IMG/VR virus record: IMGVR_UViG_3300025674_000226
Span: 1-31,122 of that record
Direction: 5' to 3' (one strand)
DNA length: 31,122 nt
Source of the DNA: a virus
The notes below the pieces were generated by a model. It did not search any database. It was not told the DNA's origin and saw only the letters and a list, made by a program, of their open reading frames with translations. Every line of letters starts with the position of its first letter. The first letter of the stretch is position 1. A program made the position numbers and the translations under genes. Positions 1-31,122 of the stretch are shown piece by piece.

Positions 1-321
1 AGTTGCATTAGCTGTAGAGTGTGTTACAGAACCACCTAAAAATTGATCTTTTACCCAAATAGAATTATCTATATCGTATCTACTAGTTGTTTCAAATAAA
101 GGATATAGATTTGATACTCTTAGCCTACCAAATGAATCGCCAGCTGAACCATTGATTTGACTAATGTTTATTTTATAGGGATTGTTGGGTGTTGTTAAAT
201 CACCATTTTCATCAACAAGAGCTACAGCTTGAACATATGTTCCATCATCATCAAGAAAAGCTTTTATTTCATCACCACTAGGATCTATATGTCTTGTTAC
301 ACTATTTTGTGTTAATGGCAT
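1..321 (-). CDS. Virion structural protein, C-terminus cut by window edge
   Basis: Open frame from an ATG at 321 (starts MPLTQNSVTRHIDPSGDE) through 107 codons to the window edge with no stop. The Shine-Dalgarno AAAGGTG lies about 7 bases upstream, inside the last codons of the preceding gene. Around residues 63-75 it carries GDSFGRLRVSN followed by LYPLFETTSRYD. I know this FGRLR-S-N...LF signature from large virion proteins of marine T4-like and jumbo phages, where it sits near the N-terminus. Its place just downstream of the prohead protease agrees with a head or tail structural role. The exact virion position is unknown and the rest of the gene lies outside the window. Confidence 0.6.
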   Translation of the reverse strand, partial: MPLTQNSVTRHIDPSGDEIKAFLDDDGTYVQAVALVDENGDLTTPNNPYKINISQINGSAGDSFGRLRVSNLYPLFETTSRYDIDNSIWVKDQFLGGSVTHSTANAT

Positions 322-322
322 T

Positions 323-679
323 TTATGTCACCTTTACTTTTTTATCTTTCCAAAGTTTTTTGACAATATTGCTAATATCAACATTTGTTGGTTTTTCACC
401 AGAAGTTATTTTACCAACTAGTATTTGTATTAAGTGTCTCTTTATTTTTTTATCTTTAACCAATTCTGGGTACTCATTATAGATTTTATCAATAACTCTG
501 TCTATAATCTGTGATTCTCTATCAGCATCCAGAGTTCTTGTTAGTTGATCATCAACGTTGTTACCGGGTGTCGGTCTATAACCAACATTATAGGCAGAAA
601 ATAAAGCAGGTGCACGACCATGAAAATTAGTATAAGGGCCAGTGTAACCTGCTTCATTTAAAATATCTTTTAATTTCAT
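323..679 (-). CDS. Small protein with internal-head-protein-like N-terminus
   Basis: 118 residues, start MKLKDILNEAGYTG. The first nine residues match the M-K-L-x-x-(L/I)-L-x-E pattern shared by a group of genes at 8-11.3 kb, and L-N-E followed by A-G is a textbook site for a T4 gp21-type protease. The rest (HGRAPALFSAYN near residues 20-30, then a charged helical C-terminal half from about residue 45) is not a family I recognise. It lies one base after the protease gene, so it is cotranscribed with it. A packaged internal or core protein that loses its first nine residues is the simplest inference. The body has no recognisable catalytic motif. Confidence 0.75.
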   Translation of the reverse strand: MKLKDILNEAGYTGPYTNFHGRAPALFSAYNVGYRPTPGNNVDDQLTRTLDADRESQIIDRVIDKIYNEYPELVKDKKIKRHLIQILVGKITSGEKPTNVDISNIVKKLWKDKKVKVT

Positions 680-680
680 A

Positions 681-1286
681 TTAAAGTCCTAAAATTTCAT
701 CTAATATATTATCCAATCTCATAATCTTGTTTTGTTTCATTAGTGTTTGATAAGCTGCACTTTCTTGTAAGTGCATATATGCATTGCTTGTAGAGGGGTT
801 ACTAACCATATCATAACATACTAAGTTAAAATCATCTTCAACAATATCATAACCATCACTATTTCTTCTTACACTACCAAGACCTCTTGATGAAATTCCT
901 AATTTTATTCTTCTTTCAACTAACTTGCCAAGGATCTGTCCTTTTGGTGTATCTAAAACTTCAATTTCTCCAATTAGATTTTCACCATCCCATTCTGTAT
1001 CAGTTACTAAGTGAGATACATTCTCAAGTTGAATGATTGGGCTATCTGGGTGATCTAATTCACCTAAAGCTCTTCTTTCTCTTACTAATTCTTTATACCT
1101 TCTATCTTCTCTTTCTAATATCTGTCTTGGATAAATTCTATTATTAGCGTTTGGTTTTCCAGCTGCTTGAATAATACCCTTCATCTTAACAATACCATCA
1201 CTAGAAGTAGATGGTTTTACATCATCATACTCAAACAACAAAAAAGAATGAAGTAGGTTTGGATCATTTTTAATAATTTCTGTCAT
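681..1286 (-). CDS. 21: Prohead maturation protease (T4 gp21-like)
   Basis: 201 residues, close to T4 gp21 in size. Family hallmarks are visible: NRIYPRQIL (49-57), GELDHP (75-80) with the catalytic-type His79, GISSRGLGS (130-138) with the Ser-Ser nucleophile region, and YDMVSNPS (158-165). Known role: it assembles in the prohead core, then digests the scaffold and trims capsid and internal proteins after L/I-x-E. An L-F-E at residues 17-19 and L-D-E at 195-197 in its own termini could be self-processing sites (inference). The start overlaps the preceding stop as TAATG. Gene order portal, three small genes, protease copies the T4 order 20-67-68-21. Confidence 0.93.
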   Translation of the reverse strand: MTEIIKNDPNLLHSFLLFEYDDVKPSTSSDGIVKMKGIIQAAGKPNANNRIYPRQILEREDRRYKELVRERRALGELDHPDSPIIQLENVSHLVTDTEWDGENLIGEIEVLDTPKGQILGKLVERRIKLGISSRGLGSVRRNSDGYDIVEDDFNLVCYDMVSNPSTSNAYMHLQESAAYQTLMKQNKIMRLDNILDEILGL

Positions 1287-1750
1287 TACTCTTCCTCTTC
1301 TTCTGGACGATTACTTATTTCATAAATTTGATTTATCAACATATCTAGATCATCTATTAATCTAGTTACATGCTTGAGTTCAGTTTTAGCTCTGCGAAAA
1401 CTTAACTTCTTAGCTTTATCCAATTCACCAGCCTTTAAACCATCAACAACAAAATTTTTGGTGTAACCCATACTAACACCCATTTGTTTGTTAATTCCCT
1501 CAAATAAAGACATTATATAAGAAATCTTATCTTCATTTCTACCTTCTAAAATTATTTTAAATATCGTATCTCTTACAACCTCATGAGATTGTTCATCTAT
1601 CACATCATAGGGAACTTTTCTCTTCTTCATCTTTTTCCTCTTCTTTTTATTAAAAGGCTTGGACATATTTTTCTTTATGGGTGCGCCAGATAGAGGTGCA
1701 TTATATCCTGCAACTGCACCTGCTACCGAAATTTCTTCTTGTTTTTCCAT
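1286..1750 (-). CDS. Unknown head-region protein, basic N-terminal third
   Basis: 154 residues. Residues 5-25 are small and flexible (Gly/Ala/Pro). About 30-45 is almost all Lys/Arg (KKKRKKMKKRK), 50-150 is a charged helical region, and the tail is six acidic residues. Position between portal and protease is where T4 encodes core proteins gp67 and gp68, so a prohead core role is possible, but I see no recognisable similarity to either. The ribosome site is weak: GGAAGGGAA lies about 14 bases before the ATG, so translation may depend on the gene upstream, seven bases away. Confidence 0.7.
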   Translation of the reverse strand: MEKQEEISVAGAVAGYNAPLSGAPIKKNMSKPFNKKKRKKMKKRKVPYDVIDEQSHEVVRDTIFKIILEGRNEDKISYIMSLFEGINKQMGVSMGYTKNFVVDGLKAGELDKAKKLSFRRAKTELKHVTRLIDDLDMLINQIYEISNRPEEEEE

Positions 1751-1756
1751 ACTGGT

Positions 1757-2113
1757 TTATTCAAATTCCCTTCCAGTATTTTCAGTCACTTCTGTATAAG
1801 CAGATTCTGTTTGTGTTCTAAATCTTTCTTGATCTGCAAAAAACTGTGTATAACTAGGAGTTGAAGCTTTTATTGATTGATTGGGAAATCTACCTCTATT
1901 TTCTTCCCCTAATTCACTCAAAAGATCAGAAAATCGAGAAACAGCGGTAAAGTCGTTATACTGATTATTATAATCGCTTCTACTTTGAGTGGTTGTTGTG
2001 TATTTTTTGTAATTTGTAGCTTCTTGATTTGTTTCTGGTTGAGAAGCTGAAAAATGCTCGTTCCAAAGAGTCATTATTGTTTTTCCAGCTTGATCATTTG
2101 TATCGTGAGCCAT
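1757..2113 (-). CDS. Unknown Ser/Thr/Gln-rich head-region protein
   Basis: 118 residues from the ATG at 2113 (start MAHDTNDQAGKT). An ATG six bases further upstream (2119) is possible, but AAGGAG sits only one base before it and an ideal seven bases before 2113, so I take 2113. The protein is rich in Thr, Ser, Gln, Asn and Tyr, with no hydrophobic segment and no recognisable domain. It lies between two other unknowns in the portal-to-protease interval, where T4-like phages encode small core or scaffold components. That role is inferred from position only. Confidence 0.7.
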   Translation of the reverse strand: MAHDTNDQAGKTIMTLWNEHFSASQPETNQEATNYKKYTTTTQSRSDYNNQYNDFTAVSRFSDLLSELGEENRGRFPNQSIKASTPSYTQFFADQERFRTQTESAYTEVTENTGREFE

Positions 2114-2124
2114 CAACATTCTCC

Positions 2125-2976
2125 TTAAACGTATCTAAGATACTCATATAATTTTAATGACATTAGTAAATCAATGAAACCATTTGAGTCTATTTTTTCA
2201 CTATTATTAATATGTGATATTTTTTCAGATATTAAATCAAGCTTCTTAATAGTATTTTCATTTTCTATTTTTAACTTAGCGTCAGCTATTTCATCCATTA
2301 GTGAATTAATTTTCTTATTTACCCACTCTTTAAAACTATTATCGTCTGATGAATAATATTTTATTAAACACTCTTTCTGTTCTTCTGTCAATTCACTATT
2401 ATAATTCTTCTCAAAATTCTTAAAAGCTATGATGGTAGCCATCTTATCGGTTCTCATCTCATCATAACTCTTATTAACAACTTCTATGTTGTTTTCTTTA
2501 AGTTTTTTCAATTCAGTATTATTAACTAAGTGTTCAATAATAACAGTTTCTACTGTCATAGTATTTTTGGGGGATAAATATAGTGAATCTTTATTAGATG
2601 CTATCCTAAAGCTAGAAAATAATTTATAATTAGGAATTTTTGTATCCATTATTTCCTTAATATTAAAGTTTTCTTTTAATTGTTTAAAGATAGCAGATAA
2701 AGAAGCGTTTATTTTACCCTCATCTAATTTTCTGTACTCTTTAACAAGTCTATTGTAAAACTTACTAGCATGGTAATAATTAATAGCTTCAGAATATAAA
2801 AGTTGAGAATATATATTATAAGCTTCTGCTACTATTGTTTTTTTCATAAAATTATTTCTTACTACTTTCATTATTTCTGTAGCTTTTTCAGTTTTGCCTT
2901 CAGAAATAAGATACATAGCATAATGAATCAAAGATTCAAAAATCACGCCAACATTTTTATACTTATTGTGTTTCAT
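2125..2976 (-). CDS. Conserved T4-like head-region protein of unknown function
   Basis: 283 residues, almost entirely helical and charged, beginning MKHNKYKNVGVIFESLIHYA. The opening KYKNVGVIFE is familiar to me from an uncharacterised protein encoded next to the portal in marine T4-like phages. No catalytic motif or membrane segment is seen. The start follows GGGGTTTAATTT, an unusual G-rich ribosome site also present before the gene at 5056. It is separated from the portal gene by 60 bases containing no ORF and the A+T box described under findings. Head assembly or a core role is inferred from its neighbours. Confidence 0.75.
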   Translation of the reverse strand: MKHNKYKNVGVIFESLIHYAMYLISEGKTEKATEIMKVVRNNFMKKTIVAEAYNIYSQLLYSEAINYYHASKFYNRLVKEYRKLDEGKINASLSAIFKQLKENFNIKEIMDTKIPNYKLFSSFRIASNKDSLYLSPKNTMTVETVIIEHLVNNTELKKLKENNIEVVNKSYDEMRTDKMATIIAFKNFEKNYNSELTEEQKECLIKYYSSDDNSFKEWVNKKINSLMDEIADAKLKIENENTIKKLDLISEKISHINNSEKIDSNGFIDLLMSLKLYEYLRYV

Positions 2977-3036
2977 AAATTAAACCCCAAAAATGTAGTT
3001 CTATTCTAATATAAATATATATTTAATTATTAAAGA

Positions 3037-4830
3037 TTAATCTTTTGTGACAAAATATATCTTGCCAGTATCAGATAAAGCTTTATTTTTCGTATCTTTT
3101 TTAATATTTTCAACTACTCTATTTGTTTCTTTATCAAATTTCATTATTTCAGTTATAGTTTTATTAAATGAATCTTTGTTATTTTTTCTTCTTTTCTTAT
3201 CCTTTTGTAAAACCAAATCTAAAGTTGCTGCTGTTTCTGGATCATTGATTGATGTTTCAAATTTTCTCTCAAAAGAATCAAATTTAGGATAACCCTCTAA
3301 CTCATCAGTTCCAATTGGATCATAAGGTGTAACATTTTTAAATGACGAATACCCCTTACTTTCCTCTTTATCTGAGTTTTCGCCGTCTTGGGTTTCACTT
3401 TCCGCTGAAGGCGTTTGTTCTATGGGTGCAGCAGTTGGTTCTTCTTGTGCTCCCATCTTAATTTGTTCTATAGTAAAATCATCAGAAGCTTCTTTTGTTC
3501 TCTGAATTTTTATTTGAGCCATTTCTTCATTAGTAAGTTGCAATATGTTCTTTTGGACATAATATTTTGATACTAATGGTGATTCTGTCATCTGTGTAGC
3601 TATATTAAATCTTTTATCAATCAAATCAAGATTCATCATCTCTGTAACTGATGAGGGATTAGCTAACTTCAAATCAAAAGAATATATATCTGATTCATCA
3701 TAACCTCTAAGATATAAATGAATCAAACCAATCTTGGCTAACTCACTAACAACAATTTTTTGTATTCTCTGAATTGTGCGAGCAAACTTAATATCTTCCT
3801 GTGCTAATGTACCTTTACCAGCTAAATCTTCTTCAGCTGTAAGATATGATTTGGGAACACCTAATGATATAAAAAGTTTATTTTGTAAATATTGAATATC
3901 TTCAATAGCAGCTGCGTTTTCACCACCGGGAAGTGTTTCAATCTTACTACCTCTATCTCCACGAACTGGAATAAAGAAATCTTCCAATATAGACTCTGGA
4001 TTGAATCTCATATCTTGATTACCAGTATCTTTATTTACTAATGGAGTTCTTTTTAGTTTATCTCTTGCTTGCATTAAGTATGAATCAACTTGAGCTGGTG
4101 GGATATTGCCTACATCTACATAGAATACTCTACGTTCTGGTGCTCTTGTGATTCTATAAATCAACATAGCATCTTCTGCCATAATAAGTTGTTTGTATAC
4201 CTTACGACCAGAGTCCAAAACACTTCTACCATAAGGTAAAAATCTATCATCACCAAGTATTCTCATGTGTGAAACTTGATAATTTTCAAATGATGTATTA
4301 CCTTGTGCTGTCCAATTAAATTTAAGTGAGTTAGGATCATTATTAAACCCTTCTTCTCTTACTATTTCAGAGGTTGGTAAGGCTATAGCACCTAATACAC
4401 CTTCCTTTTCAATCAAATCTAAAAGATTGAAATGATCTCCATATTTAACCATGTTTCTAATCCATGTCCATAAATGAAAATCAATATCTAATCTTTCATA
4501 ATAAAGTTCTTCTAATTCTTCTTTTATTTTTGAATCTTCCGAATATATATCTAAAACCCTACCTTCAACTCCATAAACCATCGAATCATCAGCATATATA
4601 TCTAATGCTCTTGAAACTTCGGGATAATGATCCATTTCATCATAATCTCTATATCTCTCAGCTCTTTCTATTCCGCCACCCAAGCCTTGTTGATATATTG
4701 ATGATGCAGCTTTTTGAAAAGAATCAAATACGTTCTTTTGAGCACGCATTGATGGTCTTTCTGTTGGAACCTTATATTGAGCTGAACCGCCTGTTAAAAT
4801 CTTTCTTAATGTATCAAACTTACTAGCCAT
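3037..4830 (-). CDS. 20: Portal vertex protein (T4 gp20-like)
   Basis: 597 residues. It forms the dodecameric ring at the head vertex through which DNA is pumped and to which the neck attaches. Recognisable gp20 signatures are YPEVSRALDIYADD near residue 70, RAPERRVFYVDVGNIPP around 230-245, LPGGENAAAIEDIQYLQNKL around 300-320, and LAQEDIKFARTIQRIQ around 345-360. The last 130 residues are a low-complexity Glu/Ser/Thr-rich linker followed by a Lys-rich tail, longer than I expect for T4 gp20. A good site, AGAGGTAATAT, precedes the ATG. It lies between the small membrane protein at 4844 and the head-region genes. Confidence 0.95.
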   Translation of the reverse strand: MASKFDTLRKILTGGSAQYKVPTERPSMRAQKNVFDSFQKAASSIYQQGLGGGIERAERYRDYDEMDHYPEVSRALDIYADDSMVYGVEGRVLDIYSEDSKIKEELEELYYERLDIDFHLWTWIRNMVKYGDHFNLLDLIEKEGVLGAIALPTSEIVREEGFNNDPNSLKFNWTAQGNTSFENYQVSHMRILGDDRFLPYGRSVLDSGRKVYKQLIMAEDAMLIYRITRAPERRVFYVDVGNIPPAQVDSYLMQARDKLKRTPLVNKDTGNQDMRFNPESILEDFFIPVRGDRGSKIETLPGGENAAAIEDIQYLQNKLFISLGVPKSYLTAEEDLAGKGTLAQEDIKFARTIQRIQKIVVSELAKIGLIHLYLRGYDESDIYSFDLKLANPSSVTEMMNLDLIDKRFNIATQMTESPLVSKYYVQKNILQLTNEEMAQIKIQRTKEASDDFTIEQIKMGAQEEPTAAPIEQTPSAESETQDGENSDKEESKGYSSFKNVTPYDPIGTDELEGYPKFDSFERKFETSINDPETAATLDLVLQKDKKRRKNNKDSFNKTITEIMKFDKETNRVVENIKKDTKNKALSDTGKIYFVTKD

Positions 4831-4843
4831 ATATTACCTCTTA

Positions 4844-5056
4844 TTAAAGACTAAATATTTTAAAGGACATTGCAATAGCGAGAGGGACTGCCGCTCCTAA
4901 CATACCCCATAATCCAGATTTTACTTTCAAAGTAGCTATTTCTGCGTCTACTTTAGAAAGTTTATCATTCATTCTCTCTAACAACGTATTGTGTCTTTGT
5001 AATTCATTTAAAACATACTTCTGATACTCTTGCCAATCACCTGAATGATCATTCAT
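4844..5056 (-). CDS. Small tail-anchored membrane protein, XhlA-like
   Basis: 70 residues. Residues 8-45 form a heptad-like helix (LNELQRHNTLLERMNDKLSK) and the C-terminus (about 48-68, GLWGMLGAAVPLAIAMSF) is a single membrane helix. This layout resembles the XhlA/haemolysin family of small phage lysis-associated proteins. The resemblance is architectural, so a holin accessory role is only a possibility. It sits between terminase and portal, where T4 has its tail-tube and sheath genes; those must lie elsewhere here. The ribosome site is the same GGGGTTTAAAAT-type sequence seen before the gene at 2976. Confidence 0.7.
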   Translation of the reverse strand: MNDHSGDWQEYQKYVLNELQRHNTLLERMNDKLSKVDAEIATLKVKSGLWGMLGAAVPLAIAMSFKIFSL

Positions 5057-5122
5057 ATTTTAAACCCCAAAAATTTAAAAAGGTAATATAACATCCATAT
5101 AATTATAAATATAGTCTTATAT

Positions 5123-6772
5123 TTACAATAACCACCTTAAATTCTCAACTTGTCCATTTTCTAATTGCATTTGGTAAGATGAGTTTTCTTTTTGATGTCT
5201 TGAATTTGTTATACCAAACTCATAAGGAACTGGATTAAAAGATAAATTAGATACTAAATGTTCTGTTAAGTCATTCTCTGTATTAGTAAATCTTATTGTT
5301 GTACTCCTTACATACATCCCAATAGCTAATGACATCACCAAATCATCATTATAACCTTCTAATGCCTGTGGTTTACCATTATGAAAGATAAAAGTTTCTA
5401 ATTCTTTCATTGTTCTTTGTGAATGCAATATAAACTCATGTTGTCTTAAATCTTCTTCCAGTCTTGCTAATGCAGCTGGACGGGTTCTTGAAGACATTGT
5501 AAATCCGGGAACTGCATTCTTAGGGGGGTTGTATGGATCATAAAACAACTGGTCTCTTGCATTGTTCTCATGTAATTTAGCTAAATCTTTTATTGTCCAA
5601 TATATATTCTTATATTCCATCTCTACAATCTTCATTACTGTATGGTGTCCCATTGATGCGTTTTCAACAATAATATATGCATTGTTATATTGAACAGCTG
5701 TGTTGTGTAATAAGTGCGCATAAACATCAGTTGCAACCTTACCTTTATACTCAGCCACTTGTTCATAATTTTCAACATCTATAACATGAAAAGCTGAATA
5801 ATCTTCTCCATCACCACGAGCTACATCAGCAGAGATAAGATATTTCTTGTTATAATCTGGATACTTCCATACCCATAAACCTTTATCAACCCATGTTTTT
5901 TCTTGAGGTTCTCTTACAAAAGGGCGAAAACCTTCATCTGATTCTTCTTGTTCTGTTGGATGATTTAAATAATATTCAAGAGCTTTTAATGATATGACAT
6001 TATTACCAGATTGTACAAAGTCGCAATCATGTTCTTGCGCAAAAGCTTGATCACCAATCTTCTTACGTGTTTCCCTTGCCCATTCATCATCATGATCTGG
6101 ATGAACAGACCAGTGTAGTTTTATTGGGTTAAAACCTACTATCTTATTACCTATCTTTTCTGTAACGCCAGCTTCAGCTTCATTATATATCTTGTGAAAC
6201 CAATTACCAACTCCATTAGGTGAAGATAAGGCTATACAATCACCACCAGTTGCTAATGTAGGTTGAGCTGCTATCCATATACTATCCATCTTATTAATAA
6301 AAGCTGCCTCATCGACAATCAATAAACTCAAAGCTTCTGAACGAGCCGCATCTGGAGTAGAAGCTGAAGCTTTTATTTTGGATCCATTATTTAATTCTAA
6401 ACTTTGTTTATTATCGGTAATGAATTCTGCTCTCATCCATTCTGGTATGGCTTCTAAAAACACTCTTACTTTATCAACCATGTTTTGAGCAGTATCTCTT
6501 TTTGTAGCTAATATATATATTTCTTTATTCTTAAAGAAGTTTGACAACCAAGCAGCATAACCAGCTACCAGTGTAGATATACCTAATTGTCTACCCTTAA
6601 GAACTATATTATATGAATTTTGAAGAAATTGTTCTAATGTTTCTTCTTGAAATTCCCACAATTGGAATGGTATAATACCCTTAATAGGGTGTCTAATTCT
6701 ACCATATTCTTTCATAAAATAGTTAGGATCTTTACGACATTTAATATATTCTTCTGTTTGTTGTTTATCCAT
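5123..6772 (-). CDS. 17: Large terminase subunit (T4 gp17-like)
   Basis: 549 residues: ATPase followed by a RNase H-like nuclease. ATPase: the Walker A position is KGRQLGIST (59-67), Walker B LLIVDEAAF (150-158, Asp154/Glu155), coupling motif SSPNG (183-187). Nuclease: ISADVARGDGEDYSA (313-327, Asp316), IVENASMGH (368-376, Glu370) and GYNDDLVMSL (473-482, Asp476/Asp477), giving the expected acidic metal-binding set. The protein docks on the portal, pumps DNA into the head and cuts it. Walker A lacks the usual Lys before Ser/Thr (Ile65 there) and has Lys59 upstream instead. The start overlaps the WYL gene stop as TAATG. Confidence 0.95.
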   Translation of the reverse strand: MDKQQTEEYIKCRKDPNYFMKEYGRIRHPIKGIIPFQLWEFQEETLEQFLQNSYNIVLKGRQLGISTLVAGYAAWLSNFFKNKEIYILATKRDTAQNMVDKVRVFLEAIPEWMRAEFITDNKQSLELNNGSKIKASASTPDAARSEALSLLIVDEAAFINKMDSIWIAAQPTLATGGDCIALSSPNGVGNWFHKIYNEAEAGVTEKIGNKIVGFNPIKLHWSVHPDHDDEWARETRKKIGDQAFAQEHDCDFVQSGNNVISLKALEYYLNHPTEQEESDEGFRPFVREPQEKTWVDKGLWVWKYPDYNKKYLISADVARGDGEDYSAFHVIDVENYEQVAEYKGKVATDVYAHLLHNTAVQYNNAYIIVENASMGHHTVMKIVEMEYKNIYWTIKDLAKLHENNARDQLFYDPYNPPKNAVPGFTMSSRTRPAALARLEEDLRQHEFILHSQRTMKELETFIFHNGKPQALEGYNDDLVMSLAIGMYVRSTTIRFTNTENDLTEHLVSNLSFNPVPYEFGITNSRHQKENSSYQMQLENGQVENLRWLL

Positions 6773-7089
6773 TAAAATACTCTAGGAATAAATTCCCTTC
6801 CTTGTTTTTGAGCTGATAATATGTTTTCTAATAGAAAAGATTTTGTCCCTCTAGATCTACCTGTTCTATCATAAGCATACAAGTATATTTTATCACCTTC
6901 TTTTTTAAATTCATAAGGTTCAACAATACGTTGAATAATTCTATTTGTCTCTATTTTACGATATCTTATATTTACTAATGTTGAGGTAGCTATACTTTCA
7001 ATCAAACTAATATTAGTTCTCTTCCTTGCTAAGTGAGGAGCTTCAGTAACTAAATCAACTACTTCACTTCTTTTTAGAGATTTCGCCAA
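6772..7089 (-). CDS. Standalone WYL-domain protein
   Basis: 105 residues from a TTG at 7089, chosen because AAGGAA lies seven bases upstream and no ATG occurs in the first third. Residues about 42-100 read as a WYL domain: VNIRYRKIETNRIIQRIVEPYEF, then KIYLYAYDRTGRSRGTKSFLLENI. WYL domains are small SH3-like folds that usually bind ligand or nucleic acid in bacterial regulators of the PafBC and CRISPR/defence type. Here there is no DNA-binding domain, only about 40 N-terminal residues. The reading frame overlaps the upstream gene by 26 bases and the terminase start by one, so the three are translated together. Confidence 0.75.
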   Translation of the reverse strand: MAKSLKRSEVVDLVTEAPHLARKRTNISLIESIATSTLVNIRYRKIETNRIIQRIVEPYEFKKEGDKIYLYAYDRTGRSRGTKSFLLENILSAQKQGREFIPRVF

Positions 7090-7669
7090 CGCCTTGTTCC
7101 TTTATTTTATCTACAACATACTCTGGTTGTAAATTATTTTCTATATCTGATGGCTTTAACATTGTTTTTACTTTGATAAGATACTTTAAATCTAAAGCCT
7201 TACCCATATTACCAGCATTACCTAATTCAGCCACAGCTAACTCTTTCATACCCAATATTTTAATATCATTCATAACTAAATTATACTTTAATTCCTTTTC
7301 TTTCTCTTCTTTATTTTTTGAAGTTGCAAAAGGAACGGTTATTATCATCTTATATGTGCGAACTCTATGCGTTGATATATATTCATCACTTAACTTATAC
7401 CTTGCAATAAATTTTTGTGCATCTCTATCATCTGTTATATTCTTTATTTCATTTCTCATCTTCATCAACGTATTTCTATCAAAACCCATTGAACTTAATC
7501 TAGGAAATAATAAACCATATAACTTTTCTGCTTTTTTCTGATTTCCTTGAGAATTAGCGTCCATTATATCATAAACTAGCATCTCTATACTATGAGACTT
7601 TTCTTCTTTTAATATTTTTAACAAATCTCTTTTAACGGTTTCTTTTATTTTTTCATAAGTTAATATCAT
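7064..7669 (-). CDS. Unknown protein upstream of terminase
   Basis: 201 residues, mostly charged helices with a central beta-like stretch (RVRTYKMIITVPFA, about 103-116). No family recognised. It begins with a clear site, AAGGAATAATA, before ATG 7669. The gene overlaps the WYL gene by 26 bases and lies two genes before the large terminase. T4 encodes the small terminase gp16 just upstream of gp17, so this position could hold a packaging factor. I see no gp16-like helix-turn-helix or coiled-coil pattern to support that, so it stays unassigned. Confidence 0.7.
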   Translation of the reverse strand: MILTYEKIKETVKRDLLKILKEEKSHSIEMLVYDIMDANSQGNQKKAEKLYGLLFPRLSSMGFDRNTLMKMRNEIKNITDDRDAQKFIARYKLSDEYISTHRVRTYKMIITVPFATSKNKEEKEKELKYNLVMNDIKILGMKELAVAELGNAGNMGKALDLKYLIKVKTMLKPSDIENNLQPEYVVDKIKEQGVGEISKKK

Positions 7670-7671
7670 TA

Positions 7672-8061
7672 TTATTCCTTAGTAATCTCAACTACTCTTT
7701 CTATTGTGCCAACTTGAATTGTTAATTCATGTATCTTGTTCTGCATAAGCCTAAGCTCATCAACATTTCTTTGTAAACCTTCAATCAACATATCTTGTCT
7801 TGCATCTGCTGGAAGAGAACCCAGCTCGCCTCTTGGCCATTTTATTCTAAACTCAGAATTCTGGACAATTTCTATATTCTTCATTTGCATTTCATGTTCT
7901 AAAACATTTATTCTTTCCATTATACCGAAATAACTCATTGTTGCAACAGCTGTAAAAGCTATCATAGCTATAATATTTCTAAGGGGAATAGCTAAATGCA
8001 TATCATCGCTTATTTCTGGCACTTCGTTTTCTCCATCTTTATTTTTTATTGTCTTGTACAT
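7672..8061 (-). CDS. Small single-pass membrane protein with WPRGELG motif
   Basis: 129 residues: about 25 polar N-terminal residues, one membrane helix at about 27-46 (PLRNIIAMIAFTAVATMSYF), then a long helix broken by RIKWPRGELGSLPADARQDML (about 72-92). The WPRGELG-LPAD stretch is a sharp motif I associate with uncharacterised membrane proteins of marine T4-like phages. Topology predicts the bulk of the chain on one side of the inner membrane. It lies two bases from the next gene, in the packaging cluster, so a lysis role or a membrane-attached assembly role are both possible. The site AAAGGTTTCTCCT precedes the ATG. Confidence 0.75.
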   Translation of the reverse strand: MYKTIKNKDGENEVPEISDDMHLAIPLRNIIAMIAFTAVATMSYFGIMERINVLEHEMQMKNIEIVQNSEFRIKWPRGELGSLPADARQDMLIEGLQRNVDELRLMQNKIHELTIQVGTIERVVEITKE

Positions 8062-8079
8062 AGGAGAAACCTTTCTTAC

Positions 8080-8313
8080 TTATTTCTTACCTCTATTCTT
8101 GTATTTAGTCCAAGCAATCTGATATGGAACAGGTGAATCATCACCAAACTTATCCTTCAAATGTTTTACCATACGCTCATAGTTAGCACCGGGAGGAGCT
8201 ACTTCTTCTACATCAGTTTCCAACTCATATTCACCAATGAGATCTCTAACCATAGCCTCCATACTTTTCTTATCTTTTTCTCTCTTACCTTCTAATAAAC
8301 TTGAGAGTTTCAT
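8080..8313 (-). CDS. Putative internal head protein, PPGANYERMVKH domain
   Basis: 77 residues from ATG 8313 (MKLSSLLEGKREK). A longer frame reaches 8376, but GGAGATATAAT sits just before 8313 and the N-terminus then matches the sister genes. L-L-E followed by G fits a gp21-type cleavage site after residue 8. Residues 40-75 (PPGANYERMVKHLKDKFGD...PYQIAWTKYKNRGKK) are a short basic module I know from small marine-phage proteins of unknown function. Predicted mature protein: a basic polypeptide of about 69 residues, packaged with the DNA (inference). The first 18 bases around the start are identical to those of the gene at 9386. Confidence 0.8.
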   Translation of the reverse strand: MKLSSLLEGKREKDKKSMEAMVRDLIGEYELETDVEEVAPPGANYERMVKHLKDKFGDDSPVPYQIAWTKYKNRGKK

Positions 8314-8314
8314 A

Positions 8315-8626
8315 TTATATCTCCATTTTGTCACAGCCACAGTTCTTACAGCCACAAACTTCATCAATCTCAACAACTAATGTTGTATCACCTTTTATAA
8401 CTCTATGGTAATGATTTTTAGGTATAAAATAAACCTCACCTTCAACTAAATCAATAGGTAATTCATCATCCATTTGGAGCTTCCAGTTACCAGACTCTTT
8501 TACTGTGATATACCTATCCTTCTTATCTCTATGCCATACCAAATCATCAATATCTACATCTGATGCAAATTCTCTTATCAGTGTTTTATTAATTCTCTTC
8601 TCTGTATAAGGTTTATCTACCACCAC
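8315..8626 (-). CDS. Cupin-fold protein with Cys-rich tail
   Basis: 103 residues. Residues about 27-92 read as a single cupin barrel: DLVWHRDKKDRYITV, WKLQMDDELPIDLVEGEVYFIPK, then NHYHRVIKGDTTLVVEI. The His residues of WHRD and NHYHR are plausible metal ligands. The last dozen residues are CGCKNCGCDK, a possible extra metal site. Enzyme activity cannot be assigned; small phage cupins are usually uncharacterised. The start is GTG; GTG 8626 and GTG 8623 are both possible. GGAGG is three bases before the first and six before the second, so 8623 is slightly favoured. It overlaps the upstream gene by ten bases. Confidence 0.75.
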   Translation of the reverse strand: MVVDKPYTEKRINKTLIREFASDVDIDDLVWHRDKKDRYITVKESGNWKLQMDDELPIDLVEGEVYFIPKNHYHRVIKGDTTLVVEIDEVCGCKNCGCDKMEI

Positions 8627-9183
8627 TTACCTCCACCAGATAATCCTAATGATTTGGCATAGCGGGGGAGCCTGCACGCCCAATATGAAGCTTTCGTTTT
8701 ATCCTTCGCTTGTTCACAGTTGTGTCTTGAGGCGAAAGCCGCCTTTGCCTTTGGATCTTTCAGCTTTACGGATAATGAAGCTCCACCACTCTTAGCTCCA
8801 AAACTTACTTTTTTCACATTTCCAGTCTTGGGGTTCTTTACATAAACATAAAATTTTTTACTACCACCTCTTTTGGGTTTGCCTAACTGAACTTTCTTAC
8901 CTTGATATTCAGCCTCAACCATTACTGGGCAATCAAGAGGTACTTTCTCACCTTCAAATTCGCCAAATTGACCAATATCTGTTGTTTCTAATAACTCAAT
9001 ATCCATCTCATCAATATTATCTAACTTACCTTCCTTATATAACCTTCTTGCTTCGTTATATAATGCAAAATAGTTATCACTATACATTCTAAAAATATTC
9101 TCAGATAATAATATGTTATTATCAACGTGATAATCAATTGCTTCTGTTATTTTTTGTTCCTGTAATATGTTAGTTAACTTCAT
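8617..9183 (-). CDS. Putative internal head protein with RHNCEQ...YWACR domain
   Basis: 188 residues, start MKLTNILQEQKITEA. L-Q-E (7-9) is a candidate protease site. Residues about 90-188 contain a highly patterned domain: GKPKRGGSKKFYVYVKNP, KVSFGAKSGG, ASRHNCEQAKDKTKASYWAC, and the end SGGGKWW. I recognise this combination from uncharacterised proteins that are widespread in marine phages and usually sit near structural genes. The two Cys and one His (RHNC...YWAC) may bind metal. The start overlaps the preceding stop as TAATG, after AAGGAA. Confidence 0.8.
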   Translation of the reverse strand: MKLTNILQEQKITEAIDYHVDNNILLSENIFRMYSDNYFALYNEARRLYKEGKLDNIDEMDIELLETTDIGQFGEFEGEKVPLDCPVMVEAEYQGKKVQLGKPKRGGSKKFYVYVKNPKTGNVKKVSFGAKSGGASLSVKLKDPKAKAAFASRHNCEQAKDKTKASYWACRLPRYAKSLGLSGGGKWW

Positions 9184-9386
9184 TATTCCTTATCCCCATC
9201 CATATAGTTGAAAACTGATTGTAAATAATCTAAAGCTTTTGTAATCTTTGATTGTGTCCATGCAGGTAGTTCATCATTATTTTCAATCTTGTTTAATAAC
9301 ATTGATGCGATCTTAGCTGTTCTTTTTAGTTCACTTCTTGCCATTGAACCTTCATCGTCACCTTCTAGTAAGTTAGTTAGTTTCAT
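9183..9386 (-). CDS. Small helical putative internal head protein
   Basis: 67 residues, start MKLTNLLEGDDEGSMARSEL; L-L-E followed by G is the predicted cleavage point after residue 8. The body (MARSELKRTAKIASMLLNKI then DELPAWTQSKITKALDYLQS) is a compact helical domain that I have seen repeatedly as a stand-alone or C-terminal module in marine T4-like phages, without known function. The ribosome site and first codons share an exact 18-base match with the gene starting at 8313. Both neighbours are similar N-terminus genes, so the group is likely expressed together late in infection. Confidence 0.8.
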   Translation of the reverse strand: MKLTNLLEGDDEGSMARSELKRTAKIASMLLNKIENNDELPAWTQSKITKALDYLQSVFNYMDGDKE

Positions 9387-9395
9387 ATTATATCT

Positions 9396-9701
9396 CTATT
9401 TCTGCATTATGGCTTTTTTCTTAGGTCTGCCCTTATCACCATAGTGCTTACGTTTTCTTGCTACAGCGTTCTTTTTTTCCTTCTTAGACATTTTAGCGGC
9501 AACTGCTGCTTTTCTACACTTAGGATAAGCTCTTTGACCACCCTTACGTGACTTACTGTCTGCAGATGCACCACAGGGAGGATGTTTACCAGACTTATCT
9601 TTACGACTAATATCTACCCACTTTTCTTTCATCCATCTACCTATGCCACTATCTGCATAAGTTTTTTCATCTATCTGTGCTAAAACTTCACTTAGTTTCA
9701 T
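9396..9701 (-). CDS. Putative internal head protein, DUF5872-like basic domain
   Basis: 101 residues, start MKLSEVLAQIDEKTYADSG. Its N-terminus is a looser member of the shared motif, with I-D-E at 10-12 as the closest protease-like site. Residues 24-95 read KEKWVDISRKDKSGKHPPCG, RAYPKCRKAAVAAKMSKKEK and an Arg/Lys-rich end. This looks like the small basic domain I recall as DUF5872, common in phages; the name is from memory. Two Cys (PPCG, PKCR) are conserved in that domain. The start codon lies within the last 14 bases of the GIY-YIG gene, so the endonuclease gene abuts it. Confidence 0.78.
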   Translation of the reverse strand: MKLSEVLAQIDEKTYADSGIGRWMKEKWVDISRKDKSGKHPPCGASADSKSRKGGQRAYPKCRKAAVAAKMSKKEKKNAVARKRKHYGDKGRPKKKAIMQK

Positions 9702-10311
9702 CTATCTTCTCTATCGCTTTTATTTTTCCCTTTGGTGTGTCTCTAACAACTCTTAGACCTTCACTACGAAATCTCTTCCACAATGTCTCCACACTCAAAC
9801 CAACAACCTTAGAAGCTTTATTTACACTACCACAAGACAAAACTGCCTCCACTATTGTTTCTGTTTCTACACCAGACCACGCTGGGTTTCCTTTGCCCTT
9901 ATGTAGAGCAGACATTGTTTTTCTCTGGCTACTTGGTTGTGGTTTGTTTTTGTATGTGCCAGCTTTTCCTGTATTCCAAGGTATGTTTCCCTTTTTCCAA
10001 GCATTCAAACCGCCCCTATCACCTTGCCCACCAATCTGTATGTTATAGTATGGATTTTTCTTAGCAATCCATTCTATCTCTTTCTGGTATGCTTCTTCTT
10101 CGGTCAAACCACCTTCTAAAATCTCACAGGTAAAACTTTCTTTTCCATACTTGTTTACCGCATTTATTATTGCAGTGCCTTCACCAACATAACCTGCTTG
10201 ATGTTTTAGTAAATGTGTCTTACCAATATAGTTGTGACTTTCCTTACCAACCAGTTTGGTTTCGTATACTAAATAAGTATCTTTATCTTTACAAGATGGA
10301 TAAGTTGCCAT
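9688..10311 (-). CDS. GIY-YIG homing endonuclease (Seg-like)
   Basis: 207 residues. The nuclease domain spans about 12-97: TYLVYETKLVG...HNYIGKT (GIY-YIG strands), YVGEGTAIINAVNKYGKESF (42-60), and the acidic helix with EEEAYQKEIEWI before YYNIQIGGQGD. It resembles the YIGxH...YLGSG subgroup of free-standing phage endonucleases. A helix-turn-helix-like segment near the C-terminus (SVNKASKVVGLSVETLWKRF) would bind DNA. Known role: it cuts a relative lacking the gene and spreads by repair. It breaks up a run of small head-protein genes, and its last 14 bases overlap the next start. It appears less A+T-rich than its neighbours by eye, as expected for a transferred gene. Confidence 0.88.
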   Translation of the reverse strand: MATYPSCKDKDTYLVYETKLVGKESHNYIGKTHLLKHQAGYVGEGTAIINAVNKYGKESFTCEILEGGLTEEEAYQKEIEWIAKKNPYYNIQIGGQGDRGGLNAWKKGNIPWNTGKAGTYKNKPQPSSQRKTMSALHKGKGNPAWSGVETETIVEAVLSCGSVNKASKVVGLSVETLWKRFRSEGLRVVRDTPKGKIKAIEKIDETK

Positions 10312-10314
10312 AGT

Positions 10315-10491
10315 CTATCTCTTACTTACTTCATTAAGATTTAGTTCTTGTTCTTCTTTCTTTTCTTCTTTGTTTTTCTTGGAAACTTTATCAGCTAACT
10401 TATCTACCACTGGTGATGGAACACCAACTTGTTTCAACGCAGCTTTTGCAGCCTCACCAGCTACTTTCTTTGCAATCTTCTTGATATTCAT
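10315..10491 (-). CDS. Very small Lys/Glu-rich protein
   Basis: 58 residues, start MNIKKIAKKVAGEAAKAALK, end NEVSKR. AAAGGG lies seven bases before ATG 10491 and the start overlaps the preceding stop as TAATG, so it is very likely translated. Residues 1-20 make an amphipathic basic helix; the rest is Lys/Glu-rich. There is no MKL-type targeting peptide, but size, charge and position in the run of candidate internal head proteins suggest it may belong to the same packaged set. No family recognised. Confidence 0.65.
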   Translation of the reverse strand: MNIKKIAKKVAGEAAKAALKQVGVPSPVVDKLADKVSKKNKEEKKEEQELNLNEVSKR

Positions 10492-10721
10492 TATTTACCC
10501 TTTGTTTTCCAAGTGCCACCTTTAGATTTATAATACTTTGCAGCCCAAGCGTTTGCATATGCTGATGGATATACCTTGAACTTATTCTTAGCGGCTCTTA
10601 TAGCAGCAGCCCACTTCTTTTTATCATTAGGTACATTCTTTTCAGTAAAAAGTTTTACTTCACGCATGTCCTTACGAGTAATATTAGGGTTTCTACCTTC
10701 TAATAAATCAGACAACTTCAT
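10491..10721 (-). CDS. Putative internal head protein, VYPSAYANAWA domain
   Basis: 76 residues, start MKLSDLLEGRNPN, with L-L-E followed by G as the predicted processing site. Residues 32-72 (NDKKKWAAAIRAAKNKFK, VYPSAYANAWAAKYYKSKGG) form a small basic domain that recurs in many marine phages with no assigned function. Its coding start TTATTAGAAGGTA is shared at the DNA level with the gene at 8313. The mature product would be strongly basic, which suits binding of packaged DNA (inference). Start and stop codons interlock with both neighbours as TAATG. Confidence 0.8.
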   Translation of the reverse strand: MKLSDLLEGRNPNITRKDMREVKLFTEKNVPNDKKKWAAAIRAAKNKFKVYPSAYANAWAAKYYKSKGGTWKTKGK

Positions 10722-10963
10722 TACTTATCACCGCAGGTGCATTCGCCTTCATTCATACCACAAGCTCTACAACAACCTTCTTCTAGTCCTTCTTCTTCAT
10801 CACTTGTATGTGTATCATCCATAGCGTCAAAAAACTTCTTCTTTTCTTCACCACTAAGATCTTCTATAGAATCTACACCATGCTTAGCTAACATAGCCTT
10901 AAACTTTTTCTGATATTCTGCCTTATCACCTTTAGCTTCTTTTAATAAATCTGTTAGTTTCAT
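10721..10963 (-). CDS. Putative internal head protein with C-terminal Cys cluster
   Basis: 80 residues, start MKLTDLLKEAKGDK; L-K-E followed by A is the predicted site. Residues 14-48 (EYQKKFKAMLAKHGVDSIED, then SGEEKKKFFDAMD) are a small helical module that I know from several marine-phage proteins. The end, GCCRACGMNEGECTCGDK, has five Cys in CC-x2-C and C-x-C spacing and could hold a zinc ion. AGAGGAAATAAC precedes the ATG. It is the second gene after the terminator, in the block of head-region genes. Confidence 0.8.
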   Translation of the reverse strand: MKLTDLLKEAKGDKAEYQKKFKAMLAKHGVDSIEDLSGEEKKKFFDAMDDTHTSDEEEGLEEGCCRACGMNEGECTCGDK

Positions 10964-10964
10964 G

Positions 10965-11270
10965 TTATTTCCTCTTATTTTTACAGCCTTTATTATATCC
11001 TTTTAACCTACTCTTCTCTTTACGCCCTTTATTTTTACTAGATTTCTCAAAACCAGCTATCTTACCATTCTTATGGCTTGCATCCTTACCATCACCATTA
11101 CCATAAGTACCTTTTTCACGATTATACTTATTTAACTCAGAACGATATTTTATTCTCTCTGGAGAGTTATTATACTTCTTCTCCTTAGAATAATCCCTAC
11201 CTTGAGCCTTACCCCACTTACGTTCTTCTATTTGTGATAATATTTCATCTAGTAATTCACGCAAATTCAT
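10965..11270 (-). CDS. Putative internal head protein with HNH-like basic domain
   Basis: 101 residues from ATG 11270 (MNLRELLDEILSQIEERKWG). A longer frame to 11354 would begin inside the terminator hairpin, so the internal ATG with GGAG nine bases upstream is chosen. The N-terminus has L-D-E at 7-9. Residues 20-95 (KAQGRDYSKEKKYNNSPERI, LNKYNREKGTYGNGDGKDAS, HKNGKIAGFEKSSKNKGR) resemble a family of small phage proteins related to HNH nucleases. The D-x-x-H of GDGKDASHK remains, but the full HNH catalytic set is not visible, so a binding rather than cutting role is likely. Confidence 0.78.
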   Translation of the reverse strand: MNLRELLDEILSQIEERKWGKAQGRDYSKEKKYNNSPERIKYRSELNKYNREKGTYGNGDGKDASHKNGKIAGFEKSSKNKGRKEKSRLKGYNKGCKNKRK

Positions 11271-11306
11271 ATATATACTCCATATAATAATCCTAATATA
11301 AATATA

Positions 11307-11339
11307 AAAAGGGTATGCGTAAATTACACATACCCTTTT
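11307..11339 (-). terminator. Intrinsic transcription terminator
   Basis: Perfect 11-base arms at 11307-11317 and 11329-11339; the loop continues pairing after one mismatch (GTA/TAC). Read on the minus strand, the GGGTATG...CATACCC stem is followed by TTTTTATATTT, a classic U-tract. It lies about 25 bases after the stop of the gene at 11364 and before the start at 11270. It therefore ends the unit carrying the tmRNA and separates it from the head-protein run. The arms end in A4/T4, so it could also act on plus-strand transcripts. Confidence 0.85.
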
Positions 11340-11363
11340 AAATATCATACACAATAATACATA

Positions 11364-11669
11364 TTATTTTTTATATACTATTGTTGCCTGTCTTCTTTGG
11401 CTATCTGGATTGTATGCAGTGTTAACACTTACTATATTATCACTTCCTACTTCTGCAGTAAAATCTTTTATCATCTGCAATAGGGTTTCTTGATTTCTGT
11501 GTTGAATTACAGTAGTTAATTCCTCTGATTTAGGTTTAGGGGAACTCTTTGGTTCTTCAACTACTTTTTCTTCAACGGTTGTTTCTTCAACTTTTTCTTC
11601 AACTTTTTCTTCAACTTTTTTTACAACAGGTGCTTTTTTTGCTGCGGCTTTGGTTTTTGCTTTTGCCAT
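11364..11669 (-). CDS. Low-complexity Lys/Glu protein with folded C-terminal part
   Basis: 101 residues. The first 15 are Ala/Lys-rich (MAKAKTKAAAKKAPVVKK), then VEEKVEEKVEE-type repeats to about residue 47. A compact alpha/beta-like end follows (ELTTVIQHRNQETLLQMIKD, then NIVSVNTAYNPDSQRRQATIV). The basic head plus acidic middle could bind nucleic acid or basic partners, but no family is recognised. GGAG lies about ten bases before ATG 11669. It is the only gene between the tmRNA 3' end and the terminator. Confidence 0.7.
   Translation of the reverse strand: MAKAKTKAAAKKAPVVKKVEEKVEEKVEETTVEEKVVEEPKSSPKPKSEELTTVIQHRNQETLLQMIKDFTAEVGSDNIVSVNTAYNPDSQRRQATIVYKK
11584..11619. repeat. Three tandem 12-base units inside a CDS
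   Basis: The unit TTCTTCAACTTT (plus strand) or a one-base variant repeats three times with period 12 (11584-11595, 11596-11607, 11608-11619). It encodes the VEEK repeats of the overlapping gene. The period is a multiple of three, so copy-number change would keep the frame, as expected of slippage-prone linker repeats. Confidence 0.75.
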
Positions 11670-11692
11670 GACTCATATTCTCCATATTATTT

Positions 11693-11975
11693 TGGTGGAC
11701 CAGATGGGAGTCGAACCCATGTCCTGTCTATCTTCATTATTAACCGATATACATGGTTAGTTACTACTCACATAATCGACAATGCTTCTTTTATAATGAC
11801 ACTCTTATGTAACTATCAAAAGAATAAATTTTGTTACTGAGTGGTTTAGCTCTAAGCGGCTAAACGATATTCCTGAGTTTCGTCAGTTATTGTTTTGATA
11901 CTTTGATAACGGAGCCAAGCATCTTCTCCGCCATGCGTCTAATAGATCCAATACCAGTCGATGCCTTTCTGGCCC
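11693..11975 (-). ncRNA. ssrA: tmRNA (ssrA), phage-encoded
   Basis: The 3' end on the minus strand reads GGACATGGGTTCGACTCCCA, then TCTGGTCCACCA: a five-pair T arm with TTCGACT loop, an acceptor strand and an encoded CCA. The 5' end GGGCCAG (from 11975) pairs over seven bases with CTGGTCC, including the G-U at the third pair typical of tmRNA. ATCGACTGG follows, like the D-loop region of bacterial tmRNA. An internal reading frame (11852-11887) encodes TDETQEYRLAA then TAG, ending in the LAA degradation signal; the resume codon could be a codon or two earlier. CTTAGAGC after it also matches bacterial tmRNA. It starts right after the stop codon of the zinc-ribbon gene, so it must be cut from a longer transcript. 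Confidence 0.93.
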
Positions 11976-12134
11976 TTATCCTTTTAATAATTGTTTTTTG
12001 TTTTTATCAAAATTTTCTTGTAAGTTTCCAGCACCTTGACATTTAGGACAAAGCTTGGGTTTTCCACCATAAGATTCTATAATTCTCTTACCCTTACAAA
12101 CACCACATATCAATGTATCTGTTATATTACTCAT
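11976..12134 (-). CDS. Tiny zinc-ribbon protein upstream of tmRNA
   Basis: 52 residues from ATG 12134, after AAGGAACATAT. The sequence has two CxxC-type pairs: LICGVCKGK (9-16) and KLCPKCQGAGN (27-37). Their G-x-G context resembles a DnaJ-type or rubredoxin-like zinc ribbon. Such mini-ribbons may bind RNA, DNA or a protein partner; none can be named here. The stop codon TAA (11976-11978) directly abuts the mature 5' end of the tmRNA, so the two share a transcript and processing must cut just after this gene. Confidence 0.7.
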   Translation of the reverse strand: MSNITDTLICGVCKGKRIIESYGGKPKLCPKCQGAGNLQENFDKNKKQLLKG

Positions 12135-12143
12135 ATATGTTCC

Positions 12144-12485
12144 TTATTTTTTATAAAGTCCCATAGCTCTACCTTTTTTAGTGGTTTTAACAGCCTTTTT
12201 TGTAATTCTTCTTTGTTTACCTTTACGTGATATGGCTGATCTTCTACCTCTTCTTTTAGCGGCAGCTTTAGATATTTTTCTTAAAGATAAAGGAAGTGCT
12301 TTCTTTCTCTTTCTAACTATCTTCAAAGAACCCTTAATTCTTCTAGCTCTTTTCTTCATAGGACCAAAAAGAATTTTAGCGTCGCCTTCACCTTCAAAAA
12401 GCATTTCGTTTAATACTTCTATATATATCTCTTCTACTAAATCTTCTAATTCTTTTTCAGAAATCACTTCTACATTAGAATCCAA
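12144..12485 (-). CDS. Acidic leader plus very basic core: probable packaged DNA-binding protein
   Basis: 113 residues from a TTG at 12485, supported by GGAG about seven bases upstream and no nearby ATG. Residues 1-35 are acidic (about ten Glu/Asp) and end with NEMLFEGEGDA; L-F-E followed by G is a gp21-type cleavage site. Residues 43-113 are nearly all Lys/Arg/Ser/Ala (MKKRARRIKG...RRGRRSAISRKGKQRRITKK). The design fits a protein whose acidic propeptide is removed in the prohead to release a histone-like core (inference). It overlaps no neighbour but its ribosome site includes the stop of the upstream gene. Confidence 0.75.
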   Translation of the reverse strand: MDSNVEVISEKELEDLVEEIYIEVLNEMLFEGEGDAKILFGPMKKRARRIKGSLKIVRKRKKALPLSLRKISKAAAKRRGRRSAISRKGKQRRITKKAVKTTKKGRAMGLYKK

Positions 12486-12487
12486 AA

Positions 12488-12748
12488 TTAATCTCCAAAA
12501 ATATTATTTAAAATATTTTCCAACTTATTATAGTTTTTATCATTAATAACAACAGCATATCTGTGACTAGCTCTTACTCTATAGTGACCTACTAAATGGG
12601 AGCTATAACTATTCTTAATAGATTCAATAGGTTCTAATCCATATTTTTGTGGAAAAGTGGCAACCAGCATGTTGCCACCATCCAAAATATTCCACTCATT
12701 ACCGTTTTTTAAAATATTTAATGAGTCTCCATTTATTTTTTCTTCCAT
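12488..12748 (-). CDS. Small unknown protein
   Basis: 86 residues, likely a small alpha/beta fold: strands around NEWNILDGGNMLVATFP (18-34), a charged middle, and YRVRASHRYAVVINDKNY (56-73) before a C-terminal helix. No family recognised. The ATG comes directly after the stop of the glycosyltransferase-like gene, indicating coupled translation. Nothing in the sequence points to a function. Confidence 0.65.
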   Translation of the reverse strand: MEEKINGDSLNILKNGNEWNILDGGNMLVATFPQKYGLEPIESIKNSYSSHLVGHYRVRASHRYAVVINDKNYNKLENILNNIFGD

Positions 12749-14074
12749 TTAAAAATATTCCATATATTTAGCATTAAGATTAATTTGATTTTCTCTATTT
12801 AATTCAATATTGTCCCTTAAATAGTAGAAGTAATCATCAATGTTGTTATTAATATTATAAATATTATCTGTGTATTCTTTTAAAGCAAGTGCTTTCTTTT
12901 TACCCTCTTCAATGTTCTCAACCCAATAACTTATAGCTTCAATCCATCTTCTTGGAGAAGTTGTCATAATTGAAAAGTTTTTATCTTTAACGTCAGAAGG
13001 TAGTTGTGGATTACTCCACATTTCCTTATAACCACCAAATTCTGAAAACACAGGAATACAACCATATCTTAAAGATTCTACAATCTTTATTTCCGACTTA
13101 CAAGAGTTAAAAGCATTATGCTCAACATAAGCTAAACTAATATCAAACAATGAATAAAACTTACCATACTCTTCCAAAGGTAAAGCGTCAAATAGTTTTA
13201 TCCTACTATCGTCAAAATCTGAAAATAAAGCTCTTACCTTATTAGCGTATTTTTCTGCTTCGTTTTCTATTTCAACCTCTTTATATTTTCTTTCACCGTT
13301 TTCTTCATGTACTTCAACAGTAGTATCTTTTAATGCCATTCCAGCTAAAACAAAATGAGTATTTGGGTATTTTTTATATATCTCTCTAAGTATTGGAGCC
13401 ATTCTCTTAATATCATGAAAGTGAGAAGTTAATCCAGCCCAACCAATGATGATCTTATCATCAGTTGGGAACCAATCTCCAAGCATTTCTCTTCTTGTTT
13501 CTTCCTTATTTAAATTCCATTGTGGCAATTCCCAATCAAACTGATTGCGGAATATTTTAACATTATCATTAAAATTGCGAAACGTCTTATACAACTTCTC
13601 TGTTGTAGTAGTTACAATATCACTATTCTTTAATGAGTGAATGCTCATCTTATGTTTACCAGCTTTTTCCCATAATTGTTTCATAGGGTGGGTTGCTGGT
13701 AGATTAAACTCATTGTCATCAACATCATGAATAACTAATGGCTTAATTTTTGTTTTAGGCCACATTTTAGTAACACTTAAATAATGGCTATGAGAAGTTC
13801 CACACCTATGCATTACAACACAATCAGCAATCTTAATATGATTAGGTTGTAAATTTTCTGTATATATTATTTGTATATCATCACTATACTTCTTATACAA
13901 AGCTCTTAATGGTTCAAAAATTCTAAAAAAAGATGTTCCCGTTTCTGATGGTGTTGAAAAAACAACTGTTGGTTTCTCACCAAAAGATTTAGGATTTAAA
14001 AAAAACTTCTTTATTTGATTTCTTTGCTCTGCATTACTATATTGTAAATCTAAACTTCCATCAACCTCAGACAT
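12749..14074 (-). CDS. GT-B glycosyltransferase, GT4-like
   Basis: 441 residues with two Rossmann-like halves. The C-terminal half is diagnostic: IIIGWAGLTSHFHDI (208-222), a strand-helix RIKLFDALPLEEYGKFYSLF (291-310), then DISLAYVEHNAF and SCKSEIKIVESLRYGCIPV (324-342). Here the Lys/Glu-rich segment occupies the place of the EX7E sugar-nucleotide site of GT4 enzymes. It probably moves a sugar from a nucleotide donor to phage DNA, a virion protein or a host glycan; the acceptor cannot be told. GAGG precedes the ATG by a few bases. Confidence 0.82.
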   Translation of the reverse strand: MSEVDGSLDLQYSNAEQRNQIKKFFLNPKSFGEKPTVVFSTPSETGTSFFRIFEPLRALYKKYSDDIQIIYTENLQPNHIKIADCVVMHRCGTSHSHYLSVTKMWPKTKIKPLVIHDVDDNEFNLPATHPMKQLWEKAGKHKMSIHSLKNSDIVTTTTEKLYKTFRNFNDNVKIFRNQFDWELPQWNLNKEETRREMLGDWFPTDDKIIIGWAGLTSHFHDIKRMAPILREIYKKYPNTHFVLAGMALKDTTVEVHEENGERKYKEVEIENEAEKYANKVRALFSDFDDSRIKLFDALPLEEYGKFYSLFDISLAYVEHNAFNSCKSEIKIVESLRYGCIPVFSEFGGYKEMWSNPQLPSDVKDKNFSIMTTSPRRWIEAISYWVENIEEGKKKALALKEYTDNIYNINNNIDDYFYYLRDNIELNRENQINLNAKYMEYF

Positions 14075-14090
14075 CTAGCCTCGTTTCTTT

Positions 14091-14477
14091 CTATACATTT
14101 ATCTCAAAAGTTGCTTGCACTGTGTAAACAGCTTGTCTACCAACAGTTCCAGCACCACCTGCTCTATACATACCAGGTGTTACATCAACTTCAACAAGAT
14201 TAACCTTAGCGTTTGAAACACCATTTGTTTTCAAATTATCTACAATCAACTTACCAAGACCAACCATCTCTTGCGTAAAATTAATTTTTACCTGTTCTGA
14301 ATCTGCTAATGGAGCATTCATACTAGTCTTAATCATGAAAACATCACCTTCAAACTTAACATTCATCTCTGGTAACTTTTCAATATAATTAGCAATTATT
14401 TCAATAACATTTTGTGTTGAATGTTCTTCTGTTCTATTTGGTGACATTACATATACTTCTGGATTTGCCATCATCAT
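14091..14477 (-). CDS. Unknown protein, probable virion-region gene
   Basis: 128 residues from ATG 14477, the first of three ATGs in a row (MMMANPEVYVMSPN). GGAG lies nine bases upstream. A TTG at 14510 would extend it by 11 residues but has no ribosome site and lies within a hairpin. The protein has a helical first half and a strand-rich second half (VKINFTQEMVGLGKLIVDN, VNLVEVDVTPGMYRAGGAG, YTVQATFEINV). No family recognised. It lies between Hsp20 and the glycosyltransferase. Confidence 0.65.
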   Translation of the reverse strand: MMMANPEVYVMSPNRTEEHSTQNVIEIIANYIEKLPEMNVKFEGDVFMIKTSMNAPLADSEQVKINFTQEMVGLGKLIVDNLKTNGVSNAKVNLVEVDVTPGMYRAGGAGTVGRQAVYTVQATFEINV

Positions 14478-14496
14478 CTTTATTTTCTCCAATATA

Positions 14497-14510
14497 GTTG
14501 GATTCCCCAA
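14497..14510 (+). repeat. 14-base inverted repeat flanking hsp20, copy 1
   Basis: GTTGGATTCCCCAA here is the exact reverse complement of 15057-15070. The two copies bracket the hsp20 gene. No further identity extends outward. Confidence 0.6.
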
Positions 14511-14515
14511 TCCAA
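14498..14515. other. Perfect hairpin between hsp20 and the next gene
   Basis: Seven-base arms TTGGATT (14498-14504) and AATCCAA (14509-14515) enclose CCCC. On the minus-strand transcript it falls between the Hsp20 stop and the ribosome site of the next gene. No U-tract follows, so it is unlikely to be an intrinsic terminator. It could stabilise the hsp20 mRNA 3' end or tune translation. Part of it recurs inverted on the far side of hsp20. Confidence 0.6.
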
Positions 14516-14528
14516 TATACTATTTTAT

Positions 14529-14990
14529 TTACTTAACTTCAATCTTTCTTGGTAATGGTTTCTTTGCTTCTTCCCTCTTGGGGATAGAAATCGTTAGAAT
14601 ACCATCTTCAATGTTTGCACTAATATTGTCTACCTCAAAAACCTTTACATCAACAGGAAACCATCTTGAAAATGAAGAACGATGGATTTCTCTGTGAACA
14701 AACTCACCATCTACTTCACCTTGCTTCTCCGCAGATACTTTGATAAACCCATCATCAAAATCAATGTTTATATCTTCACGCTTCAATCCAGGAACTGTTG
14801 CGTCAATATAAACAGTGTCGTGTGTATCTCTAATATCTACTTTTGGATAAGAAACCTTCTTTAGTGTAGTGCTAATAGGTGATCTATTCACCGTGTTAAA
14901 AGTATCCCTCAACATAGAGTCAAATAATGCCTCAACGTTGTTGAAAATGTTTGAACTAGCAAATGGATCACTTACGATTACTTTATTCAT
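14529..14990 (-). CDS. hsp20: Small heat-shock protein Hsp20 (alpha-crystallin)
   Basis: 153 residues. The alpha-crystallin domain covers about 48-140: YPKVDIRDTHDTVYIDATVP, GLKREDINIDFDDGFIKVSA, SFSRWFPVDVKVFEVDNISA, and NIEDGILTISIPKREEAKK. The IxI-like motif ISIPKR near the end and the G-x-L core (DGILTISIP) are intact. Small heat-shock proteins hold unfolded proteins soluble without ATP, and homologues are known in T4-like cyanophages. AAGGAGAATTATT gives a strong ribosome site. The gene is flanked by 14-base inverted repeats and preceded by about 110 bases without a gene. Confidence 0.93.
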   Translation of the reverse strand: MNKVIVSDPFASSNIFNNVEALFDSMLRDTFNTVNRSPISTTLKKVSYPKVDIRDTHDTVYIDATVPGLKREDINIDFDDGFIKVSAEKQGEVDGEFVHREIHRSSFSRWFPVDVKVFEVDNISANIEDGILTISIPKREEAKKPLPRKIEVK

Positions 14991-15056
14991 AATAATTCTC
15001 CTTATTTGGATAAATTTTTAATGCCCTCTAATGAGTAGCTTGTTTTTTATTGGTTC

Positions 15057-15070
15057 TTGGGGAATCCAAC
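15057..15070 (-). repeat. 14-base inverted repeat flanking hsp20, copy 2
   Basis: Reverse complement of 14497-14510, lying about 65 bases upstream of the hsp20 start on the coding strand. The surrounding gap (14991-15100) holds no gene beyond a 14-codon ORF without a ribosome site. It contains the A+T-rich stretch TATATTATATATAAAAATG. Confidence 0.6.
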
Positions 15071-15100
15071 ATTTTTATATATAATATAATACTATTTTTA

Positions 15101-15349
15101 CTAACTTTCAACTCTTTTTTCAGGTTTTTCCCTCATATAACACTCTTCACACATATCATAAGTTTCATAATACATCTGATCCCAATTACGCATGAAATTT
15201 CCACACTTCTTATCAGTATCATTTCTAATATGTGGACAAAAGTTAGGGAATAATTGTCTTTTCTCTTCCCTAACCTTTGTATTATCATCAACTTTCCACT
15301 TTTTTACCTCTTTTGTTGGTAAATTTAATGGATTTGGTTCACTATTCAA
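15101..15349 (-). CDS. Small putative zinc-binding protein
   Basis: 82 residues, read from a TTG at 15349 because a stop lies immediately upstream in frame and there is no early ATG. GTGGG is the only weak ribosome site. Residues 38-70 contain FCPHIRNDTDKKCGNFMRNW and DMCEECYMREK: four or five Cys plus a His in the order C-x-H, C, C-x2-C, suggesting one zinc-binding knuckle. The N-terminal third is charged and probably disordered. No family recognised; the next gene downstream is Hsp20. Confidence 0.6.
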   Translation of the reverse strand: MNSEPNPLNLPTKEVKKWKVDDNTKVREEKRQLFPNFCPHIRNDTDKKCGNFMRNWDQMYYETYDMCEECYMREKPEKRVES

Positions 15350-15365
15350 CTTTTACCCACTTTCT

Positions 15366-15914
15366 TTACTTACCTGTATGATCTGCTCCACCATGATATA
15401 GAAATCCTTCAAATGTATCAGTAAATGCAACATTTGTGGTAGGTGTTGCAGAATCTACAGCAACTAATCTAACCCATCTCCATCCTGCAGCTCCAGAAAA
15501 AGCTGATGTGGACATTGTTGTAGCTATATTTTGATTTGGATAAGGAATCCAACCAGTATGAAAATCAGAAGCTGTTAATGAAGTTTCTAATTGCCCAACT
15601 ACACCAGTTGCTTCCATACCCTTACGAATTGTTTCCCTTCCGTAATCTAAGGGAGTTGCGTTATGATACTTTTTACTTGGATCAGTATAAGCTTTGTTGT
15701 TAACTTGAACTTGAACAAAATAAGCTCCATCTGGACCTAGAGATCCAACACCTGCTGAATCTTCCAATATAATAGTAAAAGGTCTACCATGAACTTGATA
15801 AGGTAATGTTCTATCTGTGTTGTCAGTAGAACCATCATTACCGCTAGCCAAAGCTCCCAACACTGTGGTTTTCTTTAAGGAAAAATCTTCAAATGGTTGT
15901 ATATTGTATCCCAT
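15366..15914 (-). CDS. Possible virion structural protein
   Basis: 182 residues, beta-rich, soluble and low in Lys, unlike the regulatory genes nearby. Visible stretches include GRPFTIILEDSAGVGSLGPD, GAYFVQVQVNNKAYTDPSKK and AGWRWVRLVAVDSATPTTNV. The repeated Gly/Ser/Thr/Asn pattern is typical of phage decoration, neck or fibre domains, but I do not recognise the family. AGGAGTTTAAAAA precedes the ATG. The 66-base gap before it contains an A+T-only inverted repeat that I do not score as a terminator. Confidence 0.6.
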   Translation of the reverse strand: MGYNIQPFEDFSLKKTTVLGALASGNDGSTDNTDRTLPYQVHGRPFTIILEDSAGVGSLGPDGAYFVQVQVNNKAYTDPSKKYHNATPLDYGRETIRKGMEATGVVGQLETSLTASDFHTGWIPYPNQNIATTMSTSAFSGAAGWRWVRLVAVDSATPTTNVAFTDTFEGFLYHGGADHTGK

Positions 15915-15980
15915 TTTTTAAACTCCTAAATCATTTTTAAGTATATACACTATTCCATTAATAAATATACTTATGTTTTT

Positions 15981-16454
15981 TTAATTGTCATAGTCGATAT
16001 ATGTAATCTGAACTTCACCACCATCTACCAAATGATCTGCAATATCTGGATATATTCTCTTATATGCATCACCAGAAGATCCAATAAAACCATCCTTTGT
16101 AACATTCTGTTGTGATGTGTCACCAACTAGTAGACATCCTTCAGTATGCTCATCATTATTACCAGTGTGAATGAGAATATATTCAAAACCAGGAACATCC
16201 TGTACATGCAACATACCCTTGTGAAAATCACCATACTTTGCAACATAACGACCGTGAAATCCGCCCTCTGTACGAAGCCTTACGTCATATGTTCCTGCAG
16301 GAATTCTTGTTTCACCAGCAACTTTCTCATCACGAGCTTCATCCTCAAGGGTAAAAGCTAGAAATCTACGACCATTTGTAGTATCAAACAAAGCACCTAA
16401 TGTTGAATCACTACCAGAAGAAAATCTCAATACTTCTAATGTCATTGTACTCAT
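15981..16454 (-). CDS. DUF5675-like protein, possible peptidoglycan-active enzyme
   Basis: 157 residues. Motifs in order: AFTLEDEARDEKVAGETRIP (33-52), AGTYDVRLRTEGGFHGRY (53-70), GMLHVQDVPGFEYILIHTGN (80-99), NDEHTEGCLLVGD (100-112). This is the signature I associate with DUF5675, found in phages and their hosts; its H-T-G...H-x-x-G-C layout resembles L,D-transpeptidase-type active sites. A cell-wall role, perhaps in lysis, is a reasonable inference but untested. No signal peptide or membrane helix is visible. AAGGAGATATTTT precedes the ATG, which overlaps the cytidylyltransferase stop as ATGA. Confidence 0.75.
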   Translation of the reverse strand: MSTMTLEVLRFSSGSDSTLGALFDTTNGRRFLAFTLEDEARDEKVAGETRIPAGTYDVRLRTEGGFHGRYVAKYGDFHKGMLHVQDVPGFEYILIHTGNNDEHTEGCLLVGDTSQQNVTKDGFIGSSGDAYKRIYPDIADHLVDGGEVQITYIDYDN

Positions 16455-16846
16455 AAAATATCTCCTTTTATTTTGTTTTTATAGCTTGTAGTGCTATAAT
16501 TATGACTTCTATTTAAGAATTTTATATTATTACATAAACTATAACCTACTATTTTTTCTTCATTATTTTTATAATCATCACCCAAAAATCTTACATCTGG
16601 ATTATAAAACATTAATAAATTACATAACTCTTTATCTGTATTATAAATAGCTATCTCATCTATATCTTCTATACTCTTTAATACTAAAAATCTATCATGT
16701 ATATTATTAACAATGTTTTTATCTCCATTTGATAATTGCAAACCAACTATTAACTCTTGACAATATTTTTTTGATTGTTTTATCATAATAGAATAGCCAG
16801 GATGCCAAATATCAAAACTACCAAACAATATACCTTTATTATACAT
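16451..16846 (-). CDS. Cytidylyltransferase-like nucleotidyltransferase
   Basis: 131 residues. KGILFGSFDIWHPGYSIMIK (4-23) is the N-terminal strand and HxGH loop of the cytidylyltransferase superfamily, though the second His is Tyr (HPGY). DVRFLGDDYKN (about 84-94) and NYSTTSYKNKI (about 116-126) match the later conserved segments. Family members join CTP to a phosphorylated alcohol or sugar (TagD, RfaE). The Tyr substitution may reduce activity. With the nearby glycosyltransferase it could feed an envelope or virion modification pathway (inference). The start overlaps the preceding stop as TAATG, after AAGGA. Confidence 0.75.
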   Translation of the reverse strand: MYNKGILFGSFDIWHPGYSIMIKQSKKYCQELIVGLQLSNGDKNIVNNIHDRFLVLKSIEDIDEIAIYNTDKELCNLLMFYNPDVRFLGDDYKNNEEKIVGYSLCNNIKFLNRSHNYSTTSYKNKIKGDIL

Positions 16847-19800
16847 TATTCTATCCTTATATTTGAATAACCCTCTTCATCTTTTTCTATAGAAATAATA
16901 TTATCTGTTACATCCTTCATTGCATCAATATGACTTATAATCATCACATTTGTAAATCTTGTCTTTAGATACTGTAAAAGTTCGTTTATCTCAGTTAAAT
17001 TCTCAGCATCTAATGTTCCAAACCCTTCATCTATTACAAACAAATTACAAGTAGGTAGTAATGATATATTAGCTAACGCAGCTCTTATTGATAAAGCGGC
17101 TATTGTTTTCTCCATACCACTACCTAACTCAACTTTTCTCTTAGACACAGTATCCTCAATAAAAATATGTAAGTCTTGTTCTGCAGAATCTATTTCTAAC
17201 ATAACTTCAAAATTAGATATATTTGTTAATATTTTTCTAATCTCTTCGTTTATTATGGGAATAACCTTACTCATAATCAATAATGGAATACCATTGTTAG
17301 ATAATGCGTTTTTTAATATGTTATGAGTGTTATAAGCATACTCTATCTTTTTAACTTGTTCTATAGTCTCAGATAATTCCGTTAATTGCTGATGTGTTTG
17401 ACCATATTCTATATTCTTACTATTAATCTCGTTATCAATATTGTTCTTTATATAGTTTTCAACCTCTGCAACATCTACTCTCAAAGAATGAATATCTTTT
17501 TGTATACCCTTATTTATCTTAATATTATGTTCGTTGATGTTATATCTGTTTATATTATCCTTTATTACTGTCTTCTTTTCTTCCAACAAAGATAATCTAT
17601 CTTCATACGTATTCAAATGATTTTCTGTATTCTGCAAATATTGTTCAGAATTACGCATATGACTATCAATCTCTTCGTGCTTACTTTTTATTTCCATCAA
17701 ATTTTCATAATCATAACTCTTCAACCCCTCAGTTACTTCTGTATATGGAATTATCTTTTTACCTAAGTCATCTTCTAAATGAATAAGTTGATCCTTAGCA
17801 CTAAAAGCATCTTGCAAGAAAGAACACTTTGAACAAACACTTTCCTTCTCAAACCAATCGTGCATACCAAGTATTTCTACCGACCTCTTACGAGTTTTTA
17901 TTTCCTTTTCTAAATCATCAACCGCCTTTTCTAAAACAAGACCCTTAGACATCAATGCATTATATTCTGTTATATTATTTTCAATATCTTCTAAAGAACG
18001 CAATGATTTCTTTTGCACTTCAAGTTCCTCTAAACTATTTGTTGTTTCCTCTATATTATTATGAAACATTTGAATATCATTGTTTATATTTTTTATTTCA
18101 TTATCACAATATTCTAATTCATCATTTAACTCTTCTATATCTAAATCTATACCTTCTGTATTCTTCAACTGAGTATGCAACTTATTTATCTTGTCATTCT
18201 TTTCCTTGAGATTATAATATAATTCTTCCTTCTTTTCGCCAAGTTCAAAAAGTTCGTTTTGTAATCTATCTTCTCTTTCTTCATACTGTTTTTCTAATTT
18301 GTTATAATCGTATTTTCTATACTCTGTTAATGTTCTTTTTAAAGCAGATGTTTCTTCTTTCACAATTTGATACAAATTATCAATAATATCTAATCCCAAA
18401 AACTTAGATAGCAAATCTTTTCTACTGGATTGATTGTAATCAATAAAACTAGTAGCGTCAAATTGTTGAGAAAATGTAGTCATTGAATGTTCTTCAAAAG
18501 AACCTAACATACCTCTTATCTGTTTTTCAGTAGCGTTAGTGTTTGCCTTACCCATGACATTATTCAACTCGCCGCCAACAACTTCATAAAACTCTATAGT
18601 ATTCTTTGCTCTATTTGGATCTTTCTTTGTTCTCTTTATCTCTCTACGAATAAGATACTCTTTATTATCAATAAAAAACTCAACCTCAATAGTTGCAATA
18701 TCCTTGTTCTTATTGATTACATCTACTATATTACCTCTACTTGCTCTCGTAGACATATTGAAAAACGCCGTAAGTATTGTATATAACAAGCTACTCTTAC
18801 CAGATGCGTTAGCTGAGAATATACCTGTCAATCCTCTTAGTTTATCAAAGTTAACAACATTGTTTTCACCATAAGAGAAAACATTAGAGAACTTCATTCT
18901 TTTTATATCCCACCCTAACCCTTTGTAATAATCAAATTCATTAGTTGTAGAGTTATTATACAAATTCTCATGTAACTTTAAAATATTATTAATTTCTTCT
19001 TTTTCTATATTAGGAAAACTTTTTAAATACTCCTTAAGTATCTTTTGTTGAATGTTTAAATCTACAACATTTTCAATATGTACATCTGATATATTTGCGC
19101 TGCGGGTTGAAACATCATGACTTATTTCTATGGTTAAATAAGAAGGCTTATATTTAGACATAATATAAGATTCTATATTTTTTGTTTTTGTTATATCATA
19201 TAAATCATGATCTAATAAAACTCTAATATAAGGATACTTAGGTAAATCAAAATGTAAAACATCAATATTATCTACATCTGTTTTTGATAATGATATGGTT
19301 CTATAACCATAATCACTTTCTACTTCAAAATATTCTGATTTGAGTGTTTCTATATCCCACATCAAATAACCTTTTGATTTATCTTCTGCAAAGTTCTGTT
19401 GTATGAAACTACCAGAATACTCTACTTGTGGTTTACCTTCACTTCTTTCCTGCAATACTTGACGAGTATGAATATCTCCCAACATTGCAATATCATAACC
19501 ATCAAACATATCAAGTTTATACTTACTCTCCATTGAGAACTTGACTTCATTTACTGAGTTGTTTATTGGACCATGAAATAACGCTATGTAAGTTTTACCA
19601 TCTTTCTTTTCGGGATTTAACGGCCATTTCTTTTCATCATTAATATCATAAACACCAAAAACAATGTTCCTATCAACATCATATAATCCACTCTTTGTAT
19701 AAAGATATATATTATCAAGGTTGGCTAGATTGAGAACGGCAGTAACCGAATCTATTCTTCCCTTTTGTGAAACAATAGTATCGTGATTGCCAATAATTAT

Positions 19801-20028
19801 ATGAACTGGCGCTAAATCAGATATTTTATTAAAAAACTCACCAGCTAACTTTATTGCTTCTGGAGATAAATGAACCTTCTGATGAAAAATATCTCCGCTT
19901 ATAACAATTAAGTCTGGATTTTGTTTTACTACGTGTTTGTAAAAATTCTTAAAAACATGACGATATTCTTTATGTCTTTGTTGAAGACGAATGTGAATAT
20001 CAGATAAGTGCAGTATTTTATTTACCAT
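16846..20028 (-). CDS. Mre11-Rad50 (SbcD-SbcC, gp47-gp46-like) single-chain fusion
   Basis: 1060 residues in one uninterrupted frame. Residues 1-370 are a calcineurin-type nuclease like gp47/SbcD: LSDIH (8-12), SGDIFHQ (44-50), IIGNHD (78-83), LFHGP (150-154), LGDIHTRQ (183-190). Residues 371-1060 are a Rad50/SbcC-like ATPase like gp46: SANASGKSS (405-413, Walker A with Ser for the first Gly), QQFDATSF, a coiled coil about 560-900 with a zinc hook VCSKC (731-735), signature LGSGMEKT (968-975), Walker B LFVIDEGFGTLD (996-1007) and ISHI (1031-1034). T4 encodes the two parts as separate proteins that process DNA ends for recombination-dependent replication. Primase and resolvase lie just upstream. 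Confidence 0.92.
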   Translation of the reverse strand: MVNKILHLSDIHIRLQQRHKEYRHVFKNFYKHVVKQNPDLIVISGDIFHQKVHLSPEAIKLAGEFFNKISDLAPVHIIIGNHDTIVSQKGRIDSVTAVLNLANLDNIYLYTKSGLYDVDRNIVFGVYDINDEKKWPLNPEKKDGKTYIALFHGPINNSVNEVKFSMESKYKLDMFDGYDIAMLGDIHTRQVLQERSEGKPQVEYSGSFIQQNFAEDKSKGYLMWDIETLKSEYFEVESDYGYRTISLSKTDVDNIDVLHFDLPKYPYIRVLLDHDLYDITKTKNIESYIMSKYKPSYLTIEISHDVSTRSANISDVHIENVVDLNIQQKILKEYLKSFPNIEKEEINNILKLHENLYNNSTTNEFDYYKGLGWDIKRMKFSNVFSYGENNVVNFDKLRGLTGIFSANASGKSSLLYTILTAFFNMSTRASRGNIVDVINKNKDIATIEVEFFIDNKEYLIRREIKRTKKDPNRAKNTIEFYEVVGGELNNVMGKANTNATEKQIRGMLGSFEEHSMTTFSQQFDATSFIDYNQSSRKDLLSKFLGLDIIDNLYQIVKEETSALKRTLTEYRKYDYNKLEKQYEEREDRLQNELFELGEKKEELYYNLKEKNDKINKLHTQLKNTEGIDLDIEELNDELEYCDNEIKNINNDIQMFHNNIEETTNSLEELEVQKKSLRSLEDIENNITEYNALMSKGLVLEKAVDDLEKEIKTRKRSVEILGMHDWFEKESVCSKCSFLQDAFSAKDQLIHLEDDLGKKIIPYTEVTEGLKSYDYENLMEIKSKHEEIDSHMRNSEQYLQNTENHLNTYEDRLSLLEEKKTVIKDNINRYNINEHNIKINKGIQKDIHSLRVDVAEVENYIKNNIDNEINSKNIEYGQTHQQLTELSETIEQVKKIEYAYNTHNILKNALSNNGIPLLIMSKVIPIINEEIRKILTNISNFEVMLEIDSAEQDLHIFIEDTVSKRKVELGSGMEKTIAALSIRAALANISLLPTCNLFVIDEGFGTLDAENLTEINELLQYLKTRFTNVMIISHIDAMKDVTDNIISIEKDEEGYSNIRIE

Positions 20029-20031
20029 ATA

Positions 20032-20958
20032 TTATAATAACCTTGAAAGAACTTCATCATTAAGTGTATATTTCTTTTTATTATTCTTAGAAAACTCAAG
20101 AAAGTATTCACTACCCATCTCAGATATATCTCTACTTTCTTCTCCCCAATCAATGTAAAAAACATTAGTGTTAAATGTAATAAGATTCTCCGCACATTTA
20201 AACATTTTTTTCTTCGCATCTGGATCTAATGCTAAAATAATAGGAGTGTTATTTCTAAGTATCTTTTTATATAATAAACTTGATTTTGACAAACTAGAAC
20301 CCAACAAAGGCACTGCATTTTCTCTACAACTTATTGTATCAAATATACCCTCAACTATATATAATGTCTTCTTCCAATCTATCAAATGCTCATTAAAAAC
20401 AATATCATCTTTTCTTACATCAGCATTTTTATACTTCATAAAAGAATCATTATTTATACTTCTTGTTACATAATAATTTAGATTTCTTTCTAAATCATAT
20501 GAAGGAAATAATATTCTTTCTTCTTTTATAGAATAATGAATATCATATTTGATAAGATCATCTTCAGTTAAACCTCTATTATAAAGATATCTAATAGGCG
20601 CTTTGAAGAATAACTTATTTTTGTTAGCATATAATCCATAATAGTTTTTAGGAAAAGTTAGTTTTACAACTTCTTCTTCTACTTTCTTTTCTTCACCAAA
20701 TAGATTATCTAAAGTTACTTCCTTCTTGTATGGCTGCAATTTATTAGCAATATCTCTAAAACCATTCTTATACAAATAATTTGCAATATTACCCTTCTCT
20801 CCACAAACCCAACACTGAAATTTCAATGTGTTGATATTTACAGCCAACTTCTTATTCTTATGTTTACAACTTACACAATAAAACTGAACATTACCCTTTG
20901 CGTCTATCTTTGTATGCTCTCCCAAACAATCCTTCAATAGACCTAAAGTATCAACCAT
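20032..20958 (-). CDS. DNA primase (DnaG/gp61-like)
   Basis: 308 residues. N-terminal zinc ribbon: FYCVSC (26-31) and FQCWVC (47-52). A TOPRIM catalytic domain follows: LYIVEGIFDTIS (199-210, Glu203 and Asp207), LLGSSLSK (218-225), ILALDPDAKKK (241-251, Asp245/Asp247). The enzyme makes RNA primers for lagging-strand synthesis and normally works with a hexameric helicase, which is not in this window. It is shorter than bacterial DnaG because it lacks a C-terminal helicase-binding domain, as in gp61-type primases. The gene overlaps the resolvase by eight bases and ends three bases before the Mre11-Rad50 start. Confidence 0.9.
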   Translation of the reverse strand: MVDTLGLLKDCLGEHTKIDAKGNVQFYCVSCKHKNKKLAVNINTLKFQCWVCGEKGNIANYLYKNGFRDIANKLQPYKKEVTLDNLFGEEKKVEEEVVKLTFPKNYYGLYANKNKLFFKAPIRYLYNRGLTEDDLIKYDIHYSIKEERILFPSYDLERNLNYYVTRSINNDSFMKYKNADVRKDDIVFNEHLIDWKKTLYIVEGIFDTISCRENAVPLLGSSLSKSSLLYKKILRNNTPIILALDPDAKKKMFKCAENLITFNTNVFYIDWGEESRDISEMGSEYFLEFSKNNKKKYTLNDEVLSRLL

Positions 20959-21481
20959 TACTCTTACTCTCCTCTATCAGTGCTCTTGATATAACAACCG
21001 AATCAGCTATATCTTCACACTCCTTAGAAAACCTTGTTTTATCCTTCTTCATACGAGGCCAATCTATGTTCTCATATAATTCCATAACCCTTGATACTAT
21101 ATATTCCTTTGAGTTCTCACCTCTTGGAACCTTACAATTCGCCAGTGTTCTTGCCCTTATAACATTAAATACCACAGGTTTTATATCAAACACAGTGTAA
21201 CATATGTATCTAGTAAGATAATTAAACGCTATAAGTTTACCTATGGTCTTTATACTACTTCTACCACCCGCAAACTTTGTTAGACAATCCTCTATACCTA
21301 TATTGTCTATTTTATATTCTTCTTTTATTTCTAACAACTTTTCTTTCAAGTAAGTAGCTTTGTCTGATAAATCTTCTATCTTACTCAAATCAATAAAACC
21401 TGCTCTAATCAATACTTGTTCTTCATTTAATAGTGAGTAACCTACTATTCTTGTACTGACATCCAAGCCTAAACATATCAA
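20951..21481 (-). CDS. RuvC-like Holliday junction resolvase
   Basis: 176 residues with a RNase H/RuvC fold. The opening MICLGLDVSTRIVGYSLL holds Asp7, NIGIEDCLTKFAGG holds Glu64, and ECEDIADSVVIS holds Asp157/Asp160, the expected four-acidic metal site. VIRARTLANCKVPRGENSKE is like the basic junction-contacting helix of RuvC enzymes. Many T4-like phages use endonuclease VII (gp49) for resolving branched DNA before packaging; this gene would be an alternative. Start and stop interlock with neighbouring genes, placing it in the replication/recombination operon. Confidence 0.85.
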   Translation of the reverse strand: MICLGLDVSTRIVGYSLLNEEQVLIRAGFIDLSKIEDLSDKATYLKEKLLEIKEEYKIDNIGIEDCLTKFAGGRSSIKTIGKLIAFNYLTRYICYTVFDIKPVVFNVIRARTLANCKVPRGENSKEYIVSRVMELYENIDWPRMKKDKTRFSKECEDIADSVVISRALIEESKSNG

Positions 21482-21915
21482 TCACCCTGCTTTTTCAACT
21501 TTGGAAACTTTATTTCTTTCATAGCCTTATCATCTTCCTTTTTTTCTGGTTTTTCTTCTTCTCTAATAAACCTGTCTGGTGCTACTCCTTGTTTATCAAG
21601 GATATCTAATATATCAGTTGCACTAATATCATTACTCTTATCCTCTTCTACTGTAACTAACTTTTGAGCAGCGTTCATAAGTTTTATGATATTCTCTGTT
21701 GCTTTATGTGCTGAATCTAAATATCCTTGTGGTTTATCTCCAGACATAAATAAATCGTCGCCATCTTTTATATGAGCTTTAAACTCCTTGAATGTCTCTA
21801 AAGCGGCGTTTCTTTCCTCAATAGAATAATCAAATATAGTTTTAAATACTTCATCTACAGTTTTACCTTCAAATAACTCTATTGACTTAAGCTTATCTAA
21901 TCCCTTTTTATCCAT
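21478..21915 (-). CDS. Unknown helical protein in the replication operon
   Basis: 145 residues: a helical first two-thirds (NAALETFKEFKAHIKDGDDL near 36-55, HKATENIIKLMNAAQKL near 70-86), then an acidic linker and a Lys/Glu-rich tail (EEEKPEKKEDDKAMKEIKF). No family recognised. The acidic C-terminal tail resembles those of phage replication accessory proteins, but that is weak evidence. It overlaps the upstream and downstream genes by a few bases, so it is translated with the resolvase and primase. Confidence 0.7.
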   Translation of the reverse strand: MDKKGLDKLKSIELFEGKTVDEVFKTIFDYSIEERNAALETFKEFKAHIKDGDDLFMSGDKPQGYLDSAHKATENIIKLMNAAQKLVTVEEDKSNDISATDILDILDKQGVAPDRFIREEEKPEKKEDDKAMKEIKFPKLKKQGD

Positions 21916-22195
21916 CGGTTTTTTCCCCTAATTCATTGAATTCCAAAGTGGGATCTATTTGTCTTATAAAATATTCAACATCTCTCAAACTTTCAACAAA
22001 AGACATAATCACTGGATCATTTGAGTATATCTCTTTGGATAAAACTTGATTTATAGCTTCTGCCATTTGATTCATTTCTATAAATATCTGTTGGTTATTT
22101 TCTTCATATTCTTGTAAACGACCTAACATCTTCCATACCGAATATGATAAAACAACAATAACCCCTAATAATATTGATATTATAATGTATTCCAT
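21908..22195 (-). CDS. Small N-terminally anchored membrane protein
   Basis: 95 residues from ATG 22195 (MEYIIISILLGVIVVLSYSV). A frame to 22216 exists, but AGGAGATAAT sits right before 22195. Residues 2-20 are one membrane helix; the remainder is a soluble acidic helical region (QEYEENNQQIFIEMNQMAEA). The N-out or N-in topology cannot be decided, although Lys23/Arg27 after the helix suggest the tail stays in the cytoplasm. No family recognised. It lies between the methylase and the replication genes, preceded by a TATTTATA box. Confidence 0.7.
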   Translation of the reverse strand: MEYIIISILLGVIVVLSYSVWKMLGRLQEYEENNQQIFIEMNQMAEAINQVLSKEIYSNDPVIMSFVESLRDVEYFIRQIDPTLEFNELGEKTDG

Positions 22196-22212
22196 ATTAT
22201 CTCCTATAAATA

Positions 22213-23268
22213 TCATACTATAGTATAATTCATAATAAGAAGTTCTTCACCTACACCTTGATCAACACCTTCTTTTGCACCTGCAGGTTTCACAAACTCT
22301 CTTTTTTCCCAAACAAAATCATTCTTTGGATACATCTCACTCAACTCTGGAAAATCATAGTAAGATAATGAAAACTTACCAGATATACCATGAAGAGAAT
22401 CTCTCAATTGATAATGTTGTTCTTTTCCAAACTCATGTAAACTATAGTAAGACTCAGTATTCCAATAAGGAGGGTCAACGTAGAAATATGTTGTGGGTGA
22501 ATCATACTTTGCTATTACCTCCTCAAATGACATATTCTCGCAAGTATCAATCTTCTTCAACTTGGGAACAAACTTATCACTAGTTAGTCTGTTTGTAAAT
22601 GCAGTAAACTTTGAACCATACATACCCTTGTAATCTTGAAACTCTGCATCAACAGGATCTACACCGCTAAATGATGATGCAAGTATATACGCATACTTCA
22701 TAGCTATTGCTTGATCCTTCTTACCTGCGGCTATCTTTTTTCTAATCTTATCACGAGCCTGTTCTTGTTTATCTGCTGTTCTCAATCTAAGTTGACTTAC
22801 ACAATAGTTTATTTCATTTAGAATATCTTTCTCTATCTTATCCAGTGATGAATGACCACCTTCGGCATGATGAATAAACTTAGCAATCTTCAATCTGGCA
22901 ACTTTATCCGTAAGAAACTTCTTCAACGCATTACGACCGAACAACTCCTTCTTACATTGATAAAAGAAATCATTACATTCCTTACTTAATTCTGGTTGTC
23001 CTTTAGTTTGAACTGGTGGGTTCTTACTCTCAATAAACTTCATAAACTTCTTTGGTTCTGATGCACAACGAAATAGGTTAACCATATAAGGGTTGAAATC
23101 ATTGTATATAACCTTATTCATTCTTTCATGTATATCGGAGTTGACATACACCCAAAACGCACCACCAAATACTTCTACATATGTTTCACTCTCTGGAATG
23201 TAATCACTAATCCATTCCGCCATGCGATTTTTGCCACCTATGTATGAAATTATTATAGCACCCTCCAC
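22213..23268 (-). CDS. dam: D12-class N6-adenine DNA methyltransferase (Dam-like)
   Basis: Up to 351 residues. Motifs: IISYIGGKNRMAEWI (6-20), TYVEVFGGAFWV (29-40, SAM-binding), NDFNPYMVNLF (56-66), TTYFYVDPPYWNTE (259-272, catalytic DPPY) and LSYYDFPE near 300. The size between D12 family motifs is enlarged by a Lys-rich insert around 110-190. It methylates adenine in a short site, probably protecting phage DNA or mimicking host marking. The start is uncertain: GTG 23268 has little ribosome site, while GGAGG is inside the first codons followed only by ATA/ATT; the first ATG would remove the SYIGGK motif. The upstream homing endonuclease overlaps it by 16 bases. Confidence 0.9.
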   Translation of the reverse strand: MEGAIIISYIGGKNRMAEWISDYIPESETYVEVFGGAFWVYVNSDIHERMNKVIYNDFNPYMVNLFRCASEPKKFMKFIESKNPPVQTKGQPELSKECNDFFYQCKKELFGRNALKKFLTDKVARLKIAKFIHHAEGGHSSLDKIEKDILNEINYCVSQLRLRTADKQEQARDKIRKKIAAGKKDQAIAMKYAYILASSFSGVDPVDAEFQDYKGMYGSKFTAFTNRLTSDKFVPKLKKIDTCENMSFEEVIAKYDSPTTYFYVDPPYWNTESYYSLHEFGKEQHYQLRDSLHGISGKFSLSYYDFPELSEMYPKNDFVWEKREFVKPAGAKEGVDQGVGEELLIMNYTIV

Positions 23269-23819
23269 TTTGGAAATCCGTTGGATTTCACACGATATGA
23301 AATAAACTGTCTGCTTTCGCCAATTTGACGAGCAGCCTCTCTTATACTACTGTATATAACACCTTCTATAAAAACTTTTTTCGTATGCGGCATATTTTTT
23401 TTCATCTTTTCTATACTTTCTTTGGAAACCTTTTTACCTTTATGTCTTTTAGAGGTTATTTTTTTTTGTTCTGGGTTATTATCCCACCATTCTTTTTTCT
23501 TTATTGAACATATCTTTCTACTCTCTTCAGAAAGAACTCCACCTTCTCCACCTTCTGTTAGGTTATAACCATTGGGATGCAATGTATTGTGTTCTTTTAT
23601 ATATTTTTTTTCTAATTCACACAAATCATCTGCAACATTGACACACTCTATAACTTCTTTATCAAAGTTTTCCCAACCATATTTATTGATGGCTCTGGAA
23701 ATCAATCTATTATATTTTCTAAAATCTCGTTTATGTTCACCCATTCTCTTTTCATAATCAATAGTTTTTCCAATATATTTCTTTCCATTTATTTTATTTG
23801 TTAAACAATAAACAACCAT
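23253..23819 (-). CDS. GIY-YIG homing endonuclease with NUMOD-type C-terminus
   Basis: 188 residues from ATG 23819 (MVVYCLTNKINGKKYIGKTI), preceded by GGAGAAGTAAG; an ATG-like longer frame to 23852 adds only 11 residues and lacks a site. VYCLTNKINGKKYIGKT (3-19) with Arg25 and the acidic KYGWENFDKEVIE is a complete nuclease domain. SEESRKICSIKKKEWW and RHKGKKVSKESIEKMKK match NUMOD3-like DNA-binding repeats. The final IYSSIREAARQIGESRQFIS is a NUMOD1-like helix-turn-helix. It inserts between the conserved protein at 23975 and dam. Confidence 0.88.
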   Translation of the reverse strand: MVVYCLTNKINGKKYIGKTIDYEKRMGEHKRDFRKYNRLISRAINKYGWENFDKEVIECVNVADDLCELEKKYIKEHNTLHPNGYNLTEGGEGGVLSEESRKICSIKKKEWWDNNPEQKKITSKRHKGKKVSKESIEKMKKNMPHTKKVFIEGVIYSSIREAARQIGESRQFISYRVKSNGFPKWRVL

Positions 23820-23840
23820 CTTACTTCTCCATAAACAAAA

Positions 23841-23908
23841 ACGGGCTATCAAAAGAGTTTGCGAAGAATGAACAATTATATGTGTTATTCACTCTCTTAA
23901 TAGCCCGT
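23841..23908 (-). other. Long imperfect hairpin in a gene-free gap
   Basis: ACGGGCTAT (23841-23849) pairs exactly with ATAGCCCGT (23900-23908). Inside, AAGAG (23853-23857) pairs with CTCTT (23894-23898), and GAATGAAC can pair with GTTATTC with one bulge. On the minus-strand RNA the distal arm is followed by TTTTTG, so it may act as a large-loop terminator or as a leader structure before the endonuclease ribosome site. The rest of the gap 23820-23974 (155 bases) holds no gene beyond an 11-codon ORF. Confidence 0.55.
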
Positions 23909-23974
23909 CTTTATATTATTCAATCTTCGCATAATAAATATAATAAATAAAATGTAAAAAGTAAATATATTTGT

Positions 23975-24436
23975 TTAATCCCAGAGTGATCTGTAGTATT
24001 TTGCGAATAATTGGAAACCTTCTTCCATAACCTTATCTCGCCTTGCCGCTTCTTTTTTGTATTCCTCCCACATTTCTTCGTCATCATTACGAAAAACGAC
24101 TTTACCACCCGGCTTATCTACAAACCATTTATCTGTATCAATGCCAGACTCAACATCCTCCATATCTAATTTGTGATACTCAAACGCCAATATCATCTTG
24201 TCAAGAATTCTCAACCACTCTTCATACATCTCATCAAATTGTTCCTCTTCATAACCTTCTAATAAAGGCGAACCACTAGGACCATCAGAAGATGAATTAC
24301 CACCACCATTACGAAACGCAATAAGTCGTGGCAATACAAAATCTGTTATGGTATGATCTAACGACCATAAATCCCTACCAGAAAAACCATAACGAATTTT
24401 TTGATAAGCGTATCTTATGTTTCTTAAAATTTTCAT
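23975..24436 (-). CDS. Conserved phage protein of unknown function (YGFSGRDLWSLD)
   Basis: 153 residues, start MKILRNIRYAYQKIRYGFSG. Motifs: YGFSGRDLWSLDHTITDFVL (16-35), PRLIAFRNGG (36-45), an ILDKMILAFEYHK helix (77-89) and EEGFQLFAKYYRSLWD at the end. This combination recurs in many T4-like and other phages and I know no function for it. The disordered insert GGGNSSSDGPSGSP follows the first motif. There is no ribosome site: a sigma70-like promoter ends six bases before the ATG, so the mRNA would be leaderless. Confidence 0.85.
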   Translation of the reverse strand: MKILRNIRYAYQKIRYGFSGRDLWSLDHTITDFVLPRLIAFRNGGGNSSSDGPSGSPLLEGYEEEQFDEMYEEWLRILDKMILAFEYHKLDMEDVESGIDTDKWFVDKPGGKVVFRNDDEEMWEEYKKEAARRDKVMEEGFQLFAKYYRSLWD

Positions 24437-24442
24437 ATATAT

Positions 24443-24471
24443 AATATAGTGAATTTATACTAATAAGTCAA
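24443..24471 (-). promoter_or_regulatory. Sigma70-like promoter
   Basis: Minus strand: TTGACT at 24471-24466 (five of six -35 consensus), 17-base spacer, TATATT at 24448-24443 (five of six -10 consensus). The predicted start of transcription is about seven bases on, at or next to the A of the ATG at 24436. This is the best early-type promoter I see in the window. The -35 region lies within the end of the small CDS at 24455. Confidence 0.7.
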
Positions 24472-24631
24472 TATTATTTTTGCTAGATTTGTTTCTAAAT
24501 ATTGCAGCTATTTTGGAAGGTTTTTCTACTAATTGTTTTTTCTTATATGACATATTGTCATTGCTTTTTGTAGCATTATAATATGCTAGTGCATATTGTG
24601 CATAATAATAACTATTTGTTTCAATCAACAT
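24455..24631 (-). CDS. Tiny Tyr/Asn/Lys-rich ORF filling a gap
   Basis: 58 residues (start MLIETNSYYYAQYALAYYNA, end NNIDLLV) with a basic middle, KKKQLVEKPSKIAAIFRNKS. Its ATG lies inside the last codons of the phosphatase gene (11-base overlap), so it may be translated by coupling; AAGGAG is 17 bases away, too far to act alone. It exactly occupies a stretch without another gene. Support is context only; no family recognised. Confidence 0.5.
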   Translation of the reverse strand: MLIETNSYYYAQYALAYYNATKSNDNMSYKKKQLVEKPSKIAAIFRNKSSKNNIDLLV

Positions 24632-25253
24632 TTTTATTCTTTATATACTCCTTGTATAATAACTTACCTATCCTCATTCCTTCTATAGAATCTGATGGGT
24701 AATGTGCTCTAGCTATTTGTCTACTACTTGATATATTCCTACCAACTCTTATAAATTTTGATTTATATTTAGGATAAGCTTTTGATAAAAACATAGAAAT
24801 TAAAATACCTTGTACACTATGTCCAGAAGGATATGAAGGTGTGCTCATACTTTCTAACTCTATAATTTCACCTAAATTAATACCATATAGTTCTGCTAAT
24901 TGTTTTGGTCTAGGTCTATTAAACATATATTTGTAATACAATATAACCTCACTACTTTCTTTAATCAAAAAATTTATTTCATCGTTAGGAAAAGAAAGTT
25001 TAAATCTTAAACATAAATCATAAAAAACTTGTCTTATATCATCATGCATTTCTACAAATTCTCTATCTTGCGGAAGGCCAGATAATGTTTCTAATTCTAA
25101 TTTTGTTTGCAATGATAAATTATTAGGAGGCGGAGTAATAATGTTGTTATTTACAAATTCTCCAAAATAACCATCAACATTGTATCTATTAGTAGTATTA
25201 TCTGTGAATTTTGTATTTTTAATTTTTTTTATTTTTTTATAATCAACAATCAT
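24621..25253 (-). CDS. PAP2-superfamily phosphatase, soluble
   Basis: 210 residues. All three motifs are complete: K-x6-R-P at 108-116 (KYMFNRPRP), PSGH at 142-145 (SYPSGHSVQG) and S-R-x5-H-x3-D at 177-188 (SRQIARAHYPSD), giving the nucleophilic His184, Asp188 and acid His145. Family members hydrolyse phosphate monoesters through a phospho-His. Only weak hydrophobic helices are seen and no signal peptide, so it resembles class A acid phosphatases or haloperoxidases more than lipid phosphatases. The substrate is unknown. GAGGTGGGGTAAA precedes the ATG. No immediate neighbour explains it. Confidence 0.85.
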   Translation of the reverse strand: MIVDYKKIKKIKNTKFTDNTTNRYNVDGYFGEFVNNNIITPPPNNLSLQTKLELETLSGLPQDREFVEMHDDIRQVFYDLCLRFKLSFPNDEINFLIKESSEVILYYKYMFNRPRPKQLAELYGINLGEIIELESMSTPSYPSGHSVQGILISMFLSKAYPKYKSKFIRVGRNISSSRQIARAHYPSDSIEGMRIGKLLYKEYIKNKNVD

Positions 25254-25272
25254 TTTACCCCACCTCTAAAAT

Positions 25273-25794
25273 TTATTTTAAACCTAATAAACTTTTTATG
25301 AAATAAATTAAACCCTTACTCTGCATTTGTTTATCAAATCTTTTCATCGCTTCTTTTTCTGCTTTAGCAATTGCTTCTTCTAATTTTTGTTTAGCAACAG
25401 CTTCAACACCAGAAACAACACTTTCTGTTTTTGATTTTAACAAAGAACTAGTTTCTTCTAATTGTCCTTCTATTTTTTTTTGCAAGTCATTAGCTATTTC
25501 TTTTACTCCATCTTCTACTTTTAAAGAAGCTTTACTTACAACTTCATCAACAGAAACTTTGATTTTATTTTCCATATTATTAATAACACCATCAGCATAT
25601 GAAACTTTAGCTCTAATAACTTCCAACTCATTATTAATATTCTTAGTTGCACTTTCCTTTATTGATTCAATCTGTTGTGTTGATTGATTATTGAAATCAG
25701 TAATAATATCTTCTACTCTATTTAATTGTTCACTAAGTTCATTTGCAACTGGTAAACCTTTTGCCTTCTTCTTTACCTTATCCATCAATCCCAT
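25273..25794 (-). CDS. Long coiled-coil protein with amphipathic ends
   Basis: 173 residues, nearly all helical: repeated heptad-like patterns from about 20 to 150 with Val/Ile/Leu spacing, ending in GLIYFIKSLLGLK, a short hydrophobic patch that could touch membrane. The composition (Glu, Lys, Ser, Asn, Val) resembles apolipoprotein- or tail-fibre-like coiled coils, but no motif identifies it. The ATG overlaps the stop of the holin-like gene as TAATG, so the two are cotranslated. A membrane-associated partner of that protein is possible. Confidence 0.7.
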   Translation of the reverse strand: MGLMDKVKKKAKGLPVANELSEQLNRVEDIITDFNNQSTQQIESIKESATKNINNELEVIRAKVSYADGVINNMENKIKVSVDEVVSKASLKVEDGVKEIANDLQKKIEGQLEETSSLLKSKTESVVSGVEAVAKQKLEEAIAKAEKEAMKRFDKQMQSKGLIYFIKSLLGLK

Positions 25795-26078
25795 TACTTT
25801 TCTCCACCACCATCATTATTGTTATTCTTTTCCTCTGGCTTGTTCTGTGTAAACCAAAAATCAATAACCTTACCAAATGAAGCAATAAAAGTACCAATCA
25901 AAATATTCAATAAATCTCTATGTGTTGGATCTAACTCTAATATTGGATGAAATAGTAATGATAAAATCCAAAAAAATAAACCAAAAACTCCGGCAGTAAT
26001 TATAAACTGCATCCAATCAGGCAATCCATCATCTCCTTTTCCAAGTATATTCTTTTTTACGTTTGATAAGTTTGTCAT
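25794..26078 (-). CDS. Holin-like protein with two membrane helices
   Basis: 94 residues. Two hydrophobic segments, about 24-45 (MQFIITAGVFGLFFWILSLL) and 57-74 (LLNILIGTFIASFGKVIDFW), are separated by ILELDPTHRD. The C-terminal tail (NKPEEKNNNNDGGGEK) is hydrophilic. This size and layout match small phage holins, which oligomerise to open the inner membrane at lysis. DPTHRDLLNILIGTF is a pattern I have seen in marine-phage holin-like proteins. GGAGAAAAAAT precedes the ATG. A recognisable endolysin is not adjacent. Confidence 0.7.
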   Translation of the reverse strand: MTNLSNVKKNILGKGDDGLPDWMQFIITAGVFGLFFWILSLLFHPILELDPTHRDLLNILIGTFIASFGKVIDFWFTQNKPEEKNNNNDGGGEK

Positions 26079-26091
26079 ATTTTTTCTCCGT

Positions 26092-26790
26092 TTAGGGTAG
26101 TTCTATGCTATCGCCATTATAATTATATTTTTCAAGTATTCTGGCGACAATACCACTTCTAACACAATCCTTTTTACTGAACTCCATGTAATCTACACCC
26201 TCAACATCTCTAAGACGTTGCCAGATGTCATAGAACCCACTCTTAGCGTAATTATTACCATACTTATCACATTGACTTAAATCACCCTGTATAATCAATT
26301 TAGTATTATCATGTATTCTTGTCAATAAGGTTTTTATCTGCATCGGAGAAATGTTTTGTGCCTCATCCAAAATAATATACATCTGTTCTAGATTCAATCC
26401 TCTCATGTGATTTATTACACGGAACTCAATCTTACCATCGTCAATCAATTTCTTTGTTTGTTCTTTGCCAACAATCTTATACAATATCCATAAAGCGCTG
26501 TCATTATAAAGAGCTATTTTGTCCATCAATGATCCGGGTAAGAAACCGAGTGCATCTTCCTTACCTACATCAACTGTTGGATTTATAATACATAACTTCT
26601 TATAATTATTGTTTCTTGTCAAAACATCTTCTATGGCTTTTTGTATACTAATAAATGTTTTTCCAGTGCCAGCCATTCCGTGACACATTACTATTTGATT
26701 CCTTTCATCCCCAATTATGTTATAATAATCTCTTTGTGCTTCTGTTTGAAACTCAATCGGTTTTATAAACTTCGGAAGATTGTTAGCCAA
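26092..26790 (-). CDS. phoH: PhoH-like ATPase
   Basis: 232 residues from a TTG at 26790 with AGGAG seven bases upstream. HGMAGTGKT (37-45) is Walker A, MYIILDEAQN (137-146) is Walker B, and IIQGDLSQCDK (166-176) is the following PhoH strand; the N-terminal PKFIKPIEFQTEAQR is also typical. PhoH is a P-loop NTPase with helicase-like features, found in very many marine phages regardless of phosphate status. The actual role in phage is unknown. It sits between two membrane-protein genes. Confidence 0.93.
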   Translation of the reverse strand: MANNLPKFIKPIEFQTEAQRDYYNIIGDERNQIVMCHGMAGTGKTFISIQKAIEDVLTRNNNYKKLCIINPTVDVGKEDALGFLPGSLMDKIALYNDSALWILYKIVGKEQTKKLIDDGKIEFRVINHMRGLNLEQMYIILDEAQNISPMQIKTLLTRIHDNTKLIIQGDLSQCDKYGNNYAKSGFYDIWQRLRDVEGVDYMEFSKKDCVRSGIVARILEKYNYNGDSIELP

Positions 26791-26805
26791 TAATTCTCTC
26801 CTATA

Positions 26806-27186
26806 TTATACTCCTTTATTAGCGTGATACACTTGTTCTATCAACCAAACTACAATTGAAGTCATAATAGCTTGTGTCCATTCTGAACGGGAAAATTGTT
26901 CTGAAACAATCCATAAGTTCAACTCAGATGCTATCATATAATAACCAACAACAAACATACTCGCTAAACTAGCAGCTTTTGTGGAAATTTTCTTATTTTG
27001 TTTTTGACGATCATATATATTCTTATTTCTTTTTCTCTCCTGCAGTACCCCCTTTTGTATGTATCTATCTTTATCTAACTTTAATTCTCTATTTTCTTGC
27101 TGTAATTTCTTTACTAATAAATCTTGTCTATCATATGCTTCTTGTAACCTTTGTTCACTATCACTACCTCTATTCACGTAATGCAT
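26806..27186 (-). CDS. Small membrane protein with N-terminal coiled coil
   Basis: 126 residues: a charged coiled coil at about 10-65 (LQEAYDRQDLLVKKLQQENR, then LKLDKDRYIQKGVL), then two hydrophobic stretches about 72-92 (ASLASMFVVGYYMIASEL) and 102-118 (EWTQAIMTSIVVWLIEQV). A hairpin of two membrane helices with a cytoplasmic coiled coil is a layout shared by some holins and antiholins. No family recognised. Its leader is nearly identical to that of the next gene upstream, so the pair may be co-regulated. Confidence 0.65.
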   Translation of the reverse strand: MHYVNRGSDSEQRLQEAYDRQDLLVKKLQQENRELKLDKDRYIQKGVLQERKRNKNIYDRQKQNKKISTKAASLASMFVVGYYMIASELNLWIVSEQFSRSEWTQAIMTSIVVWLIEQVYHANKGV

Positions 27187-27239
27187 TCTCTCTCTCAGTT
27201 AAAGGTTGAATAAAACCCTTAAGTAAAATGAGAAAACTT
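27184..27239 (-). repeat. Duplicated gene leader, copy A
   Basis: About 55 bases from the ATG upstream. On the minus strand it includes AGTTTTCTC, AAGGGTT-loop-AACCTTT (a seven-pair stem) and the ribosome site AACTGAGAGAGAATG. Copy B before the ATG at 27609 is the same apart from a few substitutions and a short deletion. The stem directly follows the stop of the gene at 27241, so it could be a weak terminator or a translational switch. Confidence 0.6.
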
Positions 27240-27240
27240 A

Positions 27241-27609
27241 TTATAATAAATCTATTTTTTGTAATGGCTTTTCTATCATCATATCTTTTAATTTAGTATT
27301 GTCAACAAGTATCTTATTACCACCAGTAATAGTTTTATTGCCATTACTATCTTCTTTTAAATGATATACATAAAATACTGTTGACCACAAACCAACCCTT
27401 ATTATTCTTGCCGGACGATCATTCAAATATACAACATCATCATCATTATAATCGCCACCTAAAAAAACCATTAATCCAGCAACTGAACTTTCTATTGTTG
27501 ATTTAAAAAGTAATACTAAAAAACCAACTACAAAAACCCAACTGTATTCTCCAAAAAATGCTCCTACACTACTATTAACAGCTGCCTCTACTATTTTTTC
27601 TTCGTTCAT
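27241..27609 (-). CDS. Mini MscS-like mechanosensitive channel domain protein
   Basis: 122 residues. Residues about 20-50 hold a hydrophobic segment ending in SSVAGLMVFLGG, then GDYNDDDVVYLNDRPARIIR (52-71), VGLWSTVFYVYHLKEDSNGN (72-91), KTITGGNKILVDNTKLKDMM. This follows the MscS pattern of pore helix and beta-domain (E. coli FRPFRAGEYVDLGG...GTVLSVQIFSTTM...IVIPNGKI). MscS has three membrane helices and a large cytoplasmic cage; here one helix plus the beta-domain remain. It could be a minimal channel or a modifier of the host one (inference). The leader matches that of the gene at 27186. Confidence 0.65.
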   Translation of the reverse strand: MNEEKIVEAAVNSSVGAFFGEYSWVFVVGFLVLLFKSTIESSVAGLMVFLGGDYNDDDVVYLNDRPARIIRVGLWSTVFYVYHLKEDSNGNKTITGGNKILVDNTKLKDMMIEKPLQKIDLL

Positions 27610-27657
27610 TCTCTCTCTCAGTTAAGGTTAAATAAAACCCTTCCAACGAGAAAACTA
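27607..27657 (-). repeat. Duplicated gene leader, copy B
   Basis: Second copy of the leader at 27184-27239, here before the MscS-like gene. Shared parts on the minus strand are GTTTTCTC, AAGGGTTTTATTTAACCTT with a six-pair stem, and AACTGAGAGAGAATG including the start codon. Divergence is mostly in the segment between the first two elements. Confidence 0.6.
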
Positions 27658-27963
27658 TTTATCCTTATCCTTCTTTTTATTTTCTAAACTTTCTAATATC
27701 TGTTCTATTGTATATGTCTTAGTTTTAGGAAATTTGTCTTGCATCTTTGATTTGAAAAACTCTGGTAAGTTTTCTATATCATCAATAGGAATAATCATTC
27801 CTTCCATATCTTGAAATTCTTCACCAAACAACATATGTTCCAGATGATCAACATAAGCTTCTAAATTTTCAATATGTGCAATAAGTTCATCACGCCGCAT
27901 ATTGTTATCTTCTATGATATTTAGAAGTTTATCAATCTTGTCTTTCTTATTCTTCTTTCCCAA
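27655..27963 (-). CDS. Unknown small charged protein
   Basis: 102 residues from a TTG at 27963 with GGAG seven bases before it. The first half is a charged helix (RRDELIAHIENLEAYVDHLE), followed by MIIPIDDIENLPEFFKSKM and a Lys/Asp tail. The overlap with the Vsr-like nuclease gene is 17 bases. No family recognised. The leader-copy hairpin follows its stop codon. Confidence 0.65.
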   Translation of the reverse strand: MGKKNKKDKIDKLLNIIEDNNMRRDELIAHIENLEAYVDHLEHMLFGEEFQDMEGMIIPIDDIENLPEFFKSKMQDKFPKTKTYTIEQILESLENKKKDKDK

Positions 27964-28456
27964 AATGATTCTCCTCTGATATTCGTGCTATATCGGTTTT
28001 ACATTCTTCAATCATATCTAAGATTCTTTTTTCTACACCCGCAACATCTTCCTTGATTTCTTTCTCCCAGATACGTATAAGTTTATAACCATTCTTTTTT
28101 GCTAACCAATTTTTTATTGCATCGTTTTGTTTGTTCTTATACTGAGTGAAATTGGCTCGGCCTTGCTTCTTTCTAGTATCTTCTTCACCATGCCAATAAT
28201 TGCCATCAACTTCAATCAATACAGGATATTCCTTCAAAGAAATATCATAATGTTTCCAAGAAAATTTATATTGCAATGACTTCTCTATCTCATATGGTAT
28301 TCCCATTCGTTCTAATAATTCTTGTGTAAGTTTCTCTGGCTCTGTTCTTTGTGTATGTTTTCTAGTTCTCTTAGGTTTATACGCAAATGAGTCAGATAAC
28401 TTCTCTCTTAATCTCTTTGCTTTTTCTTTATTTACTTTCTTTTTGTTCATCTTCAC
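27947..28456 (-). CDS. Vsr-like / PD-(D/E)XK endonuclease
   Basis: 169 residues from GTG 28456 (ATG 28450 is equally possible; the ribosome site is weak in both cases). Motifs are HYDISLKEYPVLIEVDGNYWHGE (69-91), with Asp71 and Glu82/Asp84 as the likely metal ligands, then RANFTQYKNKQNDAIKNWLA and KNGYKLIRIWEKEI (121-134). This matches the very-short-patch-repair/DUF559 nuclease fold, including the GYK-IRIWE strand-helix. The role could be mismatch or nick repair, or a free-standing mobile nuclease. N-terminal residues 1-40 are very basic. Overlaps both neighbours. Confidence 0.82.
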   Translation of the reverse strand: MKMNKKKVNKEKAKRLREKLSDSFAYKPKRTRKHTQRTEPEKLTQELLERMGIPYEIEKSLQYKFSWKHYDISLKEYPVLIEVDGNYWHGEEDTRKKQGRANFTQYKNKQNDAIKNWLAKKNGYKLIRIWEKEIKEDVAGVEKRILDMIEECKTDIARISEENHFGKEE

Positions 28457-28694
28457 CGTATACAGAACTGTAAGGAGAACCTACCTCTTCTTTAGAATCA
28501 ACAATATTTTTTTCTATTTTTTTTATTCTTTCTTTTAACATTTCTAATTCAACAGAAAAATCACTGACAACATTTTTTAAATTAACAAAAGCTTTTTCTG
28601 CAGCTACGATTCTTCTATGTACAGCAAACAAAACTTCTGCTGGTTCTGCTTCACTGGCTAAATCTATTTGCTGATTTGTTATAATCTTACTCAT
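28428..28694 (-). CDS. Unknown helical protein
   Basis: 88 residues from ATG 28694 (MSKIITNQQIDLASEAEPAE). ATG 28703 is possible, but AAAGGAA lies only one or two bases before it and about nine before 28694. It is mainly one long charged coiled coil (VHRRIVAAEKAFVNLKNVVS, then LEMLKERIKKIEKNIVDSKE). No family recognised. It overlaps the upstream gene by eight bases and the nuclease gene by 29, which favours cotranslation. Confidence 0.65.
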   Translation of the reverse strand: MSKIITNQQIDLASEAEPAEVLFAVHRRIVAAEKAFVNLKNVVSDFSVELEMLKERIKKIEKNIVDSKEEVGSPYSSVYGEDEQKESK

Positions 28695-29145
28695 CCTTTT
28701 CATTTCCTTTATTATTACTAATGTTTTTCTTTATAATATAATCAAGATAATCTAATGCATTATTAACTAATTTGTTTTGTGGTCTTTTATCTTCTTTTTT
28801 GTTTTTAATTTCTTCATTTACTTTATCTATAAAATTAACCATATCATCATTTTTTTTTGTTTTATTATTAATTATTTCTTTTTTTGATTCTTCCGGTGGG
28901 TTTATTGTAGAAATCATTTTCAATATTTTTTGTGAATTATTAAAAAAAGAACTATTAACACCTTCTAATGATTGCAAAACATCAAATATTTTATTTGATT
29001 CAACTAATTCTAATAGTTTTTTATCTTTCATTGTATCATTTAATAAAGAATAATACTCTTCTAACATAAATTTTATAACATTGTTTAAATCAAATATTTC
29101 TAAAAATTTATTTAGTAATTCCTCATATTCCTGAGAATCATTCAT
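28687..29145 (-). CDS. Unknown Asn/Lys-rich protein
   Basis: 152 residues, helical and charged, with hydrophobic patches such as FLEIFDLNNVIKFMLEEYYS (14-33) and ILKMISTINPPEESKKEI (74-91). The long Asn/Lys runs reflect extreme A+T content. No family recognised. The start has no good ribosome site of its own and overlaps the end of the upstream gene by eight bases. Confidence 0.65.
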   Translation of the reverse strand: MNDSQEYEELLNKFLEIFDLNNVIKFMLEEYYSLLNDTMKDKKLLELVESNKIFDVLQSLEGVNSSFFNNSQKILKMISTINPPEESKKEIINNKTKKNDDMVNFIDKVNEEIKNKKEDKRPQNKLVNNALDYLDYIIKKNISNNKGNEKDE

Positions 29146-29497
29146 AACTTATTAACTCAACACCAACTATCTGATTTTTCTCATCCTTTTTAAATTCTAT
29201 ATCATAAAAAGATAAAACACGATTTATATCTTGTTCACTTTTATCATACAAATAATATAATAATCTTGCAAAATCTCGATTTCTCTCTGATGCCTGTAAT
29301 ATCTCATTACATATAATCCAGCTCTTGAAAGTCTTATTTTCTACCAATTCATATTCTGGCAAATCATTAGGAACAAATTTTCTTGAAGCTGCTGATAAAT
29401 CTTCTAATTGTTTTCTAATAATTACTAATCTAGACTCTAACTCTTCATCGGTAATATGTAATAAAACCTCTTCTTGGTCAAAACTTTTTTCTTTCAT
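29138..29497 (-). CDS. Unknown protein
   Basis: 119 residues, start MKEKSFDQEEVLLHITDEEL, with a clear site AAAGGAAAAAAT before ATG 29497. Charged helices dominate (ELESRLVIIRKQLEDLSAAS, NEILQASERNRDFARLLYYL), then strands at DIEFKKDEKNQIVGVELISY. No family recognised. A strong inverted-repeat element lies between this gene and the SseB-like gene upstream. Confidence 0.65.
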   Translation of the reverse strand: MKEKSFDQEEVLLHITDEELESRLVIIRKQLEDLSAASRKFVPNDLPEYELVENKTFKSWIICNEILQASERNRDFARLLYYLYDKSEQDINRVLSFYDIEFKKDEKNQIVGVELISYE

Positions 29498-29518
29498 ATT
29501 TTTTCCTTTCTAAAAATA

Positions 29519-29601
29519 GAGTTAACTATATATAATAAAGAATTGCAATGATATAAAAACCATTCGGGAGAATATCATATCTTGTTATATATAGTTAACT
29601 C
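29519..29601 (-). other. Long-armed intergenic hairpin
   Basis: Exact 17-base arms at 29519-29535 and 29585-29601 (GAGTTAACTATATATAA and its complement). A second stem inside, ATGATAT (29549-29555) with ATATCAT (29572-29578), leaves a loop containing CATTCGGGAG. The stop codon of the upstream gene (29595-29597) lies in one arm. On the minus-strand RNA TATTTTTAG follows, so it may be a terminator or an mRNA 3'-end/processing element. The gap 29498-29594 holds no gene. Confidence 0.65.
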
Positions 29602-30134
29602 ACTTCATTTGAAAAAATAAACCTTTTCTCTTCTTTATCATACTCCAATGTTTTTAAATCTTCTGCATCGACTCTAGTATCAATATCTTCAACATCTATA
29701 TCACCACTATTTATTATTAAAGAAGACATAAGTTCTATATTTAAAGGTATGAAATAATCTTTTGTATTAGGGTTTACTATTATGGTTCTTACTGTTTCAT
29801 CCATATCATCTTCTACATATTCAGACAAAATAGCATTTAACGTACAAATATTTATCTTCACACAAACTATCTTATCACCATAACTATTATTTAAACCTTT
29901 TTTAACCACTTCTCTATTAATGTATGATTGTAGTATAGATTCATCAGTAAAACAAACAATTGCACGTTCTTTATTATTTAGCTGAACAGTATATAATGTG
30001 TTTCCTAAAGTATTTCCTATAAAAAATAAATCAAAATTATTATCACACATTAAATTATATACTATTTTTGCAGCTAATTGCCCTGGTTTTTCGGATATTT
30101 CTTTTCTTGTTAGTTTAACAAAGTCTTTTATCAT
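29595..30134 (-). CDS. SseB-like protein
   Basis: 179 residues from ATG 30134 (MIKDFVKLTRKEISEKPGQL), with GGGGA seven bases upstream; a frame to 30152 adds six residues without a site. The middle follows the SseB N-terminal pattern: LYTVQLNNKERAIVCFTDES, ILQSYINREVVKKG, VCVKINICTLNAILSEYVED and VRTIIVNPNTKDYFIPLNIE (the NPxT-type turn). SseB family proteins are poorly understood; some affect stress or virulence regulation. The match is by pattern only. The gene ends in an arm of the hairpin element. Confidence 0.5.
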   Translation of the reverse strand: MIKDFVKLTRKEISEKPGQLAAKIVYNLMCDNNFDLFFIGNTLGNTLYTVQLNNKERAIVCFTDESILQSYINREVVKKGLNNSYGDKIVCVKINICTLNAILSEYVEDDMDETVRTIIVNPNTKDYFIPLNIELMSSLIINSGDIDVEDIDTRVDAEDLKTLEYDKEEKRFIFSNEVS

Positions 30135-30158
30135 AATATATCCCCTATACAATAAATA

Positions 30159-31122
30159 TCATCTAGAAACTTCTTGATATAGTTTTATTATTTCTTCTTC
30201 GCTTATAAAACTATTCTTAGAAAAAGATAATGATCTACCGAAAGTATCAGCGTTTAGTTGAATAACTATTACTTTTCCAGGCAATAAACTGTCTTTTATG
30301 TATTGTAACTTGTTCCACCACACCCTAAAACTTGTTCCATCATCAAGTCTAACATTAACATATGGTTTACCTTTCTTGGTTTTTAAACTTTCTACTGAAC
30401 GTATTATTGACCAGAAATGTTTGCCTTCCTCTTGATTATTATCATCAAACTCAGCAATATGACTTATTTCCATATTTTTTACACAATTAATTATATTGTT
30501 TTGATGTTCTTCATTTTCATTCAAACGAAAACCTACATATTGCACTTCTGTGTTAATCATACTTACTTCATCAATTTCATCTTCAATATCAATATCAAAC
30601 ACATCTATTATGTTATCTAAATTAACTTTCCCTAACAATTCATACAATTTTGTATCTTTATTACCAGTAAGTTTCTCCATGATTTCTTTTTGTTTAGCCT
30701 TCTTCTCCTCACTTATCTTGGTTATCAACTCAACTATATCACCCATAGATTTTCTACTAGCCTTAGATAATCCACCATTTATAGGTATATCGTCAAACAT
30801 ACCAAGTTGGATTAATAATTGAATACCACTCAACTTATCTTCTCTTGTACCAAAGGGAACAAGTTTTAGAGATAGATTATCTTCTATGAATTCTTGAAAC
30901 GTTAACCAACCCCCTGCAGGACGATATTTGAGTATCTTATCAATAACAGCGTCACCAATACCCTTCACTGAACGCATACCAATCGTTATCGTGTTGTCCT
31001 TCACACTATAATCCTTGGTAAAGTTATTGATATTACCCAATGATACCTTTGGATTACCTAACAACTTACGTGCCATCGTGAGAGTAATACCAAGATTATC
31101 CTTGTCTGATACATGGTGATTG
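30159..31122 (-). CDS. DNA polymerase III alpha (DnaE-type), C-terminal part
   Basis: Frame stays open to the window edge, so only the C-terminal 320 residues or so are seen; an ATG at 31076 is internal, since NHHVSDKDNLGITLT is encoded in frame before it. It then reads VSLGNINNFTKDYSVKDN, IGMRSVKGIGDAVIDKILKY (helix-hairpin-helix DNA contact like DnaE), GGWLTFQEFIEDN, and an OB fold near the end (FWSIIRSVESLKTKKGKPYV, GTSFRVWWNKLQ). This is the beta-clamp/ssDNA-binding end of family C replicative polymerases; T4 uses a family B enzyme. The catalytic palm lies outside the window. Confidence 0.8.
   Translation of the reverse strand, partial: NHHVSDKDNLGITLTMARKLLGNPKVSLGNINNFTKDYSVKDNTITIGMRSVKGIGDAVIDKILKYRPAGGWLTFQEFIEDNLSLKLVPFGTREDKLSGIQLLIQLGMFDDIPINGGLSKASRKSMGDIVELITKISEEKKAKQKEIMEKLTGNKDTKLYELLGKVNLDNIIDVFDIDIEDEIDEVSMINTEVQYVGFRLNENEEHQNNIINCVKNMEISHIAEFDDNNQEEGKHFWSIIRSVESLKTKKGKPYVNVRLDDGTSFRVWWNKLQYIKDSLLPGKVIVIQLNADTFGRSLSFSKNSFISEEEIIKLYQEVSR

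Follow-up and report, generated by a model that had tools for sequence, protein, structure and literature searches.

The window analysed here, the entire virus record IMGVR_UViG_3300025674_000226, is a metagenomic fragment of 31 kb (31,122 nucleotides) from a marine T4-like virus, and all counts of tagged genes cover that fragment; for the comparisons, hundreds of related viruses were drawn upon. The original prediction had listed eight genes, with starts at 679, 8313, 9183, 9386, 9701, 10721, 10963 and 11270, whose products were said to share a short N-terminal leader. All eight are present on the minus strand with the N-termini quoted there, and all match M-[KN]-L-x-x-[LIV]-[LI]. The first of them (323..679, 118 aa; leader MKLKDILNE/A at 653-679, slashes marking predicted cuts throughout) lies directly downstream of a gene on the same strand (681..1286) that was correctly recognised as coding for a gp21-type (S77) prohead protease (Pfam Peptidase_S77, E 9e-26), and its tag is retained in the related contigs L004-L010 and L012-L014. 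The C-terminus of the protease, MRLDNILDEILGL, is leader-like and is kept as LDEIL in relatives. The genes for the scaffold and the major capsid protein lie outside the window; the cleavage region of the major capsid protein reads QLINEESVT in relative L014 and QIVSEANVT in Flavobacterium phage immuto, which, like phage Melnitz, is an isolate with the genes.

The other seven tagged genes, all on the minus strand, form a cluster, which is not the unbroken run that had been described, as untagged genes are found at 8315-8626, 9688-10311 and 10315-10491. The gene at 8080..8313 encodes 77 aa with the leader MKLSSLLE/G (8290-8313) and a second site, DVEE/VAPPGANY, after residue 37. In the 188-aa product of 8617..9183 (PHROG 7595), the leader MKLTNILQE (9157-9183) is followed by a middle domain and by the boundary VMVE/AEYQG after residue 90, beyond which the predicted mature body A (RHNC...YWAC) takes up 8617-8913. 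Two shorter reading frames follow, 9183..9386 (67 aa; MKLTNLLE/G at 9363-9386) and 9396..9701 (101 aa; MKLSEVLAQIDE/KTY at 9666-9701), the latter with a body B (KWVDI...YPKC) that is DUF5872-like at a sub-threshold score. The gene at 10491..10721 (76 aa; MKLSDLLE/G at 10698-10721) has a second site, LFTE/KNVPND, after residue 27 and a body C (VYPSAYANAWAAK) at 10491-10640. Next come 10721..10963 (80 aa; MKLTDLLKE/A at 10937-10963) and 10965..11270 (101 aa, PHROG 6437; MNLRELLDE/I at 11244-11270), with a second site QIEE/RKWG after residue 16 and a body D (GTYGNGDGKDASH) at 10965-11222.

The tagged bodies fall into different PHROGs or match none, and the four families that we followed (A-D) differ in their conserved residues. 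Pfam and PHROGs give no functional name for any of the tagged proteins. An AlphaFold2 model of body A (pLDDT 75, pTM 0.65) had no match in the PDB below E 0.8, and its matches in BFVD were phage proteins of unknown function only; the model of body B was weak (pLDDT 65). Net charges of the whole proteins are +6 to +21 in five of the eight (679, +6; 9183, +8; 9701, +21; 10721, +14; 11270, +16), +1 in one (8313), and -3 and -8 in the remaining two (9386 and 10963). Because of these two acidic proteins, the earlier description of the set as basic throughout does not hold.

Two further minus-strand genes might be added. By sequence pattern alone, 12144..12485 (TTG start), which had been overlooked, is a probable member; it would encode a strongly basic body (net +22) behind a different, 31-aa leader ending MLFE/GEG (12393-12485). 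The gene at 7064..7669 is a possible member, its homologue in contig L011 starting MKLKTLITEDD; the stretch corresponding to that tag in the window protein reads DLLKILKEE/K and stands behind 14 extra residues. The idea of a tag swap between this gene and its L011 homologue was weakened by the alignment, which places the tag-like stretch of the window at residues 15-22, behind the extension.

Occurrence and conservation of the leader

Statistics were based on the 54 plausible minus-strand genes of the window. By chance, the N-terminal motif would be expected 0.03 times if the residue columns are taken from untagged genes and 0.39 times if they also contain the hits, and the binomial P for eight leader-bearing genes among 54 is 2e-17 to 5e-9. 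In 100,000 column shuffles the count never exceeded four, and away from N-termini the leader hexamer occurs at 6 of 8,882 internal positions. L3, L/I/V6 and L7 are present in all eight leaders, each at the predicted protein start, and in 8/8 these hydrophobic positions match the spacing of residues 4, 7 and 8, followed by E10, in T4 IPIII. The glutamate is residue 8 or 9 in seven leaders and residue 12 in that of the 9701 gene.

At the DNA level, the 18 identical bases noted at 8306-8323 and 9379-9396 are indeed there (0.03 repeated 18-mers per window are expected under a first-order Markov model), and TTATTAGAAGGTA recurs at 8286-8298 and 10694-10706. A recently copied cassette of ribosome-binding site plus leader, as had been proposed, was nevertheless rejected: the 18-bp identity is real but confined to two genes, and codons 2-7 vary between copies, that of L3 being TTA, CTC, CTA or TTG. 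Since the leader codons differ between copies, conservation of the leader lies at the protein level. The same data bear on the explanation that the leaders resemble each other through a translation-start preference or a recent duplication of ribosome-binding site and start, with no role in the head. The 18 bases spanning two starts and the AAA or AAG second codon of seven genes would agree with it, but synonymous codons vary between the copies, residues 6 and 7 and the glutamate are conserved beyond the reach of initiation effects, and the leader is kept across contigs while linkers diverge. It is also contradicted by the boundary-site data given below, where the boundary glutamate tracks S77, and we consider it to have hardly any chance of being correct.

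Exchange of leaders and glutamate sites at the body boundary

A comparison of relatives with the same bodies had been suggested as a check on whether the leader is an exchangeable segment or one embedded in a conserved fold. Homologues of bodies A-D in ten phages lacking S77 have no such leader and start straight at the body, and embedding was not encountered among the relatives. The predicted mature end of body A, AEYQGR, matches the natural start M-AKYQGR in one of these S77-less phages, the Pelagibacter phage Kolga. In relative L007 the bodies of the window genes 10963 and 10721 are fused beneath one single leader, and the orthologue of the 8313 gene keeps MKL..L and the boundary VEE/xxPPGxNY with a diverged linker between them. 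In L119 the leader is joined straight to body A (MKLSDVLE/AEYQG), where the window has 90 residues of leader and middle domain. The same bodies bear other leaders in T4-like phages of the cyanophage and pelagiphage types, and among the loci listed the MKL type and the T4 type, MKxFxxFxxE, are never mixed, so that the leader type follows the lineage. An S77 gene is present in 6/6 myoviral records and in 0/10 podo- or siphoviral records bearing leaderless homologues. The sequences compared show that the leader goes with the lineage of the phage and with its protease, not with the body.

It had been predicted that the proteins are cut after an L-x-E within the tag. A site of the type [LIVMF]-x-E does occur in every one of the eight leaders, but the relevant cut would often fall at a second such site, at the body boundary. 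This boundary site precedes the bodies in T4-like contigs irrespective of leader type. Anchored by HMM, it is found before body A at position -5 in 37/40 T4-marked loci vs 0/5 S77-less phages, and for body C at +2 in 33/35 vs 0/5, the negatives excluding unmarked IMG/VR contigs (a mixed set in which the fetched stretch has no T4 marker). We prefer these counts because boundary regular expressions left many hits unanchored; in the subset anchored by the latter, P1 was glutamate in 31/31 and 31/31. Within body B there is likewise a conserved [FM]-x-E (WFKEKW), which implies either that the motif [LIVMF]-x-E alone does not ensure a cut or that F and M are poor P3 residues. While the sites at leader and boundary positions are established by comparison, their use as S77 targets is what we infer from them.

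The distribution of sites is relevant to the possibility that the tagged proteins are prohead-core components of the scaffold type, like T4 gp67 and gp68, whose leader docks and which the protease destroys, with nothing functional retained or injected. The leader does resemble LDEIL, the end by which the protease binds the core, two of the tagged proteins are small and acidic, and several LxE sites lie in the middle domain of the 9183 product. Core proteins are cut to pieces, however, and bodies A and B are nearly free of sites beyond the boundary (per residue, 0.060 in body A leaders vs 0.000 within body A in T4-marked loci); moreover, S77-less phages encode the same bodies as free proteins. 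Together with the virion data of the next section, this makes a core function unlikely.

Virion proteomes, polyproteins and the proposed packaging

According to mass spectrometry data for the cyanophage S-CREM2 (PMC10665884), five of the seven non-structural proteins with a strict T4-type leader were detected in the virion (Fisher P 7e-4), the pattern having been drawn up after the sequences had been seen; a loose pattern also gave enrichment among the detected proteins (P 0.010). On the other hand, most detected proteins of unknown function have no leader, two leader-bearing proteins were not detected, and co-purification is possible according to the authors (PMC10665884). One of the detected proteins, gp160, contains bodies B and C, and its presence in purified virions (PMC10665884) also speaks against core components that are destroyed. 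Cuts at the predicted sites would give new N-termini reading ARDGK and GKKDA in gp160 and ADEKQQ in gp154 of S-CREM2. The cytidylyltransferase detected in S-SZBM1 virions carries the leader MRFRQFIIE/A, and its homologues in Syn9 and S-SM2 are leader-bearing as well.

A surprise was that other T4-like phages have the bodies fused in polyproteins, which reach 1203 residues and whose parts are separated by glutamate sites. We think it likely that marine T4-like phages make internal-protein polyproteins, with at least two bodies per chain and an S77 site before each, which would be loaded as one unit and carved in the head into mature proteins of the same extent as those that protease-less phages encode in separate genes. 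The window would then represent the split-gene form, each body having its own leader. Some of these polyproteins start MNE/DL without an MKL-type leader, which implies that the leader is not the sole route into the head. The leader might alternatively be an activation or solubility propeptide, packaging being due to basic bodies that bind DNA or the core and the protease merely releasing them. The MNE/DL polyproteins without a long leader and the leaderless state of bodies A-D in S77-less phages could be read in this way; yet the conserved hydrophobic spacing is that of the genetically defined targeting residues of T4, acidic bodies bear the same leader, and unrelated enzymes in cyanophage virions bear T4-type leaders. 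We regard this alternative as very improbable.

MKLxx(L/I)(L/I)xE is, very probably, a lineage-specific capsid-targeting propeptide that is trimmed by S77, with the bodies freed in the head. During assembly, its hydrophobic residues (positions 3, 6 and 7, with the spacing of Y4, F7 and I8 in T4 IPIII) would bind the prohead core, and the core-bound leader would carry each protein into the head. The S77 protease from the neighbouring gene would cut the leader after [L/I/V/M/F]-x-E and, if there is a linker, make a second such cut at the body boundary; the freed body would remain inside the head with the DNA and probably be ejected into the next host. Of the original interpretation, the cleavable head-targeting leader on unrelated bodies is upheld as a reading of the sequences, with exchangeability, the boundary cleavage site, S77 co-occurrence and the virion proteomes of relatives all in agreement, and the propeptide-plus-RBS cassette and the uniformly basic charge are given up.

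Comparison with known systems

Few viruses in the sea are as abundant as T4-like phages, and no role has been assigned to many of the small proteins that they encode. Should the rule be true, the first ten residues and the [LIVMF]-x-E boundary would reveal which proteins travel in the head and the positions of their mature termini, and a location could be assigned to several uncharacterised families. It would also provide a mechanism for the recurrence of cytidylyltransferase, SAM hydrolase and kinases in cyanophage virion proteomes, an open puzzle, and many long proteins annotated as 'hypothetical' or 'cytidyltransferase' would be predicted to be polyproteins.

The closest parallel is the capsid-targeting sequence of T4 (IPI, IPII, IPIII and Alt), which is removed by gp21. 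The first 10 residues of IPIII suffice for targeting, residues 4 and 7 serving in targeting and 8 and 10 in processing, and gp21 cuts at L/I-x-E (PMC9026906). Both leaders are N-terminal, about ten residues long and placed on unrelated bodies, both have hydrophobic residues at i, i+3 and i+4 with a glutamate at i+5 or i+6 (MKTYQEFIAE in IPIII), and in both cases the same genome holds an S77 protease and L/I-x-E sites. Unlike in T4, the leader sequence is MKLxxLLxE, there are at least eight carriers, in a cluster that lies upstream of the packaging genes, instead of three internal proteins and Alt, two carriers are acidic, the bodies are unrelated to the T4 internal proteins, and a second site often stands at the body boundary. 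We propose that the window leaders are a variant of T4 capsid targeting, and a new one. The head-protein propeptides of phiKZ and SPN3US are similar in that a common N-terminal propeptide on unrelated head or ejection proteins is cut after Glu by a gp21 homologue, with 15 identical N-terminal residues in common between SPN3US gp53 and gp54 (PMC5694885), but those of the giant phages are mostly longer than 100 residues and have the motif S/A-x-E. The polyvalent proteins described from phages and conjugative elements (PMC5512222; Iyer et al., 2017) likewise have several domains per chain, were proposed to be packaged and injected, and were likened there to polyproteins; they use embedded peptidase domains, whereas the joints described here fit a separate head protease.

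Tagged genes of the window

The window is a 31,122-bp fragment of a T4-like phage whose main genes all lie on the minus strand, among them those for the large terminase (5123-6772), the portal (3037-4830) and, at 681-1286, an S77 (gp21-type) prohead protease, which is matched by Pfam at E 9e-26 and by PHROG 207 (head maturation protease). The eight minus-strand genes starting at 679, 8313, 9183, 9386, 9701, 10721, 10963 and 11270, for which the original prediction had described a shared leader, MKLxxLLxE, that packages otherwise unrelated proteins into the head, are present as stated. Among the 54 genes, 0.03-0.39 copies of this N-terminal pattern are expected versus eight seen (P <= 5e-9), and column shuffles of the N-termini never gave more than four.

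Orthologous genes also bear tags in close IMG/VR relatives (protease 77-84% identical). In contig L007 the bodies of genes 10963 and 10721 are fused into one protein with a single leader, unrelated sequence standing in place of the second leader and conservation running from ITRKxMxEVKLFTEKN on. The orthologue of gene 8313 keeps its MKL start and the boundary VEE/xxPPGxNY (slashes mark predicted cuts) around an altered, longer linker, and in contig L119 the leader abuts body A directly (MKLSDVLE/AEYQGRTV); 90 residues precede this point in the window. As judged from the sequences, the tag is separable from the bodies and exchangeable.

Upstream of the tagged cluster sits a phage-encoded tmRNA (11693-11975, minus strand), a full-length match to Rfam RF00023 (103 bits, E 5e-41) that ARAGORN did not call. 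Within the cluster, the protein at 9688-10311 has a GIY-YIG-like start (by eye) and no counterpart at that place in L007, and it therefore looks like an inserted homing endonuclease; window 23253-23852 is similar in kind.

Boundary sites and the S77 protease

Four body families, A (RHNC..YWSC, window gene 9183), B (KWVDI..YPKC, 9701), C (VYPSAYANAW, 10721) and D (GTYGNGDGKD, 11270), were traced by profile scans of IMG/VR to more than 300 loci. At loci with a T4-like marker, [LIVMF]-x-E holds a fixed position ahead of body A in 37/40 and of body C in 33/35, and in the regex-anchored subset E occupies P1 throughout (31/31 and 31/31); in S77-less phages the fixed motif precedes body A in 0/5 and body C in 0/5. 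Its density is 0.060 per residue in body A leaders, with none in the mature part. For body B the site either immediately precedes DLxxWF or lies a few positions further upstream (xxE/GKKPSGGL), and for body D the boundary pattern is looser. T4 gp21 cleaves after L/I-x-E (PMC9026906), and we predict that the body boundary is a protease site.

Homologues of bodies A-D in ten podo- and siphoviral records (P-SSP7, S-CBP3, elemoC, S-CRES1, HTVC106P, HTVC027P, Kolga, CRP-2, C72C1 and DSL-LC04) carry neither an MKL nor a T4-type leader and start mostly at or near a methionine; a Kolga protein begins M-AKYQGRTVKLNKP, in agreement with the predicted mature end AEYQGRxVxLxKP. Peptidase_S77 was matched in 0/10 of these records; a null match alone is no proof of absence, but the identical query hit 6/6 myoviral records. 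The comparison of tag presence that the original prediction had proposed thus came out in its favour, with tags on the orthologues of relatives and no leader on the same bodies in the ten S77-less records. Among S77-bearing T4-like phages the leader type tracks lineage, MKLxxLL marking the window group and MKxFxxFxxE, the type of T4 internal protein III (IPIII; MKTYQEFIAE, checked), the C48C1- and cyanophage-like contigs, and no mixing of the two was seen among the listed loci. In the genomes compared, the leader co-occurs with the S77 protease. Several small proteins of Flavobacterium phage immuto (L003, L015) begin MKKSELVKLIKEEL or MKKSQLREIIRKEL, possibly a third leader type.

Polyproteins and recurring peptides

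Forty-five open frames each contain at least two of bodies A-D. The order B+C+A is found, for example, in contigs L214, L224, L240 and L287 (312-370 aa), with joints LFLE/KNCPTD and xxxE/AEYQG; other examples are frames of 1203 aa (L253) and 999 aa (L285). Some joints resemble an internal T4-type leader (LKTFDEFISE/G in L239, MKSFDQFKKSLEE/KNVPTD in L253), and we infer that the polyproteins are cut at the joints. Since the bodies are joined in polyproteins elsewhere, the window group appears to carry a modular set in split-gene form. At about residues 325-400 of the 1203-aa frame lies an HNH_3 match (E 7e-6, over the cut-off), so at least one head-polyprotein payload may derive from a nuclease. 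By eye, the L285 head polyprotein appears to contain a domain similar to the window PAP2 phosphatase (24621-25253, E 4e-11).

The N-terminal arm of the major capsid protein, just after its cleavage site, recurs in non-capsid proteins: gp160 of cyanophage S-CREM2 has GATGFTGAAAPEGPVAGYDPLMG versus GADGFTGAAAPGGPNAGFDPVM in gp145 (L359), and the window has AVAGYNAPLSGAP, the other loci concerned being window 1286-1750 and L014 1004-1510. The scaffold protein has a C-terminal motif (RWQKLAGI, DRLTQLAGL) that is repeated at the N-terminus of another immuto protein (MKKQILSEQFRRMQKLAGI) and, in L014, at the C-terminus of a neighbouring protein (DRLERLGI), the loci being L003 6974-7438 and 20925-22166 and L014 3320-3781 and 7221-8114; this motif is perhaps a second core-docking peptide.

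Cyanophage virions and the T4 system

The published virion proteome of S-CREM2 (PMC10665884) was set against all 219 S-CREM2 proteins. A loose leader pattern occurs in 15, six of them virion-detected non-structural proteins (Fisher P 0.010, known structural proteins removed), and a strict T4-type pattern, defined post hoc, in seven, five of them virion-detected (P 7e-4). These five are the SAM hydrolase (MKDFDSFLEE), gp13 (MKDLHSFLTE), a kinase (VKRFDAFLTE), gp136 (MQTFSMFFSE) and the cytidylyltransferase (MKNFSSFLTE); gp160, also detected, holds bodies B and C behind LSE/A and ISE/G. The presence of the cytidylyltransferase in virions is already known, from S-SM1 (PMC3037559) and S-SZBM1 (PMC9146016); its leader reads MRFRQFIIE/A in S-SZBM1 and, in the homologues, MKKFSAFLSE/A in Syn9 and MKSFFQFLSE/A in S-SM2, and the homologue of Salmonella phage PHA46 lacks it. 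S-CREM2 gp12 (L358 7704-10313; annotated as Cas9-like, in the virion) has near its N-terminus LRFASFMAE/A, by its sequence a T4-type leader behind an extension.

Pfam, PHROGs and fold searches found no function for the bodies. On capsid targeting in marine phages, the open literature (5.39 million papers) yielded only work on T4 and SPN3US; earlier notice elsewhere is possible.

Residues 1-10 of IPIII are enough for packaging in T4, with residues 4 and 7 acting in targeting and 8 and 10 in processing (PMC9026906). In the window phage, L3, L/I/V6 and L7 of the leader would bind the core, the protease (681-1286) would cut at the leader or boundary, and the cut proteins would be retained with the DNA and then ejected. 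The C-terminal end of this protease has a leader-like LDEIL stretch, in line with a proposal in the literature that the enzyme may be directed to the core by gp21 propeptides (PMC9026906). We regard the system as a new variant of T4 capsid targeting, with packaging, cutting and injection predicted for this phage, a variant that is probably widespread in marine T4-like phages and that may extend, testably, to polyproteins.
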